Assembly (NCBI RefSeq): GCF_009707545.1
Contig: NZ_WLYK01000009.1
Coordinates: forward strand, 124,001 to 188,000
DNA from: Nakamurella alba
GTDB taxonomy: Bacteria > Actinomycetota > Actinomycetes > Mycobacteriales > Nakamurellaceae
Reading direction: 5' to 3'
DNA length: 64,000 bases
Of the stretch, positions 1 to 64,000 are shown piece after piece (position 1 is the stretch's first letter; every line of letters begins with the position of its first letter). Under the pieces are notes generated by a model, which did no database searches, had not been told where the DNA came from, and saw only the letters and a program-made list of their open reading frames with translations. Made by a program: the position numbers and the translations under genes.

Positions 1-65
1 CCGACGAGACCAACGATGCCGACGGTCTGACAGGGCGGTGCGCAGCAGATTCGGGGTCGGGAGAC

Positions 66-449
66 ATGCCCTACGCTTTCCCGGTGCTCGTTCTCGGACA
101 GATCCTGGTCGGCCTGGTCGCGCTGATCCACGTCTACATCGTGGTGCTGGAGATGTTCCTCTGGCAGGCCCCGCGCACCCGCGCCACCTTCGGCACCACC
201 GCGGAGTTCGCGAAGGCGTCGGCCGCGCTGGCGGCGAACCAGGGCCTGTACAACGGATTCCTGGTCGCGGGACTGGTCTGGGGCCTGCTCGCCCGGGACC
301 CGCTGCGCTGGCAGGTGGAGATCTTCTTCCTGGCCTGCGTCGCGATCGCCGGCATCTACGGCGCAGCCTCCGTCAGCCGCCGGATCCTGTTCGTGCAGAC
401 CGTTCCCGCGGTGCTCGCCGGGCTCTTCGTGCTGCTCGGCCGGAGCTGA
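66..449 (+). CDS. DUF1304 family integral membrane protein
   Basis: A 127-residue, very hydrophobic protein. I see four likely membrane segments (about residues 5-28, 55-75, 80-100 and 105-125) and short charged loops, with conserved-looking stretches ALIHVYIVVLEMFLW near the N-terminus and ANQGLYNGFLVAGL in the middle. These match the DUF1304 family (about 120 residues), whose function is unknown. The ATG follows a purine-rich GGGAG. It is convergent with hisS, and a strong inverted repeat starts at the base after its stop codon. The family call is firm; no function can be assigned. Confidence 0.85.
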   Translation: MPYAFPVLVLGQILVGLVALIHVYIVVLEMFLWQAPRTRATFGTTAEFAKASAALAANQGLYNGFLVAGLVWGLLARDPLRWQVEIFFLACVAIAGIYGAASVSRRILFVQTVPAVLAGLFVLLGRS

Positions 450-514
450 CCCCTCGCGGATTCTGAACATCCGGTGGCCCTGTGGGGCATCGGATGTTCA
501 GAATCCGCGAGGGG
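450..514. terminator. Bidirectional hairpin terminator between DUF1304 gene and hisS
   Basis: A perfect 24-bp inverted repeat: left arm 450-473, right arm 491-514, 17-nt loop that can itself pair partly. It fills the gap between two convergent stop codons (449 and 520), so it can serve both strands. There is no T-tract, as is usual for such hairpins in high-GC actinobacteria. Confidence 0.8.
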
Positions 515-519
515 TGCCT

Positions 520-1779
520 TCAGGCCAGGAGCTCCCGCACCGCGTCCACCGATTCCGCGAGCGGCACCGACCGCTGCTCGCCGGAGACGAGATCCCGCAC
601 CACCACGGCACCCTCGGCCAGATCGCGATCACCGAGGATCAGCGCCACCCGGGCGCCGGAGCTGTCCGCGGACTTCATCGCGGCCTTCAGACCCCGCCCG
701 CCGTAGGACCTGTCGACCCGGACACCGGCCGCGCGCAGCTTCCCGGCGAGCACCGCCAGCTCCAGCGAGGCGGCCTCCCCCATCGGCACCCCGTAGACCT
801 CGCAGCGCGCCGTGGTGCCGACCTCGAGACCCTCGGCGTCGGCAGCCAGCAGCGCCCGGTCCACCCCGAGCCCGTACCCGATGCCGGACAGCGCCTGCCC
901 GCCGAGCTCGGCCATCAGACCGTCGTAGCGGCCGCCGCCGCCCATCCCGGACTGCGCCCCCAGGCCCGGGTGCACGTACTCGAAGGTGGTGCGGGTGTAG
1001 TAGTCCAGCCCGCGCACCATCCGCGGGTTCAGCACGTACGGCACGCCCAGCGCGTCCAGCACCGTGCGCACCTGCGCGAAGTGGGCGGCGCAGTCGGCAC
1101 AGAGATGGTCGATCATCAGCGGTGCATCGGTCAGCAGTTCCTGCACCTGCGGCCGCTTGTCGTCCAGCACCCGCAACGGGTTGAGCCGCGCGCGTTCCCT
1201 GGTCGGCTCGTCCAGCGGCAGCCCGTCCAGGAAGGACTGCAGCAGTTCCCGGTAGGCCGGCCGGCAGGCCGCGTCACCCAGCGAGGTCAGCTCGATCCGG
1301 TAGCCGGTCAGCCCGATGGCGGAGAACCCCTCGTGGCCGACGGCGATCACCTCGGCGTCCAGCGCCGGGTCGTCGCTGCCGATGGCCTCGATGCCGACCT
1401 GGTGGAACTGCCGGTACCGGCCGGCCTGCGGCCGCTCTGCCCGGAAGAACTCGCCCGAGTAGACGAGCTTCACCGGCAGCGCGCCACGGTCCATGCCGTG
1501 CTCGATGACCGCTCGCATCACCCCGGCGGTGCCCTCCGGCCGCAGCGTGATCGACCGATCGCCCCGGTCGGTGAAGGTGTACATCTCCTTCGACACCACG
1601 TCCGTCGACTCACCGACGCCCCGGGTGAACAGCTCCGTCGACTCGAACATCGGCAGCTCGATCAGCCCGTAGCCGGCCCGGTCCGCCGCGCCCACCAGAT
1701 GCCCGCGGACGGCGTCGAACCGCCGGGACACCGGCGGGTAGTAGTCGGGAACGCCCTTGGGTCCTTCGATGTGCGCCAT
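520..1779 (-). CDS. hisS: Histidyl-tRNA synthetase
   Basis: A 419-residue class II aminoacyl-tRNA synthetase that charges tRNA-His with histidine in the cytoplasm. The N-terminus has the usual [11 protein letters not shown]. Class II motif 2 lies around [16 protein letters not shown], the histidine-specific signature is [12 protein letters not shown], and motif 3 lies near [10 protein letters not shown]. The C-terminal anticodon-binding domain occupies about the last 90 residues. Length is normal for bacterial HisS. It is followed downstream by a strong hairpin and preceded (on the same strand) by a metallo-hydrolase gene, the usual actinobacterial arrangement. Confidence 0.97.
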
Positions 1780-1844
1780 GTCGTCTTTCCGTGCAGGTGC
1801 TGTGTGCTGTGAGTCGGGTGTTGCTCTGTGTCGGTGTGGCCGGG

Positions 1845-2507
1845 TCAGGCCAGGAAGGGGTTGCCGCGGCGCTCGGCGCCGATGGTGCTGGTCGGTCCGT
1901 GGCCGGGCAGCACGAGGGCGTCGTCCGGGCGGACCAGCAGATGCTGCGCGATCGACTCCAGCAGTTGCGCACCGTCGCCGCCGGGCAGGTCGCTGCGGCC
2001 GATCGACCCGGCGAACAGCGTGTCGCCGGTCAGCAGCAGCTCCGGACGCTCGCCCTCGGCGGCGATCCGGTAGACCACCGAGCCCTGCGTGTGGCCCGGG
2101 GTGTGGTCAATCTCCAAACGCAGGCCGGCCAGTTCGATCCCGTCCACGCCGTCGATCCCGGACACCTCCGGCGGCCGCAGACCGGTCAGCGGCATGTCGG
2201 CCAGCGCGGACTGCAGCATCGGGCTCAGCCCGGCCAGCGGGTCGTCCAACAGGTGCTCGTCGGCGTCGTGCAGGTACGCGGTGACCCCCGCCGCGCGGCA
2301 GACGGCGGCCGCGTCGGCGACGTGGTCCAGGTGTCCGTGGGTGAGGAGCACGGCGGCGAGGGTGAGCCGGTGCTCGTCCAGCGTCGCCTGCAGACGTGCG
2401 GCGGCGTCCTGCCCGGGATCGACGACCAGGCAGGGACCGCCCGGCGCAGCGGCGAGCACGTAGCAGTTGGCCTGGAAGGATCCGGCCGGGAATCCGGCGA
2501 TGAGCAC
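1845..2507 (-). CDS. MBL-fold (glyoxalase II-like) metal-dependent hydrolase
   Basis: A metallo-beta-lactamase-fold hydrolase of about 220 residues. The metal-binding motif LLTHGHLDH (HxHxDH), the later HTPGHTQGS, the TGDTLF aspartate and the final LPGHGP histidine are all present, so the binuclear site is complete. The reading frame is open further upstream, but I take GTG at 2507: it has an AAGGTGG ribosome site 5 nt away and starts exactly at the family N-terminus ([18 protein letters not shown]). Homologues sit between hisS and the cyclophilin gene in many actinobacteria. The substrate is unknown; hydroxyacylglutathione or another thioester is a family guess. Confidence 0.88.
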
Positions 2508-2659
2508 GAGGGCCACCTTAGTCGGCGGTCCCGGGCGTCCCGCCGGAGAGGATGCACAGGCCGTTCTCATGCCAACTCACCGAGGGCTCCGCGCCGGTCA
2601 CCTAGACTCACCGGCCGGGGATCGGTACGGATACCCCGGGTCAGCGCAGGAGGAACAGG

Positions 2660-3715
2660 GTGCCCAGCAACCAGCAGCGTCGCGAGGCCGCGAAGCGCAA
2701 GCTCGAGCGGCAGCTCGTCCGGCGCGCGGAGCGGGCCCGCAAGCAGCGGCAGCGGCTCGCGGTGGTCGGAGTGGTGGCGGCGATCCTGATCGCCGGTGGT
2801 GTGGTCTGGCTGGTCACCCGCCCGGCGTCCAGCACCGCCTCCGAGGCCGGCAGCTCGACCGGCACCGACGAGACCACCTCGACCGGCCCCACCACCCCGT
2901 GCAGCTACCCCACCGAGGGTCAGATGGCGGCGGTGAAGGAGGCGTCGGCACCGACGAACCTCTACCCCGCCAACACCGGCACCATCGACGCGGTGATGAC
3001 GCTCAACGGCACCCCGGTGACCATCACCCTGGACCGGGAGACGGCCCCGTGCGCGGTCAACTCCTTCGTCTCGCTGGCGTCCCAGGGCTTCTACAACGAC
3101 ACCGCGTGCTGGCGGCTGACCGCCAGCCCGGCGCTGAACATCCTGCAGTGCGGTGACCCGAGCGGACTGGGCAACGGCGGGCCGGGCTACTCCTACGCCA
3201 CCGAGGCCACCGCGACCGACCCGACCGCGTCGGGTGCCTACGAGTACAAGCGCGGCACCGTTGCCGTGGCCAACTCCTCCAGCGCCTACTCGACCGGCGA
3301 CACCAACGGCTCGCAGTTCTTCATCGCCTACAAGGACTCCACGCTGCCGACGCAGTACACCGTGCTCGGCACCATCTCCGAGGACGGCATGGCGGCCATC
3401 GACGCCGTCGCCGACCAGGGCGTGACCGACGACGCGCAGACCGGCAAGCCGGTGGGCGCCGCGGACATCAGCACCATCACGGTGCCGGAGGACGCGGTCC
3501 AGCAGAGCGGCGTCTACACCACGCCGTCCTCGGCCACCGAGTCGGTGCCGACCGACGTCCCCACCGACACCGTGCCGACCGATTCCGTGGATCCCTCTGC
3601 CTCGGAGTCCTCTGAGTCCTCTGAGTCCTCTGAGTCCACCGGGTCCACCGGGTCGACCGACACCACCGAGTCGGGGGCGGCGACCACGAGCGAGACCGAG
3701 GCGCCCACCTCCTGA
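2660..3715 (+). CDS. Membrane-anchored peptidyl-prolyl isomerase, cyclophilin type
   Basis: A 351-residue protein with a basic cytoplasmic N-terminus (about 1-33), one membrane segment (about 34-53), a Ser/Thr linker, a cyclophilin domain (about 90-290) and a Ser/Thr/Glu tail. Cyclophilin marks include NSFVSLASQGFYND, GDPSGLGNGGPGY, GSQFFIAY and the LGTISEDG turn. The usual F-H-R of the active site reads C-W-R, so the catalytic Arg is kept. Four cysteines in the outer domain (PCSYP, PCAVN, ACWRL, LQCGD) suggest disulfides, which fits an extracytoplasmic protein-folding role. The tail is encoded by tandem TCCTCTGAG repeats near 3600-3640. It is divergent from the metallo-hydrolase gene. Confidence 0.92.
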   Translation: MPSNQQRREAAKRKLERQLVRRAERARKQRQRLAVVGVVAAILIAGGVVWLVTRPASSTASEAGSSTGTDETTSTGPTTPCSYPTEGQMAAVKEASAPTNLYPANTGTIDAVMTLNGTPVTITLDRETAPCAVNSFVSLASQGFYNDTACWRLTASPALNILQCGDPSGLGNGGPGYSYATEATATDPTASGAYEYKRGTVAVANSSSAYSTGDTNGSQFFIAYKDSTLPTQYTVLGTISEDGMAAIDAVADQGVTDDAQTGKPVGAADISTITVPEDAVQQSGVYTTPSSATESVPTDVPTDTVPTDSVDPSASESSESSESSESTGSTGSTDTTESGAATTSETEAPTS

Positions 3716-3787
3716 CCGGTGCCTCCCGCTGACGAAGGCGGGCCGCTGTCGTGCCACGGGGGTAGAACTGGTCCGGGGTGATGCTGG

Positions 3788-4924
3788 ATGGGCGCGAAGG
3801 CGCAGCAGGTGACGGCCGCGCAGGTCCGGGCGTACCGGATCCTGGCCTCCGGGTTGGACCGCAGCGCCGCGTCCGTCGCCGGCCTCGGCGTGCTGGACCT
3901 GGGTGTGCAGGACACCGGCGGCTGGTCGGTGCTGGCCCTGGGCAACCGGTTGCCGGCCGACCACGGGCCGGTGGACGTCGGCACCCCCGGGTCGTCCTCG
4001 GACCTGGCGCTGGCCTGGTCGCTGCGCGGGACTCCGCACGTACACCGGCGGTCGGATCTGCCGGTGATGGCGGCCGCCATCTGGCCGCGGAACAGCGACG
4101 ACGCGAAGGCCCGGCTGATGGGCCGCGGCGACGCCCTGGTGGGTGCCGGGATCGATCCGTTGCAGGCGCTGGCCGATGCGGCCGGTGCCTTCCGCTCGGC
4201 GGTGACCACGACGATGACCAAGGGCGAGGCCAGCACCGCCGTCCGTGAGGCCGGGCCGCCGGAGATCTCCGCGTTCTGCCGCGCCTGCGAGGTCGTGCAC
4301 CCGATGGAGCAGCTGTTCCGGCTCGCGGCGCTGCCCGGCGGGGTCGGTGCGGTACCGGACACCCGGCCGATCGAGCTGGCCCGGTTGCGGCCGGCGGTGC
4401 GGTTGCCGAAGCAGCACGACGGCAGTGACGGACTGGTCGATCGGTACCTGGACCGGTACGGCTGCGGCAGCGCCGCGGAGATCGGCGCGTTCCTCGGCAC
4501 CTCGGCCGCGGCGATCGCACCCGATCTGCCGGACACGGTGCGGGTCACCGTCGACGGGCACCCGGGACTCAGCACCGACGATCACCTGTCGCGGATCCAG
4601 GAGGTGGACGTCGACGCCGCTCGGGCCGTGGTCCGGCTGCTGCCGCCGGGCGACCCGCTGCTCTCGGCCCGCGACCGGTCGGTGCTCACCGACGACACCG
4701 AACAGCGCAAGGCGCTCTGGCCGCACATCGGCACCCCCGGCGCGGTGCTGGCGGGCGGTCGCATCGTCGGTGCATGGCGGCCGAAGCGGTCCGGGAAGAA
4801 GCTGACCGTCACCGTCGCACTGTGGGGCAGGCTGACGAAGGTGCAGCGGGCGGAGCTTGCGGACGAGGCGGTGCTCGCCGCGTCGCTGCGTGGGGCCGTG
4901 ACGGGAGAACTGGCCGGTGCCTGA
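3788..4924 (+). CDS. Winged-helix DNA-binding protein of the YcaQ/AlkZ (HTH_42) family
   Basis: A 378-residue protein resembling the winged-helix HTH_42 family, whose best-studied members (AlkZ, YcaQ) are DNA glycosylases that unhook crosslinks. I see the N-terminal helix AQVRAYRILASGLDR, the GVQDT stretch around residue 40 where glycosylase members carry a catalytic Gln, SLRGTPHVHRRSDL, and a C-terminal region ending in GRIVGAWRPKRSGKKL. Many actinobacterial members are uncharacterised, so glycosylase activity is only a possibility. It overlaps the following ligase-like gene by 8 nt, so the two are probably co-transcribed. Confidence 0.8.
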   Translation: MGAKAQQVTAAQVRAYRILASGLDRSAASVAGLGVLDLGVQDTGGWSVLALGNRLPADHGPVDVGTPGSSSDLALAWSLRGTPHVHRRSDLPVMAAAIWPRNSDDAKARLMGRGDALVGAGIDPLQALADAAGAFRSAVTTTMTKGEASTAVREAGPPEISAFCRACEVVHPMEQLFRLAALPGGVGAVPDTRPIELARLRPAVRLPKQHDGSDGLVDRYLDRYGCGSAAEIGAFLGTSAAAIAPDLPDTVRVTVDGHPGLSTDDHLSRIQEVDVDAARAVVRLLPPGDPLLSARDRSVLTDDTEQRKALWPHIGTPGAVLAGGRIVGAWRPKRSGKKLTVTVALWGRLTKVQRAELADEAVLAASLRGAVTGELAGA

Positions 4925-5660
4925 CCGTCTCGTCGTGCTGGACCACCCGCAGGTGCTCGACCCGATGATCGACATCGCCGTCGGCCCGGCCATGCTGGCC
5001 GCCGCACGCTCGAGCGGGACTGCGCTGCTGCGGATCTCGCGGCCCGCGCCGACCGTGGCCCTGTCCGGGCGCGACTGCAACTCCCCCGGCAAGGACCTCG
5101 CGGTCGCCGCTGCCCTCGCGCACGGGTTCACCCCGGTCCGGCGTGGTCCCGGCGGACGCGCGGTCGCCTACCACACCGGTTGCCTGTGCCTGGATCTCGT
5201 CGAGCCGGCGCCCGAGTTCGGTGGTATCGCCGAACGTTTCGACCGGCTGACCGGGGTGTTGCTCGCCGCACTCACCGCCGTCGGGGTGGACGGCGGGATC
5301 GGCGAAACCCCGGGCGAGTACTGCGCCGGCGACCACAGCATCCACGACGGAATGGGGCACAAGCTGGCCGGCACCGCCCAGCGCCTGGTGCCCGGCGCGG
5401 CCCTGTTCAGTGCGGTGATCGTGGTCGACGACCCGCTGCCGGTGCGGGACGTACTGGTCGACGTCTACGCGGCGCTGGGACTGGACTGGGATCCGGCGAC
5501 CGTCGGTGCGGCCCGGTCGGTCTCGGCAGCCGCCGATCCCGACGGGCTGACCCGCGCCCTGGTGCACGCTTTCGCGGGCGGTGCATCGATCGAGGTGCGG
5601 GAGCTCCCGGAGTCCGTGCTCGCCGATGCCGCCGCCCGCCGCGACCGCCACCGGGTGTAA
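4917..5660 (+). CDS. Lipoate-protein ligase A-like (biotin/lipoate ligase fold)
   Basis: A 247-residue protein with the biotin/lipoate A/B protein ligase fold: RISRPAPTVALSGRD near residue 45, the RRGPGGRAVAYHTGCLCLDL core (RRxxGG-x-A-x-xH), and MGHKLAGTAQR, where the Lys aligns with the conserved catalytic Lys of LplA. It therefore probably attaches lipoate or octanoate to a lysine on a carrier domain, but no partner gene is nearby. The start lies inside the preceding winged-helix gene (8-nt overlap), implying translational coupling. Octanoyl transferase is an alternative role. Confidence 0.82.
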   Translation: MPDRLVVLDHPQVLDPMIDIAVGPAMLAAARSSGTALLRISRPAPTVALSGRDCNSPGKDLAVAAALAHGFTPVRRGPGGRAVAYHTGCLCLDLVEPAPEFGGIAERFDRLTGVLLAALTAVGVDGGIGETPGEYCAGDHSIHDGMGHKLAGTAQRLVPGAALFSAVIVVDDPLPVRDVLVDVYAALGLDWDPATVGAARSVSAAADPDGLTRALVHAFAGGASIEVRELPESVLADAAARRDRHRV

Positions 5661-5745
5661 CCCCAAACGGCTGCGACATCCGGTCACATCGGAACCGCAT
5701 GGTCCGTGCACAGTTCCTGGACATCCGGCGCCCAGGGTCGCTGAC

Positions 5746-6633
5746 ATGGGCCGGATCCCGCACCGACTTGCTGTCGCCGCGACGCTCGCCGTGGTGCTGA
5801 CGGCCGCGGGATGCACCCGGGACCCCACCGCCGGACCCGCGACCCCGACGGCCGGCACCACGTCGGCACCCACCGGGGCGCAGGACCGGACGGTCGCGCT
5901 GACCGTCGACGGCGTCGAGCGGGAGTACCTGCTGCACGTGCCGCCGGGGACGACCGGACCGATCCCGCTGGTGGTGATGCTGCACGGCGGGGGTGGCAGT
6001 GCCCGGCAGGCCCGGAACGCCTACGGCTGGGACGATGTCGCCGACCGGGAGGGCTTCGCCGTCGCCTATCCGGACGGACTGCACCGGGCCTGGAACGTCG
6101 GCGGCGGGTGTTGCGGGCAACCCGGGACGAGCGGATCCGACGACGTCGGATTCGTCGGCGCGGTGGTGCAGGACGCCGCCGGCCGGCTGCCCGTCGATCC
6201 GGCGCGGGTGTACGCCACCGGGATGTCCAACGGCGCGATGATGACGCACCGGCTGGCCTGCGACACCGATCTGTTCGCCGCGGTCGCCCCGGTGGCCGGC
6301 ACCCGGCTCGGCGACTGCGCCGACCCGGCCCCGATCTCGCTGCTGGAGATCCACGGCACCGCCGACGACCGGGTGCTCTACGACGGATCGCCGTCGGTGG
6401 TCGGTCCGGCACACATCGACGGACCGCCCGTGGTCGACCTGGTCGCCGACTGGCGGGCGATCGACGACTGCCCGGCGCCCCAGCAGAGCACGACCGGCAA
6501 CCAGGAGATCAGCACCGCGGAGTGCCCGGGCGGGCGCACCGTCGAACTGGTGACCATCGACGGCGGTGGGCACGAGTGGCCGGAGGACGCCACGGAGGAG
6601 ATCTGGGCGTTCTTCGCCGCCCACCCCGGCTGA
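5746..6633 (+). CDS. Secreted lipoprotein esterase of the LpqC / PHB-depolymerase type
   Basis: A 295-residue lipoprotein. I start it at ATG 5746, which gives a clean signal peptide and lipobox LTAAGC; upstream in-frame codons give no signal. The alpha/beta-hydrolase domain shows VVMLHGGGGSA (oxyanion loop), the nucleophile elbow GMSNGAMM, an aspartate in IHGTADDRVLY and the histidine in GGGHEWPE. This matches the secreted polyhydroxybutyrate depolymerase/feruloyl-esterase-like group that includes mycobacterial LpqC. The natural substrate is unknown. The last codons lie inside a 17-bp direct duplication (6621-6637 and 6641-6657). Confidence 0.88.
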   Translation: MGRIPHRLAVAATLAVVLTAAGCTRDPTAGPATPTAGTTSAPTGAQDRTVALTVDGVEREYLLHVPPGTTGPIPLVVMLHGGGGSARQARNAYGWDDVADREGFAVAYPDGLHRAWNVGGGCCGQPGTSGSDDVGFVGAVVQDAAGRLPVDPARVYATGMSNGAMMTHRLACDTDLFAAVAPVAGTRLGDCADPAPISLLEIHGTADDRVLYDGSPSVVGPAHIDGPPVVDLVADWRAIDDCPAPQQSTTGNQEISTAECPGGRTVELVTIDGGGHEWPEDATEEIWAFFAAHPG

Positions 6634-6666
6634 CCGGCCGCCACCCCGGCTGACCGGGCGCTCACA

Positions 6667-9051
6667 TCAGGCGCTGGTCACCCGGTACACGTCGTAGACG
6701 CCCTCGACCCCGCGGATGGCGCGGAGCAGGTGACCCAGGTGGGCCGGATCGGCCATCTCGAAGGAGAAGCGCGAGATCGCCATCCGGTCCTTGGACATCG
6801 ACAGGTTCGCCGACAGGATGTTGACCTTCTCGTCGGCCAGCGTCTTGGTGATGTCGGACAGCAGGCGGTGCCGGTCCAGCGCCTCGACCTGGACGGTGAC
6901 CAGGAAAATGGACGCCGAGTTCGGGTCCCAGCTGACCGGGACCAGCCGCTCGGACTCCTCGCGGAGCGCGGCGGCGTTGGTGCAGTCGGTCCGGTGCACC
7001 GACACCGCGCCACCCTTGGTGATGAACCCGAGGATCTCGTCGCCGGGCACCGGGGTGCAGCAGCGGGCCAGCTTGACCTGGATGTCACCGACGCCGGTGA
7101 CCAGCACGCCGACATCCTTGATGGTGCGCGGACGCCGGGTGATCGCGGACGAGGTGCGCTCGGCGACCTCCTCGCCGGCCTCCTCCTCGCCGCCGAGGTA
7201 CGAGACGACCTTCGCCACCACGGTTTTCGCGGAGACGTGGTTCTCGCCGACAGCGGCGTACAGGGCCGCGATGTCGCGGTAGGCCAGGTCGTGCGCGGCC
7301 GCGGCCAGCGCCTCGTGGGAGATCAGCCGCTGCACCGGTAGCCCCTCGCGGCGGGCCGCCTTGGTGATCGCCTCCTTGCCGAGGTCGACCGCCTCCTCGC
7401 GGCGTTCCTTGGCGAAGTGCTGCCGGATCTTGGTCTTCGCCCGGGACGACCGGACGAAGCCCAGCCAGTCCCGGCTGGGGCCGGCGGTCGGCGCCTTGGA
7501 GGTGAAGATCTCGACGATCTGACCGTTGGTCAGCTCCTTCTCCAGCGCCACCAGCCGGCCGTCGACCTTGGCGCCGATGCACCGGTTGCCGACCTCGGTG
7601 TGCACCGAGTACGCGAAGTCCACCGGCGTGGAACCGGCTGGCAGCTGGTGGATGTCGCCCTTCGGCGTGAAGACGAAGATCTCGCTGGACGCCATCTCGA
7701 AGCGCAGGTTGTCCAGGAACTCACCGGCGTCGCCGGCCTCCCGCTGCCAGTCGAGCAGCTGGCGCATCCACGCCATCTCCTCGACGGCCGTGGCGGCGCC
7801 GCTGTGCGTGCCGCGGGTCTCCTTGTACCGCCAGTGCGCGGCGATGCCGTACTCGGCGGTGTGGTGCATCTCGTAGGTGCGGATCTGCACCTCCAGCGGC
7901 TTGCCCTGCGGGCCGATCACGGTGGTGTGCAGCGACTGGTAGACGCCGTACCGGGGCTGCGCGATGTAGTCCTTGAACCGGCCCGGCATGGGCGCCCAGA
8001 GCGCATGCACCACGCCCATCACGGCGTAGCACTCGCGCACGCTGCCGACCAGGATGCGGACCGCGACGAGGTCGTGGATCTCGTCGAATTCGCGTCCGCG
8101 GACCTGCATCTTCTGGTAGATCGAGTAGTAGTGCTTGCCACGGCCGATGACCTCGGCCGGGATCTTGGCCCCGCTCAGTTCGGTGTTCAGCCGGGCGGTG
8201 ACATCGGCGAGGTAGGTGTCACGCGACGGCGCGCGGTCGGCGACCAGCCGGACGATCTCGTCGTAGCGCTTGGAGTGCAGGATCGCGAAGGCCAGATCCT
8301 CCAGCTCCCACTTGATGGTCGCCATGCCGAGCCGGTGGGCCAGCGGCGCCAGCACCTCGAGGGTCTCCCGCGCCTTGCGGGCCTGCTTCTCCGGCGGCAG
8401 GAACCGCATGGTGCGCATGTTGTGCAGCCGGTCGGACAGCTTGATGACCAGCACTCGCGGGTCCTGGGCCATCGCGATGATCATCTTGCGAATGGTCTCG
8501 GCCTCGGTGGCGTCGCCGAACTTGACCTTGTCCAGCTTGGTGACGCCGTCGACCAGGTGCGCGACCTCGTCGCCGAAGTCCCGGCGGACGTCGTCCTTGG
8601 TGTACGGGGTGTCCTCGACGGTGTCGTGCAGCAGCCCAGCGACCAGCGTGGTGGTGTCCATGCCGAGGTCCGCGAGGATGGTCGCGACCGCCAGCGGGTG
8701 CGTGATGTAGGGATCGCCGGACTTGCGGAACTGCCCGCGGTGCGCCGCCTCGGCCACCTCGTAGGCCTTTTGCAGGACCTTCAGGTCGGCCTTCGGGTGC
8801 AGCGCACGGTGCGCGGCGAAGAGCGGCTCCAGCACCACGTTCCGGGTGGGCGGCGGGGCGGAGGTCCGCTGGCCGCTCATCCGGCGGGTCAGCCGGGCAC
8901 GCACCCGGCGGGTGGCCGACAGCGGGGCGGTGGTGGGCTCCGCGGCAACTTCCCCGGCAACTGCCGCCGCAGCTTTGTCGTCGGTGGCGGGCGCGCCGGA
9001 GGTCTCGGTCACCGCGGCGTTGCCGCCACGGCCCGTCGTGTCCGCTGCCAC
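6667..9051 (-). CDS. rel: Bifunctional (p)ppGpp synthetase/hydrolase
   Basis: About 794 residues from GTG 9051, which is preceded by GAGGT at 5 nt; the frame continues upstream but has no better site. After a 70-residue low-complexity leader come the HD hydrolase domain (HDTVEDT at about 142-148, histidines at [11 protein letters not shown]), the RelA/SpoT synthetase domain ([31 protein letters not shown]), a TGS domain ([23 protein letters not shown]) and a C-terminal ACT domain (about 715-794). This is the stringent-response alarmone enzyme of actinobacteria. It lies downstream of apt on the same strand, with a 186-bp gap that may hold its own promoter. Confidence 0.96.
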
Positions 9052-9237
9052 GCCGACCTCCTGTTCACCGGTTGTCCGGAACTCCCACCCACCAGCATGC
9101 AACACCGGCCGCCGGCCGGGCGTTCCCGGGCCGCCACCTGCGGGTCACCGGGCGTCCGGCCGAACGATACCCGCGCGAACGGGACGTTCCCGGTGATCGG
9201 TGATCATGGTCGGCCCGTCCGGGCGGGACGGGAGTGC

Positions 9238-9798
9238 TCAGTACTGCCGGACGGTGCTGAACGGCCTGCCCTCCAGGGCCTGCCGCCCGTCCAGGTCGAC
9301 CAGCTCGATCACGACGGCGACGCCGGCGACGACCGCGCCGGCCCGTTCCAGCAACCGGCAGGCGGCCGCGGCGGTACCGCCGGTGGCGAGCAGGTCGTCG
9401 ACCACCAACACCCGGCTGCCGGTCGGCACGTCGGCCGGGTGCAGCTCCAGCCGGGCGGTGCCGTACTCGAGGGTGTAGTCCTCGGCGAGGATGTCGCCGG
9501 GGAGCTTGCCGGGCTTGCGGATCGCCAGCACGCCGGTGCCGGCCAGCACCGCAGCAGCGGCGCCGAGCAGGAACCCGCGCGACTCCAGGCCGGCGATCAG
9601 GTCGATCGGTCCGTGCTGGGCGATCAGCGCCGAGGCGACCGTGCGCAGCGCGAGCGGATCGGCCAGCACCGGGGTGAGGTCGCGGAACAGGATCCCCGGG
9701 ATCGGGAAGTCCTGCTGGACCCGGGTGAGGCGGTCGACCAGCTCCGCGGCGGTCGGTGCCGGACCGTCCGGTCCGGCACCGGTGGCGTCAGCGGCCAC
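9238..9798 (-). CDS. apt: Adenine phosphoribosyltransferase
   Basis: A 186-residue purine-salvage enzyme that makes AMP from adenine and PRPP. The PRPP-binding signature VLVVDDLLATGGTA is intact, as is the ESRGFLLGAAAA region that contacts adenine. An Ala/Pro-rich N-terminal extension of about 15 residues precedes the conserved ELVDRLTRVQQDFPIPGILFRD. The start overlaps the 3' end of secF by 11 nt, so translation is probably coupled within a yajC-secD-secF-apt unit. Confidence 0.95.
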   Translation of the reverse strand: MAADATGAGPDGPAPTAAELVDRLTRVQQDFPIPGILFRDLTPVLADPLALRTVASALIAQHGPIDLIAGLESRGFLLGAAAAVLAGTGVLAIRKPGKLPGDILAEDYTLEYGTARLELHPADVPTGSRVLVVDDLLATGGTAAAACRLLERAGAVVAGVAVVIELVDLDGRQALEGRPFSTVRQY

Positions 9799-11065
9799 GC
9801 TTGCCGGTGGGGCGGGCGCCCTTGCCGGTCGGCCGCTTCGGGGCGGACGCCGCCGGGCGGGCCGGTGCGGTCCCGGACTCCGTGGTGGCGGCCGGCTTGC
9901 GGGCGGCGGGGCGGGTCGGCTTGACCCCGGGTTTGGGCGGGGTGATCACCCGGGGCGCCGCGGTGCCGGACGGTGCGACGGCCACCGGCGCGCCGCGGCG
10001 GGCGATCGGGTCGCCGTCGGCGTCCACGGTCAGCCCCTCCTGCTTGCGCTTGGCGAGCACGCGGGCGGTGTGCTGCTTGATCTGCGGGTCGCGGTTCTTC
10101 AGGTCCACGGCCAGCGGCACGGCGACGAACACCGAGGAGTACGCGCCGACCAGCATGCCGACCAGCAGCACCAGCGCGAGGTCCTTCAGGGTGCCGGAGC
10201 CGAGGATCGCCACGCCCGCGACGAGCAGGCCCGCCACCGGCAGCAGCGCGATCAGCGAGGTGTTGATCGACCGCATCAGGGTCTGGTTGACAGCGAGGTT
10301 CGCCGCCTCCTGGTAGGTGCGACGGGTCAGCGAGAGCAGGCCCTTCGAGTTCTCCTGCACCTTGTCGTAGACCACGACGGTGTCGTACAGCGAGAAGCCG
10401 AGGATGGTGAGCAGGCCGATGACCGTCGCCGGGGTCACCTCGAAGCCGACCGCGGCGTAGATGCCGGCGGTGACCACCAGGTCGTGCACGGTGGAGATGA
10501 CGGCGCCGACCGCGACGCGGCGCTCGTACCGGATCCAGATGAAGATCGCGACGAGCACCAGGAAGACGACCACCGCGAGGATGGCCCGTTCGGAGATCTC
10601 CGAGCCCCAGGTGTTGGACACCGCGGAGTCGGAGACGCCGCCGACCGGCGAGAACGCCGATTCCAGTGCGGTCTTCACCGCGGCGACCTGCTGGGCGTCC
10701 AGCGACACCGAGGAGATCTGCACCTGGTTGGTGCCGATCTGCTGGATGGCCTCGCTCGGCACCCCGGCGGCGCCGGCGAAGACGTCGACGGTGCGCTCCT
10801 GCACCTGCGAGTAGGACTGGCCGTCCGGGATCTGGAAGGTGAACCGGGTGCCGCCGGCGAAGTCGATGCCGAAGTTGAACCCGCGGATCACGATGAACAG
10901 GACCGACAGCACGACCAGCACCAGCGAGGCGATGTAGTACCAGCGGCGCGGCCCGAGGATGTCGAACGCGCCGGTGCCGGTGGACAGCCGGCCGAGGAAG
11001 GTGCCGGACCGCTTCGGCGCCGGGACGGCCGCCTCGTCGCTGGTGAGTTCGTCGACGGTGGTCAT
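9788..11065 (-). CDS. secF: Protein translocase subunit SecF
   Basis: A 425-residue polytopic protein with six predicted membrane segments, working with SecD to complete Sec-dependent export using the proton motive force. Family marks are FGIDFAGGTRFTFQI in the first outer domain, the TVIGLLTILGFSLYDTVVVYDKVQEN block and RSINTSLIALLPVAGLL. A basic Pro/Ala-rich cytoplasmic tail of about 100 residues (KPTRPAARKPAATT and onward) is longer than in typical SecF. The start codon overlaps the secD stop by one base. Confidence 0.96.
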   Translation of the reverse strand: MTTVDELTSDEAAVPAPKRSGTFLGRLSTGTGAFDILGPRRWYYIASLVLVVLSVLFIVIRGFNFGIDFAGGTRFTFQIPDGQSYSQVQERTVDVFAGAAGVPSEAIQQIGTNQVQISSVSLDAQQVAAVKTALESAFSPVGGVSDSAVSNTWGSEISERAILAVVVFLVLVAIFIWIRYERRVAVGAVISTVHDLVVTAGIYAAVGFEVTPATVIGLLTILGFSLYDTVVVYDKVQENSKGLLSLTRRTYQEAANLAVNQTLMRSINTSLIALLPVAGLLVAGVAILGSGTLKDLALVLLVGMLVGAYSSVFVAVPLAVDLKNRDPQIKQHTARVLAKRKQEGLTVDADGDPIARRGAPVAVAPSGTAAPRVITPPKPGVKPTRPAARKPAATTESGTAPARPAASAPKRPTGKGARPTGKRGR

Positions 11066-13092
11066 CAGGCCTCCTTGGTGGCCAGGCGGGCCGCGCTGGC
11101 CCGCTGCTGTGCGCCGGCCTTGGCGACCGCGCCCAGCCCGGAGTACCGCGTGGACTGGAAGACCTTCGAGCCGGAGGCCCAGGCCACCAGCGGGTGGGTC
11201 ACCAGGAACACCACGACGAGGTCGAGGACGGTCGACAGGCCGAGGGTGAAGGCGAAGCCCTTCACGTCACCGACCGCGACCACGTACAGCACCAGGGCGG
11301 ACAGGAAGCTGACCGCGTCGGCGGACAGGATGGTGCGCTTGGCCCGCTCCCAGCCGCGCGGCACCGCCGAGCGGAACGACCGGCCCTCGCGGACCTCGTC
11401 CTTGAGTCGTTCGAAGTAGATGACGAACGAGTCGGCCGTGATGCCGATGGCGACGATCAGACCGGCGACGCCGGCCATGTCCAGACTCAGCCCGATCCAT
11501 CTGCCGAGCAGCACCATGATCACGTAGACCAGGCCGAACGACAGGACCAGCGAGAGGATCGTGATCAGGCCGAGCAATCGGTAGTAGACGAGGCAGTAGA
11601 TGATCACCAGCAGCAGGCCGATGCCACCGGCGATCAGGCCGGCGTTCAGGTACTCCAGGCCGAGCTGCGCGGAGACGCTCTGCGACTCGCCCTGCACGAA
11701 GTTCAGCGGCAGCGCACCGAACTTCAGCGCGTTGGCCAGGCCGGTCGCGGTCTGCTGCGTGTAGGTGCCGGAGACCCGGGTGACGGTCGTGGTGATCGCG
11801 CTCTGGATCTGCGGCGAGGAGAGCACCTGGCCGTCGAGGGTGAACGCGGTGAACGAGCCGTCGGTGCCGTTCGGGTCGGTGCTGACGTTGTGGTTCGCGG
11901 TGTAGTTCGCCCAGGTCTGGTAGCCGGACGAGGTGAACTGCAGGTTGATGCCCCAGCCGCCGGTGCCCTGGGTGTCGATGGTGGCCGCGGCCGTGTCGAT
12001 CTCGGTGCCCGGGATCAGCGTCTTGTCGAGCAGGTAGACGCAGGCGTTCGACGAGGTGGCGCACGGGTCGGTGCCCGGCACGTACGGCGTCTCACCGCAG
12101 GCCAGCAGCGGCTTGTCCGGGTTGTCGATGCCCGCGGTCGGCGCGATATCGGCGCAGGCGATGCCACCGGAGCTCAGCGCGGTCTGCGCGGCGGTCTGCC
12201 ACGCGGTCCAGGCGGTGGTGTCGTCGCCGGCCGGCTGGTTCGGGTTGTCCGGGTCGCTGCCGGCGATCGGCCAGGTGGCCGCCGCGGCGCTGGTGCCGGT
12301 GCCGCTCGCCGAGGCCGAGGGATCCGTGGACCCGGAGGCGCTCGCGGTGTCGCCGGTGGTCGGGGCGCTGCTCGCGGTGTCGGCGGTGGTCGGAGTGCTG
12401 CTCGCCGTGTCCGCGGTGGTCGGCGCGCTGCTCGTCGTCGCGGGATCGGTGGTGGCCTCGACGGCGCCACGCAGTCCCTGGCCGGACTCGGTGGTCGACG
12501 GTGCTGTCGTTGCGGTGGTCTCGGCGGCGCTCTCCCCGGCGGTCTCACCCACGGAGGAGGACGGTCCGATCACTGCGCCACCGGAGGTGGTGGTGGGCTG
12601 CTCGACCTCGGTGTCGCCGATCGCGGTGCGGCTGATCGGGCCGGACGAGGTGGTGGAGCCGGTGCCGGTCTCCGAGGCCGAGGTCGACGGCACCGCGGCG
12701 GCCAGCGCCGCGAGGTCGTACCCGGTGGAGAACTGCGGGCGGATGTTCAGCCGCGCGGACCGGGTCAGCTCACCGAGGTCGGCGGCGTTGCCCGGCACGG
12801 TGACGACCAGCTGGTTGCTGCCCTCCACCTGCACCTGCGCACCCGCGACACCGGAGCCGTTGACCCGGTTCTCCAGGATGGTCCGGGCCTGGGCCATGGA
12901 CTCCCGGGTGGGCGTGGATCCGTCCGCGGTCTGCGCGGTCAGGGTGATGCGGGTGCCTCCCTGCAGATCGATGCCCAACTTGGGGGTGTTCGATCCGGGG
13001 GTGAGGAACATCAGGGCGTAGAGAGCGCCCGTGATCACCACGAAGGTCGCAATCAGCCGCCCGGGGCGGAACTGACCGGCAGGACTTGCCAC
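11065..13092 (-). CDS. secD: Protein translocase subunit SecD with enlarged periplasmic loop
   Basis: A 675-residue SecD. It has one N-terminal membrane segment, the LGIDLQGGTRITL motif, a large outer domain, and five C-terminal membrane segments including GMAGVAGLIVAIGITADSFVIYFERLKDE-type sequence. Between about residues 140 and 290 there is an Ala/Ser/Thr-rich insertion of roughly 130 residues carrying ten-residue tandem repeats (TTADTASSxP). It is not part of the conserved fold and makes the protein longer than most SecD. SecF follows in the same operon and YajC precedes it by 135 bp. Confidence 0.95.
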   Translation of the reverse strand: MASPAGQFRPGRLIATFVVITGALYALMFLTPGSNTPKLGIDLQGGTRITLTAQTADGSTPTRESMAQARTILENRVNGSGVAGAQVQVEGSNQLVVTVPGNAADLGELTRSARLNIRPQFSTGYDLAALAAAVPSTSASETGTGSTTSSGPISRTAIGDTEVEQPTTTSGGAVIGPSSSVGETAGESAAETTATTAPSTTESGQGLRGAVEATTDPATTSSAPTTADTASSTPTTADTASSAPTTGDTASASGSTDPSASASGTGTSAAAATWPIAGSDPDNPNQPAGDDTTAWTAWQTAAQTALSSGGIACADIAPTAGIDNPDKPLLACGETPYVPGTDPCATSSNACVYLLDKTLIPGTEIDTAAATIDTQGTGGWGINLQFTSSGYQTWANYTANHNVSTDPNGTDGSFTAFTLDGQVLSSPQIQSAITTTVTRVSGTYTQQTATGLANALKFGALPLNFVQGESQSVSAQLGLEYLNAGLIAGGIGLLLVIIYCLVYYRLLGLITILSLVLSFGLVYVIMVLLGRWIGLSLDMAGVAGLIVAIGITADSFVIYFERLKDEVREGRSFRSAVPRGWERAKRTILSADAVSFLSALVLYVVAVGDVKGFAFTLGLSTVLDLVVVFLVTHPLVAWASGSKVFQSTRYSGLGAVAKAGAQQRASAARLATKEA

Positions 13093-13227
13093 GTACGGTG
13101 CCTATCTTTGCGCAGGGAGTTTCCGTGCGCATGCCGCCGGGCACCGCCGTGGGACATCGCGCCCGGCAGGACGCGCCGATCCCGCCGGCGGACACCCGGC
13201 GGCAGCGCACCGGTGCGATCGGCCAGC

Positions 13228-13599
13228 CTAGCCGACGTCCTTGGAGGGCTTGTCCAGCGAGAGCGAGGACCCGCCGTCGGACGCGGAGGTGTTCTCCTCG
13301 TCGACGGTGTCCTCCTCCAGCTCGCCGCCGGGGGCGGCCACGATGACCTCGCGGACGGCTGCGCGCACCCAGGAGGTGTGGACGCCCGGGGCGATCTCCA
13401 GCTCGATGGTGTCGTCGGCGACGGCGGTAACCGTGGCGTGCAGGCCGGAGGTCGTCATCACGCGGGCGCCGGGCTGCAGGGAGTTCTGCATCTGCTGCTG
13501 GGCGGCGACCTGACGCTTCTGCTTGCGCATGCCGAAGAACATCATCAGACCGAGCGCACCGAACATCAGGATCGGCAACATCAGGCCCTGCAGATTCAT
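13228..13599 (-). CDS. yajC: Sec translocon accessory protein YajC
   Basis: A 123-residue protein with one N-terminal membrane segment (LMLPILMFGALGLMMFFGM) followed by RKQKRQ, a short beta-rich domain (GARVMTTSGLHATVTAV, then DTIELEIAPGV) and an acidic Ser-rich tail. This is the YajC family, the accessory partner of SecDF. The ATG at 13599 has AAGGAG 5-6 nt upstream; the frame is open for another 58 codons, but those show no YajC features. It is the first gene of the yajC-secD-secF-apt run. Confidence 0.93.
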   Translation of the reverse strand: MNLQGLMLPILMFGALGLMMFFGMRKQKRQVAAQQQMQNSLQPGARVMTTSGLHATVTAVADDTIELEIAPGVHTSWVRAAVREVIVAAPGGELEEDTVDEENTSASDGGSSLSLDKPSKDVG

Positions 13600-13889
13600 G
13601 TGACTCCTTCGATCGTCGGCGGTGTCGGCTGTCGACACCCGCCGTGTTGCCGGGACCCGGTCGTGGACGACCGGCCCGGGCGAGCAACGTGCGTCGGCCG
13701 TGGTCCGTTCCCGTGCGGTGCACGGCGCGCGGACCCGCCCGGAAACCGGTCCCGCCCACCGCATCCGGAACACCGCCCCTGGGCGGCGAGCGGACGGCAG
13801 CTGTGGCGCCGGTCACCGAACGCACCGGAGTCTACCGGAGTTCCGGCCGGTCAGCGCCCTCGCGCAGGTCAGGCCGGGTGTGGCGGCGC

Positions 13890-14972
13890 TCAGCCGTCGA
13901 ACAGGCCGGGGTCGTGCTCGGTGACCACCCCGCGGGTGCCCGGCCCCGGCGTCAGGCCCAGGTGTTCCCAGGCCGCGGGCGTCGCCACCCGGCCACGGGG
14001 CGTCCGGGCGAGCATGCCGAGCCGCACCAGGAAGGGTTCGCAGACCTCCTCGACGGTGCTCGGCTCCTCCCCCACCGCGACCGCCAACGTGGTCAGTCCC
14101 ACCGGTCCGCCACCGAAGGTGCGGCACAGCGACCCGAGCACCGCGCGGTCCAGCCGGTCCAGCCCGAGTTCGTCGACGTCGTACACCGCGAGAGCGGCCC
14201 GGGCGACGTGCACGTCGACCGCCCCGTCCGCCCGGACCTGGGCGAAGTCGCGGACCCGACGGAGCAGCCGGTTGGCGATCCGTGGTGTGCCGCGGGACCG
14301 CCGGGCGATCTCCTTCGCCCCGTCCGGCCGCAGGTCGACGCCGAGGATCCGGGCGCTGCGGGTGATCACCCGGGCCAGTTCCTCCGGTGCGTAGAACTCC
14401 ATGTGCGCGGTGAAGCCGAAGCGGTCACGCAGCGGCGAGGTGAGCTGGCCCGACCGGGTGGTGGCGCCGACCAGGGTGAACGGGGCGATGTCCAGCGGGA
14501 TCGACGTCGCGCCCGGACCTTTGCCGACCACCACGTCGACCCGGAAGTCCTCCATCGCCAGGTACAGCATCTCCTCGGCCGGGCGGGCGATGCGGTGGAT
14601 CTCGTCGATGAACAGCACGTCGCCCTCGACCAGGTTGGACAGCATCGCGGCGAGGTCGCCGGCCCGCTCCAGCGCCGGCCCCGAGGTGAGCCGGATCGAG
14701 GCGTCCAGCTCGGCGGCGATGATCATCGCCAGCGAGGTCTTGCCGAGTCCCGGCGGTCCGGCGAGCAGCACGTGGTCGGGCGTGGTCCCGCGCAGCTTGG
14801 CGCCGGCCAGCACCAGTTCCAGCTGTTCGCGGACCCGCACCTGCCCGACGAACTCGTCGAGGTTGCGCGGCCGCAGCGACGCCTCGACCTCGGAGTCGGT
14901 GACCTGCCGGTCCGGGTCGAGCGGGTCCTCACCGCCGGCTTCGAACGGGTGGAAGGGCTCCGGCACCGTCAC
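13890..14972 (-). CDS. ruvB: Holliday junction branch-migration helicase RuvB
   Basis: A 360-residue AAA+ ATPase: Walker [10 protein letters not shown], Walker B LFIDEIHR, sensor 1 GATTRSGQL, and the C-terminal winged helix ([23 protein letters not shown]). It drives branch migration of Holliday junctions with RuvA. Length is normal. Its ATG overlaps the end of ruvA by 4 nt. The 290 bp between this gene and yajC contain no recognisable gene. Confidence 0.97.
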
Positions 14973-15598
14973 CGGCTCCGCCCCAGCAGCGAGAGGGCGC
15001 GACGCAGCAGCACGCCGACCTCGCCGCGCGCGACGATCGGGTCGTCCGGATCGGACGCGACGCTCGCGGTGGCGTCCTCGGCCTGCTTGGCGGTGAAGCC
15101 GAGACCGACCAGGGCGTCGACCAACTGGGCCCGCCAGGCGGAAGCGGCCACCGGCCCCCCGGTGGCGGTCCCGACCGGGCCGACGGCGGATGCGCCGACG
15201 GCACCCACTTTGTCGCGGAGCTCGAGCACCAGCCGCTCCGCACCCTTCTTCCCGATCCCCGGCGCACGGGTCAGGGCGTTGGTGTCGCCGGAGGCCAGCG
15301 CCCGGCGCAGGTCGTCCGGGTCGAGCACGGCGAGCAGCGCCAGCGCGATCTTCGGTCCCACCCCGGACACCGACTGCACCAGCTCGAACAGGTCCCGGGC
15401 GTCGTCGGAGGCGAAACCGAACAGGGTCAGCGAGTCCTCGCGCACCACCAGGCTGGTGGCCAGCCGGGCCTGGTCGCCGCGGTGCAGTCCGGCAAGGGTG
15501 TTCGGGGTGGCACGGACGGCGAGACCGACCCCGCCGACCTCGATCACCGCGTGGTCCAGGGTCAGGCCGAGCACGACCCCGCGGACGGAGGCGATCAT
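14969..15598 (-). CDS. ruvA: Holliday junction DNA-binding protein RuvA
   Basis: A 209-residue protein with an OB-fold N-terminus ([21 protein letters not shown]), two helix-hairpin-helix motifs ([13 protein letters not shown] and [12 protein letters not shown]) and a C-terminal three-helix domain ([17 protein letters not shown]) that contacts RuvB. The ATG at 15598 overlaps the ruvC stop by 4 nt. The frame is open far upstream, but that part is antisense-like Arg/Gly-rich sequence inside ruvC. Confidence 0.97.
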
Positions 15599-16152
15599 CG
15601 GGCCACCCGGACGGCCGGTGCCGGCGGGGCGGTGCGGCGGCGCGGAGCGGTCGGGGTCAGGGCGGCGAGCTTGGCCTGCATCGGCGAGCGCCAGAGGTGA
15701 CAGATGGCCAGCGCCAACGCATCCGCCGCATCTGCGGGCTTCGGCCGGGTGTCGAGGCGGAGCAATCGGGTGACCATGGTGGTGACCTGCGCCTTGTCGG
15801 CGGAACCGTTGCCGGACACCGCCGCCTTGACCTCGCTCGGGGTGTGCCAGGCGACCGGGATGTGCCGGCGGGCGGCGGCCAGCGCCACCACCCCGGCGGC
15901 CTGCGCGGTACCCATCACGGTGCGGACGTTCTGCTGGCTGAAGACCCGTTCGACGGCGACCACGTCCGGCTTGTACGTGTCCATCATCGCCTCCACCTCC
16001 TCCGCGACCTGGAGCAGCCGGACCGCGATGTCGTGGTCGGCCGGGGTGCGGACGACGTCCACGTGGACCAGCCGCGGCGGCTTGCCGGCACCGCCGTCGA
16101 CCACCCCGACCCCGCAACGGGTCAGCCCCGGGTCGACTCCCAGCACACGCAC
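15595..16152 (-). CDS. ruvC: Holliday junction resolvase RuvC
   Basis: About 185 residues from GTG 16152, which is placed directly before [13 protein letters not shown] and has GGGAGG 7 nt upstream; a longer ATG start adds 14 residues without family similarity. The catalytic acidic residues are visible: D in GVDPGLT, E in VVAVERVF, and the later acidic pair region [10 protein letters not shown]...[12 protein letters not shown]. RuvC cleaves the junction migrated by RuvAB. It is the first gene of the ruvCAB operon. Confidence 0.96.
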
Positions 16153-16398
16153 GCAGCATCCTCCCGGTCGGGCAGTGTCCGGCGCGCCGAACACATGTTC
16201 ACCCCGACGCTACCGGCCGCGCGTCCCGCACCCCGCCTGCCACGCCGGACCCTGCAACCGCCCGCAGCCGCCCCCGCGCGAGGATCAAGATCGCAGGCGC
16301 GTGTGATCGTGAAGCTTTTGGTACTGGTGGGACGGTTGTCGCCACTTTCCTACGCGCAGGCGATGATGATCCTCGCGCGGGGTGGGGCCGGGGGTGGG

Positions 16399-17157
16399 TC
16401 AGTCCTCGTCGAGCTCGGCGATGACCTCGTCCGGGATGTCGGCGCTGGTGTAGACGTTCTGCACGTCGTCCAGGTCCTCGATCGCGTCGACCAGCTTGAA
16501 CAGCTTGCGGGCGCCGTCGGCCTCGAGCTGCACCGGCACGGAGGCGATGAAGCTCTGGTCGGCGGAGTCGTACTCGATGCCGGCGTCCTGCACGGCGGTC
16601 CGCACGGCCACGAGATCGGTGGCCTCGGACAGCACCTCGAAGACCTCGCCGCTGTCGGTGACCTCCTCGGCGCCGGCGTCGAGCACGGCGAGCAGCAGGT
16701 CGTCCTCGGACAGGCCGCCGGCCTTGGGCACCACGACGACGCCCTTGCGGCTGAACATGTAGGACACCGAGCCCGGGTCGGCCATCGAGCCGCCGTTGCG
16801 GGTGACCGCGACGCGGACGTCGGTCGCCGCCCGGTTCCGGTTGTCGGTGAGGCACTCGATCATCACCGCGACACCGTTCGGGCCGTACGCCTCGTAGGTG
16901 ATCGACTGGTAGTCGGCGCCGCCGGCCTCGGCACCGGAACCACGCTTGACCGCGCGGTCGATGTTGTCATTGGGCACCGACGACTTCTTCGCCTTCTGGA
17001 TGGCGTCCCAGAGGGTCGGGTTGCCGTCCGGGTCACCGCCACCGGTGCGCGCCGCCACCTCGATGTTCTTGATCAGCTTCGCGAAGAGCTTGCCGCGCTT
17101 GGCGTCCTTCGCAGCCTTCTGGTGCTTGGTGGTGGCCCACTTGGAATGCCCGCTCAT
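16399..17157 (-). CDS. yebC: YebC/PmpR family protein
   Basis: A 252-residue protein of the YebC/PmpR family. The start [22 protein letters not shown] is diagnostic, followed by [21 protein letters not shown] and the acidic C-terminus EVIAELDED. Members were described as transcription regulators, and more recent work implicates YebC in translation through difficult codon runs. ATG 17157 is chosen over an upstream in-frame start because the family N-terminus begins there. It lies between pdxT and ruvC, as in mycobacteria. Confidence 0.95.
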
Positions 17158-17295
17158 GCTCCTGCTTCCGCTGTCCGCGTCCGGGCACGCCCGGGCGCTC
17201 TCCTCCACGGGCCGCACCCTCGGGCCGTCCCGGTCCAGCGAAGACTCTACCGGCCGGGATGACCCCCGCTCGTCCCGTCCGCGCAGGCCACCGGG

Positions 17296-17886
17296 TCAGC
17301 CGGCCCGCACCATCTCCAGGAACAGTCCGTGCACCCGGCGGTCGCCGGTGACCTCGGGATGGAAGGAGGTCGCCAGGGTCCGGCCCTGCCGCACCGCCAC
17401 CGGATGCTCGCCCACCGCGGCCAACACCTCGACGTCCGCTCCGGTGCGCTCCACCCACGGCGCGCGGATGAACACCGCGCGCACCGGAGTCTGCTCCCCG
17501 GGCAGACCGGTGAACTCCAGGTCCGTCTCGAAGGAGTCCACCTGCCGGCCGAAGGCGTTGCGGCGCACGGTGATGTCCAGGACGCCGAACGACCGCTGGT
17601 CCGGTCGGCCGTCCAGCACCTCGGTGGCGAGCAGGATCATCCCGGCGCAGGACCCGTAGGCCGGGAGCCCCTCGTGCAGCCGCTGCTGCAGCGGCTCGCG
17701 GAGTTCGAAGACGTCGAGCAGCCGGGACATGGTGGTGGACTCGCCGCCCGGCAGCACGATCCCGTCCAGCCCGTCCAGGTCGGACGCCCGGCGGACCGGG
17801 CGCGCGGTGGCGTCCAGCTCGGCCAGTGCGATCAGGTGCTCGGCGACGTCACCCTGCAGGGCCAATACCCCGATCGTCGGGCTCAC
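17296..17886 (-). CDS. pdxT: Pyridoxal 5'-phosphate synthase glutaminase subunit PdxT
   Basis: A 196-residue class I glutamine amidotransferase that feeds ammonia to PdxS for vitamin B6 synthesis. Signatures: [12 protein letters not shown] at the start, PGGESTTMS, the nucleophile Cys in [10 protein letters not shown] and the His-Glu pair in [12 protein letters not shown] 17886 overlaps the stop of the upstream membrane-protein gene by 4 nt. Its partner pdxS is not adjacent but 4.7 kb away on the same strand, which is unusual. Confidence 0.96.
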
Positions 17887-18335
17887 GGCTTCCACACCAT
17901 CAGCACGGTGATGGCCACCAGCAGCAGCGACACGATCCCGGAGGTCATCGCGATCCGCTTGTAGTCGTTGTCCGTCAGGTTCTGCTGCCCGCCAGTGGCA
18001 GCGGACTGCAGGTGCTCGGCCGCGCTGCGCAGGGCCGGCACCACGGCGAGCAGGTTCAGGGCCAGTGCGACGACGTACAGGATGATCGAGATCAGCACCC
18101 ACGGGGTGGTCAGGGTGGTGCCGTACTGCTCCGGCACGAACGGGACGACCGCGAAGCCGAGCAGCGCGACCACCAACGACGCCGCCGTGAAGACGAAGGT
18201 GGACCGGGCCAGTACGGCCACCTGCCCGCCCTGCTCCGCGCGGATGGCACGCATGGCCGTCATCGGCAGGATCGCCATCGGGCCGATGACGAACACCGCC
18301 GCCACGACGTGCAGGACGGTCAGGAACGTGAGCAT
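17883..18335 (-). CDS. DUF2269-like small integral membrane protein
   Basis: A 150-residue protein with four hydrophobic segments (about 2-22, 45-70, 78-100 and 128-147). The N-terminal [21 protein letters not shown] resembles the DUF2269 membrane family, whose function is unknown. It overlaps pdxT by 4 nt and lies 10 bp downstream of the yczE-like gene, so it probably belongs to one transcript yczE-this gene-pdxT. Whether it has anything to do with vitamin B6 is inference from position. Confidence 0.7.
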
Positions 18336-18345
18336 GGCGAGAAAT

Positions 18346-19044
18346 CTAGTGCGTCCCGGGGACGCCTTCCGCCACGTCGTCGGGCCGCGGCTCCGGCGCC
18401 CGCACGGACAGCCGGGGCAGCAGCACGTGCAGCAGCGGGCCGATGGCCAGGGCGTACAGGACGGTCCCGACGCCGACGAGACCGCCCAGCAGCCAGCCGA
18501 TCCCGAGCACCGACAGCTCGATCACCGTGCGCACCAGCCGGATCGACCCGACACCGCGGGCGACCAGCCCGGTCATCAGCCCGTCGCGCGGTCCGGGACC
18601 GAGCCCGGCGCCGATGTACAGCGCCCCGCCGACCGCGTTACCCAGCACACCGAGCACGAGATACCCGATGCGCAGGCGCATGTCGTCGGTCGGCGGCACC
18701 AGGGACAGGGTCAGGTCGGTGGTCCAGCCGATCACCAGCGCGTTGACCAGGGTGCCGATCCCGGGCCGCTGGCGCAGCGGGATCCAGAGCAGCAGCACGA
18801 CGGCCGACACCACGGTGATCACCGTGCCGTACGACAACCGGTTGCCCAGCAGCTCGGTCAGCCCCTGGTGGAACACGTCCCACGGGTCGAGCCCGAGCAC
18901 CGACCGCACCATCAGGCCCATCGTGATGCCGTACATCACCACACCGACGAGCAACTGGGAGAACCGCCGCGCCCGCCGGTCGACCGGGACCGGCATCACC
19001 ATCCGGGAGAGCCGCCCGGTCACCCGGCGCCGTACCTGTGTCAT
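18346..19044 (-). CDS. YczE/YyaS/YitT family membrane protein
   Basis: A 232-residue polytopic membrane protein with about five to six segments. LGLDPWDVFHQGLTELLG, the GIGTLVNALVIGW block and GAGLGPGPRDGLMTGL are typical of the YczE/YyaS family. Such genes often lie next to, and divergent from, a MocR-type (GntR-aminotransferase) regulator, as here. Transport function is suspected but unproven. A 10-bp-arm inverted repeat lies 37 bp upstream of the start and may be its control site. Confidence 0.85.
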   Translation of the reverse strand: MTQVRRRVTGRLSRMVMPVPVDRRARRFSQLLVGVVMYGITMGLMVRSVLGLDPWDVFHQGLTELLGNRLSYGTVITVVSAVVLLLWIPLRQRPGIGTLVNALVIGWTTDLTLSLVPPTDDMRLRIGYLVLGVLGNAVGGALYIGAGLGPGPRDGLMTGLVARGVGSIRLVRTVIELSVLGIGWLLGGLVGVGTVLYALAIGPLLHVLLPRLSVRAPEPRPDDVAEGVPGTH

Positions 19045-19080
19045 TGCACTGCCTCGTTCTTGTCGTGCTGCAGGAAGTCA

Positions 19081-19110
19081 ACCGGTCCACTGGCCTGGAA
19101 GTGGACCGGT
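19081..19110. promoter_or_regulatory. Candidate MocR operator: inverted repeat upstream of yczE-like gene
   Basis: Arms ACCGGTCCAC (19081-19090) and GTGGACCGGT (19101-19110) are a perfect 10-bp inverted repeat with a 10-nt centre. The 12-mer CACTGGCCTGGA begins in the left arm (19088-19099) and recurs exactly 200 bp away, just upstream of the divergent MocR gene. Repeats of this kind in a MocR/YczE intergenic region are plausible regulator sites. Assignment is inference. Confidence 0.5.
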
Positions 19111-19135
19111 CGACGGTTCAGTGGGCTGCCGGTGG

Positions 19136-19270
19136 TCACCAGCGCGACAGGGGTGGACCGGAACGGCCGTCTCCCCACTTCGGGTCTCCGATCGAACGGG
19201 AGTCGCGGCCCAGAAGAGGTGCTGCAACGGCGATCAGGACGAACAGGGCGAGGATCAGCAGGAGTGTCAT
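19136..19270 (-). CDS. Small single-pass membrane protein (44 residues)
   Basis: A 44-residue frame: an N-terminal hydrophobic helix (TLLLILALFVLIAVAAPLL) followed by GRDSRSIGDPKWGDG. The pattern of one helix plus a D-S-R turn resembles small uncharacterised actinobacterial membrane proteins. ATG 19270 has AGGA about 7 nt upstream. It lies between yczE and the MocR gene on the yczE strand. Support is only the composition and ribosome site, so it may not be a real gene. Confidence 0.45.
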   Translation of the reverse strand: MTLLLILALFVLIAVAAPLLGRDSRSIGDPKWGDGRSGPPLSRW

Positions 19271-19287
19271 GGATCGATCCTGGGCTG

Positions 19288-19299
19288 CACTGGCCTGGA
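19288..19299. repeat. Second copy of 12-mer CACTGGCCTGGA upstream of the MocR gene
   Basis: Identical to 19088-19099, same orientation, 200 bp apart, and 32 bp before the MocR start codon. It is followed by ACAACAATGGCCACTT, so CTGGCC and GGCCA elements are clustered here. Candidate autoregulatory site for the MocR regulator. Confidence 0.45.
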
Positions 19300-19330
19300 C
19301 AACAATGGCCACTTCAGCCAAACTGGCATC

Positions 19331-20854
19331 ATGTCGGTCCAGCAGACGCATTCCACCCCGTCCATCCGGTTGTCGGCGACCTCACTGGTCCGTCGGCTCG
19401 GCACCGAGCCGCTGGACGGGCCCGGCCCCGCCTATCGGGCGCTGGCCTACCGGATCCGCTCCGCGGTGCTGGACGGCCGGCTGGCCGTCGACTCCGGACT
19501 GCCGAGCGAACGTGAACTGGCGTCAGGACTCTCGCTGTCCCGGACCACCGTCGCCGCGGCCTACACGCTGCTGCGCGAGGACGGCTGGATCGACTCGCGG
19601 CGCGGCTCGGGCAGCACGCTGCGGCTCCCGGCGGCGGCCACCGGCTCGTCCCGCGACCTGGTGCGGCCGCAGCCGGTGACCGGGCCGGCCGGCATCTTCG
19701 GCTACCCGCACCTGGACCCGGAGGAGGGCATCGACCTGACGACGGCCTGCCTGCCCGGCGCCGAGGAGCCGGTGCTGCGGGCGCTGGAGGCGGCCACCGC
19801 GCAGCTGCCGCGTTACCTGGCCTCCGACGGGTACAGCCCTCTGGGCCTGCCGGTGCTACGGGCCGCGATCGCCGCCCGCTACACCGCCGCCGGGCTGCCC
19901 ACCACGGCGGACCAGATCCTGGTGACCAACGGTGCGCAGCATGCCTTCTCGCTCTGTCTGCAGGAGCTGTCGGCGCCCGGCGACCGGGTGCTGATGGAAT
20001 GCCCCACCTACCCGGTGGCGCTGGACGCGGTGCGCGCCGCGCGACGCTCCCCCGCCCCGTTCGGGCTGGAGCACCGGACCGACGGCGGCAGCCCGTGGGA
20101 CATGGAGCTGCTGGCCACCACCCTCCGGCAGACCGCACCGCGGCTGGCCTACCTGATCCCCGACTTCCACAACCCGACCGGTGCGTTGATGTCCGAGGCC
20201 GACCGCCGGCAGCTGGTGGCCGCGGCCCGGGCGGCCGGCACGGTGCTGCTGATCGACGAGTCGTTCCGCGAGGTCGGTTTCGCCGCAACGGATCTGCCGC
20301 TGCCGGTGGCGGCGTTCGGGGACGACAGCCGGGTCATCTCACTGGGGTCGGTGTCCAAGGCGTTCTGGGGCGGGCTGCGGGTCGGCTGGGTGCGGGCGGC
20401 CCCGGCACTGATCGACCGGCTCGCCGCCGCCCGGTCCCGGGGCGACATGTCCGGGCCGGTGCTGGAGCAGTTGATCGTCGCCGAACTACTCGCCGCGCCG
20501 GACGAGGCGCTGGCCCGACAGCGGGAGCGGCTGGCCCACCGGTCGGCCGAGTTGCTCGCCGCCATCGCGGATCTCGCCCCGGACTGGCGTCCGACGACCC
20601 CGCACGGCGGGGCCACGCTGTGGGTCCAGCTGCCGCAGCCGTGCTCCGGCGAACTGGCCCTGCTGGCCCCGACGGTCGGCCTGCGACTGGCCCCGGGACC
20701 GCGTTTCGGCCCGGACGGCACGCTGGAGTCGTTCCTGCGCATCCCGTTCACCCAGTCGCCGGAGCGACTGCGGGAGGCCGTTCGCCGCATCGTCGACCTG
20801 CTGCCGCAGGCGGGCAACGCCCGCCGGGTCGGGGTCAGCGGCTTCCTGGCCTGA
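19331..20854 (+). CDS. MocR-family (GntR/aminotransferase) transcription regulator, PdxR/YczR-like
   Basis: A 507-residue regulator: an N-terminal GntR winged helix (about 25-95, with LPSERELASGLSLSRTTVAAAYTLLREDGW) joined to a fold-type I aminotransferase-like domain (about 125-500). The PLP lysine is in SLGSVSKAFWGGLRVGW; NGAQHAFSL, PTYPVALDA, PDFHNPTG and LLIDESF are also intact, so PLP binding is expected. MocR members such as PdxR sense PLP and control pdxS/pdxT; others pair with yczE. This gene is divergent from yczE and lies between pdxT and pdxS, so either target set is credible. ATG 19331 is used although the frame is open upstream into yczE. Confidence 0.92.
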   Translation: MSVQQTHSTPSIRLSATSLVRRLGTEPLDGPGPAYRALAYRIRSAVLDGRLAVDSGLPSERELASGLSLSRTTVAAAYTLLREDGWIDSRRGSGSTLRLPAAATGSSRDLVRPQPVTGPAGIFGYPHLDPEEGIDLTTACLPGAEEPVLRALEAATAQLPRYLASDGYSPLGLPVLRAAIAARYTAAGLPTTADQILVTNGAQHAFSLCLQELSAPGDRVLMECPTYPVALDAVRAARRSPAPFGLEHRTDGGSPWDMELLATTLRQTAPRLAYLIPDFHNPTGALMSEADRRQLVAAARAAGTVLLIDESFREVGFAATDLPLPVAAFGDDSRVISLGSVSKAFWGGLRVGWVRAAPALIDRLAAARSRGDMSGPVLEQLIVAELLAAPDEALARQRERLAHRSAELLAAIADLAPDWRPTTPHGGATLWVQLPQPCSGELALLAPTVGLRLAPGPRFGPDGTLESFLRIPFTQSPERLREAVRRIVDLLPQAGNARRVGVSGFLA

Positions 20855-20866
20855 GATCGACCGGGA

Positions 20867-21220
20867 TCACCGTGCCTGCACCGATCCCAGCGCCGCAGCG
20901 ATCCCGTCGAGCGCACCCGGCACCACCGTGTAGTACGCCCACACCCCGCGCTTGTCACGGGTGAGCAGACCGGCGTCGACCAGGATCTTCAGGTGGTGGG
21001 AGACGGTCGGCTGGCTCAGCCCCAACGGCTCGGTGAGGTCGCAGACACAGGCCTCACCGCCGTCATGGTGCCCGATGATCGACAACAACCGCAGCCGGTT
21101 CGGGTCGGCGATCGCCCTCAGCGCCTGCGCGAGAGTTGTTGCGGCGTCGGCACCGAGCGGCGCGCCGGCGGGCGGCGCACAGCAGACGGTGGCCGGCACC
21201 GACGGATCCGCGGTTCTCAT
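20867..21220 (-). CDS. arsR: ArsR-family arsenic-responsive repressor
   Basis: A 117-residue winged-helix repressor. ACVCDLTEPLGLSQPTVSHHLKIL combines the CxC metal site on the recognition-helix region (as in classical ArsR) with the DNA-reading helix. An N-terminal Cys pair (CC at 13-14) may complete a three-Cys As(III) site. It is divergent from arsM and arsC. The 90-bp gap between the two starts carries an ATCGA-N6-TCGAT palindrome that fits an ArsR operator. It converges with the MocR gene, 12 bp apart. Confidence 0.93.
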   Translation of the reverse strand: MRTADPSVPATVCCAPPAGAPLGADAATTLAQALRAIADPNRLRLLSIIGHHDGGEACVCDLTEPLGLSQPTVSHHLKILVDAGLLTRDKRGVWAYYTVVPGALDGIAAALGSVQAR

Positions 21221-21274
21221 CACCCCATGATGCCACGAGACATTGACAACCGTCGATGTCTTGGTCCATGGTCG

Positions 21275-21298
21275 TTCCATCGACGTTCTTCGATGGAA
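21275..21298. promoter_or_regulatory. Candidate ArsR operator over the arsM ribosome site
   Basis: Perfect 9-bp inverted repeat TTCCATCGA (21275-21283) / TCGATGGAA (21290-21298) with 6-nt centre. A third half-site GTCGATG lies at 21252-21258, and a TTGACA -35-like hexamer at 21243-21248. The right arm merges with the GGAAGG ribosome site of arsM, so bound ArsR would block both transcription and initiation. Operator role is inferred from position and symmetry. Confidence 0.65.
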
Positions 21299-21310
21299 GG
21301 TGGACGGACC

Positions 21311-22105
21311 ATGAGCCGGAACGATCTGCAGGACCAGATCCGCGACCGTTACGCCGCAGCGGCTCTCGCCGTCTCGACCGATGCGACCGCGTCCTGCTGC
21401 GGCCCCACCGACGCCCTGGCCGCGATCGGCGGGAGCGGCGAGGCCGACATCTTCGGGGCCGCGATGTACTCGCCGGAGCAGGCGGCGGGGCTGCCGGAGG
21501 AGGCGGTGCTGGCCTCGCTCGGCTGCGGCAACCCGTTGGCCGTCGCCGAGATCCGAGAGGGTGAGAAGGTTCTCGACCTCGGGTCGGGCGGTGGTATCGA
21601 CGTGCTGCTGTCCGCCCGGCGGGTCGGTGCCACCGGGTTCGCCTACGGCCTGGACATGACCGACGAGATGCTGGAGCTTGCCCGCGCGAACGCAACCAAG
21701 GCCGGCGCCGTCAACGTCGAGTTCCTGAAGGGCCACATCGAGGCGATCCCGCTCGCCGACGCATCGGTCGACGTGGTGATCTCCAACTGCGTGATCAACC
21801 TGTCCACCGACAAGACCGCGGTGCTGACCGAGATGTTCCGGGTCCTCGTCCCCGGCGGCCGTATCGGCATCTCCGACGTCGTGGCCGAGGACCACCTGTC
21901 CGGGACCGAGCGCGCCGGCCGCGGCTCCTACGTCGGATGCATCGCCGGCGCGCTGTCCCGCGCCGAGTACGTCGCCGGGCTCACCGCAGCCGGGTTCGCC
22001 GACATCGAGGTCGTCTTCACGCACGAGGTCGCACCGGAGATGCACGGCGCGATCGTCCGGGCGGTCAAGCCCGACACCCTGACCCGGCCGGGGATCCCTT
22101 CGTGA
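21311..22105 (+). CDS. arsM: Arsenite S-adenosylmethionine methyltransferase
   Basis: A 264-residue class I SAM methyltransferase that converts As(III) to methylated arsenicals. The SAM-binding motif VLDLGSGGGIDVLLSA is at about 87-102. The cysteines expected for As(III) binding are all present: C29/C30 in SCCGPTDA, C72 in SLGCGNPL, C160 in ISNCVINLS and C210 in YVGCIAGAL. ATG 21311 has GGAAGG upstream. The stop overlaps the GTG of arsC (GTGA), so the two are translated together. Confidence 0.93.
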   Translation: MSRNDLQDQIRDRYAAAALAVSTDATASCCGPTDALAAIGGSGEADIFGAAMYSPEQAAGLPEEAVLASLGCGNPLAVAEIREGEKVLDLGSGGGIDVLLSARRVGATGFAYGLDMTDEMLELARANATKAGAVNVEFLKGHIEAIPLADASVDVVISNCVINLSTDKTAVLTEMFRVLVPGGRIGISDVVAEDHLSGTERAGRGSYVGCIAGALSRAEYVAGLTAAGFADIEVVFTHEVAPEMHGAIVRAVKPDTLTRPGIPS

Positions 22106-22590
22106 TCGATCGTGCAGCGGTCGACACGCCGTCCGTGCTCTTCGTCTGCGTGCACAACGCCGGCCGGTCCCAGATGGCCGCCGGTTTCCTCACCCAGCTG
22201 TCCGCCGGGGCCGTCGAGGTCCGGTCGGCGGGGTCGCTGCCGGCCGACCGCATCAATCCGGTCGCCGTCGCCGCGATGGCCGAGGTCGGCATCGACATCG
22301 CGACGCAGGTCCCGAAGGTCCTGACCGCCGAGGCGGTGCAGCAGTCCGACGTGGTGATCACCATGGGCTGCGGTGACGTGTGCCCGGTGTTCTCCGGCAC
22401 GCGTTACCTGGACTGGGATCTCGACGACCCGGCCGGACAGGACCTGCCGGCCGTCCGCCCGATCCGCGACGAGATCCGCCGCCGCGTCGAGGCTCTCCTC
22501 GACGAGCTGCTCCCCGCCCGATCCGGCGGGGAGCAGCTCACCAGCCGCGCTCGGCGAGCCGGTGCGGGACCGGGATGTCGGCGACGTTGA
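22102..22590 (+). CDS. arsC: Arsenate reductase, low-molecular-weight phosphatase type
   Basis: A 162-residue protein of the LMW-phosphatase-like ArsC family, which reduces arsenate to arsenite with thioredoxin or mycothiol/mycoredoxin. The P-loop CVHNAGRS is at 16-23 and the second redox region is [10 protein letters not shown]. Start GTG 22102 overlaps the arsM stop. The recognisable protein ends at about [12 protein letters not shown] (near 22519). The frame then runs on for about 24 basic residues through a strong hairpin and 53 bp into the 3' end of convergent pdxS, which looks like stop-codon loss. Providing arsenite for ArsM is the obvious joint role. Confidence 0.9.
22504..22539. terminator. 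Hairpin terminator between arsC and pdxS, inside the arsC tail
   Basis: Perfect 15-bp arms (22504-22518 and 22525-22539) around a 6-nt loop CGATCC. It ends at the pdxS stop codon (22538-22540) and lies within the annotated end of arsC. It probably terminates both convergent transcripts. Confidence 0.75.
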
Positions 22591-23452
22591 TGCCGACCAT
22601 GGCCTCGCCCAGGCCGCGGGAGACCTTGGCGATGACATCGGGATCGTCGTAGAAGGTGGTGGCCTTGACCACGGCGGCGGCGCGGGCGGCCGGGTCACCG
22701 GACTTGAAGATGCCGGACCCGACGAAGACACCCTGCGCGCCGAGCTGCATCATCATCGCGGCGTCGGCCGGGGTGGCGATGCCGCCGGCGGTGAACATGA
22801 CGACCGGCAGCTTGCCGGTGGCGGCCACCTCGGCGACCAGCTCGTACGGCGCCTGCAGCTCCTTCGCCGCGGCGAACAGCTCGTCCGGCGTCAGCGAGGT
22901 CAGCCGACGGATCTCGCCACCGATGGTGCGCATGTGGGTCACCGCGTTCGACACGTCACCGGTGCCCGCCTCGCCCTTGGACCGGATCATCGCCGCGCCC
23001 TCGGTGATCCGCCGCAGCGCCTCACCCAGGTTGGTCGCGCCGCAGACGAAAGGCACGGTGAACTGCCACTTGTCGATGTGGTGGGTGTAGTCGGCGGGGG
23101 TCAGCACCTCGGACTCGTCGATGTAGTCGACGCCGAGCGACTGCAGCACCTGCGCCTCGACGAAGTGACCGATCCGGGCCTTGGCCATCACCGGGATGGA
23201 CACGGCGGCGACGATGCCGTCGATCATGTCCGGATCGCTCATCCGGGAGACGCCGCCCTGGGCGCGGATGTCCGCCGGGACCCGCTCGAGCGCCATGACC
23301 GCGACGGCGCCGGCGTCCTCGGCGATCTTCGCCTGCTCGGCGGTGACCACGTCCATGATCACGCCGCCCTTGAGCATCTCGGCCATGCCGCGCTTCACCC
23401 GGGCGGTGCCGGTGGTCGGGCTGGATGCGGTGGGGGTGGGATCGGCGGACAT
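22538..23452 (-). CDS. pdxS: Pyridoxal 5'-phosphate synthase lyase subunit PdxS
   Basis: A 304-residue TIM-barrel enzyme that builds PLP from ribose 5-phosphate, glyceraldehyde 3-phosphate and ammonia delivered by Pdx[33 protein letters not shown], the [13 protein letters not shown] loop and [27 protein letters not shown] are diagnostic. ATG 23452 has AGGAG upstream and matches the family start after a Ser/Thr-rich leader. Its partner pdxT is separated from it by the arsenic cassette, the MocR gene and two membrane-protein genes. Confidence 0.97.
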
Positions 23453-23532
23453 CGCGGGCTGCTCCTGTCGGGACGGATCTACGTGGCAGGCGGCGGGCAC
23501 GGGACGGTCCCGGTCAGCGGCATGCACGGTCG

Positions 23533-23568
23533 GGTATACCAGCCCGGACGTCCGCAGGGCACGTCCAG
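23533..23568 (-). promoter_or_regulatory. Possible pdxS promoter and CTGGAC element
   Basis: On the minus strand an extended -10-like TGGTATACC sits about 80 nt before pdxS, without a good -35 hexamer. CTGGAC (plus-strand GTCCAG, 23563-23568) occurs upstream of it. The same hexamer occurs in the MocR/YczE intergenic region (TGGCCTGGAC, 19291-19300). A weak -35 with a regulator box would fit activation by the MocR protein. Speculative. Confidence 0.3.
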
Positions 23569-23615
23569 TCAGGCGCAGGTGGCCTTCCCCACGTCACCCG
23601 GCGGACCCGGCAGAC

Positions 23616-24716
23616 TCAGGAAACCTCGGTGTACGCGGACTGGGGAGCCAGGATCACCCAGGTGCGTCCCGGCTTGAAGGGCAGCGGCTTGCCGGCCGCA
23701 TCGAGGTAGGAGAACGTGCCGTCCACCGAGTCGCGGCTCCAGGTGCCCTCGAGCGCCTTGCCGTCCCGGTACAGGGTGACCGCGCCGCTGCCGACGGTGT
23801 GGCTGATGTACGACGGCGAGCCGACGGTGTCGTAGGTGCCGTCCGGCTCGTCGACCACGGACTGGACCAGCACGTTGTCGGCCAGCTGCGGATCACCCTG
23901 GTAGTCGGCCATCGCCTCGCCGTTGCGCATCCGGGCGTAGGCGGAGCCGTTCCAGCTGAAGGTGGTCAGGCCGGCCTGCATGGTCACCGCAATCTCGGTG
24001 GCCGCGGACCCCTTGGCCACCCGGGCGTCGGTGGCGGCGAAGGTGAAGCCGATCGACCTTGCCGGGGTGAGACCGGAGGTCGAGGCGACCACCTCGGCGA
24101 GGTTCGCGTGCAGGTTGTACGAGCCGGACGCGACGTCGGAGCGGAAGTAGCCGGTCTGCAGGTCCGAGGTGTTGACGACGCTGGTGGAGGCCAGGGCGTC
24201 CAGCGGGCCCTGGGCGCCGCCGGAGAAGACCAGCGCCGGGGTGCCGAAGGCCGGCAGCAGCTCGGCATCGGTGGTGCGGACGCTGCGGACCGGACCGACC
24301 TCCTGGTCCAGGTTCGTGTGGAACACCGCGATGAGCCGGGTCAGGCCGCCCTCGACCTGCTCGACGAAGACGACGTCGGCCTTGGAGACGCCGAACTGTG
24401 CGACGTCGAAATAGGTGTTGTCGATCTTGACCGCGACCACCGGGTTGCCGGACAGCTGCTGCCCGGTGAGCGGGTCCGGGTTGGTCACCGGTGCGGTGGT
24501 CTTCGGCGGGGCGCTGCTCGTCGGCTTCGCGCTGGTGCTCCTCGACGTGGGCGGGGCCGAGCTGGTGGGCTTGCTGCTGGTGCTGCTGGTGGGCGTGGCG
24601 GACGCCGTGGTGGACGGGGCCGGGGCCGCCTCCGGTGTCGACGAGCAGGCGCTCAGCACCAGGGACACCGTGACCGCCGCGACCGCGGCCACCGATCGCA
24701 CACGTGCTCGCCGCAC
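23616..24716 (-). CDS. DUF3048 (YerB-like) lipoprotein
   Basis: A 366-residue lipoprotein: signal peptide with lipobox LSAC at about 21-24, a Ser/Thr/Pro linker to about residue 80, then a DUF3048 domain beginning DPLTGQQLSGNPVVAVKIDNT and including VFVEQVEGGLTRLIAVFHTN, GPVRSVRTTDAELLPAF and YNLHANLAEV. The C-terminal part (DGKALEGTWSR, then FKPGRTWVIL) matches the YerB C-terminal region. The family is widespread in Gram-positives and its function is unsettled. It lies between pdxS and the Nudix gene with 163-bp and 179-bp gaps, probably its own transcript. Confidence 0.88.
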   Translation of the reverse strand: MRRARVRSVAAVAAVTVSLVLSACSSTPEAAPAPSTTASATPTSSTSSKPTSSAPPTSRSTSAKPTSSAPPKTTAPVTNPDPLTGQQLSGNPVVAVKIDNTYFDVAQFGVSKADVVFVEQVEGGLTRLIAVFHTNLDQEVGPVRSVRTTDAELLPAFGTPALVFSGGAQGPLDALASTSVVNTSDLQTGYFRSDVASGSYNLHANLAEVVASTSGLTPARSIGFTFAATDARVAKGSAATEIAVTMQAGLTTFSWNGSAYARMRNGEAMADYQGDPQLADNVLVQSVVDEPDGTYDTVGSPSYISHTVGSGAVTLYRDGKALEGTWSRDSVDGTFSYLDAAGKPLPFKPGRTWVILAPQSAYTEVS

Positions 24717-24895
24717 CGGCTCACTCCTGTCCTTCCGGCCCGGCCCCGACGGCCTCCGGATGCACCCCCGGCCCGCCGATCACGAACCGATCACGGGCAG
24801 ACGCCCACCGTAGGCGACAGCACTGTGTGCTCCCGACCATCCGCCGCAGCTGCGGCGCGTCATCGCGATGCACGTCACGCGCCGGTATGACGTTC

Positions 24896-25879
24896 TCAGG
24901 CGATGAGGACCGGGTCCCCGACGGGAGCGCCGCCGACGGCGGCCTCCGCCTCGGGCAGCCGGTCGGCGAGGTCGACCGGGTAGACGGTGTCCGGCAGGGC
25001 GCGGAGCTCCTCGGCGGAGAACCAGCGGCTGCCGGTGATCCCGCGGATCTCGACCGGGGTGAACCCGCTGGTGTCCGGGTCGAAGACGGCGGGTGCCCGG
25101 GCCGCCAGGAAGAACTCGGTCTGGTCGTAGCCGACGCCGCCGAAGACGAACCGGGCGTGCCGGCGCCAGAGCGGGTCGGACAGGTCACCCGGGCCGAGCT
25201 GCAACCCGGTCTCCTCGGCGAGCTCGCGGATCGCGGCGTCCGCCAGGTCCTCGCCCGGCTCCAGCCCGCCGCCGGGGGTGAACCAGACCCGGCCGCCCTC
25301 GGGCGCGTCCGGCTCCTCGCTGGAGAACAGCAGCACCCGGCGGTCCGGGGTCAGCAGCACCACCCGGGCCGCGGTGCGGACCAACGGCAGGACCGTTGCC
25401 ACGTCGGCGATCTCGAAGTAGTCGGGCAGTTCGGCGCGGCCGGCGAGCCGGAAGAACCGGGTGAACCACTTGGCGCGGAGAGCCCGGGTGTCGCGCACCG
25501 CGTCGTTGTAGAAGGTGCGGGCCAGCGCCACCCGCTCGCCCGCGTCGGCCAGCTCCGCGGCCAGGTCCGGTGAGGTCATCGGCGGTGCGGCGGCGAGCGC
25601 CCGGGACAGGTCGTTCTCGGCGTCCGGCCGCGTGTCCCGGTCACTGGCGTCGGCGACGACGGTCAGCCGCCGGATCTCCTCCGCCTGACCGGGCGGGAAG
25701 CCGCCGGCCGCGGCGGTGGCCCGGGCGGCGACGATCCGGCGGGCCAGGGTGCCGTCGAGGGCCACCCACGCCGCCTCGGTGCGCACGTGCAACCGGTCGA
25801 GCCGGTTCGCCGTCAGCCACAGCCGGAACGCGGCGATCGCCAGCACCAGCAGGACGACAACGACGACCCAGGTCGTCAT
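24896..25879 (-). CDS. Membrane-anchored LemA-like/Nudix fusion hydrolase
   Basis: A 327-residue two-part protein. Residues 1-22 are a membrane segment. Residues about 23-145 are helical and LemA-like (RTEAAWVALDGTLARRIV, then ARTFYNDAVRDTRALR). From about 165 there is a Nudix domain with an intact box GGGLEPGEDLADAAIRELAEETGL-type signature (E and REL-EE residues present). Nudix proteins cleave nucleoside-diphosphate-linked compounds; the substrate here is unknown. A comparable protein lies next to pimA in mycobacteria, so a role near phosphoinositide or cell-envelope metabolism is possible. It is 73 bp downstream of pimA. Confidence 0.85.
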   Translation of the reverse strand: MTTWVVVVVLLVLAIAAFRLWLTANRLDRLHVRTEAAWVALDGTLARRIVAARATAAAGGFPPGQAEEIRRLTVVADASDRDTRPDAENDLSRALAAAPPMTSPDLAAELADAGERVALARTFYNDAVRDTRALRAKWFTRFFRLAGRAELPDYFEIADVATVLPLVRTAARVVLLTPDRRVLLFSSEEPDAPEGGRVWFTPGGGLEPGEDLADAAIRELAEETGLQLGPGDLSDPLWRRHARFVFGGVGYDQTEFFLAARAPAVFDPDTSGFTPVEIRGITGSRWFSAEELRALPDTVYPVDLADRLPEAEAAVGGAPVGDPVLIA

Positions 25880-25952
25880 CGGGGATCACCCGCGTCGGGG
25901 CGCGCCGGTGGCATCGGGCCAGTCTCGCACGCGGTGTGCACCGCCCCGGGGG

Positions 25953-27083
25953 TCAGTCGGCCTCCCCCACCGCCCGCGGATCGGCGGCCACCACGGTCTC
26001 GTAGACCTTGACCACCCGGGCGGCGACGGTCTGCCAGTCGAAGGGGGCGACGGTGATGCGCCCGAGCTCGGCCAGCCGGAAGCGGGCGGGCGGGTCGTCC
26101 AGCAGGGCGCCGAGGGCCGCGGCCAGCCCGTTCGGGTCACCGACCGGGAAGAGCGCCCCGGCCCGCCCGTCGTCGAGCACCCGGGAGAAGGCGTCGAGAT
26201 CGCTGGCCAGCACCGGACATCCGGCACTCATCGCCTCGGTGAGGATGATCCCGAAGCTCTCGCCGCCGGTGTTGGGTGCGCAGTACACGTCGACCGAATG
26301 CAGCAGGGACGCCTTGTCCGCGTCCGACACCCGGCCGAGCAGCACCAACCGGTCCGCGAGTTCCCCGGCCTCGGCCAGCAGCTCGTCCTCGTCGCCGCCG
26401 CCGGCGATCACCAGGCGCAGGTCCGGCCGCTCCGGCGCCAGCCGGCGCAGCGCGTCCAGCAGCACGGTCATCCCCTTGCGCGGCTCGGAGTACCGGCCGA
26501 TGAACCCGACCGTCCCGCCCGGCCGCGGGTACCCGGCCAGCGGCTGCGCCTCGGCGAAGAACGGCACGTCGACACCGTTCGGGATGATCACCGCGTCGCC
26601 GCCGAGATGCTCGACCTGCACCTGCCGGGCCAGGTCGGACACGGCGATCCGGCCGGTGATCTTCTCCAGGAACGGCTGCAGCACGCCCTGGAACGCCGCC
26701 AGCATCCGGGATCTCGGGTTGGCGGTGTGGAAGGTCGCGACGATCGGCCCGTCGGCGACCATCAGCGCCAGCATCGACAGCGACGGCGCGACCGGTTCGT
26801 GCACGTGCAGCACGTCGAACCCGCCGGCCCGGATCCAGCGCCGCACCCGGGCGTAGGACACCGGCCCGAACGAGAGCCGGGCGACGCTGCCGTTGTACGG
26901 GATGCCGACGCTGCGCCCGGCCGGCACCACGAAGTCCGGGTAGTCGTGGTCGACCTCGTCGCCCGGCGCCAGCACCGACACCTCGTGGCCGAACCCGATC
27001 AGCGTGCGCGCCAGGTCGGCGACGTGCGCCTGGACCCCGCCCGGGGTGTCGAACGAGTACGGGCAGACCAGGCCGACCTTCAC
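25953..27083 (-). CDS. pimA: Phosphatidylinositol alpha-mannosyltransferase PimA
   Basis: A 376-residue GT-B glycosyltransferase (GT4) that adds the first mannose from GDP-mannose to phosphatidyl-myo-inositol. Marks: PYSFDTPGGVQAHV near the start, HVHEPVAPS, NGVDVPFF, the donor-site GRYSEPRKGM and the E-x7-E region GGESFGIILTEAMSAG. GTG 27083 has GGGAG at 5 nt and overlaps the patA stop by 4 nt. With pgsA and patA it forms the PIM biosynthetic operon. Confidence 0.95.
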   Translation of the reverse strand: MKVGLVCPYSFDTPGGVQAHVADLARTLIGFGHEVSVLAPGDEVDHDYPDFVVPAGRSVGIPYNGSVARLSFGPVSYARVRRWIRAGGFDVLHVHEPVAPSLSMLALMVADGPIVATFHTANPRSRMLAAFQGVLQPFLEKITGRIAVSDLARQVQVEHLGGDAVIIPNGVDVPFFAEAQPLAGYPRPGGTVGFIGRYSEPRKGMTVLLDALRRLAPERPDLRLVIAGGGDEDELLAEAGELADRLVLLGRVSDADKASLLHSVDVYCAPNTGGESFGIILTEAMSAGCPVLASDLDAFSRVLDDGRAGALFPVGDPNGLAAALGALLDDPPARFRLAELGRITVAPFDWQTVAARVVKVYETVVAADPRAVGEAD

Positions 27084-28063
27084 CGCCGCTCCCGACCGCC
27101 GGACCGCTGCTGCAGCGCCGCCTGCCGCTCCGGCGGCAGGTCCTCGATCCACAGCGGCTGCAGCATGTGCCAGTCGTGCGGGGTGGCGCGGATGTTGGCG
27201 GCGAACCCGTCGGCGACCAGCTGGGTGCCGCCGCGCACCTGCTCGGCGAGCCGGGAGCCGGGCAGCTGCACCGGCGGGCTCACGGTCTGATGCCAGCCGT
27301 CGGGGGTGTAGGTCAGGTGCACCACCACCAGGTCGGCGCCGGTCAGCGCGGCGAGCATGGCCGGGCCGGCCGGCATCCGCGTCTGCTCGCCGAAGAAGGT
27401 CACCGGCACCCCGGAGGAGGTCAGGTCGCGGTCGCCCAGCAGGCAGACGATCCCGCCCGCGGTCAGCCGGTCCTTGAGCTGCTGGGACACCGACGCGTGG
27501 CCGCCGGTGAGCGGCAGGATCTCCATCCCGAGCGACTCCCGGTAGGCGACGAACCGGTCGTACAGCGATTCCGGCCGCAGCCGCTCGGCGACCGAGGTCA
27601 GCGACCCGAACTCGCGGGTGATCATCAGCCCGGCCACGTCCCAGTTGCCGGAGTGCGGCAGCGCCATCACCACGCCGCGGCCGGCGGCGACCGCGTCCCG
27701 GATGTGGTGCAGCCCGACGGTGTTCGCCTCGGCCGACGCGGCGACCGCGGCGTGGTCCATCGACTCCAGCCGGAAGGTCTCCAGCCAGTACCGGGCGTAG
27801 GAGCGCAGGCCACGGCGGACGGTGTCGGAGAGCTCCGCGGGGGTCACCGGCACCGTGCCGGGACCGGCCTCGGACCAGGTCAGCACGCGACGCAGGTTCC
27901 GCGCGTACTGCACGACGCCCTTGCCGCGGCGGCGCAGCGCGCGGTCGGCCAGCAGGTTCGCGACCGGGGTGGTGATCCCCGGCGGCACGGTCCGGATCCC
28001 GGCCCAGGCCGCCCGGTAGCCCAGGTCGGCGGCACGGTCGGCGAAGGTCCCGGCCGGGCTCAC
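27080..28063 (-). CDS. patA: Phosphatidylinositol mannoside acyltransferase
   Basis: A 327-residue membrane-associated acyltransferase of the LpxL/HtrB-like family. The H-x4-D motif is HSGNWD (in VMALPHSGNWDVAG), with AERLRPESLYDRF, ILPLTGG and LLGDRDL following. In mycobacteria the gene in this position (PatA) acylates the mannose of PIM1/PIM2 on the inner face of the membrane. GTG 28063 overlaps the pgsA stop (GTGA). The much longer open frame upstream is an antisense-type artefact. Confidence 0.92.
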   Translation of the reverse strand: MSPAGTFADRAADLGYRAAWAGIRTVPPGITTPVANLLADRALRRRGKGVVQYARNLRRVLTWSEAGPGTVPVTPAELSDTVRRGLRSYARYWLETFRLESMDHAAVAASAEANTVGLHHIRDAVAAGRGVVMALPHSGNWDVAGLMITREFGSLTSVAERLRPESLYDRFVAYRESLGMEILPLTGGHASVSQQLKDRLTAGGIVCLLGDRDLTSSGVPVTFFGEQTRMPAGPAMLAALTGADLVVVHLTYTPDGWHQTVSPPVQLPGSRLAEQVRGGTQLVADGFAANIRATPHDWHMLQPLWIEDLPPERQAALQQRSGGRERR

Positions 28064-28710
28064 CGCTCGGTGTCCCGCGCGCCCACCGCGGCCGGGGCGC
28101 CGTCGCCCGCGGCCTTCGCGGCGGCCCGCACCTGGACCAGGCGCTGCACCACCGTGGCCAGGCAGGCCGCAGCCAGGATCCAGAGGCAGATCGGCATGGC
28201 CAGCGGCACACCGAGCCCGGCCAGCCCGGTCCCGACCAGGCCCACCACGTTGCGCTCGGCCCGTTCGGCGATCGCACCGCCGATGTGCAGCTCCACCGAG
28301 TCGGCGCGGGCCTTCACGTAGGACACCACCTGACCGCCGACCAGGATCAGCAGGCAGGCCAGGCCGAGCCAACGGTCGTCGCGCTGGGTGAAGCAGTAGA
28401 AGGCGACGGACCCGAAGATGGCACCGTCGGCGATCCGGTCGCAGGACGCGTCCAGCACCAGCCCGAACTTCGTGCCGTACCCGCGTGCCCGGGCCATCGC
28501 CCCGTCCAGCAGATCGAACATCACGAAGACGGTGACCACCAGGGTGCCGACGAACAGGTGCCCGGTGGCGAGCAGACCCACCGCGCCGGCCACCACGCCC
28601 ACCGTGCCGACCACCGTCACCAGGTCCGGTCCGAGTCCGGCGCGCAGCAGACCGCGGCCGATCGGATCGGTCACCCTGGACACCGAGGCCCTGGCGAGGG
28701 CGTTCAGCAT
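28060..28710 (-). CDS. pgsA: Phosphatidylinositol (phosphate) synthase, CDP-alcohol transferase family
   Basis: A 216-residue polytopic enzyme with the complete CDP-alcohol phosphotransferase motif: DLLDGAMARARG, then GLVLDASCDR (D-x2-DG-x2-AR ... G-x3-D-x3-D). It couples CDP-diacylglycerol with inositol (phosphate) to start PI and PIM synthesis. ATG 28710 follows AGGGAG at 4 nt. It is the first gene of the pgsA-patA-pimA operon. A 105-bp gap separates it from the upstream PLP-enzyme gene. Confidence 0.94.
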   Translation of the reverse strand: MLNALARASVSRVTDPIGRGLLRAGLGPDLVTVVGTVGVVAGAVGLLATGHLFVGTLVVTVFVMFDLLDGAMARARGYGTKFGLVLDASCDRIADGAIFGSVAFYCFTQRDDRWLGLACLLILVGGQVVSYVKARADSVELHIGGAIAERAERNVVGLVGTGLAGLGVPLAMPICLWILAAACLATVVQRLVQVRAAAKAAGDGAPAAVGARDTER

Positions 28711-28815
28711 GGCGCTCCCTGGACGGGACGGCCGGTGGCACCGGCGGGTGGGTCGGACAGCAGCCGCCGGAGCGGGCGTGCTGCACACGATAGCGCGGCC
28801 GGTGCCGGGTCCCGG

Positions 28816-30024
28816 TCAGCTGCGGAGCGCCCCCTGCAACCCGTCCAGCAGCCGGTCCACGTCGGTGTCGTCGTTGTACGGCGCCAGCCCGATCCGCAGG
28901 CCGCCGTCGGCGCCGAGCCCGAGCCGGCGGGCCGGTTCGTAGGCATAGAACGAACCGGCCGGGGCCAGGACGTCCGCAGCCGCGAGGGCGCCGGACACCT
29001 CGCCGGCCGACCGCTGCGCGAAGGTGACCAGCAGGGTCGGGGTGCGCAGGGCGGCCCGGGAGTGGACGGTGACCTGGTCGCCGAGCGCCGCCAGGCCGTC
29101 CTCGATCCGGCCGCGCAGCCGCTCCTCGTGGTGCTCGAGCGCTGCGTAGGTGGCGGTGAGCCGGTCGGCACGAGATGCAGGTCCGGGGGTGAGGTCCGCC
29201 AGGTAGTCGATCGCGGCGGTGGCGCCGGCCAGCTGCTCGTAGGGCAGGGTGCCGAACTCGAACCGCTCCGGGATGGCGTCGGTGGAGGGGAGCAGCTTGT
29301 CCGGCCGCAGCTGCTCCAGCAGCGCCGGGTCGGCGGCCAGCATCCCGCAGTGCGGACCGAGGAACTTGTACGGGGAGCAGACGTAGAAGTCGGCGCCGAG
29401 GGCGGTGACGTCGATCCGCGCATGGGCGGTCAGGTGCACCCCGTCGACGAAGACCAGTGCGCCCGCGGCGTGTGCCAGGTCGGCGACCTGGCGCACCGGC
29501 GGCCGGGTGCCGATCAGGTTCGAGGCACCGGTGAGGGCCACCAGCCGGGTGCGCGCGGACAGCAGGCCCGCGACCTGGTCCGGGTCGATCTCGCCGGTGG
29601 CCGGGTCCAGGTCGATCCAGCGCAGGACCGCGCCGGTGCGCTCGGCGGTCTGCACCCACGGCCGCACGTTCGCGTCGTGGTCCAGCCGGCTGACCACGAT
29701 CTCGTCCTCCGGACCCCACTCACGGGACAGGTGCCGGGAGAAGTCGTAGGTGAGCTGGGTGGCGCTGCGCCCGTGCACGATGCCCCGCGGGTCCGCGCCG
29801 AGCAGATCCGCGCCGGCCGCGCGGAAGGCGGTCACCGCGTCGTCGGAGTTGCGCTCGGACAGCACCGCGCGGCCCCGGTTGGACAGCGGGCCGGTCAGCG
29901 CGGCGGCCACCGCCTCCCCCACCCGGCGCGGCGACTGGGTGCCACCGGGGCCGTCGAAGTGGGCGATACCCGATGCCAGGGAAGGGAAGTCGGCGCGGAT
30001 GGCGGCGACGTCCAGCGATGTCAT
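28816..30024 (-). CDS. Cysteine-desulfurase-like class V aminotransferase without the catalytic cysteine loop
   Basis: A 402-residue fold-type I PLP enzyme. N-terminal IAHFDGPGGTQSPRRV, PLSNRG, the PLP aspartate in LVFVDGVHLTAHARID and the Schiff-base lysine K220 in CSPYKFLGPHCG place it in the 'cysteine desulfurase-like' subfamily of class V aminotransferases. At the position where true desulfurases carry the persulfide Cys I read APAGSFYAYEPARRLG, with no Cys, so a desulfurase role is unlikely; lyase or epimerase chemistry is more credible. ATG 30024 has GAGGAG upstream. It is the last gene of the amidotransferase module (72-bp gap to the ATP-grasp gene). Confidence 0.82.
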   Translation of the reverse strand: MTSLDVAAIRADFPSLASGIAHFDGPGGTQSPRRVGEAVAAALTGPLSNRGRAVLSERNSDDAVTAFRAAGADLLGADPRGIVHGRSATQLTYDFSRHLSREWGPEDEIVVSRLDHDANVRPWVQTAERTGAVLRWIDLDPATGEIDPDQVAGLLSARTRLVALTGASNLIGTRPPVRQVADLAHAAGALVFVDGVHLTAHARIDVTALGADFYVCSPYKFLGPHCGMLAADPALLEQLRPDKLLPSTDAIPERFEFGTLPYEQLAGATAAIDYLADLTPGPASRADRLTATYAALEHHEERLRGRIEDGLAALGDQVTVHSRAALRTPTLLVTFAQRSAGEVSGALAAADVLAPAGSFYAYEPARRLGLGADGGLRIGLAPYNDDTDVDRLLDGLQGALRS

Positions 30025-30095
30025 GGTGGTCGTTCTCCTCAGGTCGGCACCGGGGACGTGACCCGGTGCCCGGACATCCTGTCGCACCGCCCCGG

Positions 30096-31559
30096 TCAGC
30101 CGGTGAACCAGGTGTCCTTCGAGCCGCCGCCCTGCGAGGAGTTGACCAGCAGGCCACCGTCGCCGAGCGCCACCCGGGACAGCCCGCCCGGCGCCATCCG
30201 GGTCTCCCGCCCGGACAACACGAACAACCTCAGGTCCACGTGCCGGGGCCGCAACGACCCGTCGATCACGGTGGGATGGGTGGAGAACCGGATCACCTCC
30301 TGGGCGATGAACCGCTCGGGGCGGGCCGCGACCTCGGACTCCACCTGCTCGATCTGCGCGGCGGTGAGTTCCGGCCCGATCCGGACCCCGTCGCCGCCGG
30401 ACCCGTCGACCGGTTTGACCACCAACGAGCCGAGCCGGCCGCGGACCGCGTCGTACTGGCCGGGTTCGGCCAGCACCCAGGTGCCGACGTCGGCGAGGGC
30501 CGGCTCCTCGCCGAGGTAGAACCGGATCATCGGCCCGACGAAGGCGTAGATCGCCTTGTCGTCGGCAACGCCGTTGCCCGGGGCGTTGGCCAGGGCCAGC
30601 GTGCCGCTGCGGCAGGCCTGCCGGACCAGTTCGCGGGCCGCGCCCGGCCCGAGCAGATCGTCGTGGCCGAATCGCCGGTAGAGCACGTCGATCCGGCTGA
30701 TCCCGCCCGGGCCGCGCACCGCCACGCCGTCGCCGTCCGGCAGCAGGTCGTCGAGAGCGACCACCGGCACGCCCATCCGTTCGGCCAGCGTGCGGTGCTC
30801 GTACCAGGCCGAATTGTCCGGGCCGTCGCTGAGCACCGCGACCTTCGGCGCCCGGTCGCCGGCCATCCCGGGCGGCGCGGCGTCCAGCAGCGCCCGGCGC
30901 AGCAGGTCGACCGCTCCGTCCGGCGGCTCCGGCCGGAGATCGCCGGCGTGCAGGTCCGGCAACGCCTGCGCGGCGCCGGCCCGGTTGGCCAGCACGTAGG
31001 CCAGGCCGGAGGGGACCTGCAGGTTGTCCTCCAGCACCACCCAGCGACCGTCCTCGCCGGTCAGCAGGTCGAACCCGGCCACTGTCGCCCGCGGCCGCCC
31101 GCCGGGCACGAGATCGGTTGCCTCCCGGCGGAACCCGGGCGCGCCGCGGACGAACCGCTCGGGGACCAAGCCGGCGGCGACGATCTCCGCCCGGGCCGGC
31201 GAGCCGTCGTCGTCGGTGCGGTACACGTCGTCGAGGAAGGCGTTGAGCGCCCGGGCGCGTTGGGTGACCCCGACCTCGAGCCGAGCCCGGTCCTCCGCGC
31301 CGATCAGCCGTGGCACCGGGTCCATCGGGAAGACCTGCTCGACCAGCCCGCCGGCCCCGCCGGTCGGGATCCGGAAGGTGACGCCCTGCTCGGCCCGGAT
31401 CCGGTCCAGGCGCTCCACGGCCGCGGTGAGGCCGGCGGACCCGTCTCGCTGCAGCACCGCCAGCACCTCCCGGTAGTCCGGGCGGACCATGCCGTCCGGT
31501 GCCACCGCCTCGTCGAGCGGTCCGGCGACATACCCTGCGATCGGGGGATTCTCAGCCAT
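30096..31559 (-). CDS. Circularly permuted ATP-grasp protein (DUF404/DUF407-like)
   Basis: A 487-residue member of the circularly permuted ATP-grasp family. I see RPDYREVL at the N-terminus, VLEDNLQVPSGLAYVLANR, DVLYRRFGHDDLL, LALANAPGNGVADDKAIYAFV, LVVKPVDGSGGDGV and the C-terminal LLVNSSQGGGSKDTW. These include the expected acidic and basic nucleotide-site residues. ATP-grasp enzymes join a carboxylate to an amine or thiol via acyl-phosphate. The usual partners of this family (alpha-E protein and transglutaminase-like protein) are absent; instead it overlaps an S9 peptidase gene by 8 nt. Substrates unknown. Confidence 0.88.
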   Translation of the reverse strand: MAENPPIAGYVAGPLDEAVAPDGMVRPDYREVLAVLQRDGSAGLTAAVERLDRIRAEQGVTFRIPTGGAGGLVEQVFPMDPVPRLIGAEDRARLEVGVTQRARALNAFLDDVYRTDDDGSPARAEIVAAGLVPERFVRGAPGFRREATDLVPGGRPRATVAGFDLLTGEDGRWVVLEDNLQVPSGLAYVLANRAGAAQALPDLHAGDLRPEPPDGAVDLLRRALLDAAPPGMAGDRAPKVAVLSDGPDNSAWYEHRTLAERMGVPVVALDDLLPDGDGVAVRGPGGISRIDVLYRRFGHDDLLGPGAARELVRQACRSGTLALANAPGNGVADDKAIYAFVGPMIRFYLGEEPALADVGTWVLAEPGQYDAVRGRLGSLVVKPVDGSGGDGVRIGPELTAAQIEQVESEVAARPERFIAQEVIRFSTHPTVIDGSLRPRHVDLRLFVLSGRETRMAPGGLSRVALGDGGLLVNSSQGGGSKDTWFTG

Positions 31560-33450
31560 GCGGCACCAGCCAGCGGACGAACCATCCGGTGACGGCGAGT
31601 GCCACCCGGATCCGGTGCTGCTCCCCCACCACGGTGTGGCCCTCGCCGGGCAGCAGCAGCAGCTCCGTCGGCACACCGGCCGCCCGCAGCGCCGCGTGCG
31701 CGCGCACCGACTCGCCGACCGGCACGTTGGTGTCGGCGGCGCCGTGCACGAGCAGGGTCGGTGCCCGTACCCGGTCCTGGTGGGTCAACGGCGAGATCGC
31801 CCGCAGCAGATCGGCATCCGCGCCGGGATCCCCGTACTCGGTGACGGACGCCGCGGCCATCCACGGCTCGGTCTCGGCGAAGAAGGACAGCAGGTCGGAC
31901 ATGCCCGCGTGGGTGACTGCCGCGGCGAACAGCTCCGGCCACCGGGACACCGCGGTGAGGGCGAGATACCCACCGTAGGACCAACCCTGGACGCCGATCC
32001 GGTCCGCGGACGCGAGTCCGGTCGACACCAGGTGCGCCACGGTGGCCGGCACGTCCTGGAACGAGTCGGGCCGGCGGGCGCCGTCGTCGGCGTCCAGGAA
32101 CCGCCGGCCGTACCCGCTGGAGCCGCGCACGTTCGGCGCGAACACCCCGATACCGGCAGCCGCCAGCGCCTGCGCCAGGATCGAGAACGCCGGCCGCTCC
32201 TGGCTTTCCGGCCCGCCGTGGAACGCCACGACCGCAGGTGCCGGCCGGCCGTCCTGGCCCGTACCGGCCGGCGGGTACCACCAGCCCTGCAGCGGTGTGC
32301 CGTCCGGCGCCCGGTAGTGGTGCAGCTCCGGGGGCACACCGGTCCCGGCCGGCAGCGGCGCCGGGCACATGCCGAGCCGGACCGCCGCCTCCGGGTCGGG
32401 CCCGAGCGGCACCCGGTACAGCGCACGGGGCGCGAGCGGCCCGGTCAGCTCGGCGATCAGCTCGGTGCCGTCCGGGGTGAGCGACCAGCCCGGCATGACC
32501 GGCTGCGGAAGGGCCACCCGGCGGTCTGTCCCGACATCTGCTGCCATCAGCTCGATCTCGTGGCAACCGTCCTGGTTCCAGACCACCAGCAGGCTGCCGT
32601 CGGCCCGCACCGCGTAGGCGTCGACGTCCGCGTCCGGGCGCTCCGCGAGCACGCTGAGCAGCCCCGGGCGGCCGTCGGCGTCCAGTGGGACCCGTGCCAG
32701 CACGATCCGTTCGGAGACGGCGTGGGTGCGCAGGTACACCGCGCGGCCGTCGGTCGAGAAGCGGCCGTCCTCGCCGATGTCGCTGCCGTCGGCAACCGGG
32801 AAGTCGGCGGAGAGCAGCCGGACCGGCGCGGCGTCGCCGGCCAGATCCACCAGGTGCAGCACCCGGCGGCCCCGCGGCCCGATCCGTACCAGCAGTCGCC
32901 CGTCGCGCACCCCGGTGACCGTGCAGAAGCCGCGCCCGACCGTGCCCGGCACGACCGTGATCTCACCGGTGCGGGCGTCCACCACCTGGACAGCGGCGTG
33001 CGGCGACCGACCGTCGGCGAGAGAGTGGACGTAACAACAGGTCCCGGCGATCCAGCCGCCGGCGAAGACGGTTTCCCGCTCGCTGCCGCCGGCCAACCGC
33101 CGCCGGTCCGTCCCGTCCGGGCGGACGACGTGCAACTCGGCCCGGATCGAGCCGCCGGGCGAGACCAGGTAGGCCAGGTACGCACCGTCCGGGGACCAGG
33201 CGACGGACACGACCTCCTGCTCCGGACCGGAGATCTCACGTGCCGGGCGACTGCCGTCGACCGGGCCGATCTCCAGCCGCGGCAACCCGCTGCGGTCGGT
33301 GACGAAGGCGACCTGTGCGCCGTCCGGCGACACCGCCGGGCACCACGCGCCGGCGACGGCGGCGAAGGCGGTGGCAGCAGCCACCCGGTCCGGTGCGCCG
33401 GGGGTTGCGGCGGTGGCGGAGGGCCGCAGCAGCCGTGAAGGCGGGCTCAC
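31552..33450 (-). CDS. S9 family prolyl-oligopeptidase/acylaminoacyl-peptidase
   Basis: A 632-residue serine peptidase: an N-terminal beta-propeller (about 30-370, with TolB-like repeats such as CPAVSPDGAQVAFVTDRSG and VAWSPDGAYLAYL) and a C-terminal alpha/beta-hydrolase domain. The triad is visible as S491 (GWSYGGY), D573 (HGAADTNVP) and H605 (GEGHTV). No signal peptide, so it should act in the cytoplasm on small peptides or acyl-peptides. GTG 33450 overlaps the asnB stop by 4 nt, and its end overlaps the ATP-grasp start by 8 nt; the three genes are tightly coupled. Confidence 0.92.
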   Translation of the reverse strand: MSPPSRLLRPSATAATPGAPDRVAAATAFAAVAGAWCPAVSPDGAQVAFVTDRSGLPRLEIGPVDGSRPAREISGPEQEVVSVAWSPDGAYLAYLVSPGGSIRAELHVVRPDGTDRRRLAGGSERETVFAGGWIAGTCCYVHSLADGRSPHAAVQVVDARTGEITVVPGTVGRGFCTVTGVRDGRLLVRIGPRGRRVLHLVDLAGDAAPVRLLSADFPVADGSDIGEDGRFSTDGRAVYLRTHAVSERIVLARVPLDADGRPGLLSVLAERPDADVDAYAVRADGSLLVVWNQDGCHEIELMAADVGTDRRVALPQPVMPGWSLTPDGTELIAELTGPLAPRALYRVPLGPDPEAAVRLGMCPAPLPAGTGVPPELHHYRAPDGTPLQGWWYPPAGTGQDGRPAPAVVAFHGGPESQERPAFSILAQALAAAGIGVFAPNVRGSSGYGRRFLDADDGARRPDSFQDVPATVAHLVSTGLASADRIGVQGWSYGGYLALTAVSRWPELFAAAVTHAGMSDLLSFFAETEPWMAAASVTEYGDPGADADLLRAISPLTHQDRVRAPTLLVHGAADTNVPVGESVRAHAALRAAGVPTELLLLPGEGHTVVGEQHRIRVALAVTGWFVRWLVPHG

Positions 33451-35240
33451 CGGATGCCGTGCCGCTGCAACCACATCTCGAGCAGGGCGACCTGCCAGAG
33501 CTGGTTGGAGCCGAGCGTGGTGCGGTGGGTGTTCGGCGCGGCCAGCAGCCGGTCCAGGTACTCCGGGCGGAACAGGCTGCGCTCCTTGGCATCCGCCGCG
33601 CGCAGCGTGTCGCGGACCAGGTCCAGGTACTGCCCCTGCAGGCTGATGATGGCGGGCACCGGGAAGTGGCCCTTGGTGCGGTCGATGACGGCGGACGGCA
33701 CCACCGCGCGGGCCGCCTCCTTCAGCACACCCTTGCCGCTCTGCGCGAGCTTGAGCTCCGGCGGCACGGCGGCGGCCAGCTCGACGAACTCGTGGTCCAG
33801 GAACGGGGTGCGCGCCTCCAGACCCCAGGCCATGGTCATGTTGTCGACCCGCTTCACCGGGTCGTCCACCAGCATGATCAGCGAGTCCAGCCGCAGGGCC
33901 CGGTCCAGCGCACCGTCCGCACCGGGCGCCGAGAAGTGTTCCCGCACCAGGGTTCCGGCATGGTCGTCGGCCAGCATCCGGTCCGGGTGCAGGATCCCGG
34001 CCAGCTCGGCGTGCGGCCGGTCGACGAAGTGCGCGGAGTAGGTCGCCACGGCCCGGTCGACGTCGGCGTCCGGAACACCGGCCAGCGGCGGGTACCACTC
34101 GTACCCGGCCAGCACCTCGTCGGCGCCCTGACCGGACTGCACCACCTTGACGTGCTGCGAGACCTGTTGCGACAGCAGGTAGAACGCGACGCAGTCGTGG
34201 CTGACCATGGGCTCGCTCATGGCACCGAGCGCGCCGTCGATGCCGGCCAGCACGCTGGAGGACGGGATCATCAGCTGGTGATGGTCGGTGCCGAACCGCT
34301 GGGCGACGATGTCGGAGTACTCGAACTCGTCGCCAACCAGATCGCCGACCCGCTCGAAGCCGATGCTGAAGGTCTTCAGATCGCGCTGGCCCTCCTCGGC
34401 CAGCAGCCCGACGATCAGGCTCGAGTCGATGCCGCCGGAGAGCAGCACCCCGACCGGAACGTCCGCCACCATCCGCCGGCGGACCGCGGTGCGCAGGCTG
34501 TCCAGCACCAGGTCCTGCCAGTCGGTTGCGGACAGCCCGGTGAACCGCTCCTGACGGGCGTGCGACGGGGTCCAGTAGAGGGTGTCCGTCTCCGCCCCGT
34601 CCGGCTCCACGACCCGGACGGTGGCCGGCGGCAGTTTGCGGATCCCGTTCAGGATGGTCCGCGGCGCCGGGACGACCGCGTGGAAGGACATGTAGTACTG
34701 CAGCGCGACCGGGTCGATCGAGGTGTCGACGTCACCACCGGCGAGCAGCGCCGGCAGTGTCGAGGCGAACCGCAGGAACTGCGAGGTGCGGTGCAGGTAC
34801 AGCGGTTTGATGCCGAGCCGGTCCCGGGCCAGCACCAGCCGTCCGGAGCCGCGCTCCAGCACGGCCAGCGCGAACATGCCCTTGAAGTGCTGGACGAAGT
34901 CGGTGCCCCAGCGGTGGTAGGCCTTGAGCACCACCTCGGTGTCGGAGTGCGAGAAGAAGCGGTAGCCGTACCCGGTCAGCTCCTCGCGCAGCTCGCGGTA
35001 GTTGTAGATGCAGCCGTTGAACACCGCGGTCAGGCCGAGCTCGGCGTCGATCATCGGCTGGGCGCCGGCGTCGGTCAGGTCGATGATCGACAGCCGTCGG
35101 TGCGCCAGCGCGACCGGCCCGTTGGTCCACAGGCCCTGGCCGTCCGGGCCGCGCGGGTGCTGGGTGCAGCTGATCGCGTCCACCGCGGTCACGTCGGCGG
35201 CGGACCCGTCGAACCGGATCTCGCCGCTCAGCCCGCACAT
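33447..35240 (-). CDS. Asparagine-synthetase-like amidotransferase, N-acetylglutaminylglutamine amidotransferase type
   Basis: A 597-residue two-domain amidotransferase. The glutaminase domain has the Cys2 nucleophile (MCGLSGEIRFDG) and the usual RGPDGQG and FNGCIYNYRELREEL. The synthetase domain has the pyrophosphate loop SGGIDSS at 268-274. The stretches FFSHSDTEVVLKAYHRWG and SFHAVVPAPRTILNGIRKLPP closely recall the amidotransferase of the N-acetylglutaminylglutamine amide (NAGGN) osmolyte pathway rather than ordinary AsnB (from memory of the family). It is the first gene of a coupled run with an S9 peptidase and an ATP-grasp enzyme. A palindrome isolates it from the HIT gene. Confidence 0.87.
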   Translation of the reverse strand: MCGLSGEIRFDGSAADVTAVDAISCTQHPRGPDGQGLWTNGPVALAHRRLSIIDLTDAGAQPMIDAELGLTAVFNGCIYNYRELREELTGYGYRFFSHSDTEVVLKAYHRWGTDFVQHFKGMFALAVLERGSGRLVLARDRLGIKPLYLHRTSQFLRFASTLPALLAGGDVDTSIDPVALQYYMSFHAVVPAPRTILNGIRKLPPATVRVVEPDGAETDTLYWTPSHARQERFTGLSATDWQDLVLDSLRTAVRRRMVADVPVGVLLSGGIDSSLIVGLLAEEGQRDLKTFSIGFERVGDLVGDEFEYSDIVAQRFGTDHHQLMIPSSSVLAGIDGALGAMSEPMVSHDCVAFYLLSQQVSQHVKVVQSGQGADEVLAGYEWYPPLAGVPDADVDRAVATYSAHFVDRPHAELAGILHPDRMLADDHAGTLVREHFSAPGADGALDRALRLDSLIMLVDDPVKRVDNMTMAWGLEARTPFLDHEFVELAAAVPPELKLAQSGKGVLKEAARAVVPSAVIDRTKGHFPVPAIISLQGQYLDLVRDTLRAADAKERSLFRPEYLDRLLAAPNTHRTTLGSNQLWQVALLEMWLQRHGIR

Positions 35241-35309
35241 GTCGGCCGCCCCGTCCCAGGTGTCGCTGCCACGTGGGTGAACTACCCGGCGGGTGGCACC
35301 TCGAACCCG

Positions 35310-35333
35310 CCCGGGTGACCGCGGTCACCCGGG
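35310..35333. terminator. 24-bp perfect palindrome between HIT gene and asnB-like gene
   Basis: Bases 35310-35333 form an uninterrupted 24-bp palindrome centred on CGCG, with CCCGGGTGAC as left arm and GTCACCCGGG as right arm. It lies 10 bp after the HIT stop codon and 70 bp before the asnB-like start on the same strand. Most likely the terminator of thrS-HIT; a regulator site for the asnB module is the alternative. Confidence 0.65.
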
Positions 35334-35343
35334 ACCGGCCCGC

Positions 35344-35931
35344 TCACCAGGCGGCGGCGAGCAGATCCCGGGTGTCGGTGAGCAACTGGGGCAGCACCTT
35401 GGTGCCGGCGATGACCGGCATGAAATTGGCATCCCCTCCCCACCGCGGTACCACGTGCTGATGCAGGTGGCCGGCGATCCCGGCGCCGGCCGACTGGCCC
35501 GCGTTGATGCCGATGTTGAACCCGTGCGGCGCGGACACCGCACGCAGCACCTCGAGCGCATGCCGGGTGAAGTCGCTGAACTCGGCCAGCTCGGCCGGGT
35601 CCAGCTCGGTGTAGTCGGCGATGTGCCGGTAGGGCACCACCATGAGGTGACCGGGGTTGTACGGGAACAGGTTGAGCACGGCGTAGACGAGGCTGCCCCG
35701 GCCGACGATCAGCCCGGACCGGTCGTCCTGCAACGGGATCCGGCAGAACGGGCAGGACGGCAGGCCGTCGTCGGCGGGGTCGTCCACACCGCTCGGTTCG
35801 GCCGACCGGTCCGGTGCGGTGACGTAGGCCATCCGGTGCGGGGTCCACAGCCGGGCCCACCGGTCCGGCACCCCGACGCCGTCCAGCACCGGGACCTCCG
35901 GTCCGGCGTCGGGTGCGTCCCGATCGGTCAC
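35344..35931 (-). CDS. HIT family protein, diadenosine tetraphosphate phosphorylase/hydrolase type
   Basis: A 195-residue HIT protein with the catalytic [10 protein letters not shown] (H-x-H-x-H), a preceding zinc-type CPFCR motif and [26 protein letters not shown]. The order and size match the mycobacterial Ap4A phosphorylase located between thrS and pgsA. It would act on dinucleoside polyphosphates. GTG 35931 overlaps the thrS stop by 4 nt. Confidence 0.92.
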
Positions 35932-38012
35932 GGGGCCGGGACGGCGGCCGGCGCGCCCGGCGCGAACGACTCCGCGGACGGCGAGTCGTTGACCCGCAGC
36001 CGGATCCACTCGACGATCGCCGACACCGCCTCGGCCACCGGCACGCCGTTGACCTGGCTGCCGTCGCGGAAGCGGAACGAGACTGCGCCGGCCTCCACGT
36101 CCTTGGCCCCGGCCAGCAGCTGGAACGGCACCTTCGCGGTGGTGTGGGTGCGGATCTTCTTCTGCATGCGGTCGTCGGAGTGGTCGACCTCGACCCGGAC
36201 CCCGGCCTCGCGCAGCTGCGCGGCGACCGCGTCCAGGTGATCGGCGAACGCCTCCGCCACCGGGATGCCGACCACCTGCACCGGCGCCAGCCAGGCCGGG
36301 AACGCGCCCGCGTAGTGCTCGGTGAGCACCCCGAAGAACCGCTCGATGGACCCGAAGAGCGCTCGGTGGATCATCACCGGCCGCTGCTTGCTGCCGTCGG
36401 GTGCGGTGTACTCCAGGCCGAACCGCTCCGGCAGGTTGAAGTCCAGCTGGATGGTGGACATCTGCCAGGTACGGCCGATCGCATCGCGCGCCTGCACCGA
36501 GATCTTCGGGCCGTAGAAGGCGGCCCCTCCCGGGTCCGGGACCAGCTCGAGACCGCTGGCGGTGGCCACCTCGGCCAGGGTGGCGGTGGCCACCTCCCAG
36601 ATCTCGTCGCTGCCGACGGACTTCTCCGGGTTGCGGGTGGACAGCTCCAGGTAGAAGTCGTCCAGCCCGTAGTCGGCCAGCAGGTCCAGCACGAACTTCA
36701 GCAGCGAGGTGAGCTCGTCGCGCATCTGGTCGGTGGTGCAGTAGATGTGCGCGTCGTCCTGGGTCATGCCGCGGACCCGGGTGAGACCGTGGATGACGCC
36801 GGACTTCTCGTACCGGTAGACGGATCCGAACTCGAACAGCCGGAGCGGCAGCTCGCGGTAGGACCGGCCGCGGGCGCCGAAGACCAGGTTGTGCATCGGG
36901 CAGTTCATCGGCTTGAGGTAGTAGTCCTGGCCGGGCTTGCGCAGCTCGCCGTCGGCGTCGTACTCGGCGTCCAGGTGCATCGCCGGGAACATGCCGTCGC
37001 GGTACCAGTCGAGGTGGCCGGAGATCTCGTACAGCTTGCTCTTGGTGATGTGCGGGGTGTTGACGAACGAGTAGCCGGCCTCGATGTGCTTGGCCCGCGA
37101 GTACTGCTCCAGCTCGTTGCGGATGATGCCGCCGCGCGGGTGGAACACGGCCAGGCCGGAGCCCAGCTCGTCCGGGAAGGAGAACAGGTCCAGCTCGGCA
37201 CCGAGGCGCCGGTGGTCGCGGCGCTCGGCCTCGGCCTGCGCCTCCAGGTAGGCGTCCAGCGCCTCCTGGGACTCCCAGGCGGTGCCGTAGATCCGCTGCA
37301 GACCGGCGTTGCGCTGATCGCCACGCCAGTAGGCGGCGGAGGAGCGCAGCAGCTTGAACGCCGGGATCGCCCGGGTGGTCGGCAGGTGCGGGCCGCGGCA
37401 CAGGTCGCTCCATACCCGCTCGCCGGTGTGCGCATGCAGGTTGTCGTAGATGGTCAGCTCACCGCCGCCCACCTCCATGACCTCCGGGTCCACGGCGGCG
37501 TCGGCGGCCGGGTCGTGATCGGCGATCAGCTCCAGCTTGTACGGCTCGCCGGCCAGCTCGGTGCGCGCCTCTGCAGGGTCGACGGCCCGGCGGGAGAACC
37601 GCTGGTTCGCCTTCACGATCTGCTTCATGCGCTTCTCGAAATCGGCGAGATCCTCGGGGGTGAAGGGGGTCTCGACGTCGAAGTCGTAGTAGAAGCCGTC
37701 CCGGACGAACGGGCCGATGCCCAGCTTGGCGCCGGGGAACTTCTGCTGCACCGCCTGCGCCAGCACGTGGGCGGCGGAGTGCCGGAGCACGTTGCGGCCG
37801 TCCTCGCTCGCGGCGGGTACGGCCTCCACCTCGACGTCGGCCTCCGGGGTCCAGGCCAGGTCGCGCAGCCGGCCGTCCGCCTCGCGGACGACGACCACGG
37901 CCTCCGGACCGGAGCGCGGGAGTCCCGCATCGCCGATCGCCTGCGAGGCCGTGGTGCCCGCCGGGACCCTCACACGCGCGGTGGCGGGGGGCGGAACGGG
38001 CACGGCGGACAC
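35928..38012 (-). CDS. thrS: Threonyl-tRNA synthetase
   Basis: A 694-residue class II synthetase: N-terminal TGS domain, the editing domain ([15 protein letters not shown] and YYDF), the catalytic core with [15 protein letters not shown]-type motif 2 and the zinc ligands in [22 protein letters not shown] (motif 3), and a C-terminal anticodon domain. GTG 38012 is chosen because AAGGAG lies 5 nt upstream; an earlier in-frame start adds 20 unrelated residues. It leads the thrS-HIT unit. No T-box was recognised upstream. Confidence 0.96.
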
Positions 38013-38141
38013 AGGAGCTCCTTCGATCGGGAGAGCACCGGCAGCGGCTGCCGGGCGCCCGGGCGGGCGCACCCGGAATGCTAGTCGCGCACCCCGGGCC
38101 CCTTCTCCCCAGTTCTGTTCCCGCGAGCGCCAGCTCGCAGA

Positions 38142-38357
38142 TCAATCAGTTTGGGGGCCGTAGCAGTAGTGGCAGTCGGCCTCGCACTCGTGCAGGAAGC
38201 GCACGTAGCGGGTGGTGCCGCGGGCCGGGTTGTCGCTGCGGCGGGCCGGGTTGCGCGGGGTCTGGCGGGTGCCGGTGCGCGGTGTGCCGTGGTGCGAGGT
38301 GGTGGCGCGGGCAGGGGTGCTGTCGTGTGCAGGGGTGCGGGTACCGATCTCGTTCAT
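38142..38357 (-). CDS. Small Thr-rich peptide with C-terminal CX3CX2C cluster (71 residues)
   Basis: A 71-residue frame with strongly GC-biased third positions, consistent with real coding. The first 50 residues are rich in Thr, Arg and Pro (12 Thr in the whole peptide). The C-terminus is RYVRFL then HECEADCHYCYGPQTD, where C-x3-C-x2-C could bind metal. No clear ribosome site precedes the ATG, so the start may differ or the transcript may be leaderless. It lies 129 bp upstream of thrS on the same strand and is divergent from a P450 gene. I do not recognise a family. Options: a zinc-binding small protein, a modified-peptide precursor, or a leader peptide for thrS. Confidence 0.55.
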   Translation of the reverse strand: MNEIGTRTPAHDSTPARATTSHHGTPRTGTRQTPRNPARRSDNPARGTTRYVRFLHECEADCHYCYGPQTD

Positions 38358-38483
38358 GTCAGTGGGACGTGCGAGGTGCCGACAGGATGCGTCCGATCCG
38401 GACGACAGGGCGGATTCCCAGACAGCCTCACACCGGTGTCACCCACCCTGCTGCCACGCGCCGGCCGGGCGCAGGATGTCGGG

Positions 38484-39641
38484 GTGCACGCACCGCCCAC
38501 GCCCACCCTCGCCGAGCTGACCGCCGACCCGCACCCCGCACTGGCCGCTCTGCGCTCCCGGCAGCCGGTGTCGTGGGTGGAGGCGGTCGGCGGCTGGATG
38601 GTGCTGTCCTACGACCTGGCCGTGCAGGTCATGCGGGACGCCGACACCTTCACCGTCGACGACCCACGGTTCACCACGTCGCGGGTGGTCGGCCGCAGCA
38701 TGCTCTCCACCGACGGCGAGGAGCACCGCCGGCACCGCTCGCCGTTCATCGCACCGTTCACCCCGCGCGCCACCCGGGAGACCTTCGCCGCGTTCGTCGA
38801 GAACGAGGCCGACCGGCTGGTGGCAGGCCTGGCAGCGCGCAACGCCGCCGAATTGCGCACCGCGGTGGCCGGCCCGATGGCGGTGGCGTGCATGCGGTTC
38901 GCCCTCGGCCTCGAGCAGCTTCCGGTCGACCTGCTGCTCGGCTGGTACCGCGACATCGTCGGCGCTGTGGACGGTCTCACCCCGGACGCCGCGGTGCCGC
39001 CGTCCGGCCTGTCCGCGTACGGCGAGCTGTCCACCGCGGTGCTGGACGCCGCCGCGCGCTCGGCCTCACCGTTCCTGGCGGGCATCGTCGGTGGTGCGGA
39101 CGCGCTCTCCCCCGAGGAACTGGCCGGGAACGTCGCAGTGCTGCTGTTCGGCGGCATCGAGACCACCGAGGGGATGATCGCGAACCTGCTGTTCCACCTC
39201 TTCACCACGCCGGGCGCACTCACTGTGTCTTCTGATGCCGCCGCTCGGCGGGCCGCTCTGCAGGACGCGCTGGAGGAGTCGCTGCGGCTGGAGCCCGCGG
39301 CAGCGGAGGTGGACCGGTACGCGACCCGCGACGTCGAGATCGGTGGGGCGTCGGTCCGGCGGGGAGACCTGGTGATCGTCTCGCTGACCGCGGCGAACCG
39401 GGATCCGGCGGTGTTCGCCGATCCCGACGCGTTCCGGCCCGGCCGGGAGAACGGCCGCCGTCATCTGGCCTTCGCGCAGGGCCCGCACATCTGCCCCGGC
39501 CTGCACCTGGCGCGACTGGAGACCCTCACCCTGCTCGACCGGCTGCTGCGACTGCCGGGATTCCGGCCCGCAGCCGGCCTCACACCGCCGACCGGCCTGG
39601 TGTTCCGCAAGCCGCTCGCGGTGCCGGCCGTCTGGTCCTGA
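38484..39641 (+). CDS. Cytochrome P450
   Basis: A 385-residue soluble P450 of actinobacterial type. The heme-ligand loop is FAQGPHICPGLHLARLE (Cys337), the ExxR pair is in EESLR (265-268) and the oxygen-activating helix has GGIETT (223-228). GTG 38484 has GCAGGA 7 nt upstream and gives normal P450 length; the frame runs 111 codons further upstream but is antisense to the small peptide gene. No ferredoxin or reductase gene is adjacent. The substrate is unknown. The next plus-strand gene is 57 bp away. Confidence 0.93.
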   Translation: MHAPPTPTLAELTADPHPALAALRSRQPVSWVEAVGGWMVLSYDLAVQVMRDADTFTVDDPRFTTSRVVGRSMLSTDGEEHRRHRSPFIAPFTPRATRETFAAFVENEADRLVAGLAARNAAELRTAVAGPMAVACMRFALGLEQLPVDLLLGWYRDIVGAVDGLTPDAAVPPSGLSAYGELSTAVLDAAARSASPFLAGIVGGADALSPEELAGNVAVLLFGGIETTEGMIANLLFHLFTTPGALTVSSDAAARRAALQDALEESLRLEPAAAEVDRYATRDVEIGGASVRRGDLVIVSLTAANRDPAVFADPDAFRPGRENGRRHLAFAQGPHICPGLHLARLETLTLLDRLLRLPGFRPAAGLTPPTGLVFRKPLAVPAVWS

Positions 39642-39698
39642 CCCGGGTGAGACCACCGGGGCCGGGTACTGCTGACACAGGTGCACGGGAGGTGGCAG

Positions 39699-40151
39699 AT
39701 GGGCGAGCTGGAAGCCAGGTTCGGGACGGCGCGGCACCCCGAGCGGGACAGCGCGCGGCCGCGCACAGCCGGTCTCGACGATCCGACCGTGTCGGCCCTG
39801 GGCGAGCTCTCGGCCGCCCTGGAAGTCGTGGAGGAGGCCCGCGGGCAGCTGTACGGGTTCCACCGCAAGTCGGGAGAGGCGGACCTGGCGTTGCAGGGCG
39901 CGGTCCGGTCGCTGCGGGCGGCCGGCCACCGGGAGCTCGCCGACGAGATCGACCGGGTGCTCGTCGGCCGGGACACGATCGCCGGCCGGTGGACCTTCCA
40001 ACTGGTCGAGGACTACGACGCCGGTTACTGGTCCGTCTTCCGTGAGGTGGAACGCGTCGCCCGGGAGCAGCTGGCCGCGGGTGTCCCGCACGTCTTCGAG
40101 GCCGAGATGAAGCGGGAGGAGCAGCGGTCGGGGACCGCGCCGGCCGACTGA
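39699..40151 (+). CDS. Uncharacterised helical protein (150 residues)
   Basis: No family recognised with certainty. From ATG 39699 (GGGAGG ribosome site 6 nt upstream) it encodes a 150-residue soluble protein, mostly helical and charged: LGELSAALEVVEEARGQLYGFHRKSGEADLAL suggests a long amphipathic helix, followed by ELADEIDRVLVGRDTIAGRW and YWSVFREVERVAREQL. The motif spacing recalls small actinobacterial proteins of unknown function. It could be co-transcribed with the P450 gene. Confidence 0.75.
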   Translation: MGELEARFGTARHPERDSARPRTAGLDDPTVSALGELSAALEVVEEARGQLYGFHRKSGEADLALQGAVRSLRAAGHRELADEIDRVLVGRDTIAGRWTFQLVEDYDAGYWSVFREVERVAREQLAAGVPHVFEAEMKREEQRSGTAPAD

Positions 40152-40228
40152 TCGCGGGGCAACCGGACTCCCGGGGGACAACCGAACCGGTCCGACCGAC
40201 GGTCAGGTGGGATCCGTCACTTCCGTCC

Positions 40229-40255
40229 GTGCAACAGTTGCACCGGCGTTAGTGT
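40229..40255 (+). promoter_or_regulatory. MarR operator and -10 element of the marR-exporter operon
   Basis: GTGCAA (40229-40234) and TTGCAC (40238-40243) form a perfect 6-bp inverted repeat with centre CAG, the AAC-GTT symmetry common in MarR boxes. TAGTGT at 40250-40255 is a -10-like hexamer 9 nt before GTG 40264, so the transcript may be leaderless. This makes autoregulation likely and argues against the longer open frame that starts at 40207. Confidence 0.6.
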
Positions 40256-40263
40256 TTCTCCTC

Positions 40264-40824
40264 GTGCCCCCCACCGCCCCGCAGGCGGGCCTCGCCTGCG
40301 ATCTCTTCGTGCTGCTCGAGTCGTTGGGCCGCCGCCTCGCCTGCGGCGGCAGTACCGCCGCACTGGACGTCCTGGTCGACCGGGACCTGTCCTTCTCCCA
40401 GGTCAGGTGCCTGCTCTCGCTCGCCATGGACGATCACGAACTGCCCATCCACAAGCTCGCCGAGCAGCTCCGACTCTCCGTGGCGGCCGCCGGCCGGAAC
40501 GTGGACCACCTGGTGCGGGAAGGCCTGCTGGAGCGGGAGGAGGACGCGGCCGACCGTCGGACCAAGCTGGTATCCCTGTCCGCGGACGGCCGGAAACTGA
40601 TGGCCGAATTCGCCTTCGCCCGGCAGGATTCCGTCGTCGCGTTGCTGGACCGGCTCGACGAGGCGGACCTGCGACGGCTGCACGCCGCGCTGGGACCGGT
40701 CCTGACCGGTCTGGACGGGCTCTCCCCGGAACCCGCCGATCTCGTCATCACCACAGACCCCACAGCCACCACCGACTCCACAGCCATCACAGCCACAGAC
40801 ACAGACCTGGAGGTCCCCGCATGA
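40264..40824 (+). CDS. MarR-family transcription regulator
   Basis: A 186-residue winged-helix regulator: LSFSQVRCLLSL, LPIHKLAEQLRLSVAAAGRNVDHLVREGLLEREEDAADRR (helix-turn-helix and wing) and LVSLSADGRKL are typical MarR. A long Thr/Ala tail follows. I choose GTG 40264 because an operator-like palindrome and a -10 element lie immediately upstream, inside what would otherwise be coding sequence. The stop overlaps the exporter start (ATGA), so the pair forms a classic self-regulated drug-efflux operon; the inducer is unknown. Confidence 0.88.
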   Translation: MPPTAPQAGLACDLFVLLESLGRRLACGGSTAALDVLVDRDLSFSQVRCLLSLAMDDHELPIHKLAEQLRLSVAAAGRNVDHLVREGLLEREEDAADRRTKLVSLSADGRKLMAEFAFARQDSVVALLDRLDEADLRRLHAALGPVLTGLDGLSPEPADLVITTDPTATTDSTAITATDTDLEVPA

Positions 40825-42419
40825 CATCCGCCGCTCCCGGCGCGATCCCGGCCGACTCGGACAAGCTCGACAAGGGCGTCCTGAAGATCGCCGGCGTCAC
40901 GGTGCTCGGCGCCATCATGGCGATCCTGGACACCACCGTCGTCAGCGTCGCGCTGACGACCTTCCAGACGGTCTTCGAGGCCAGCACGGCCACCGTCGCC
41001 TGGACGATGACCGGCTACACCCTGGCCCTGGCCACCGTCATCCCGCTCACCGGCTGGGCCGCCGACCGGTTCGGTACCAAACGCCTCTACATGGTCTCGA
41101 TCGGGCTGTTCCTGATCGGCTCCGTGCTCTGCGGCCTGGCCTGGGACATCACCTCGCTGATCGTCTTCCGGGTGCTGCAGGGCCTGGGCGGCGGCATGCT
41201 CATGCCGCTGGGCATGACGATGCTGACCCGCGCCGCCGGCCCGACCCGGGTCGGCCGGGTGATGGCCGTGCTCGGTGTGCCGATGCTGCTCGGCCCGATC
41301 CTCGGACCCATCCTCGGCGGCTGGCTGATCGACATCGCCAGCTGGCACTGGATCTTCTTCATCAACGTGCCGATCGGCCTCGGGGCGCTCTACGCCGCAT
41401 GGAAGATCCTGCCCAAGGACACGCCGACCCCGTCCGAGTCCTTCGACTTCGTCGGCATGGCCCTGCTCTCCCCCGGCCTGGCCGCCTTCCTGTACGGCGT
41501 CTCCTCCATCCCCGAGGTCGGCACCTTCGCCCACGCCCGGGTGCTGGCGCCGGCGCTGATCGGCCTGGCGCTGATGGTGGCGTTCGTCTTCCACGCCCTG
41601 CGCAAGGACCACCCGCTGATCGACCTGCACCTGTTCCGCAACCGGAACCTGACGGTGTCGGTGCTGACCATGTCGCTGTTCGCGATCGCGTTCTTCGGCG
41701 CCATGCTGCTGTTCCCGCTGTACTTCCAGCAGGTGCGGCTCGAGTCCTCGCTCAGCGCCGGTCTGCTGCTGGCACCGCAGGGTCTGGGCGCCATGCTGAC
41801 CATGCCGATCGCGGGCCGGCTCACCGACAAGTACGGCCCGGGACGCTTCGTGCTGACCGGCATCGTGCTGATCGGCGGCGGTCTGGCCGTTTTCACCCAG
41901 CTCACCGCCACCACCCCGTACGGCGTGATCCTGCCGGTGCTGTTCGTGATGGGCATGGGGATGGGCATGACGATGATGCCGGTGATGTCGGCGGCGATGA
42001 GCTCGCTCACCCACCACGAGGTGGCCCGCGGCTCGACGCTGATGAACATCGTCCAGCAGAGCGCCGGGTCCATCGGCACCGCCCTGATGTCGGTGATCCT
42101 GACCAACCAGTTCCTGTCCAAGCCGTCCGGCGACATCGCCCAGGTGCTGCGGGACAACCCCGCCGCCGCGGCCGACCCGCAGCTGCTCGGCCAGTTGCTC
42201 ACCCCGGAGCAGCTGCAGCTGGTCGGGCAGTGGAGCGCCCAGCCGGGCGGTCTGCAGGCGGTGCTGGCCGGTGACATGGCGTCCGGGTTCGGCGTCACCT
42301 TCATCGTGGCGACCGTGCTCGTGGCGGCCTGCCTGATCCCGGCGTTCTTCCTGCCGCGCAAGCGATCCGAGGCCCTCCCCGAGGGCGAGCAAGCACAGAT
42401 GCCGGTCGCGATGCACTGA
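40821..42419 (+). CDS. DHA2 family multidrug MFS exporter (14-TM type)
   Basis: A 532-residue transporter of the drug:H+ antiporter-2 family. Motif AILDTTVVSVALTTF in TM1, GWAADRFGTKRLY (motif A), VLQGLGGGMLMPLGMTML, and GVPMLLGPILGPILGGWLI (motif C, diagnostic of exporters) are all present, with the predicted 14 membrane segments. It probably pumps a toxic small molecule sensed by the adjacent MarR regulator. The product of the nearby P450 is one possible substrate, but this is speculative. A strong hairpin ends the operon. Confidence 0.93.
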   Translation: MTSAAPGAIPADSDKLDKGVLKIAGVTVLGAIMAILDTTVVSVALTTFQTVFEASTATVAWTMTGYTLALATVIPLTGWAADRFGTKRLYMVSIGLFLIGSVLCGLAWDITSLIVFRVLQGLGGGMLMPLGMTMLTRAAGPTRVGRVMAVLGVPMLLGPILGPILGGWLIDIASWHWIFFINVPIGLGALYAAWKILPKDTPTPSESFDFVGMALLSPGLAAFLYGVSSIPEVGTFAHARVLAPALIGLALMVAFVFHALRKDHPLIDLHLFRNRNLTVSVLTMSLFAIAFFGAMLLFPLYFQQVRLESSLSAGLLLAPQGLGAMLTMPIAGRLTDKYGPGRFVLTGIVLIGGGLAVFTQLTATTPYGVILPVLFVMGMGMGMTMMPVMSAAMSSLTHHEVARGSTLMNIVQQSAGSIGTALMSVILTNQFLSKPSGDIAQVLRDNPAAAADPQLLGQLLTPEQLQLVGQWSAQPGGLQAVLAGDMASGFGVTFIVATVLVAACLIPAFFLPRKRSEALPEGEQAQMPVAMH

Positions 42420-42443
42420 GTCAGGTCTCGTTCCGCCAGTTCT

Positions 42444-42484
42444 GCCGGGAGCCCGGTGTCCCTTCGGGGCACCGGGCTCCCGGC
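42444..42484 (+). terminator. Terminator of the marR-MFS operon
   Basis: Perfect 15-bp arms (42444-42458 and 42470-42484) around an 11-nt loop that can add three more pairs. A T6 run follows at about 42498. It begins 25 bp after the exporter stop codon. Confidence 0.8.
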
Positions 42485-42637
42485 GTTCCCGGCCGAACTT
42501 TTTTCATTCTCGTCGCGAAACAACCGAACCGTTCCTGTGCGCCGGTCGTCCCTACCCATGCCGGTCCCACACGGACGTGCCACCGGCCCCGGGCGGTCAC
42601 CCACCGCCCGAGATCCCCTGCGCCGAAAGGAAACCCG

Positions 42638-43204
42638 GTGACCTCATTGTCACGCGGGGCGATGGCCTGCGCCCTCGCCACCTCCCTGCTCCTGCTCACG
42701 GCCTGTGGTTCCGACACCCCGGCCACCTCGAGCAGCACCGCACCCGCAACCACCGCACCTGCGACGACCGCAGCCGCGACGAGCGCGTCGGCCGCCGGCG
42801 GCAACGGCCCGGCGTCGTCCGCCTCCGGAGCGGCTGCCCTGGGTGTCGGCGACACGTCCCTGGGCTCCGTCGTGGTCGACGGCACGGGGATGACCGCCTA
42901 CATCTTCACCAAGGACACCGCGGGCAGCGGCAGCAGCTCCTGCGCGGGCGACTGCGCCACCGCCTGGCCGGCGATCCACGCCGACTCCGCGACGCCCGAG
43001 GTCGACGGCGTGACCGGCACCGTCGGCACCATCACCGGCACCGACGGCGAGCTGCAGGTCACGCTGGACGGCCTCCCGCTCTACACCTTCGCCAAGGACG
43101 CCGCCCCGGGCGACGTCAACGGCCAGGGCGTGAACGGGGTCTGGTTCGTGGTCGGCGCCGACGGGGCGCCGGTCGGCATGTCGAGCGCCGCACCGACGAG
43201 CTGA
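42638..43204 (+). CDS. Secreted-repeat (COG4315-like) lipoprotein
   Basis: A 188-residue lipoprotein: signal peptide with lipobox LTAC (about 20-23), an Ala/Ser/Thr linker to about residue 65, then a domain with two related units, MTAYIFTKDTAGSGSSSCAGDCATAWPAI and GLPLYTFAKDAAPGDVNGQGVNGVWFVV (shown in part). This Y-x-F-x-KD pattern matches the 'secreted repeat of unknown function' lipoproteins, whose role is unknown. GTG 42638 has AAAGGA upstream. It stands alone between two hairpins. Confidence 0.86.
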   Translation: MTSLSRGAMACALATSLLLLTACGSDTPATSSSTAPATTAPATTAAATSASAAGGNGPASSASGAAALGVGDTSLGSVVVDGTGMTAYIFTKDTAGSGSSSCAGDCATAWPAIHADSATPEVDGVTGTVGTITGTDGELQVTLDGLPLYTFAKDAAPGDVNGQGVNGVWFVVGADGAPVGMSSAAPTS

Positions 43205-43207
43205 CGC

Positions 43208-43247
43208 CCGGTGATGCCGGCGGTCGCACGACCGCCGGCATCACCGG
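43208..43247. terminator. Bidirectional terminator between lipoprotein and CocE/NonD genes
   Basis: Two 19-bp arms (43208-43226 and 43229-43247), perfectly complementary, with a 2-nt centre. It fills the gap between convergent stop codons at 43204 and 43252. Confidence 0.8.
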
Positions 43248-43251
43248 TCCC

Positions 43252-45021
43252 TCATGCCTCCGATGCACCGGCCGGCAGCACCGGCAGCAGCAGCCGGGAC
43301 GAGCTGAGGACCCGGGTGTGCGACCGGCCACCGACCGGGGCATGGGTGAAACCCATGACGGTGGGCCCGTTCTCACCGCGGTCGTCGTGGGCGATGGTGA
43401 GCCGCAGACGATGTCCGGGCCGGATCCGGTGAGCGATCGGCACGAGCGGGATCCGGTAGGTGACGACCTCTCCGGCCGGCACCGCGAGGACGGTCCGGCA
43501 AGGCAGCACCGGTGCGCCGTCGACGCTGAGCGCCTCGTCGACCGCCCGCAGCTCGGCGCGCAGCCAGCCCGCTGTCACCCGGGTGACCGACCCGTCCGGC
43601 GCCACGTCGGAGAGCATCGCGATCCATGCCAGGTCACCGCCGCCCGTCACGGCATCGACCCGCAGCTCGACGTCACCCACGATGTCGATCGGCACGTCGG
43701 TCGCCTCGATCTCCCAGTCGAGCTGGTCCGGCAACCCGTTCGGCTGCAGGTTCTTCGGCCGGGCGGCATCGAGATCGGCGGGCAGGTACTGCGACTCGGA
43801 CACCCCGGCCACACCCTCGTCGTCGCCCAGCACCCCGTCGCCGCGCAGTGCCAGCGGCCGCAGCGACGACTCGGCCGGCGGCCAGGACTCCGCGGTCCGC
43901 CACCGGTCGGCACCGGGCAGGAAGTAGCGCACCGCCGGTCCGTCCATGATCCCGGTGTCGGCACCACGCAGCCAGTGGTCGTACCAGGCCAGTGCCTCGA
44001 TGTGCATGCTCTCCCACGGCCAGGACAGGCCGCCCGGGGCCAGCAGCGACATCCGGACGTCGGGGTTGTGCCGCAACAGCTTCCACATCCGGTAGGTGCC
44101 CGGCAGGTGCAACGGCACGTTCTCCAGGTCGCAGCCCAGGTACACCGGGATGTCGAGACCGGCCAGCGCGGCGGTGGTGTCGCGGGCATCCCAGAACTCG
44201 TCACGGACCGGGTGGTCCACCGCGGCGGCGTCCCAGAGCTGCCCGTACGGCTGCTGCGGCGCCTGCGACCGGATCACCTTCTGGAGCACCGTGACGATGG
44301 ACTCGCCGTCGATGTGGGCCATGCGGCGGTGCACCGGCGCGGCGTTGAGCGCGTGCCGGGCCAGGTCGATGCGCCGGCTGTGCCAGAACGAACCGGGCCG
44401 CTGTGCGAGCACCCCCACTGCCGGCATCCAGCCGGAGACGAAGTTCGCGCTGAGCAGCCCGTTGTGCCAGACCGCCTCGTACATGTCGTGGGAGGCGGCA
44501 AGCGGGAAAATCGCCTTCAGGTGCGGCGGCCGCCGGGCGGCGCCCGCGAGCTGGGCCATGGCGAAGTAGCTGATGCCCAGCATGCCGACATTCCCGTCGC
44601 ACCAGGGCTGGGCAGCCAGCCACTCGACGACGTCGTACACGTCACGGCCCTCCTGCTCGTCGAGCATCGACCAGGTGCCCTCCGAGCCGGAGGTGCCACG
44701 CGCGTTGACGATCACCTGCGCGTAGCCACGCGGGACGAAGAAATCCGTGGCGCCGGCCTCGATGAAGCCGAGGGGCGCCCCCAGGTCCTGGATCTGGCGC
44801 GGGTACGCGCTGAAGGACACCAGCGCCGGGACCGGCGCGTCGGCGTCCGGCCGGTACACGTCGCCGAGCAGCGTCACCCCGTCGCGCAGTTCGATGGGCA
44901 CGTCGTCGGTGCGCACCGTACGGAATGCCGGCTCCGACAGGTTGCGGTACTCCCGGCCGCTGGTCTGCGGTCCGTTGAGTCGACGCTGGCCGCGCTCGAT
45001 GCCGGCGACGGTGGGGGTCAT
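43252..45021 (-). CDS. CocE/NonD family hydrolase (X-Pro dipeptidyl-peptidase fold)
   Basis: A 589-residue alpha/beta-hydrolase of the CocE/NonD/glutaryl-7-ACA acylase group. YAQVIVNARGTSGSEG, the nucleophile elbow GMLGISYFAMAQ (Ser in GISY), the WYDHWLRG-type lid region and the C-terminal jelly-roll (VELRVDAVTGGGDLAWIAML, shown in part) are present. No signal peptide. Members cleave esters or amides such as cocaine or acyl-peptides; the natural substrate here is unknown. It is divergent from a large LuxR-type regulator 141 bp away, which may control it. Confidence 0.9.
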   Translation of the reverse strand: MTPTVAGIERGQRRLNGPQTSGREYRNLSEPAFRTVRTDDVPIELRDGVTLLGDVYRPDADAPVPALVSFSAYPRQIQDLGAPLGFIEAGATDFFVPRGYAQVIVNARGTSGSEGTWSMLDEQEGRDVYDVVEWLAAQPWCDGNVGMLGISYFAMAQLAGAARRPPHLKAIFPLAASHDMYEAVWHNGLLSANFVSGWMPAVGVLAQRPGSFWHSRRIDLARHALNAAPVHRRMAHIDGESIVTVLQKVIRSQAPQQPYGQLWDAAAVDHPVRDEFWDARDTTAALAGLDIPVYLGCDLENVPLHLPGTYRMWKLLRHNPDVRMSLLAPGGLSWPWESMHIEALAWYDHWLRGADTGIMDGPAVRYFLPGADRWRTAESWPPAESSLRPLALRGDGVLGDDEGVAGVSESQYLPADLDAARPKNLQPNGLPDQLDWEIEATDVPIDIVGDVELRVDAVTGGGDLAWIAMLSDVAPDGSVTRVTAGWLRAELRAVDEALSVDGAPVLPCRTVLAVPAGEVVTYRIPLVPIAHRIRPGHRLRLTIAHDDRGENGPTVMGFTHAPVGGRSHTRVLSSSRLLLPVLPAGASEA

Positions 45022-45162
45022 GACGTGCTCCTCGGTCTTCGGATGCCGGGTGGGTCCCGGTGCTGTGTCCAGCCTGCGGCCCGGGGCCGCCGCGGTACCT
45101 GTGCAGAACGAACAGCACCCGTCCAGGTCCGACACCTGCCGCTCTGGGAGGATCGGACCCGG

Positions 45163-47907
45163 ATGTCCGCACCCGTTGGTCCCACCCCTCCCACCGACCG
45201 CGTCGATGCCGCCACCCTCGACGCGGCACTGTCCGCTGCCCTGGGGCGGGCCTCGGGCGGCGAGCCGGAACTGGTGGTGGTGGAGGGCGCGCCCGGCACC
45301 GGCAAGTCCGCCGCGCTGGACCGGCTGATGGCCGCCGCCAGGGACACGTCGCTGCTGTACGGCTGCGGCCGTTCCGACGGCGATCCCCCGGCCTACGACC
45401 TGCTCGAGCAGTACGGGACCGAGCCCGTCCCCGAACGGTGCGCACCACCGATGGCGGCGCAGATGCTCCGCCGGGCGGTGGACGCCGCGGGGCAGATCGG
45501 TCCGGGACCCGTGCTGCTGGTCGTCGACGATCTGCAGTGGGCGGACCCGGAGTCGGTGGACGCCCTGGTCCACCTGCTGCGCCGGGCACGGGGGGACCGG
45601 CTGCTGGTGGTCGCCACCACCCGGCCGCTCGGGCCGGGCACGCACCCGGCCCTGCAGCGCCGGCTCGACACCGGCTTGGGTCGACGGCTCACGCTGACCG
45701 GCCTCGACCTGGCGTCGGCGGGCCGACTCGCCGACCGGTTGCGGCCCGAACTCGGTGCCGCGGTGGCGGAGTCGCTGTGGCGGCACACCGGCGGCAACCC
45801 GCTGTTCCTGCGCTCCCTGTTGGAACGCACCGACCTCGATCTCGCAGCGGCGGCCGAGCTCCCCGCCCCCGACGAGTACGGGCGGCAGATCACCGATCGG
45901 TGGTCCCGGCTGGCGGAGAGCGCCAGGGAGACGCTGCTGGCGATGTGCGTGCTGACGGAGTCGTGGCTGCCGGAGACCGGGACCGCGGCGATCGGGGTAT
46001 CTCCGGCTCCCGGCGACCTGGCACTGCTCGAGCGGGCCGGACTGCTGCTGCGCCGGCCCGGCGAGGTGGGCATCCCGCACGCGCTGACCCGGGCCGCAGT
46101 GTTGCAGGCCGCCGACCCGGATGCCGTGCGGACGCTGCACCGGCGCGCGGCCGCGATCAGTGACGGCGCCGCGGCCCTCGACCACCGCATCGCGGCCACC
46201 GAGGGCACCGACGACCTGCTGGCGGACGACCTCGCCGCTGCCGCGCAGGATCTGCACGACCGCGGCGCCCACCGCTCGGCGGCGCGCCGGTACCTGCAGT
46301 CCGCGCGCCTCTGCACGGACCCGGCACCGGCGCTGCTCCGGCGCTACGAGTCGATGGTCGACACCCTGCTGCAGCCGACGGGGCGGCTCTCGCCCGGTGA
46401 CGCCGAACTGCTCGCCGCCCACGCCGGATCGATCCCGGCGGCGGTGGTGACCGGACTCGCCGAGCTCGCCGCCGGCCAGTGGACGGTCGGCTACCGGAAA
46501 CTCCGGCAGGCCACCGGCATACCGGGATCCGGCCGGGAACCCCGGCCGGATCCCGAGGGCTGGCACTACCGTTATGCGGTCCTGCTCGCCTGGGCCGGGA
46601 TGGCCTCCGACGCCGCGACCTCCGACGTCGAGCGGCATCTCTCCGACGCCGTGGTGCTGCGCGGCCGCCCGGACCCGGCCTTCACCGGCGAGGAGGCGCG
46701 GGTCCGCGGTTATCTGACGGAACGGCGGCTGGGTGTCACCGGGGCCCGTGAGCTGTTCGCCGGTCTTCCCGACGATCCGGTGCGGGTGCCGACCGCCGCG
46801 TCGCTCGGGCTGCTCGCGCGCGGCGTCACCGGTCTGCGCCTCTGCCTGCTGGACGAGGCGATCGCCGATCTCGGCGAGCTGCGCCGGCGGGTCGAGGACG
46901 GCGCGGTCAGCGACATCAGCAACGGCGCGTTCTTCGCGGCACTGGCCTGTTCGCTGTGGCTGCGCGGCGAGTGGGACCGGGCCGCCGTGATCGCCCGGCA
47001 GGGCACCGAGTCGTTCCCGCGTTACGAGGCGCCCCATCTGGCGGCAGCGCAGTCGATGATCGCGTCCGTGCGGGGCGACCTGGCCGCTGCCGACACGCAT
47101 CTCGGCCGGGCCCGTGCGTTCCTCGCCGATCACCCGTGGCCCGAGCCGGAGCGGCTGTTGCTCAATGCCGAGGTGGTCCGCGTGCTGGTCGATCCCGATC
47201 CGGCGGCGCGGCACCGGTTCCGGCCGGACCACCGGGTGCTCCGCCGGATGCTCGGCAACCGGGCGCCGGCGCTGTGGGAGGTGATGTTCGCCGCGCAGGC
47301 GCTGCTCTGGCTCGACGACCCGGTCGGCGCGACGACGTTGATCGACACGATCGGTCGCGACGGCAGCGCTCCCGCCTGGGCGGGTGCCGTCCGCGACCGG
47401 CTGGCGGGACTGGTCCGGGAAGCCGCCGGCGACCTGGCCGGCGCGCTGGGGCTGCTCGAGCGGGCCGGCACCGGGATCGGCGACGAGGTCCCGTGGCTGC
47501 GCGCACTGACCTTCACCGATCTCGCCCGCCTCCGCCACCGCTCCGGGGCGGCGGCCGGTGAGGCCGCCGCCGAGGCACGCCGCTGGTTCCGGCTGCTCGG
47601 CGCACCGGTGCCCGCGGACGTCGACCGGTGGGTCACTGCTCCTGCCGGTCCAGCCGGTCCTGTCGATCCCGCGCCGGTCAGGGACAGCACCCCCGGGTGG
47701 CAGCTGTCGGAGCGGGAGCGGGAGGTGCTGGCGCTGGTGATCCAGGGCCTGTCCCACCAGCAGACCGCGCGCGAACTGTTCGTCACCCGCAGCACGGTGA
47801 ATTTCCACCTCGGCAACATCTACGCGAAGGTCGGCGTCTCCTCCCGGCACGACCTCACGGCGATGGTCCGCAGCGATCCGGCGGCCTTCGGCATCCTCCT
47901 CCGGTGA
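45163..47907 (+). CDS. LuxR-family regulator with AAA+/STAND ATPase (LAL type)
   Basis: A 914-residue regulator. Walker A GAPGTGKSA lies at about 42-50 and Walker B VLLVVDDLQWADPES follows. A long helical region (about 320-830), probably TPR-like, has repeats such as GLAELAAGQWTVGYRKL and LWLRGEWDRAAVIARQG. A C-terminal LuxR helix-turn-helix reads LSEREREVLALVIQGLSHQQ and onward. Such LAL proteins activate catabolic or secondary-metabolite genes in actinobacteria. ATG 45163 follows GGGAGG at about 10 nt. The frame is open 862 codons upstream, but this is antisense to the hydrolase gene. The divergent CocE-like gene is the most obvious target. Confidence 0.92.
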   Translation: MSAPVGPTPPTDRVDAATLDAALSAALGRASGGEPELVVVEGAPGTGKSAALDRLMAAARDTSLLYGCGRSDGDPPAYDLLEQYGTEPVPERCAPPMAAQMLRRAVDAAGQIGPGPVLLVVDDLQWADPESVDALVHLLRRARGDRLLVVATTRPLGPGTHPALQRRLDTGLGRRLTLTGLDLASAGRLADRLRPELGAAVAESLWRHTGGNPLFLRSLLERTDLDLAAAAELPAPDEYGRQITDRWSRLAESARETLLAMCVLTESWLPETGTAAIGVSPAPGDLALLERAGLLLRRPGEVGIPHALTRAAVLQAADPDAVRTLHRRAAAISDGAAALDHRIAATEGTDDLLADDLAAAAQDLHDRGAHRSAARRYLQSARLCTDPAPALLRRYESMVDTLLQPTGRLSPGDAELLAAHAGSIPAAVVTGLAELAAGQWTVGYRKLRQATGIPGSGREPRPDPEGWHYRYAVLLAWAGMASDAATSDVERHLSDAVVLRGRPDPAFTGEEARVRGYLTERRLGVTGARELFAGLPDDPVRVPTAASLGLLARGVTGLRLCLLDEAIADLGELRRRVEDGAVSDISNGAFFAALACSLWLRGEWDRAAVIARQGTESFPRYEAPHLAAAQSMIASVRGDLAAADTHLGRARAFLADHPWPEPERLLLNAEVVRVLVDPDPAARHRFRPDHRVLRRMLGNRAPALWEVMFAAQALLWLDDPVGATTLIDTIGRDGSAPAWAGAVRDRLAGLVREAAGDLAGALGLLERAGTGIGDEVPWLRALTFTDLARLRHRSGAAAGEAAAEARRWFRLLGAPVPADVDRWVTAPAGPAGPVDPAPVRDSTPGWQLSEREREVLALVIQGLSHQQTARELFVTRSTVNFHLGNIYAKVGVSSRHDLTAMVRSDPAAFGILLR

Positions 47908-48945
47908 GCCTTGCCCGCTGAGCACCCGTCCGGCGAGCACCGGCCCGTGAGGCGCGGATCGGCCCGGTCCGCCGATCACGGCGAGTGACCGTCGAAAGAT
48001 GGCTTCGCGGTGCCATTGCACGCCTGACGGAGGACGGAATCGGACAAGATCGCCCGGTGTCCGCACCGCGCCGTGACCGGCACGGCCGGCGCATTCATCA
48101 ACCCGGGTGACACGACCACCCTCACGCGTACGGGTGAGAAGCACTTTTCTGCCCATTTCTGCCACATCTGTCGACCACCAACGGATGCAGCAGTGAACTG
48201 CCCACGAGGACACGACAACGACGTTTCAGACGAACCGGACACAACCTGGATCGTCCGGTGAATTCCTCGCCACGAGGCCGGCGGCGCCACTCCTTCCGGT
48301 CCAGCGGGACCCAGATGTGGACCTTCGGTGCGCCACAGGTGCACCCACATCCACGGAGCGACGAACCTTCGTCCACGACCGTGGCGGGCGCCGTACGCCG
48401 ACTCCGGCAGGCGGGACAACCGCAACGCCGTCATCAGCGGTTCCGCGCCGACGGGTAGCCGAGTCCCGGCTAGCACAGCAGTGAACGGACGTCAAAATGG
48501 CGTTCATCGGCGTGTCGCGCTCCGGAGCCGTGTCGGACCGCCGGATCGGGCGACCAGCTCCCCGACAGATGACCGCCGGAATCCGATGACATTCCTCCCG
48601 GCCCGACGCCGGCGCGGGCGTACGGCTCCCCGGGAACGGCGCCGACGATCGCCCGACTTGCCTTCCGACTGCACCCGGGGCTCCTGACCAGCCTCTACGG
48701 ATGTCGCGATCCGCGCCGCGGATCTTCGTGACGGTCGGCCACCCCTGAGCACCGCCGGCCGGACCGGACAGCGGGGCACGGACCGGGCCATCGCGGCAGG
48801 TATCGCACCGTGGCCGGGGACCTGGGGGATCGACATCACCGGCGCCACGGGCGGCCGGCGCGGACCCGTCGAAGGCCCCGTAATTCCGTGGACGACAAAG
48901 GCCCCTGAACAGCAAACATGCTGTTCAGGGGCCTTGTGATTGCGG
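47908..48945. other. About 1 kb without a recognisable gene
   Basis: Between the LuxR-type gene and tRNA-Val I find no credible protein. The one long frame on the minus strand (48226-48915) is Arg/Gly/Pro-rich and has no ribosome site or family features. There is an 11-bp direct repeat CAGCAGTGAAC at 48188-48198 and 48477-48487, and several short inverted repeats. A terminator hairpin for the tRNA lies at its right end. Confidence 0.6.
48898..48935 (-). terminator. Terminator downstream of tRNA-Val(CAC)
   Basis: Perfect 16-bp arms (48898-48913 and 48920-48935) with 6-nt loop AAACAT, beginning 11 nt beyond the 3' end of the tRNA on the minus strand. Confidence 0.85.
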
Positions 48946-49017
48946 TGGGCGATACTGGGATCGAACCAGTGACCTCTTCGGTGTGAACGAAGCGCTCTCC
49001 CGCTGAGCTAATCGCCC
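48946..49017 (-). tRNA. tRNA-Val(CAC)
   Basis: A 72-nt cloverleaf: acceptor GGGCGAT/ATCGCCC, D-arm with AGCTCAGCGGGAGAGC, anticodon stem CTTCG/CGAAG with loop TTCACAC giving anticodon CAC, and T-arm loop TTCGATC. Discriminator A; CCA is not encoded. Apart from the anticodon arm and one T-loop base it is identical to tRNA-Val(GAC) at 50133. Confidence 0.95.
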
Positions 49018-49285
49018 GGGATGTGCCATACAGCCCTCGCCGTATCGCGTGAAGAACGATACCCGATCGACAACGGTGCTCGAACCCATCTCCCGCCACC
49101 CTCCGCTACGAACCAATCACGTACGGCAGTAACGAAGCGCCCACTAGTCCGAACGGGTGAAGTTACCGATCTTGCGTGATGAGAGCGGAACGTCCCCGTC
49201 CCCATTCACGAGAGCAACCCGGGAGAACAAAATTCCGGCCACCAGAGGCCGGAACGGGACGCTCACCAGAAACAGGGAGCACGAC

Positions 49286-49729
49286 ATGGCCGGTCAGCCG
49301 ATCACCCAGCGCCACCTCTCCGTGGCGGCCAGCACGGTGATGACGATGGTCACCGACTGGGCGGACATCCCGGTCGACGCCGACCTGCAGTACCACTCGC
49401 GCGATCCGTTCGCGGTCCGCATGGTCTTCTCCATGCCCGGCACCCCGGCCGTCGAGTGGGTCTTCGCCCGCGACCTGATCATCGCCGGCCTCGTCGGCCC
49501 GAGCGGTCACGGCGACGTCCAGGTCTTCCCGGGCGAGCAGGGCATCGTGCTCGAACTGAACTCCCCCGGTGGCCAGGCCCAGCTGGTGGCCGAGCGCCCG
49601 GCGCTGGTCCGCTTCGTCCAGGACATGCTTTCCGCCGTCCCGCTGGGCGGCGAGGACACCTACTACGACATCGACGGCGAGATCGCCGGCCTGGTCGACT
49701 TCGAGGTCCCCGGCTCCGCCCAGGTCTGA
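49286..49729 (+). CDS. SsgA-family sporulation/cell-division regulator (SsgB-like)
   Basis: A 147-residue SsgA-like protein. DADLQYHSRDPFAVRMVFSM, VEWVFARDLIIAGL, GDVQVFPGEQGIVLELNSPGGQA and the acidic C-terminus DIDGEIAGLVDFEVPGSAQV (read in parts) are family hallmarks. In Streptomyces SsgB positions FtsZ at septation. ATG 49286 has GGGAG 6 nt upstream. The leader contains a small hairpin (arms 49233-49240 and 49247-49254). It sits alone within a tRNA cluster. Its role in this organism, sporulating or not, is inferred only. Confidence 0.92.
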   Translation: MAGQPITQRHLSVAASTVMTMVTDWADIPVDADLQYHSRDPFAVRMVFSMPGTPAVEWVFARDLIIAGLVGPSGHGDVQVFPGEQGIVLELNSPGGQAQLVAERPALVRFVQDMLSAVPLGGEDTYYDIDGEIAGLVDFEVPGSAQV

Positions 49730-49927
49730 TCCGGATGCGGACGGACCCGGGCGGGACTCCCTGCCCGACCGGACCTGTCCGATCCAGGCCTTCGCGGGCC
49801 GGCGCGCCACCCTCTCAGGCGCTCCCACTAGGCGGTTTGGTGTCGCTCCCGCGGTTCGGCTAGAGTTTTCCCTCGCACCCCCCGGAGGCCGGAGCCCAGC
49901 TCCGAAGGCCCGAGGAAGTGCAAAAAT

Positions 49928-49999
49928 GCGGACGTGGCGCAGTGGTAGCGCATCACCTTGCCAAGGTGAGGGTCGCGGGTTCGAATCCCGTCGTCCGCT
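49928..49999 (+). tRNA. tRNA-Gly(GCC)
   Basis: A 72-nt cloverleaf with acceptor GCGGACG/CGTCCGC, anticodon stem TCACC/GGTGA and loop TTGCCAA (anticodon GCC), T-arm GCGGGTTCGAATCCCGT. Discriminator T; CCA is not encoded. Confidence 0.96.
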
Positions 50000-50039
50000 C
50001 GGCTCAGGCTTTCGCCGGTAACATGTCGGCACCTGCCCT

Positions 50040-50113
50040 GGTGGGATGGCCGAGAGGCGAGGCAACGGCCTGCAAAGCCGTGTACACGGGTTCGAATCCC
50101 GTTCCCACCTCCA
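50040..50113 (+). tRNA. tRNA-Cys(GCA)
   Basis: A 71-nt cloverleaf (50040-50110) plus encoded CCA (50111-50113). Acceptor GGTGGGA/TCCCACC, anticodon loop CTGCAAA (anticodon GCA), T-loop TTCGAAT, and discriminator U73, which is characteristic of tRNA-Cys. It lies 40 nt after tRNA-Gly, probably in one transcript. Confidence 0.95.
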
Positions 50114-50132
50114 CCTGGTCCACCAGGATCCC

Positions 50133-50207
50133 GGGCGATTAGCTCAGCGGGAGAGCGCTTCCCTGACACGGAAGAGGTCACTGGTTCAATCCCAGTATCG
50201 CCCACCA
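50133..50207 (+). tRNA. tRNA-Val(GAC)
   Basis: A 72-nt cloverleaf (50133-50204) plus encoded CCA (50205-50207). Anticodon stem CTTCC/GGAAG, loop CTGACAC (anticodon GAC). Near-identical in body to tRNA-Val(CAC) on the other strand. Last of the Gly-Cys-Val cluster. Confidence 0.95.
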
Positions 50208-50212
50208 CATCT

Positions 50213-50243
50213 CGAAGGCCCCGGTCACCGACCGGGGCCTTCG
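50213..50243 (+). terminator. Terminator of the Gly-Cys-Val tRNA cluster
   Basis: Perfect 13-bp arms (50213-50225 and 50231-50243) around a 5-nt loop CACCG, 6 nt after the encoded CCA of tRNA-Val. Confidence 0.85.
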
Positions 50244-50284
50244 GCGTTCCTCGGGTCTGTTCTCGTCCGCCGTCGGGCAGAGTC

Positions 50285-50653
50285 GTGGACGTGACCGATC
50301 GCGGACCTCTGGACGGCGCCTCTCCGGCGCTCGCCGTCGCGCTGACCGTCCGGTTCCTGGCGGAGCTCGCCGTGCTCGTCGGCGTCGCGGTGCTGGTGTC
50401 GTCGGTCACCTCCGGCTGGTGGCGCTGGCCGGCGGCCGCCCTGGCCGTGGTGGCCGTCGCCGTGCTGTGGGGACGCTTCCTCTCCCCCAAGGCGGCCGTG
50501 GCGATCCCGCCGGCCGCGGCACTCGGGATCGAGGCCGCACTGTTCCTCGGCACCGGCCTCGGACTCGTCCTCACCGGGCGTCCGATCCCGGCGGTCATCG
50601 GGGCGGTCGTGTGGGCGCTCGACCGGCTCGCGCTGGCGATTCTGCGGCGCTGA
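50285..50653 (+). CDS. YrdB family (DUF2568) small membrane protein
   Basis: A 122-residue protein with four hydrophobic segments (about 18-40, 45-63, 70-92 and 97-117). LTVRFLAELAVLVGVAVL, then GWWRWPAAALAVVAVAVLWGRFLSPKA and AALFLGTGLGLVL match the DUF2568/YrdB family; function unknown. GTG 50285 or GTG 50291 could start it. It lies just after the tRNA terminator and converges with the next minus-strand gene (22 bp). Confidence 0.82.
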   Translation: MDVTDRGPLDGASPALAVALTVRFLAELAVLVGVAVLVSSVTSGWWRWPAAALAVVAVAVLWGRFLSPKAAVAIPPAAALGIEAALFLGTGLGLVLTGRPIPAVIGAVVWALDRLALAILRR

Positions 50654-50675
50654 CTCCGCTGCGCCGAATCGATCG

Positions 50676-51047
50676 CTAACGAACGGGCTGGGTGCGCTTC
50701 CACCCCATGACCGCGAGCGGGACCAATGATCCCGCGACGCCTCCGAGAACGGCGCTGAAGACCTCTCGCCCCCCGCCTCCGAACAGCAGAGTGGCGCCGA
50801 CTATCAGCAGGAGGGCACTTGCCAGAGCCACAGCGAACAGCCAGCTGATCCGGAACCGCCGCAGAGGGGAGGAGATCACGGCAGTTCCGCTACCGACGGA
50901 CACCCCGGAGACAGTCACCGACCCCAGACGCGGCTGCGGGTCATCCGGGTCGTAGCCCGCCTGCTCCAGCGTCGTGCGCATCTCCTCGAGGATGCGTTCC
51001 CGCTCCTCCGGCGACAGCCTGCGGGCTTCCTCTTCGAGCGACGTCAC
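50676..51047 (-). CDS. Small two-helix membrane protein, unrecognised (123 residues)
   Basis: No family recognised. From GTG 51047 (GGGAGG at 6 nt) the protein has an acidic-basic N-terminal helix (LEEEARRLSPEERERILEEMR), a middle stretch DPDDPQPRLGSVTVSGVSV, then two membrane segments (about 72-92 and 97-115). The start overlaps the preceding gene on the same strand by 4 nt, so the two form an operon. Codons include more A/T-ending triplets than neighbouring housekeeping genes, hinting at acquisition near the tRNA cluster. Confidence 0.7.
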   Translation of the reverse strand: MTSLEEEARRLSPEERERILEEMRTTLEQAGYDPDDPQPRLGSVTVSGVSVGSGTAVISSPLRRFRISWLFAVALASALLLIVGATLLFGGGGREVFSAVLGGVAGSLVPLAVMGWKRTQPVR

Positions 51048-51427
51048 GACACACCTCCCGTACCGGGATCGACCAAGGCCGACGCGACCTGCTGGCTCCT
51101 GAGCGTACTGCGCAGATGAGAACTGTAGGCAAGCGCAGCTGCTTCCAATTCGGAAGACATGAGCTCTGTCTGCGCCTGCAGGAGCAACTGGCCGACGATG
51201 GTCGTCCTCAAGTGCAGGGGCAGGTCGTCCTGCTTCGCCTCGACGACCCAGGTGAACCGCGACCACCAACGTTCGAGTGCGTTGTGCCGTACCTCGGCCA
51301 ATCCCTCGGACTTGCGAGCTCTGTTCCCGATCATGGTGGCGGTGACCACCCCGACGCCGGCGATCACCGCACCCAATCCCCCAGCACCTGCCGAGGTCAG
51401 GAAGTCGTCGAGCGGCGGCAAGGGCAT
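51044..51427 (-). CDS. Small membrane-anchored protein, unrecognised (127 residues)
   Basis: No family recognised. The N-terminal segment GAGGLGAVIAGVGVVTATMIG (about 14-34) is a membrane anchor; the rest is a charged helical cytoplasmic region (ARKSEGLAEVRHNALERWWSRFTWVVEAKQ in part, then LLLQAQTELMSSELEAAAL). It uses TTG, AGG and AGA codons that are rare in this window. It leads a two-gene operon with the next membrane protein. A single-helix anchor plus an RHNALERWWSRF-type helix also occurs in small phage- or island-borne proteins, but that is only an impression. Confidence 0.65.
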   Translation of the reverse strand: MPLPPLDDFLTSAGAGGLGAVIAGVGVVTATMIGNRARKSEGLAEVRHNALERWWSRFTWVVEAKQDDLPLHLRTTIVGQLLLQAQTELMSSELEAAALAYSSHLRSTLRSQQVASALVDPGTGGVS

Positions 51428-51592
51428 TCACGGAACGTACGCGGTCGCACCGACAGTCATCGACCGTCGTGCCGACCGACCATCGTGATCGATGGGTCAC
51501 CGTTGCCCACGCCGATCCTGGACGGGAGGATGTGGAACTTGTCATCGAGATCTGGCCCGCATCAGGCGGACCGTCCTGCCCCAGGAGGTTGC

Positions 51593-51775
51593 GTGACCGA
51601 TCACGATCGAAACCCGTGCGACGCCCCGTCGACGGGCGGTCCCGCCGACGAACCCTGGAAGGGGTACCCCGACCCATCCCTGGAGGCAGACATCAAAGAG
51701 GCCGACGCCGCCTACGCCAAGGGCGATGTGGTGCGTGGACTCCCGGCCGTCAGGGCCTTGCGCAGGATCTGCTGA
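51593..51775 (+). CDS. Small protein with antitoxin-like C-terminus (60 residues)
   Basis: A 60-residue frame from GTG 51593, preceded by a strong AGGAGG. The C-terminal half EADIKEADAAYAKGDVVRGL then PAVRALRRIC resembles the end of Phd/YefM or related type II antitoxins, which often finish with an acidic helix, a G-D-V turn and VRAL. No DNA-binding half and no toxin gene are adjacent; the next gene is an alcohol dehydrogenase. It could be a remnant or an unrelated small protein. Confidence 0.55.
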   Translation: MTDHDRNPCDAPSTGGPADEPWKGYPDPSLEADIKEADAAYAKGDVVRGLPAVRALRRIC

Positions 51776-51879
51776 CGGCGGACCGGGGCCGAATCCCCGG
51801 CCGATCGACCGGCACGGGACAATCGACGGCCTGGCGTCCCCGCACCGGCGGGCGCTGCGACGACAGCGAAGGATGTCTG

Positions 51880-53010
51880 ATGCGAATCCGGGCCGCGGTG
51901 CTGCGGGAGGTCGGGGCCGAGCGCCCCTATGCGGGATCGGCGCCGATGGTGCTGGAGGAACTGGAGTTGCAGGACCCTGGGCCGGGCGAGGTGCTGGTGC
52001 GGATCACCGCGGCCGGGGTCTGCCACTCCGACCTGTCGGTGATCGACGGCAACCGGATCCGGCCGCTGCCGATGGCGCTCGGCCACGAGGCGGCCGGGAC
52101 CGTGGTGGACACCGGGCCCGGCGTCGCCGATGTCGTGCCGGGCGACCAGGTGGTGCTGGTGTACGTGCCGAGCTGCGGGCACTGCCGGTACTGCTCGTCC
52201 GGCCGGCCGGCGCTCTGCCCGGACGCGGCTGCGGCGAACGGCCGGGGCGACCTGGTCCGCGGCGGCAGCCGGCTGCGCACGCCCGACGGCGAGGAGGTCC
52301 GTCACCACCTGGGCGTCTCCGGGTTCGCGGACCACGCCGTGGTCGACCGCACCTCGCTGGTGGTGATCGACAAGGACATCGAGCCGGGGACCGCGGCCCT
52401 CTTCGGCTGCGCGATGCTGACCGGGTTCGGCGCCGTGATGCACACCGCCCACGTGCGCCCCGGCGAATCGGTGGCGGTCTTCGGCCTGGGCGGGGTCGGC
52501 CAGGCCGCGGTGATGTCGGCCGCGGTGGCCGGGGCGCACCCGCTGATCGCCGTCGACCCGGTACCGGCCAAGCAGCAGCTGGCGCTCGAGCTCGGCGCCA
52601 CCCACGCCTGCTCCCCCGACGAACTCGCGGAGGTGCTGGCCGCGCACAGCCCGGGCGGGGTGGACGTGGCGCTGGAGGTGGTGGGATCCGCGGCGGTGCT
52701 GCGCGGCGCCTACGATGCCACGGCCCGGGGCGGGCGCACGGTCTCCGTCGGGCTGCCGCATCCCGATGCCGAGGTCAGCCTGCCGGCGATGAACCTGGTC
52801 GCCGAGAACCGGTCGGTGCTCGGTTCGTACATGGGGTCGTCGCAGCCGCAGCAGGACATCCCGGCGATGATCGCGCTCTGGCGGGCCGGCCGGCTGCCGG
52901 TGCACAAGCTGGCCACCGCCGAGCTGCCGCTCGACGAGATCAACACGGCCATGGACAATCTCGCCGACGGGAAGGCCGTCCGGCAGGTGCTGCTCCCGGC
53001 CGCGCCGTGA
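51880..53010 (+). CDS. Zinc-dependent alcohol dehydrogenase, class III-like
   Basis: A 376-residue medium-chain dehydrogenase. Catalytic zinc ligands Cys (GVCHSDLSVIDG) and His/Glu (GHEAAGTV), the four-Cys structural zinc loop (CGHCRYCSSGRPALC) and the NAD-binding GLGGVGQAAV are all visible. Marks such as LFGCAMLTGFGAVMHTA recall the actinobacterial class III/mycothiol-dependent group. It oxidises an alcohol or aldehyde adduct with NAD(P); the exact substrate is not determined. ATG 51880 has GAAGGA upstream. It overlaps the thioesterase gene by 4 nt. Confidence 0.92.
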   Translation: MRIRAAVLREVGAERPYAGSAPMVLEELELQDPGPGEVLVRITAAGVCHSDLSVIDGNRIRPLPMALGHEAAGTVVDTGPGVADVVPGDQVVLVYVPSCGHCRYCSSGRPALCPDAAAANGRGDLVRGGSRLRTPDGEEVRHHLGVSGFADHAVVDRTSLVVIDKDIEPGTAALFGCAMLTGFGAVMHTAHVRPGESVAVFGLGGVGQAAVMSAAVAGAHPLIAVDPVPAKQQLALELGATHACSPDELAEVLAAHSPGGVDVALEVVGSAAVLRGAYDATARGGRTVSVGLPHPDAEVSLPAMNLVAENRSVLGSYMGSSQPQQDIPAMIALWRAGRLPVHKLATAELPLDEINTAMDNLADGKAVRQVLLPAAP

Positions 53011-53453
53011 CCCGTCCGGAGCCACCGGTGCTCGCGCAGTTCCCCGTCCGGCAGCTGCACCGCACCCGGTGGGCGGACAACGACAGCTACGGCCACCTGA
53101 ACAACACGGTGCACAACCAGCTGTTCGACACCGCGGTCAACACCTGGCTGCTGGAGACCTGCGGCGCCGAGCTGCGCGCCGCGGACTCCATCGGGATCGT
53201 CGCCGAGACCTCGGTGCACTTCCTCGCCGAGGCGGCCTACCCGGCCGACGTCACCGTCGCGGTCGGCGTCGAGCACCGCGGCCGGAGCAGTGTGGTGTAC
53301 CGGGTGGCGATCTTCACCGGAGCCGGTACGCCGGACGAGATCGCCTGCTCCGTCGGCAGGTTCGTGCACGTCTACGTCGACCGGGACACGCGCCGACCGG
53401 TGCCGATGCCGGCCGCGGTGGCCGCGGCCGCCGACGGCATCCGCTTGGCATGA
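53007..53453 (+). CDS. Acyl-CoA thioesterase, 4-hydroxybenzoyl-CoA (YbgC/FadM) type
   Basis: A 148-residue hotdog-fold protein. RWADNDSYGHLNNTVHNQLFDTAVN carries the catalytic Asp and the HLNN turn typical of YbgC/FcbC thioesterases. GIVAETSVHFLAEAAYP and RSSVVYRVAIF follow the fold. GTG 53007 overlaps the dehydrogenase stop; its own stop overlaps the next ATG. Hydrolysing an acyl-CoA made or consumed by the dehydrogenase is a reasonable guess. Confidence 0.88.
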   Translation: MTRPEPPVLAQFPVRQLHRTRWADNDSYGHLNNTVHNQLFDTAVNTWLLETCGAELRAADSIGIVAETSVHFLAEAAYPADVTVAVGVEHRGRSSVVYRVAIFTGAGTPDEIACSVGRFVHVYVDRDTRRPVPMPAAVAAAADGIRLA

Positions 53454-54013
53454 CCGGCCCGCGGGTGCTGGTCACCGGGATGTCGGCCACCGGCAAGTCG
53501 ACGGTGATCGGGCTGCTCGCCGCCCGCGGGTTCGCCGCCGTGGACACCGATCTCGCCGAATGGTGCGTCGACGCGGTGTCGGCATCCGGTGCCGCGGAAC
53601 AGCTCTGGGACGAACCACGCATCGGCGAGCTGCTCGATTCCGCAAGCAAGGCGCCGCTGTTCGTCTCCGGTTGTCACTCCAACCAGGGTCGCTTCCGGCA
53701 CCGGTTCGACCACGTCGTGCTGCTGTCGACTCCGACACCGATCCTGCTGCAGCGCCTCTCGACCCGGACCACGAACGACTTCGGCAAGTCCGCCGCAGAA
53801 CGGGAGCGGATCCTCGGGCACATCGGCGACGTGGAGCCACTGCTGCGTGCCTCCGCGGACCTGGAGATCGACACCTCCCGGCACGGCCCGGACGACGTGG
53901 TGGAGATCCTGCTGGGGCTGGCCGGTCAGCCGGCGGCGACCGGCGGGCGGAGCGCCAACTCGCCCAGTTCCAGCAACCGCCGCTCGGACGGGGACGCCGG
54001 CGGCGCGGTGTAG
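53450..54013 (+). CDS. P-loop kinase/ATPase, shikimate- or adenylate-kinase-like
   Basis: A 187-residue nucleotide-binding protein with Walker A GMSATGKST (about 9-17), FAAVDTDLAEW where small kinases bind substrate, LFVSGCHSNQGRF and a C-terminal SRHGPDDVVEILL. It resembles the AAA_18/shikimate-kinase-like small kinases; the substrate is unknown. ATG 53450 overlaps the thioesterase stop by 4 nt, completing a three-gene operon. Its last 88 bp overlap the 3' end of the convergent XRE gene; the tail beyond about residue 160 is Ser/Gly-rich and may be non-conserved. Confidence 0.8.
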   Translation: MTGPRVLVTGMSATGKSTVIGLLAARGFAAVDTDLAEWCVDAVSASGAAEQLWDEPRIGELLDSASKAPLFVSGCHSNQGRFRHRFDHVVLLSTPTPILLQRLSTRTTNDFGKSAAERERILGHIGDVEPLLRASADLEIDTSRHGPDDVVEILLGLAGQPAATGGRSANSPSSSNRRSDGDAGGAV

Positions 54014-54795
54014 AGGATCACCGTCTGCCCGGGATCACCTGGCAGTGCCAGGGTCTCGTAGCGCAGCGACATCGGACCGACAGCCTCGTGGAAGAACTCC
54101 TTGATCCCGTGGGTGTGCTCGAACAGCCGGTAGTCGGCCCACATCGCCGCGAACTCCCAGGATGCCGTGGCCAGCTCCGCCACCAGCCCGGCGAGGTGGT
54201 CGTCCGGATCCCCGGCCGCGCCGGCCGAGATCGCCGCGGCCCGCAGCACCGCGACCATCTGCGGGGCGATCTCGGCCCAGTTGCGGTAGACCACCCGGGC
54301 CCGCGGGGACAGGAACATCCACCTTGCCATGTTCCGCTCGGCGACCGGCATGGCCTGGAAGTCGTCGAGCAGCAGCGCCCCGGCGCGGTTGATGCCGAGC
54401 ACCTCCAGGTGCGGCCCGTGGATCACCGCCGGCACCGGGTCCAGTGCGTTGATCATCGAGATCAGTTCCGGCCGAGCGCGTCTGGTGATGCTCCGGACCG
54501 TCCGGGTGTGGATACCGGAGGGGTTGAGCAGCGACCGGAGGTGCAGTCGCTCGAGACGCCCGAGCCGGAGCGCGGTCTCGACGGCGTCCAGCACCTGTTC
54601 CGACACCGTGCCGACCCGGCCCTGCTCGAGCTTGGTGTAGTAGTCGACGCTGACCCCGGCGAGGACCGCCACCTCCTCCCGGCGCAGCCCCGGCACCCGG
54701 CGGCGGCGGGACGGGTCGGCCAGGCCGACGTCCTCCGGCTCGATCGCGGCGCGCCGGGACATCAGGAACTCACCGACCGGGGATCCGCTGGTCAT
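53926..54795 (-). CDS. XRE-family regulator with MmyB-like ligand domain
   Basis: A 289-residue regulator: N-terminal helix-turn-helix (about 10-85, with RRRRVPGLRREEVAVLAGVSVDYYTKLEQGR read in parts) and a C-terminal MmyB/PAS-like domain (about 100-285, with ALDPVPAVIHGPHLEVLGINRAG and NMARWMFLSPRARVVYRNW in parts). This architecture is widespread in actinobacteria; the domain binds fatty-acid-like ligands in MmyB. It often controls an adjacent dehydrogenase, so the neighbouring ADH operon (convergent) or the VOC gene are candidate targets. Confidence 0.92.
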   Translation of the reverse strand: MTSGSPVGEFLMSRRAAIEPEDVGLADPSRRRRVPGLRREEVAVLAGVSVDYYTKLEQGRVGTVSEQVLDAVETALRLGRLERLHLRSLLNPSGIHTRTVRSITRRARPELISMINALDPVPAVIHGPHLEVLGINRAGALLLDDFQAMPVAERNMARWMFLSPRARVVYRNWAEIAPQMVAVLRAAAISAGAAGDPDDHLAGLVAELATASWEFAAMWADYRLFEHTHGIKEFFHEAVGPMSLRYETLALPGDPGQTVILYTAPPASPSERRLLELGELALRPPVAAG

Positions 54796-54844
54796 CGGCC
54801 CATCATGCCGCGCCTCGGGAGCGACACGCCAGGCCACGGCGGGA

Positions 54845-55357
54845 TCAGGGATGGACGTGCCCGGTCCGCTCGGACAGTTCGAACATGTTGCCCCAGGGGT
54901 CCCGGAAGAAGGCGAGCCGGGCGCTGATGTCGTCGATCTCGAACGGCGCGTTGACCACGTCGACCCCGCGTGCCCGCAGCACCGCCAGGGTGTCGTCGAC
55001 GCTGTCCACCGACAGGCACACGTGGTTGAACCCGGACGCGGCCAGGCTGGCGTCGACATCCCCGTAGACCTGCTGCGGGGCGGCACCCGGACCGGCCAGG
55101 ATCTCCAGGTGGAAGTCGTCCTGCGCGGGTGGCGAGACGTAGGCCAGGGTCAACTCCCCGTAGGGCCAGGTCTGCAGCACGCGCCAGTCCATGACGTCGA
55201 CCCAGAACGACCGTGCCGCAACGAAATTCGGGTAGCGGATCGCGGTGTGGTGCCCGCGCATGGAGGCGAAGGGGGAGGTCGGGTCGACCGGGGGCGATGC
55301 GGGAAGCGGCACGGCTGCAGTCCTCTCGAGCTGTGGTGGTGGCTGCTTCCACTTCAC
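54845..55357 (-). CDS. VOC superfamily (glyoxalase/bleomycin-resistance-like) protein
   Basis: A 170-residue protein with paired beta-alpha-beta modules: HHTAIRYPNFVAARSFW in the first half and FNHVCLSVDSVDDTLAVLRARGV then FFRDPWGNMFELSERTG in the second, carrying likely metal ligands (His, His, Glu). Reaction unknown; VOC proteins include isomerases, dioxygenases and resistance proteins. Start GTG 55357 (GAAGG upstream) is tentative; ATG at MRGHHTAIRYPN would also give a complete domain. Confidence 0.8.
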   Translation of the reverse strand: MKWKQPPPQLERTAAVPLPASPPVDPTSPFASMRGHHTAIRYPNFVAARSFWVDVMDWRVLQTWPYGELTLAYVSPPAQDDFHLEILAGPGAAPQQVYGDVDASLAASGFNHVCLSVDSVDDTLAVLRARGVDVVNAPFEIDDISARLAFFRDPWGNMFELSERTGHVHP

Positions 55358-55517
55358 CTGACGACCTTCGCCTTCGACAGGTCCTGTCCGGTCCCCGTTG
55401 TCCTGGTACCCCGGGTACCTGGATACCGCCGGGGGTGTGACGGCGGGGTTTCCGGGTACGAGGGATCGTGAGCGACCCGCACTGACCAGCAGGAACAGAC
55501 GAGGAGCTGAGGACAGG

Positions 55518-56108
55518 ATGTCACTGACCGAACACCGGGAGTCGCAGCACCAGGACGCCGGGAAGGATCCGACCCCGAAGCTCGCACCGTTCTCCATGTG
55601 GCACGACCGGTGGCTCGACCCGAGGTGGCAGGGCGGCGGCTTCCTGGTCTTCGGAGCAGCGGTCCTGATCACGGCGGCCGTGTGGTCGGACCTGCGGGAC
55701 CAGCCGATGGTCTGGGTCGCCGGCGTGCTGTCGTCGGTGGTCGGCGGCGTGCTGATCGGGCTGCGCCGGCGCATCCTGCTGCACCGGGCCCGGCGCTACG
55801 AGGACAGCCGCGAGCCGGGGTGGCAGAACCGGGAGGGGATCGAGCAGGAGACCCCGGTGACCGGGCTGCGGACCCTGCCGGTCGTGCAGGGGCTGAAGTC
55901 ACGGAACAGTCGGAAGCGGGCCGGCTGGATCCTGCTGGTGTGCGCGGCCCTGGTGACGCTCACCGCGCGGATCCTCGGCTCGCTCGACGTGCTGGTGATC
56001 CCTTTCTGGATCTTCCTGGTCGTCTCGTTCGCTCTGCTGGGCGGCTCGATCTACTGCCTCACGACCGCGAAGGAGCACCGGAACCAGGCGGCATCAGCAG
56101 GTCAGTGA
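55518..56108 (+). CDS. Multi-pass membrane protein, unrecognised (196 residues)
   Basis: No family recognised with confidence. ATG 55518 follows AGGACAGG. The protein has a charged N-terminus, two membrane segments (about 43-62 and 68-86), a cytoplasmic loop rich in Arg and Glu (RRRILLHRARRYEDSR), and two more segments (about 134-153 and 158-178). It is divergent from the VOC gene; a GGTACC-CCG-GGTACC near-palindrome (55405-55419) lies between them. Its last bases overlap the next gene on the opposite strand by 15 bp. Confidence 0.7.
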   Translation: MSLTEHRESQHQDAGKDPTPKLAPFSMWHDRWLDPRWQGGGFLVFGAAVLITAAVWSDLRDQPMVWVAGVLSSVVGGVLIGLRRRILLHRARRYEDSREPGWQNREGIEQETPVTGLRTLPVVQGLKSRNSRKRAGWILLVCAALVTLTARILGSLDVLVIPFWIFLVVSFALLGGSIYCLTTAKEHRNQAASAGQ

Positions 56109-56912
56109 GATCTGGAAGTAGGCGTCGGCCGGGGCATCGGGCGCCCACATCGATCCCTGGGCGGGCAGTGCGGTGCCGACGTGCACCCGGTTGCCCTCCG
56201 CGTACGCCGACGCGGTGAACCGCGAGAACGACGATGCCGCAACGGCACAGCCGGTCAGATCACGGTCGAAGGTGATAGTCCAGGCACCGGTGCCGTTGTG
56301 CTGCAACGCAGTCATCCGGGACGACGCCACGACCCGGCCGTTCGACAGCGCCACCAGGTAGGGCGCCGGCGCGAAGTACCCGGTCACGTCGACGACGAGG
56401 TGCGTGGGCCGGCCGGCCGAGAGCACCGACAGCCCGGCCGGTGTCACCGGCACCACGACCCCGATGCTCTGGTTCAGTGCGGCACCGAAGTTCATCGTGG
56501 TGGCCGCGGGCGGCGCGCTCCCCCGCCCCCACGCCTTCAGGAATCCCGTGCCCTCCGCCGAGACCGCGGTGAAGGTCGCCGTGATCGACGTCGCGGTCGC
56601 CGGGATGCCGCAACCGCCGGACCGGCCGCCCTGTGCCGGAAACCCGTCGACCCCGGACACCCGGAAGTTCCGGACGGTGCCGGCGACCAGCGACGTGCCG
56701 GACCGGGTGTCGGCCATCCGGCACGTCGGCACCTGCTGGTACGTCGCGGCGCTGCCGGTCAGCCCCGCTGCGGTGACGTCCGGCGGGTTCGGTTCGAGCG
56801 CTGCTGCCGGTGTCACGCCCCGGCCCGACCAGGGTGACGCGAGCAGGAGCACGACCACGGCGAGCGCGAGCAGGACCGGAGGGACGGATCGGAGCACGAC
56901 GGAACGGGACAC
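56094..56912 (-). CDS. Secreted beta-rich surface protein
   Basis: A 272-residue exported protein. Signal peptide at about 1-38 (VLLALAVVVLLLASPW, cleavage near AAALEP). The domain reads CRMADTRSG, DGFPAQGGRSGGCGIPATATSITATFTAVSAEGTGFLKAW (in parts), LNQSIGVVVPVTPAG and THLVVDVTGYF. That pattern (DTR.., GIPATA..., N-x-T/TF-A.., G-F/YL.., LVVDVTGYF) recurs in cell-wall hydrolases and surface proteins of actinobacteria, often in tandem. Here it is a single unit with a unique C-terminus of about 80 residues. Function unknown; probably cell surface. Confidence 0.78.
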   Translation of the reverse strand: MSRSVVLRSVPPVLLALAVVVLLLASPWSGRGVTPAAALEPNPPDVTAAGLTGSAATYQQVPTCRMADTRSGTSLVAGTVRNFRVSGVDGFPAQGGRSGGCGIPATATSITATFTAVSAEGTGFLKAWGRGSAPPAATTMNFGAALNQSIGVVVPVTPAGLSVLSAGRPTHLVVDVTGYFAPAPYLVALSNGRVVASSRMTALQHNGTGAWTITFDRDLTGCAVAASSFSRFTASAYAEGNRVHVGTALPAQGSMWAPDAPADAYFQISLTC

Positions 56913-57124
56913 CCGGGACCTCGTTTCTGACGGAGCGGGATCACACCATCAGGACACGAAGGACGAGCGCCGGCCGAAATACCTTTTCACCCGGTCCCCG
57001 GAGGTGGGGACTCCGAGCCACGGTCCGTTGCCGAGGTGGGACAGCAGATCCGTTGCCGTCAGCCCCGTGGAACGTGGCCCACCGCAACGGATCCGGGCCA
57101 CCGGCCCCGCAATACCGGGAGCCG

Positions 57125-57526
57125 TCAGATCTTGCGGCGGGCCAGCACGCTGCGGTGCACCCAGCGCTCGGCGACGAAGGAGACGCCGGGGATCACGCCG
57201 GCCAGGATCACCTTGAGGATGCCGAGCAGCGACCAGCGGTCCTTGTAGGCGAGGTCGAAGGCCAGCAGCACGTAGACCACGTACAGCACACCGTGGATCG
57301 GGCCCCACACGGCGACCGTCCAGTCGAACCGGCCGGTGGCGCCGCCGAAGCCGTACTTCAGGATCATCAGCAGCACCAGCAGGATGAGCCCCCAGCCGAC
57401 CACGAAGGCGGACACCCGGTACCGGGACAGCGCCGCCCTGATCTTCGGCGGCACGACCGGCGCGGGGGCCGCGCTGTCAGCGGGAGCCGTGCTGTCGGGA
57501 GTCGTCGGGCGGGGTTCAGCGGGCAC
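57125..57526 (-). CDS. DUF3817 membrane protein
   Basis: A 133-residue protein. After a Pro/Ala-rich start it has RYRVSAFVVGWGLILLVLLMILKYGFGG, WGPIHGVLYVVYVLLAFDLAYKDRW and ILAGVIPGVSFVAERWV (read in parts), giving three membrane segments. This is the DUF3817 family (often called integral membrane proteins), function unknown. GTG 57526 overlaps the preceding minus-strand gene by 11 nt. Confidence 0.85.
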   Translation of the reverse strand: MPAEPRPTTPDSTAPADSAAPAPVVPPKIRAALSRYRVSAFVVGWGLILLVLLMILKYGFGGATGRFDWTVAVWGPIHGVLYVVYVLLAFDLAYKDRWSLLGILKVILAGVIPGVSFVAERWVHRSVLARRKI

Positions 57527-58001
57527 GTCGGTCTCTCTCGGCCAGTTCTGCCAGCGCACGGTTGTACGCCGCGAGTTCGGGGTCGTCCTCGTCGTTGTCC
57601 ACGGTCGCCACCGCCACCGTCTCCATGTCGGCCGGCCGGAACCGGCCGACACCGGGCTCCCGCTCGTCGGCGGGCTCGGCCACCTCAGGCACGTCACCGG
57701 CCGGAACGGCAGGGTCCGCGGCGGCCGGCTCCGGGCCGGGCTCCAGCGCCTCGTGTTCGCGCGGCGCGTCCCGCTCGTCCTCGTCCTTGACGACCTCGAG
57801 CCGGAGGAACCGGAACCACATGTAGAGGAAGGCGCCCGCGAAACACGGCCAGAGCAGGGCGTACCCCAGGTTCTGAGCGGTGCCGGTCGATTCGTGGCTG
57901 CGGTCCCACTGCCACCACCCCAGGCGCAGGCACACCAGCGCCGCCAGCACGACGAGCAGGTGGCCGGCGATCCATCCGGGGCGCAGGAACCGGCGATACA
58001 C
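57516..58001 (-). CDS. Two-TM membrane protein with acidic linker, SURF1-like N-terminus
   Basis: A 161-residue protein. FLRPGWIAGHLLVVLAALVCLRLGWWQWDR resembles the first helix of SURF1-type proteins, followed by a second helix (LGYALLWPCFAGAFLYMWFRF) and an acidic, Pro/Glu-rich tail ending LAAYNRALAELAERDRR. A conserved actinobacterial membrane protein that precedes DUF3817; the exact function is unknown. GTG 58001 is tentative. Confidence 0.75.
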   Translation of the reverse strand: MYRRFLRPGWIAGHLLVVLAALVCLRLGWWQWDRSHESTGTAQNLGYALLWPCFAGAFLYMWFRFLRLEVVKDEDERDAPREHEALEPGPEPAAADPAVPAGDVPEVAEPADEREPGVGRFRPADMETVAVATVDNDEDDPELAAYNRALAELAERDRRAR

Positions 58002-58077
58002 ACCACGACGGTAACACCGCAGGCCGGACACCCCGGGCCGCCGACGTCCCGACCAGGCGTGACGGACGTGACTCCGC

Positions 58078-58704
58078 TCAGGCCGAGCGGGCCCAGCCGG
58101 CCAGCAGCGCGGCGGTCGCCGGTCCGAGGGTGCCCGTGGACGCACGCAGCTCGTCGAGGTCGCCGGGCAGGTCGACATCCCGCCTCAGCGAGGACCGGGC
58201 CCCGACCGGCAACGGGATGGCGCCGGCCTCCTGGTGCCGCCGGAAACTCGCCCCGCCGTAGTGCGGGTCCACCCGGTCGGCCCGGTCCGCCATCAGCAGG
58301 GTGGTGCCGATGGTGTCCCGATCGGGCACCACGGCGAACCCGCGACCGGTCCCGAGGTCCAGCGCCGCGGCCAGGTCGGCGGGATCCAGCCCGGGCAGAT
58401 CGGCCGGCAGCACCGCGGCGGGCAGTGCCGGGTCCAGCTGATCGAGCCCGTCCCTGATCGCCGGGTTGAGCCCGACCGCCTCGGTGCGCCGCACCGTCAC
58501 CCCCGCCAGGCCGGCGACCGGGTCCAGGTCGCGTACGTCCTCCGCCACCACCAGCACCGCGCAGACCCGGGCGATCGCCGACACCGTGTCCTGTGCGAAC
58601 GCGGCCGCCAGCGCAGCACGCCGGTCGTCCGGCAGCTGCAACCGGCTCTTACCACGCCCGGTGTGCTTGACCGGGACGACGACCGTCAACGAGGGGAACC
58701 GCAC
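58078..58704 (-). CDS. cofC: 2-phospholactate / phosphoenolpyruvate guanylyltransferase (F420 biosynthesis)
   Basis: A 208-residue nucleotidyltransferase of the CofC/FbiD family, which activates PEP (or 2-phospholactate) with GTP for coenzyme F420 synthesis. VVVPVKHTGRGKSRL at the N-terminus (nucleotide-binding), VLPADLPGLDPADL (metal aspartates) and VPDRDTIGTTLL with HYGGASFRRHQEAG are characteristic. No other F420 genes lie in the window. It converges with nothing nearby and is 24 bp downstream of ppk2 on the same strand. Confidence 0.93.
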   Translation of the reverse strand: MRFPSLTVVVPVKHTGRGKSRLQLPDDRRAALAAAFAQDTVSAIARVCAVLVVAEDVRDLDPVAGLAGVTVRRTEAVGLNPAIRDGLDQLDPALPAAVLPADLPGLDPADLAAALDLGTGRGFAVVPDRDTIGTTLLMADRADRVDPHYGGASFRRHQEAGAIPLPVGARSSLRRDVDLPGDLDELRASTGTLGPATAALLAGWARSA

Positions 58705-58728
58705 GCCCCCATTGTCAGGCAGGGGGGA

Positions 58729-59796
58729 TCAGAGCTGCTCCAGCCGGGCCCGTTCCGCCTCGACGTCGAAGTCCGCCGGCGGGAACTGCGGATCGATCCG
58801 CTCCAGGGTCTCGACCAGCAGCTGCGCGACAGCCCAGTTGCGGTACCACTTCTCGTCGGACGGGATGACGTGCCACGGCGCCACCAGGGTGTTGCACCGG
58901 CGCAGCACGTCGGCGTAGGCCGCCTGGTAGGCGTCCCAGTAGGCACGTTCGTCGACGTCGCCCGGGTTGTACTTCCAGTACTTCTCCGGGTCGTCCAGCC
59001 GGGCCAGCAGCCGCTCCTTCTGCGTCTCCGGCGAGATGTGCAGGAAGCACTTCAGCACCGTCACGCCCTGCCGGTACAGCCGCCGCTCGAAGGCATTGAT
59101 CTGGGCGAACCGCTTGCCCCACACCGCGGGCGGCACGAGCTCGTGCACGCGCACCACCAGCACGTCCTCGTACTGCGAGCGGTTGAACACACCGATGACA
59201 CCCGGCTCCGGGACCTGCTTCTCGATCCGCCAGAGGAAATCGTGCGCCAGTTCCTCCGCGGTCGGCTTCTTGAACGACGCCAGGTGCAGGCCGAGCGGGT
59301 TGACCGCGTCCAGCACGTGCCTGGTGACGCCGTCCTTCCCGGAGGTGTCCATGCCCTGCAGGATCACCAGCACCCGGCGCCGGTCGCCCGCCTGCCCCTG
59401 TGCGTAGAGCCGCTCCTGCAGCTGCGCCAGCCTCTCGCTGATGTCCTCCATCGCCTTCTCGGCCTGCTTCTCCGACTCCGGCCCGATGTCGGCGCCGACG
59501 GTGCTCCACGACGAGAACGGCGGCACCAGCCGCGGCACCCGGAAGGCCTCGGTCGCGCTCGACGGTCCTGCTCCGGTCCGCCGCTCCTGCAGATGGCCCG
59601 GGGCCGGCTTCGGTGCCGGCAGCCGACCGGGCCCGGTCGCGGGGAACGGCGGAGCCACTGCCACAGCCTTGTTGGCAGAGTCCTTCTTGGCAGAGTCCTT
59701 CTTGGCGGACTTCCTACCGGACTTCTTCGCCGACTCCTTGCGAGACTTCTTCGCCGCTTTCCCGGAGGGCCGTTCGCCGGCCTTGCTGGAACCCAT
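58729..59796 (-). CDS. ppk2: Polyphosphate kinase 2 (class I PPK2) with Lys-rich N-terminal tail
   Basis: A 355-residue enzyme that transfers phosphate between polyphosphate and nucleotides. The catalytic domain (about 120-355) has Walker A QGMDTSGKDG, GVFNRSQYEDVLVVRVH (lid and Walker B region), LPPAVWGKRF-type sequence and EKYWKYNPGDVDER. The first about 50 residues are Lys/Ser/Ala repeats (KKSRKESAKKSGRKSAKKDS) of histone-H1-like character, encoded by tandem DNA repeats. ATG 59796 is preferred; GTG 59820 would add 8 residues. Polyphosphate or nucleic-acid binding by the tail is inference. Confidence 0.92.
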   Translation of the reverse strand: MGSSKAGERPSGKAAKKSRKESAKKSGRKSAKKDSAKKDSANKAVAVAPPFPATGPGRLPAPKPAPGHLQERRTGAGPSSATEAFRVPRLVPPFSSWSTVGADIGPESEKQAEKAMEDISERLAQLQERLYAQGQAGDRRRVLVILQGMDTSGKDGVTRHVLDAVNPLGLHLASFKKPTAEELAHDFLWRIEKQVPEPGVIGVFNRSQYEDVLVVRVHELVPPAVWGKRFAQINAFERRLYRQGVTVLKCFLHISPETQKERLLARLDDPEKYWKYNPGDVDERAYWDAYQAAYADVLRRCNTLVAPWHVIPSDEKWYRNWAVAQLLVETLERIDPQFPPADFDVEAERARLEQL

Positions 59797-59844
59797 CGCC
59801 CACCCTGGCACGCCACCCACCCCGAGGTCACGCGCACCGCCGGT

Positions 59845-60036
59845 TCAGAGCCGGTCGAGCGGCCCGCCGATGCCCGCGCTGGGCAGGTACACCTTGCGGT
59901 CCCGGACCTTGGTGCAGTCGGCGCAGGCCGAGTAGCCCTGCTTCTCCAGACCACCGGACTCGGGATTCGGATCCGGGAGGTCGAGCATCCGGTGCAGCCC
60001 CAGCCGGCAGCGCCACCGACCCGCACGCTCCCGCAT
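59845..60036 (-). CDS. Small Cys/His-rich protein, probable zinc ribbon (63 residues)
   Basis: A 63-residue protein from ATG 60036 with a strong GAAGGAG ribosome site 4 nt upstream. Cys10 and His15 (RWRCRLGLHRM) and the later CADC pair suggest one zinc site. Similar small CxxC proteins of actinobacteria are uncharacterised. The frame is open upstream for many codons, but the ribosome site and the shift from Arg/Gly noise to the conserved-looking part support this start. Confidence 0.65.
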   Translation of the reverse strand: MRERAGRWRCRLGLHRMLDLPDPNPESGGLEKQGYSACADCTKVRDRKVYLPSAGIGGPLDRL

Positions 60037-60598
60037 CGCGCTCCTTCCAGGATCGCCGGACAGGCACCTCAGCCACATACACCAGGGAAACCGGACCCGG
60101 ACACACCGGTCAGCGGAGCCTGAAAGCCCCACGGTACGCCGTCGGCCCAGCCCCGGGCAGGTCCGATCGGGCCGGATCACCGTCGTGACCTGGTCGGATG
60201 CGCCGAACGGATGCTCCGATCGGACCGATGGAACACCAATGCCGACCACGTTGGGACCGTGACGGGTGTCACTACCGACACGCCGATCCTGATCTTGGGT
60301 GACTCTCACCCGTCGGAGGGCCGAATCCTCCCTCAGGGGCGTAATGCCCCCTCCGGCGCAGGCCGTCGATGACGGAGCGTCAACTTTCCCGGTGCCGGAC
60401 CGTCGGCGACCGACCTCCGCCGGCCGGCCCCCGGAACCACTCGAGCCCGCCACCCGATCGCGCAACGGATCGCCGCCACGATCGTGGATCGCACAACCAA
60501 CCGTCCCAGGAACGCACGTCCGCCGTCCTGACAGCGGTCGGCCGCGTCCCTACCCTCGAGCCCACCACCCGTTAGGCACGACACCCACAGGAGCAGAT
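60037..60598. other. Intergenic region between small zinc-type protein and rocD
   Basis: About 560 bp separating divergent genes. No gene seen; the frame that continues rocD upstream to 60299 is Pro/Arg-rich noise. Short elements include GTGTC/GACAC around 60267-60282 and a separated GACGGGTG/CACCCGTC pair around 60262-60312. It must hold the promoters of both genes, which I cannot place. Confidence 0.6.
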
Positions 60599-61843
60599 GT
60601 GACCGCGCAGCCCGCGACCGACCAGGTGGACACCCGGGACCCCGGCTACTTCCTGGGCCTGGACGACACCTGGTGCGCGCACAACTACCACCCACTGCCG
60701 GTGGTCGTGGCCTCGGCGGAGGGCGCGTGGGTCACCGACGTCGCCGGCCACCGCTACCTGGACATGCTGGCCGGCTACTCGGCCCTCAACTTCGGCCACC
60801 GGCACCCGGACCTGATTGCCGCGACGATCGAGCAGCTGGGCCGGGTCACCCTGACCTCGCGCGCCTTCCACCACGACCAGCTCGGGCTGTTCTGCCAAGA
60901 GCTGGCCGAGCTCACCGGTACCGACATGGTGCTGCCGATGAACTCCGGCGCCGAGGCCGTCGAGTCCGCGATCAAGGTGGCGCGGAAGTGGGCGTACCGG
61001 GTCAAGGGCGTGCCGGAGAACCGGGCGCAGATCATCACCGCCGGCGGCAACTTCCACGGCCGCACCATCTCCATCGTCTCGTTCTCCGACGACCCGGTGG
61101 CCACCGCCGACTACGGCCCCTTCACCCCCGGGTTCGTGGCCGTGAAGTACGGCGATGCGGAGGCCCTGCAGTCCGCCATCAGCGCGGACACCGCCGCCGT
61201 GCTGCTGGAACCGATCCAGGGCGAGGCCGGTGTGCTGGTACCGCCGCCCGGCTACCTGGCCGAGGTCCGCCGGCTCTGCGACGAGCACGACGTGCTGCTG
61301 ATCGCCGACGAGATCCAGTCCGGGCTGGGCCGGACCGGGGAGCTGCTGGCGCTGGACCACGATGGCGTGCGGGCCGACCTCTACACGCTCGGCAAGGCCC
61401 TCGGCGGCGGGATCCTGCCGGTGTCGGCGGTGGTCGGTCGGCGGGATGTGCTCGGTGTGCTGACCCCGGGCAGCCACGGGTCGACCTTCGGCGGCAACCC
61501 GCTGTCCTGCGCGGTGGGCCGGGCGGTCGTCGCCCTGCTGCGCACCGGCGAGATGCAGCAGCGGGCCCGGGAGCTGGGCGCGCACCTGCACGCCCGGCTC
61601 GGCGAACTGGTCGGCCACGGGGTGGCCGAGGTACGCGGCCGCGGGCTGTGGGCCGGGGTGGAGCTGTCCCCGGAGATCGGGCTCGGCCGGCCGGTCAGCG
61701 AGGAGCTGGCGCGGCGTGGGGTGCTGGTCAAGGAGACCCACGACACCACCCTGCGGTTCGCCCCGCCCCTGGTCATCACCCGTGACGAGGTGGACACGGC
61801 GGTCGACACCCTCGCCGCCGTGCTGCAGGAGATCCGCGGCTGA
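60599..61843 (+). CDS. rocD: Ornithine-oxo-acid transaminase
   Basis: A 414-residue class III aminotransferase that converts ornithine and 2-oxoglutarate to glutamate semialdehyde and glutamate. NYHPLPVVV at the N-terminus is typical of ornithine aminotransferase. MNSGAEAVESAIKVARKW, the PLP aspartate in LLIADEIQSGLGRTG, Lys266 in TLGKALGGG and HGSTFGGNPLSCAVG complete the active site. GTG 60599 has GGAG at 5 nt. It ends directly against the convergent zapE stop. Confidence 0.94.
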   Translation: MTAQPATDQVDTRDPGYFLGLDDTWCAHNYHPLPVVVASAEGAWVTDVAGHRYLDMLAGYSALNFGHRHPDLIAATIEQLGRVTLTSRAFHHDQLGLFCQELAELTGTDMVLPMNSGAEAVESAIKVARKWAYRVKGVPENRAQIITAGGNFHGRTISIVSFSDDPVATADYGPFTPGFVAVKYGDAEALQSAISADTAAVLLEPIQGEAGVLVPPPGYLAEVRRLCDEHDVLLIADEIQSGLGRTGELLALDHDGVRADLYTLGKALGGGILPVSAVVGRRDVLGVLTPGSHGSTFGGNPLSCAVGRAVVALLRTGEMQQRARELGAHLHARLGELVGHGVAEVRGRGLWAGVELSPEIGLGRPVSEELARRGVLVKETHDTTLRFAPPLVITRDEVDTAVDTLAAVLQEIRG

Positions 61844-62851
61844 TCAGGTCGCAGCCGCCCCGTCCCGGGCCAGCGCCAGCACCCGGGAGGTCGCCCGCAG
61901 GTACTTCTTGCGGTAGCCGCCGCGCAGCATCTCCGGGGTGAACAGCTCGTCCAGCGGGGCCCCGGACGAGCGCACCGGGACGGTCCGGTCGTAGAGCCGG
62001 TCGATCAGCACCACCCAGCGCAGCGCCGAGGCCTGGTCCGGGATCGCCGTGACGTCCCCGATGTGCACCGCCTCGGTCTCCAGGACCAGCCGGCCGTAGG
62101 TGGACTGGTGCAGCTGCGACAGCCGGGCGGTGAGCTGGGCGAACCCGTCCAGGGTCGCCCCCGGGGTGGACTCGGCGAGCGCCAGCAGCTCGGCCTCCGG
62201 CAGCGGCGCGGGTGCCTGCGCCAGCCCGGCGTGCCGGAAGTCCGGCCCGTCCACCCGTAGCGTGGTGAACCGCTCGGACAGGCCGCGGATCTCGCGCTTG
62301 AAGTCGTCGGCGGCGAACCGGCCCTCGCCGAGCTTGTCCGGCAGCGTGTTGGAGGTCGCACAGAGCGCCACCCCGGCATCGGAGAGCGCCCCCAGCAGCC
62401 GGGTCATCAACATCGTGTCGCCGGGATCGTCGAGCTCGAACTCGTCGACGGCGAGCAGCCGGTGCCCGGAGAGCCGCCGCACCGTCTCGGCGAAGCCCAG
62501 GGCCCCGACCAGGTTCGTGTACTCGACGAACGTGCCGTACGCCTTCGGGCCCGGCACCGCGTGCCACAGCGAGGCCAGCAGGTGGGTCTTGCCGACACCG
62601 AACCCGCCGTCCAGGTACACGGCACCCGCGGGGACGGCCGTCTTGCGGAACAGGCCGGTCTTCTTCGGGGTGGTGATCCGACCGGCGAAGGCCTCCAGTT
62701 CGGTGAGCGCCGCCTGCTGGCTCGGCTCGGTCGGCGCGGGCCGGTAGGTGGAGAACCGGGCCGCCTGGAAGCGGGGCGGTGGGACCAGACCGTCGATCAG
62801 CTCGTCGGGGCTGACCACGGGCTGGACATCGACCAGATGCGCGACGGACAC
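61844..62851 (-). CDS. zapE: AFG1/ZapE family ATPase
   Basis: A P-loop ATPase of the AFG1/ZapE family, about 335 residues. Walker A is in LDGGFGVGKTHLLAS, Walker B is LLAVDEFELDDPGD, then LCATSNTLPDKLGEGRF and the C-terminal YGRLVLETEAVHIGD with WVVLIDRLYDRTVPV. Members act with FtsZ at constriction (ZapE) or in mitochondrial protein quality control (AFG1). Start is uncertain: GTG 62851 (VSVAHLVDV) or GTG 62875. Stop codons of this gene and rocD abut without a gap. Confidence 0.9.
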   Translation of the reverse strand: MSVAHLVDVQPVVSPDELIDGLVPPPRFQAARFSTYRPAPTEPSQQAALTELEAFAGRITTPKKTGLFRKTAVPAGAVYLDGGFGVGKTHLLASLWHAVPGPKAYGTFVEYTNLVGALGFAETVRRLSGHRLLAVDEFELDDPGDTMLMTRLLGALSDAGVALCATSNTLPDKLGEGRFAADDFKREIRGLSERFTTLRVDGPDFRHAGLAQAPAPLPEAELLALAESTPGATLDGFAQLTARLSQLHQSTYGRLVLETEAVHIGDVTAIPDQASALRWVVLIDRLYDRTVPVRSSGAPLDELFTPEMLRGGYRKKYLRATSRVLALARDGAAAT

Positions 62852-62944
62852 GGTCGGGAAGCCTACGGCCCACACGCACCCCCGGGTGGTGCATGCGGCG
62901 GGGATCGCACCCGGGGCACACCCGGTCCGTGATCAGATGGCCGG

Positions 62945-64000
62945 GTGACGTGGCGGGCAGGACGACAGGGACACGGCCGCCGGCGGCTTTCGACGACCGG
63001 CACGCTCGCCCTGCTGGTCCTGCTGGCCGGCTGCACCATCGGCCCCTCCCCCGCCCCTGACCTGGTCGTCTCCGGTGCCGGACCGGCCACCACCCCGGCG
63101 ACCGCGACGAGCGACACCCGCCCGGTCGGGCCGGGTGGGCCGGGCCGCACCGCGGAGCCGCTGGACTTCGCCGACTGCCCGTTCGACTACGACAGCACCG
63201 GACCCACCGACCCCACCGGACCCACAGGCTCGGAGCGCACCTTCGTGATCGACTGCGCGAACCTGGTGGTACCGAAGATCTACGACGCCCCGAACGACCC
63301 CGGCACCTTCTCCATCAGCGTGGCCCGGGCCCGCGCGGAGAACACACCGCAGGACGCCCCGATGCTGGTGGTGATGCTCGACGACCCGGGCGAGCACCCG
63401 GCGTCGGCGATCGCCGCGGTGGCCGGCTCGCTGCCGGCCGCGCTGCTGGAGCGGTTCCGGATCGTGACCATGGACTACCGCGGGACCGGGGACTCCGCAC
63501 CGGTCGCGTGTGTCAGCGGCGCCACGGCCGACGACATCCTGTCGCTCGGTGCGGACCCGGCGAGCGACGCCGCCCTGCAGCTGCTCACCTCGGTGTCCCG
63601 GTCGCTGACCTTCGACTGCGGTGACCTGGCCGAGGACGACCTCACCCGGTTCGCCACCGTGCCGACCGCCGACGACCTGGACACCCTGCGGGCCGCCCTC
63701 GGCGCCGAGACCCTGGACCTGCTCGGCCGCGGCCACGGCGCCACCCTCGGCGCCGTCTACGCCGAGCGGTACCCCGGCCGGGTCGGCGCCCTGGTGCTGG
63801 ACACGCCGGCCGATCCGCGGCTCACCCCGCAGGACCGGGCGACGGCCTCGGCGGAGGCGGCGGAGCAGACCTTCGACTCCTTCGCCGCGGCCTGCGCCGA
63901 CTTCGACGGCGGTTGTCCGCTCGGTCCCGACCCGCGGGCGACGGTGAGCCGGACGGTCGCCGCGCTGGGAGATTCCGGCACCCTCTCGAACGACCGCCAG
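62945..64000 (+). CDS. Lipoprotein of tripeptidyl-aminopeptidase-like alpha/beta-hydrolase fold, serine missing; truncated by window end
   Basis: An open frame of 352 codons running off the window. Lipobox LLAGC puts the lipid Cys at residue 30. The N-terminal half of an alpha/beta-hydrolase of the secreted aminopeptidase (SlpD/TAP) type follows: RFRIVTMDYRGTGDSAP, then TADDLDTLRAALGAETLDLLG, YAERYPGRVGALVLDTPAD. Where that family has the nucleophile elbow G-x-S-Y/H-G, I read G-R-G-H-G (261-265), so the serine is replaced by Gly. The oxyanion loop is also degenerate (LDDPGEH instead of GGPG). Probably a non-catalytic member, perhaps a binding protein. The C-terminal part, with Asp and His, is outside the window. 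Confidence 0.8.
   Translation, partial: MTWRAGRQGHGRRRLSTTGTLALLVLLAGCTIGPSPAPDLVVSGAGPATTPATATSDTRPVGPGGPGRTAEPLDFADCPFDYDSTGPTDPTGPTGSERTFVIDCANLVVPKIYDAPNDPGTFSISVARARAENTPQDAPMLVVMLDDPGEHPASAIAAVAGSLPAALLERFRIVTMDYRGTGDSAPVACVSGATADDILSLGADPASDAALQLLTSVSRSLTFDCGDLAEDDLTRFATVPTADDLDTLRAALGAETLDLLGRGHGATLGAVYAERYPGRVGALVLDTPADPRLTPQDRATASAEAAEQTFDSFAAACADFDGGCPLGPDPRATVSRTVAALGDSGTLSNDRQ

Follow-up and report, generated by a model that had tools for sequence, protein, structure and literature searches.

Organization of the locus

The window (the whole stretch of DNA of the soil actinobacterium Nakamurella alba that was analyzed, 64,000 nucleotides) contains an overlapping three-gene operon on the minus strand, encoding an amidotransferase (AsnO), an S9 peptidase (S9), and a ligase of the circularly permuted ATP-grasp type (CP). 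The operon and its neighbor comprise the following features:

33447..35240, minus strand: AsnO, NAGGN-type glutamine-dependent amidotransferase, 597 aa, Cys2 present (TIGR03104)
33447..33450, minus strand: 4-nt start/stop overlap of AsnO and S9, GTGA (read from the sequence)
31552..33450, minus strand: S9 peptidase, beta-propeller plus alpha/beta hydrolase, 632 aa (PF00326, 167.9 bits; triad S491, D573, H605)
31552..31559, minus strand: 8-nt overlap of S9 and CP (read from the sequence)
30096..31559, minus strand: CP, type 2 circularly permuted ATP-grasp ligase of 487 aa that lacks a GCS2 domain (PF14403)
28816..30024, minus strand: class V PLP enzyme, 402 aa, a neighbor outside the module (TIGR01976, 425 bits)

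S9 starts with GTG at 33450, CP with ATG at 31559, and the PLP gene with ATG at 30024, the last being separated from the end of CP by a 71-nt gap. The Pfam families are Asn_synthase and GATase for AsnO, Peptidase_S9, CP_ATPgrasp_2, and, for the PLP enzyme, Aminotran_5. An earlier note on this DNA had described four genes on one strand with overlaps of 4 and 8 nt, and the coordinates confirm that description.

The operon is placed between HIT and pgsA, and the claim that the block breaks a thrS-HIT-pgsA order holds as well: in 13 of the 16 other Nakamurella genomes the three genes are contiguous, with pgsA 10 to 243 bases after HIT. For the other three (G002, G012, and G013), no pgsA was found within the 1.5-kb flank of HIT, and no AsnO was found there either. 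Module and PLP gene together form an insertion present in 1 of 17 Nakamurella genomes, that of the window, with a G+C content (module, 73.5%; PLP gene, 74.6%) near that of its flanks (thrS-HIT side, 71.1%; pgsA side, 74.0%).

Family assignments

AsnO scored 955 bits on TIGR03104, the NAGGN amidotransferase model (cut-off, 570.1), versus 406 bits on the asparagine synthase model TIGR01536, which is above that model's cut-off of 267. On the basis of this comparison, a plain asparagine synthetase (AsnB) was rejected. A second Asn_synthase gene of the same genome, at C18 (361.5 bits), reached only 270.6 bits on TIGR03104.

CP matched PF14403 above the cut-off over the full profile (368.8 bits, positions 1 to 374 of 374) and, with profile A2, the structure 3n6x (482 bits), the only solved relative given. 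Nine conserved CP residues (E177, N179, N249, K335, K382, R444, N473, S474, and G477), all present in the window copy, are predicted from their conservation to be catalytic. Ngg (TIGR03103) had no match over the cut-off in the window genome or in the 16 other genomes of the genus, and no GNAT domain was found in the seven window genes put to Pfam (AsnO, S9, CP, PLP, HIT, pgsA, and an acyltransferase).

The peptidase has an S9 domain over the cut-off with a complete triad. Among known structures it is nearest to aminoacyl/acylaminoacyl peptidases, the closest solved chain being 5l8s (deposited as "Amino acyl peptidase"), with 215.6 bits over nearly the full length. The Ser-Asp-His triad could be aligned in 73 of the 74 homologues; the remaining one, L141, is a truncated reading frame of 499 aa.

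Recurrence of AsnO with CP and GCS2 ligases

For a survey of AsnO loci, 20-kb regions (two slightly shorter) were taken around all 30 TIGR03104 matches over the cut-off in 61 genomes, that of the window included, along with two Ngg-only regions (L093 and L094). A scan of named genomes contributed the best 80 of at least 580 matching relatives, and the sample leans to close relatives. This gave 110 AsnO loci in total, of which L072 and L127 are from the same genome.

Across these 110 loci, the best 80 of at least 580 matches included, the window AsnO was 58 to 77% identical to the other 109. The ligases encoded within 8 kb were Ngg at 40 loci, GCS2 plus CP at 37, CP only at 13, GCS2 only at 12, and neither type at 8; at none of the 110 did Ngg occur together with a same-direction CP or GCS2. 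AsnO was thus accompanied by CP and/or GCS2 at 62 loci from eleven named families, a recurrence that places the link beyond chance. Some assignments at the margin need qualification: in two of the eight loci with neither ligase (L112 and L170), with 2.1 and 0.2 kb before AsnO, a ligase could be missed; three more (L081 to L083) have a GCS2 gene in the opposite direction; and in L132, from a Rubrobacteraceae MAG and scored as CP only, CP is preceded by a 439-aa gene whose start looks GCS2-like by eye.

Several operon forms were found. Many families have a GCS2-CP fusion followed by AsnO and S9; Streptomyces, Microbispora, and Nonomuraea have GCS2-AsnO-S9; G004 and G010 have AsnO-S9-GCS2-CP; and G012 has AsnO-CP. 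The window order, AsnO-S9-CP, is shared by other Nakamurella and by some Geodermatophilaceae. GCS2 as an obligatory partner of the CP-only form was rejected, since G006 has no GCS2 match at an E value of 1e-10 and the window genome has only a 40% relative on another contig. Nor did a wider conserved operon emerge when genes within five of AsnO were clustered for loci L064 to L175: those recurring beyond the core were thin or local. For example, 10 CP loci, all of which synteny assigns to Geodermatophilaceae, have a transporter-like gene (named by eye), and a kinase-like gene (also named by eye) is present in five GCS2-CP loci and five Ngg loci.

The PLP gene does not travel with the module. 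It is close to AsnO at 1 of the 110 loci (the best 80 of at least 580 matches included), the window's own, and its orthologues in 12 of the 16 other Nakamurella genomes, 5 of which have no AsnO over the cut-off, never adjoin the module. We therefore rejected the four-gene unit; the PLP gene is a bystander. Taken as a whole, the earlier interpretation stood with respect to the NAGGN type of AsnO, the presence by family searches of a different ligase and peptidase (CP and S9) in the places of Ngg and M42, and the wide co-occurrence of AsnO with CP and/or GCS2 (62 of 110 loci) and S9 (56 of these 62). It was wrong to add the PLP enzyme and was incomplete in composition, as modules elsewhere often have an extra ligase domain, GCS2, that is missing from the window copy.

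AsnO classes were compared using 39 Ngg-linked and 72 other rows, with the loci with neither ligase omitted and L132 in no class. Only two positions were class fixed at the 90% level (L119F and L573R), whereas 212 showed at least 95% invariance among the rows compared, and mean identity between the Ngg class and the CP class was 65%. Because so few positions separate the classes and so many are invariant, the acceptor of CP-linked and Ngg-linked AsnO is probably the same or nearly so. A smaller AsnO tree (30 rows) left unsettled whether the CP-linked rows are one group, which a tree of 120 rows (39 of the 40 Ngg loci, L084 having been lost in trimming) plus 2 outgroup rows, built by a quick method with SH-aLRT support only, then settled: all CP/GCS2 rows except L132 form, with five rows lacking either ligase, a single group (77 rows; support, 99), with the Ngg rows outside it. 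Within it, the window type, the Geodermatophilaceae CP rows, and G004/G010 form a subgroup (21 rows; support, 99). The single-ligase forms may have arisen by loss.

S9 and M42 near AsnO

In the window, S9 rather than M42 lies beside AsnO and the ligase. In the 110-locus sample, with its best 80 of at least 580 matches, S9 was near AsnO at 56 of 62 CP/GCS2 loci, 0 of 40 Ngg loci, and 3 of the 8 others, while M42 was within 8 kb at 8 of 40 Ngg loci, 0 of 62 CP/GCS2 loci, and none of the rest. The CP/GCS2 loci without S9 were L066, L103, L129 (which ends 0.2 kb after AsnO), L132, L143, and L173. M42 is no strict criterion of the NAGGN trio, given that 32 of the 40 Ngg loci are without it within 8 kb. 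Among 57 Geodermatophilaceae genomes, M42 was over the cut-off in five, all of genus g33, all with Ngg, and none with stand-alone CP; these are one lineage and hence count as one event. Six further Ngg genomes of the family have neither M42 over the cut-off nor stand-alone CP. With M42 missing at so many Ngg loci, S9 at 6 of 62 CP/GCS2 loci, and the M42 genomes confined to one genus, the case for a swap of S9 for M42 is weak.

Ngg and CP in Geodermatophilaceae

The 57 genomes of the sister family Geodermatophilaceae (Ngg over the cut-off in 33, AsnO in 45) provide a comparison between the two ligases. Stand-alone CP, defined as at least 55% identical to the CP of G043, was present in 35, including one fragment (G113) excluded from the residue counts. 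Of the 13 genomes that have stand-alone CP but no Ngg, 12 keep all nine residues. The exception, G108, keeps seven and has no AsnO over the cut-off and no S9 adjoining CP. In the Ngg-bearing genomes that were read, at least six of the nine residues were lost (at most three kept) in 21 of 21, G031, G062, G066, G084, and G091 among them. As a control, a 43 to 44% identical CP paralogue keeps all nine in 12 of 12 Ngg-bearing genomes checked.

The location of AsnO varies with lineage. In each of the four Modestobacter (g26) genomes with Ngg (G052, G060, G081, and G088), the single AsnO lies at the CP site and Ngg at another location. In eight g16/g38 genomes (G031, G075, G084, G090, G095, G099, G105, and G109), AsnO adjoins Ngg and the original site holds S9 and changed CP without AsnO; G075 and G099 carry, in addition, an AsnO with fused GCS2-CP. 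As AsnO is kept at the CP site in some genomes and beside Ngg in others, its copies look interchangeable. In the S9 tree, the Ngg/CP swap comes down to two independent pairs that agree with the expected direction; with n = 2 a sign test cannot be significant, and we regard the swap as suggestive.

The changed CP genes stay beside an S9 gene with an intact triad and remain under constraint, with dN/dS values of 0.24 to 0.46 (six overlapping pairs), compared with 0.27 to 0.31 for intact CP (three pairs). Since CP and S9 are kept together after the loss of the conserved residues, CP seems to have a second role, beyond the reach of a simple ligase model.

The fused GCS2-CP form

Four genomes (G070, G075, G094, and G099) carry fused GCS2-CP with its own AsnO beside a complete Ngg-AsnO pair; in two of them (G075 and G099), S9 follows this AsnO. 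The fused CP retains eight of the nine residues in all four, N249 being replaced by S each time; N249 is D in G027 and so is not universal in the fused type. Because GCS2-CP persists beside Ngg-AsnO, the fused form is probably not redundant with Ngg, and it probably makes something other than the Ngg-AsnO product. The undescribed compound suggested in the earlier note fits this form better, as the CP-only form acts redundantly with Ngg and may simply make NAGGN.

Proposed pathway and alternatives

We propose, with a probability of about 0.6, that AsnO-S9-CP is an alternative NAGGN-type pathway in which CP replaces Ngg and S9 serves recycling. CP, unrelated to Ngg, would ligate, at the expense of ATP, a glutamine unit that is probably N-capped and a second glutamine; AsnO would transfer an amide group from free glutamine to the carboxylate at the C terminus; and S9, of the acylaminoacyl-peptidase kind, would hydrolyze capped dipeptide that is not needed, taking the place of M42 in the known trio. 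The product, NAGGN or something closely equivalent in function, would most likely be an osmolyte, with both the N-cap and the osmotic role predicted. What is observed is the gene order, the families, their recurrence, the absence of Ngg at CP/GCS2 loci, and the loss of CP residues alongside Ngg.

Against this pathway, nothing among the searched window genes matches the acetyltransferase half of Ngg, and the same lack of a GNAT domain favors a distinctly less probable reading, namely, that the module makes a different amidated peptide, such as a gamma-glutamyl-glutamine-type amide, whose N-terminal part is set by CP (plus GCS2). The redundancy of Ngg and CP may indeed be physiological instead of chemical, and in this alternative the two would be exchangeable only in that sense. 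It also draws on the 37 of 110 loci (the best 80 of at least 580 matches included) at which GCS2 accompanies CP and on the four genomes in which the fused enzyme, with eight of nine residues, exists beside Ngg-AsnO. However, the AsnO classes differ at only two class-fixed positions, the CP-only form does without GCS2 (G006 having no match at an E value of 1e-10), and the sole AsnO of the four Ngg-bearing Modestobacter genomes is the CP-site copy.

A peptide-tagging or redox-thiol system, with a gamma-Glu-Cys-type amide instead of an osmolyte, is unlikely. GCS2 does belong to glutamate-cysteine ligase family 2, and an amidoligase survey reportedly proposed a peptide-tagging role for other clusters with circularly permuted ATP-grasp proteins, but the AsnO of the module is conserved with Ngg-linked enzymes, the window copy is without GCS2, and the EgtA model gave only 26.6 bits (cut-off, 370.8) on the GCS2 of G010. 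Less probable still, to the point of being hardly credible, is an ordinary asparagine synthetase with incidental neighbors: AsnO shares the folds of such an enzyme (GATase and Asn_synthase) and exceeds TIGR01536 (406 bits against a cut-off of 267), but the 955 bits on TIGR03104, the other Asn_synthase gene at C18 with only 270.6 bits on that model, and the linkage to CP and/or GCS2 at 62 of 110 loci (again with the best 80 of at least 580 matches) all speak against it.

Beyond the alternative NAGGN-type pathway itself, a broader reading, to which we would give a little less than even odds, is that actinobacteria have at least two unrecognized ways of feeding the NAGGN amidotransferase. CP alone would replace Ngg in one. 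In the other, a two-ligase GCS2-CP enzyme (in Pseudonocardia, Frankia, Micromonosporaceae, Microbacteriaceae, and others, with only GCS2 beside AsnO in Streptomyces) would lead to a second, undescribed C-terminally amidated peptide. The dead CP of the g16/g38 Geodermatophilaceae would be a pseudoenzyme partner of S9.

Relation to known systems

The closest known system is the NAGGN trio asnO-ngg-M42 (TIGR03104, TIGR03103, and TIGR03106; S. meliloti and P. aeruginosa PA3459 to PA3461), which has the same amidotransferase family with a ligase and sometimes a peptidase beside it. The module differs in that its ligase is a circularly permuted ATP-grasp without a GNAT domain and its peptidase is S9, not M42. 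With the type 2 circularly permuted ATP-grasp proteins (PF14403; 3n6x), CP shares the full-length domain match and the conserved residues; unlike other such proteins, it is tied to AsnO, either stand-alone or, elsewhere, fused to GCS2. In the Geodermatophilaceae checked, the 43 to 44% paralogue is encoded apart from AsnO. S9 resembles acylaminoacyl peptidases (5l8s) over nearly its full length, including the Ser-Asp-His triad, and differs from them in being genetically tied to AsnO.

The "asnO-ngg" cluster of Casuarina Frankia, as presented in the relevant passages of PMC5563000, comes near: its AsnO is >60% identical to others, a dipeptidase lies between AsnO and "Ngg," and the protein named Ngg shares <15% identity with known Ngg proteins. 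In our sample, the four loci of Frankia/Pseudofrankia, which belong to different strains from those, carry GCS2-CP and lack Ngg. Passages of other papers report the Pseudomonas NAGGN trio with a salt phenotype (PMC8070244), NAGGN made by a Micromonospora (PMC8146288), and, in Frankia alni under PEG, 2.2- and 1.5-fold increases of two proteins attributed to NAGGN synthesis (PMC5768760); those of PMC10513789 concern a different compound, and those of PMC2588565 leave asparagine synthetase unmentioned. None of the passages of these six papers describes the module. By title and abstract opening, none of the matches listed by full-text searches describes AsnO with a circularly permuted ATP-grasp, GCS2, and S9, and the literature searched yielded no metabolite, expression, or enzyme data for the window operon.

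To our knowledge, circularly permuted ATP-grasp ligases are widespread and mostly without an assigned function. If the proposed pathway is correct, these ligases would gain a testable function, and amidated glutamine peptides would be predicted in those groups of actinobacteria for which an Ngg search comes back empty. The loss of CP residues where Ngg is kept amounts to a natural gene-replacement experiment. The GCS2-CP form suggests that several families have a second amidated peptide; in Streptomyces, the form is GCS2 only.

Additional ligase arrangements and matches

At three loci of family f15, no ligase is encoded on the strand of AsnO, the NAGGN-type amidotransferase (L081 in genome G051, L082 in G042 and L083 in G059), and a GCS2 ligase-domain gene lies in the opposite orientation, 0.03 to 1.8 kb from AsnO. 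G042 and G059 additionally carry Ngg-AsnO, with the standard NAGGN ligase; a profile search of the G051 genome found no Ngg over the curated cut-off. In Kocuria (L144 and L145), no Ngg, GCS2, circularly permuted ATP-grasp (CP) or S9 peptidase match was found within 8 kb of AsnO. A Rubrobacteraceae MAG (L132) has a row of a GCS2-like gene (judged by eye), CP and AsnO, the last of which groups among Ngg-linked rows in the AsnO tree.

In genus g33 (Geodermatophilaceae), partial second Ngg matches were found in addition to one full Ngg (genome:contig, profile positions):

G064:C7, 1-314 of 547
G093:C1, 1-402 of 547
G111:C17, 1-315 of 547

Additional CP matches (43-46%) lie within long open frames, none adjoining the AsnO hits of its own genome:

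G061:C23
G066:C22
G064:C12
G079:C10
G093:C1
G102:C4
G111:C8

In the window, two genes, judged by eye to be arsenite methyltransferase-like and arsenate-reductase-type phosphatase-like, occupy 21311-22590.

CP decay beside an intact S9 peptidase

Most conserved letters are gone from CP at L213-L220 (genera g16 and g38) and, likewise, at L079, L080, L209 and L210 (Modestobacter, g26). At all these loci, an S9 peptidase with an intact triad adjoins the letter-poor CP, on which purifying selection continues. This CP is a candidate pseudoenzyme partner of S9.
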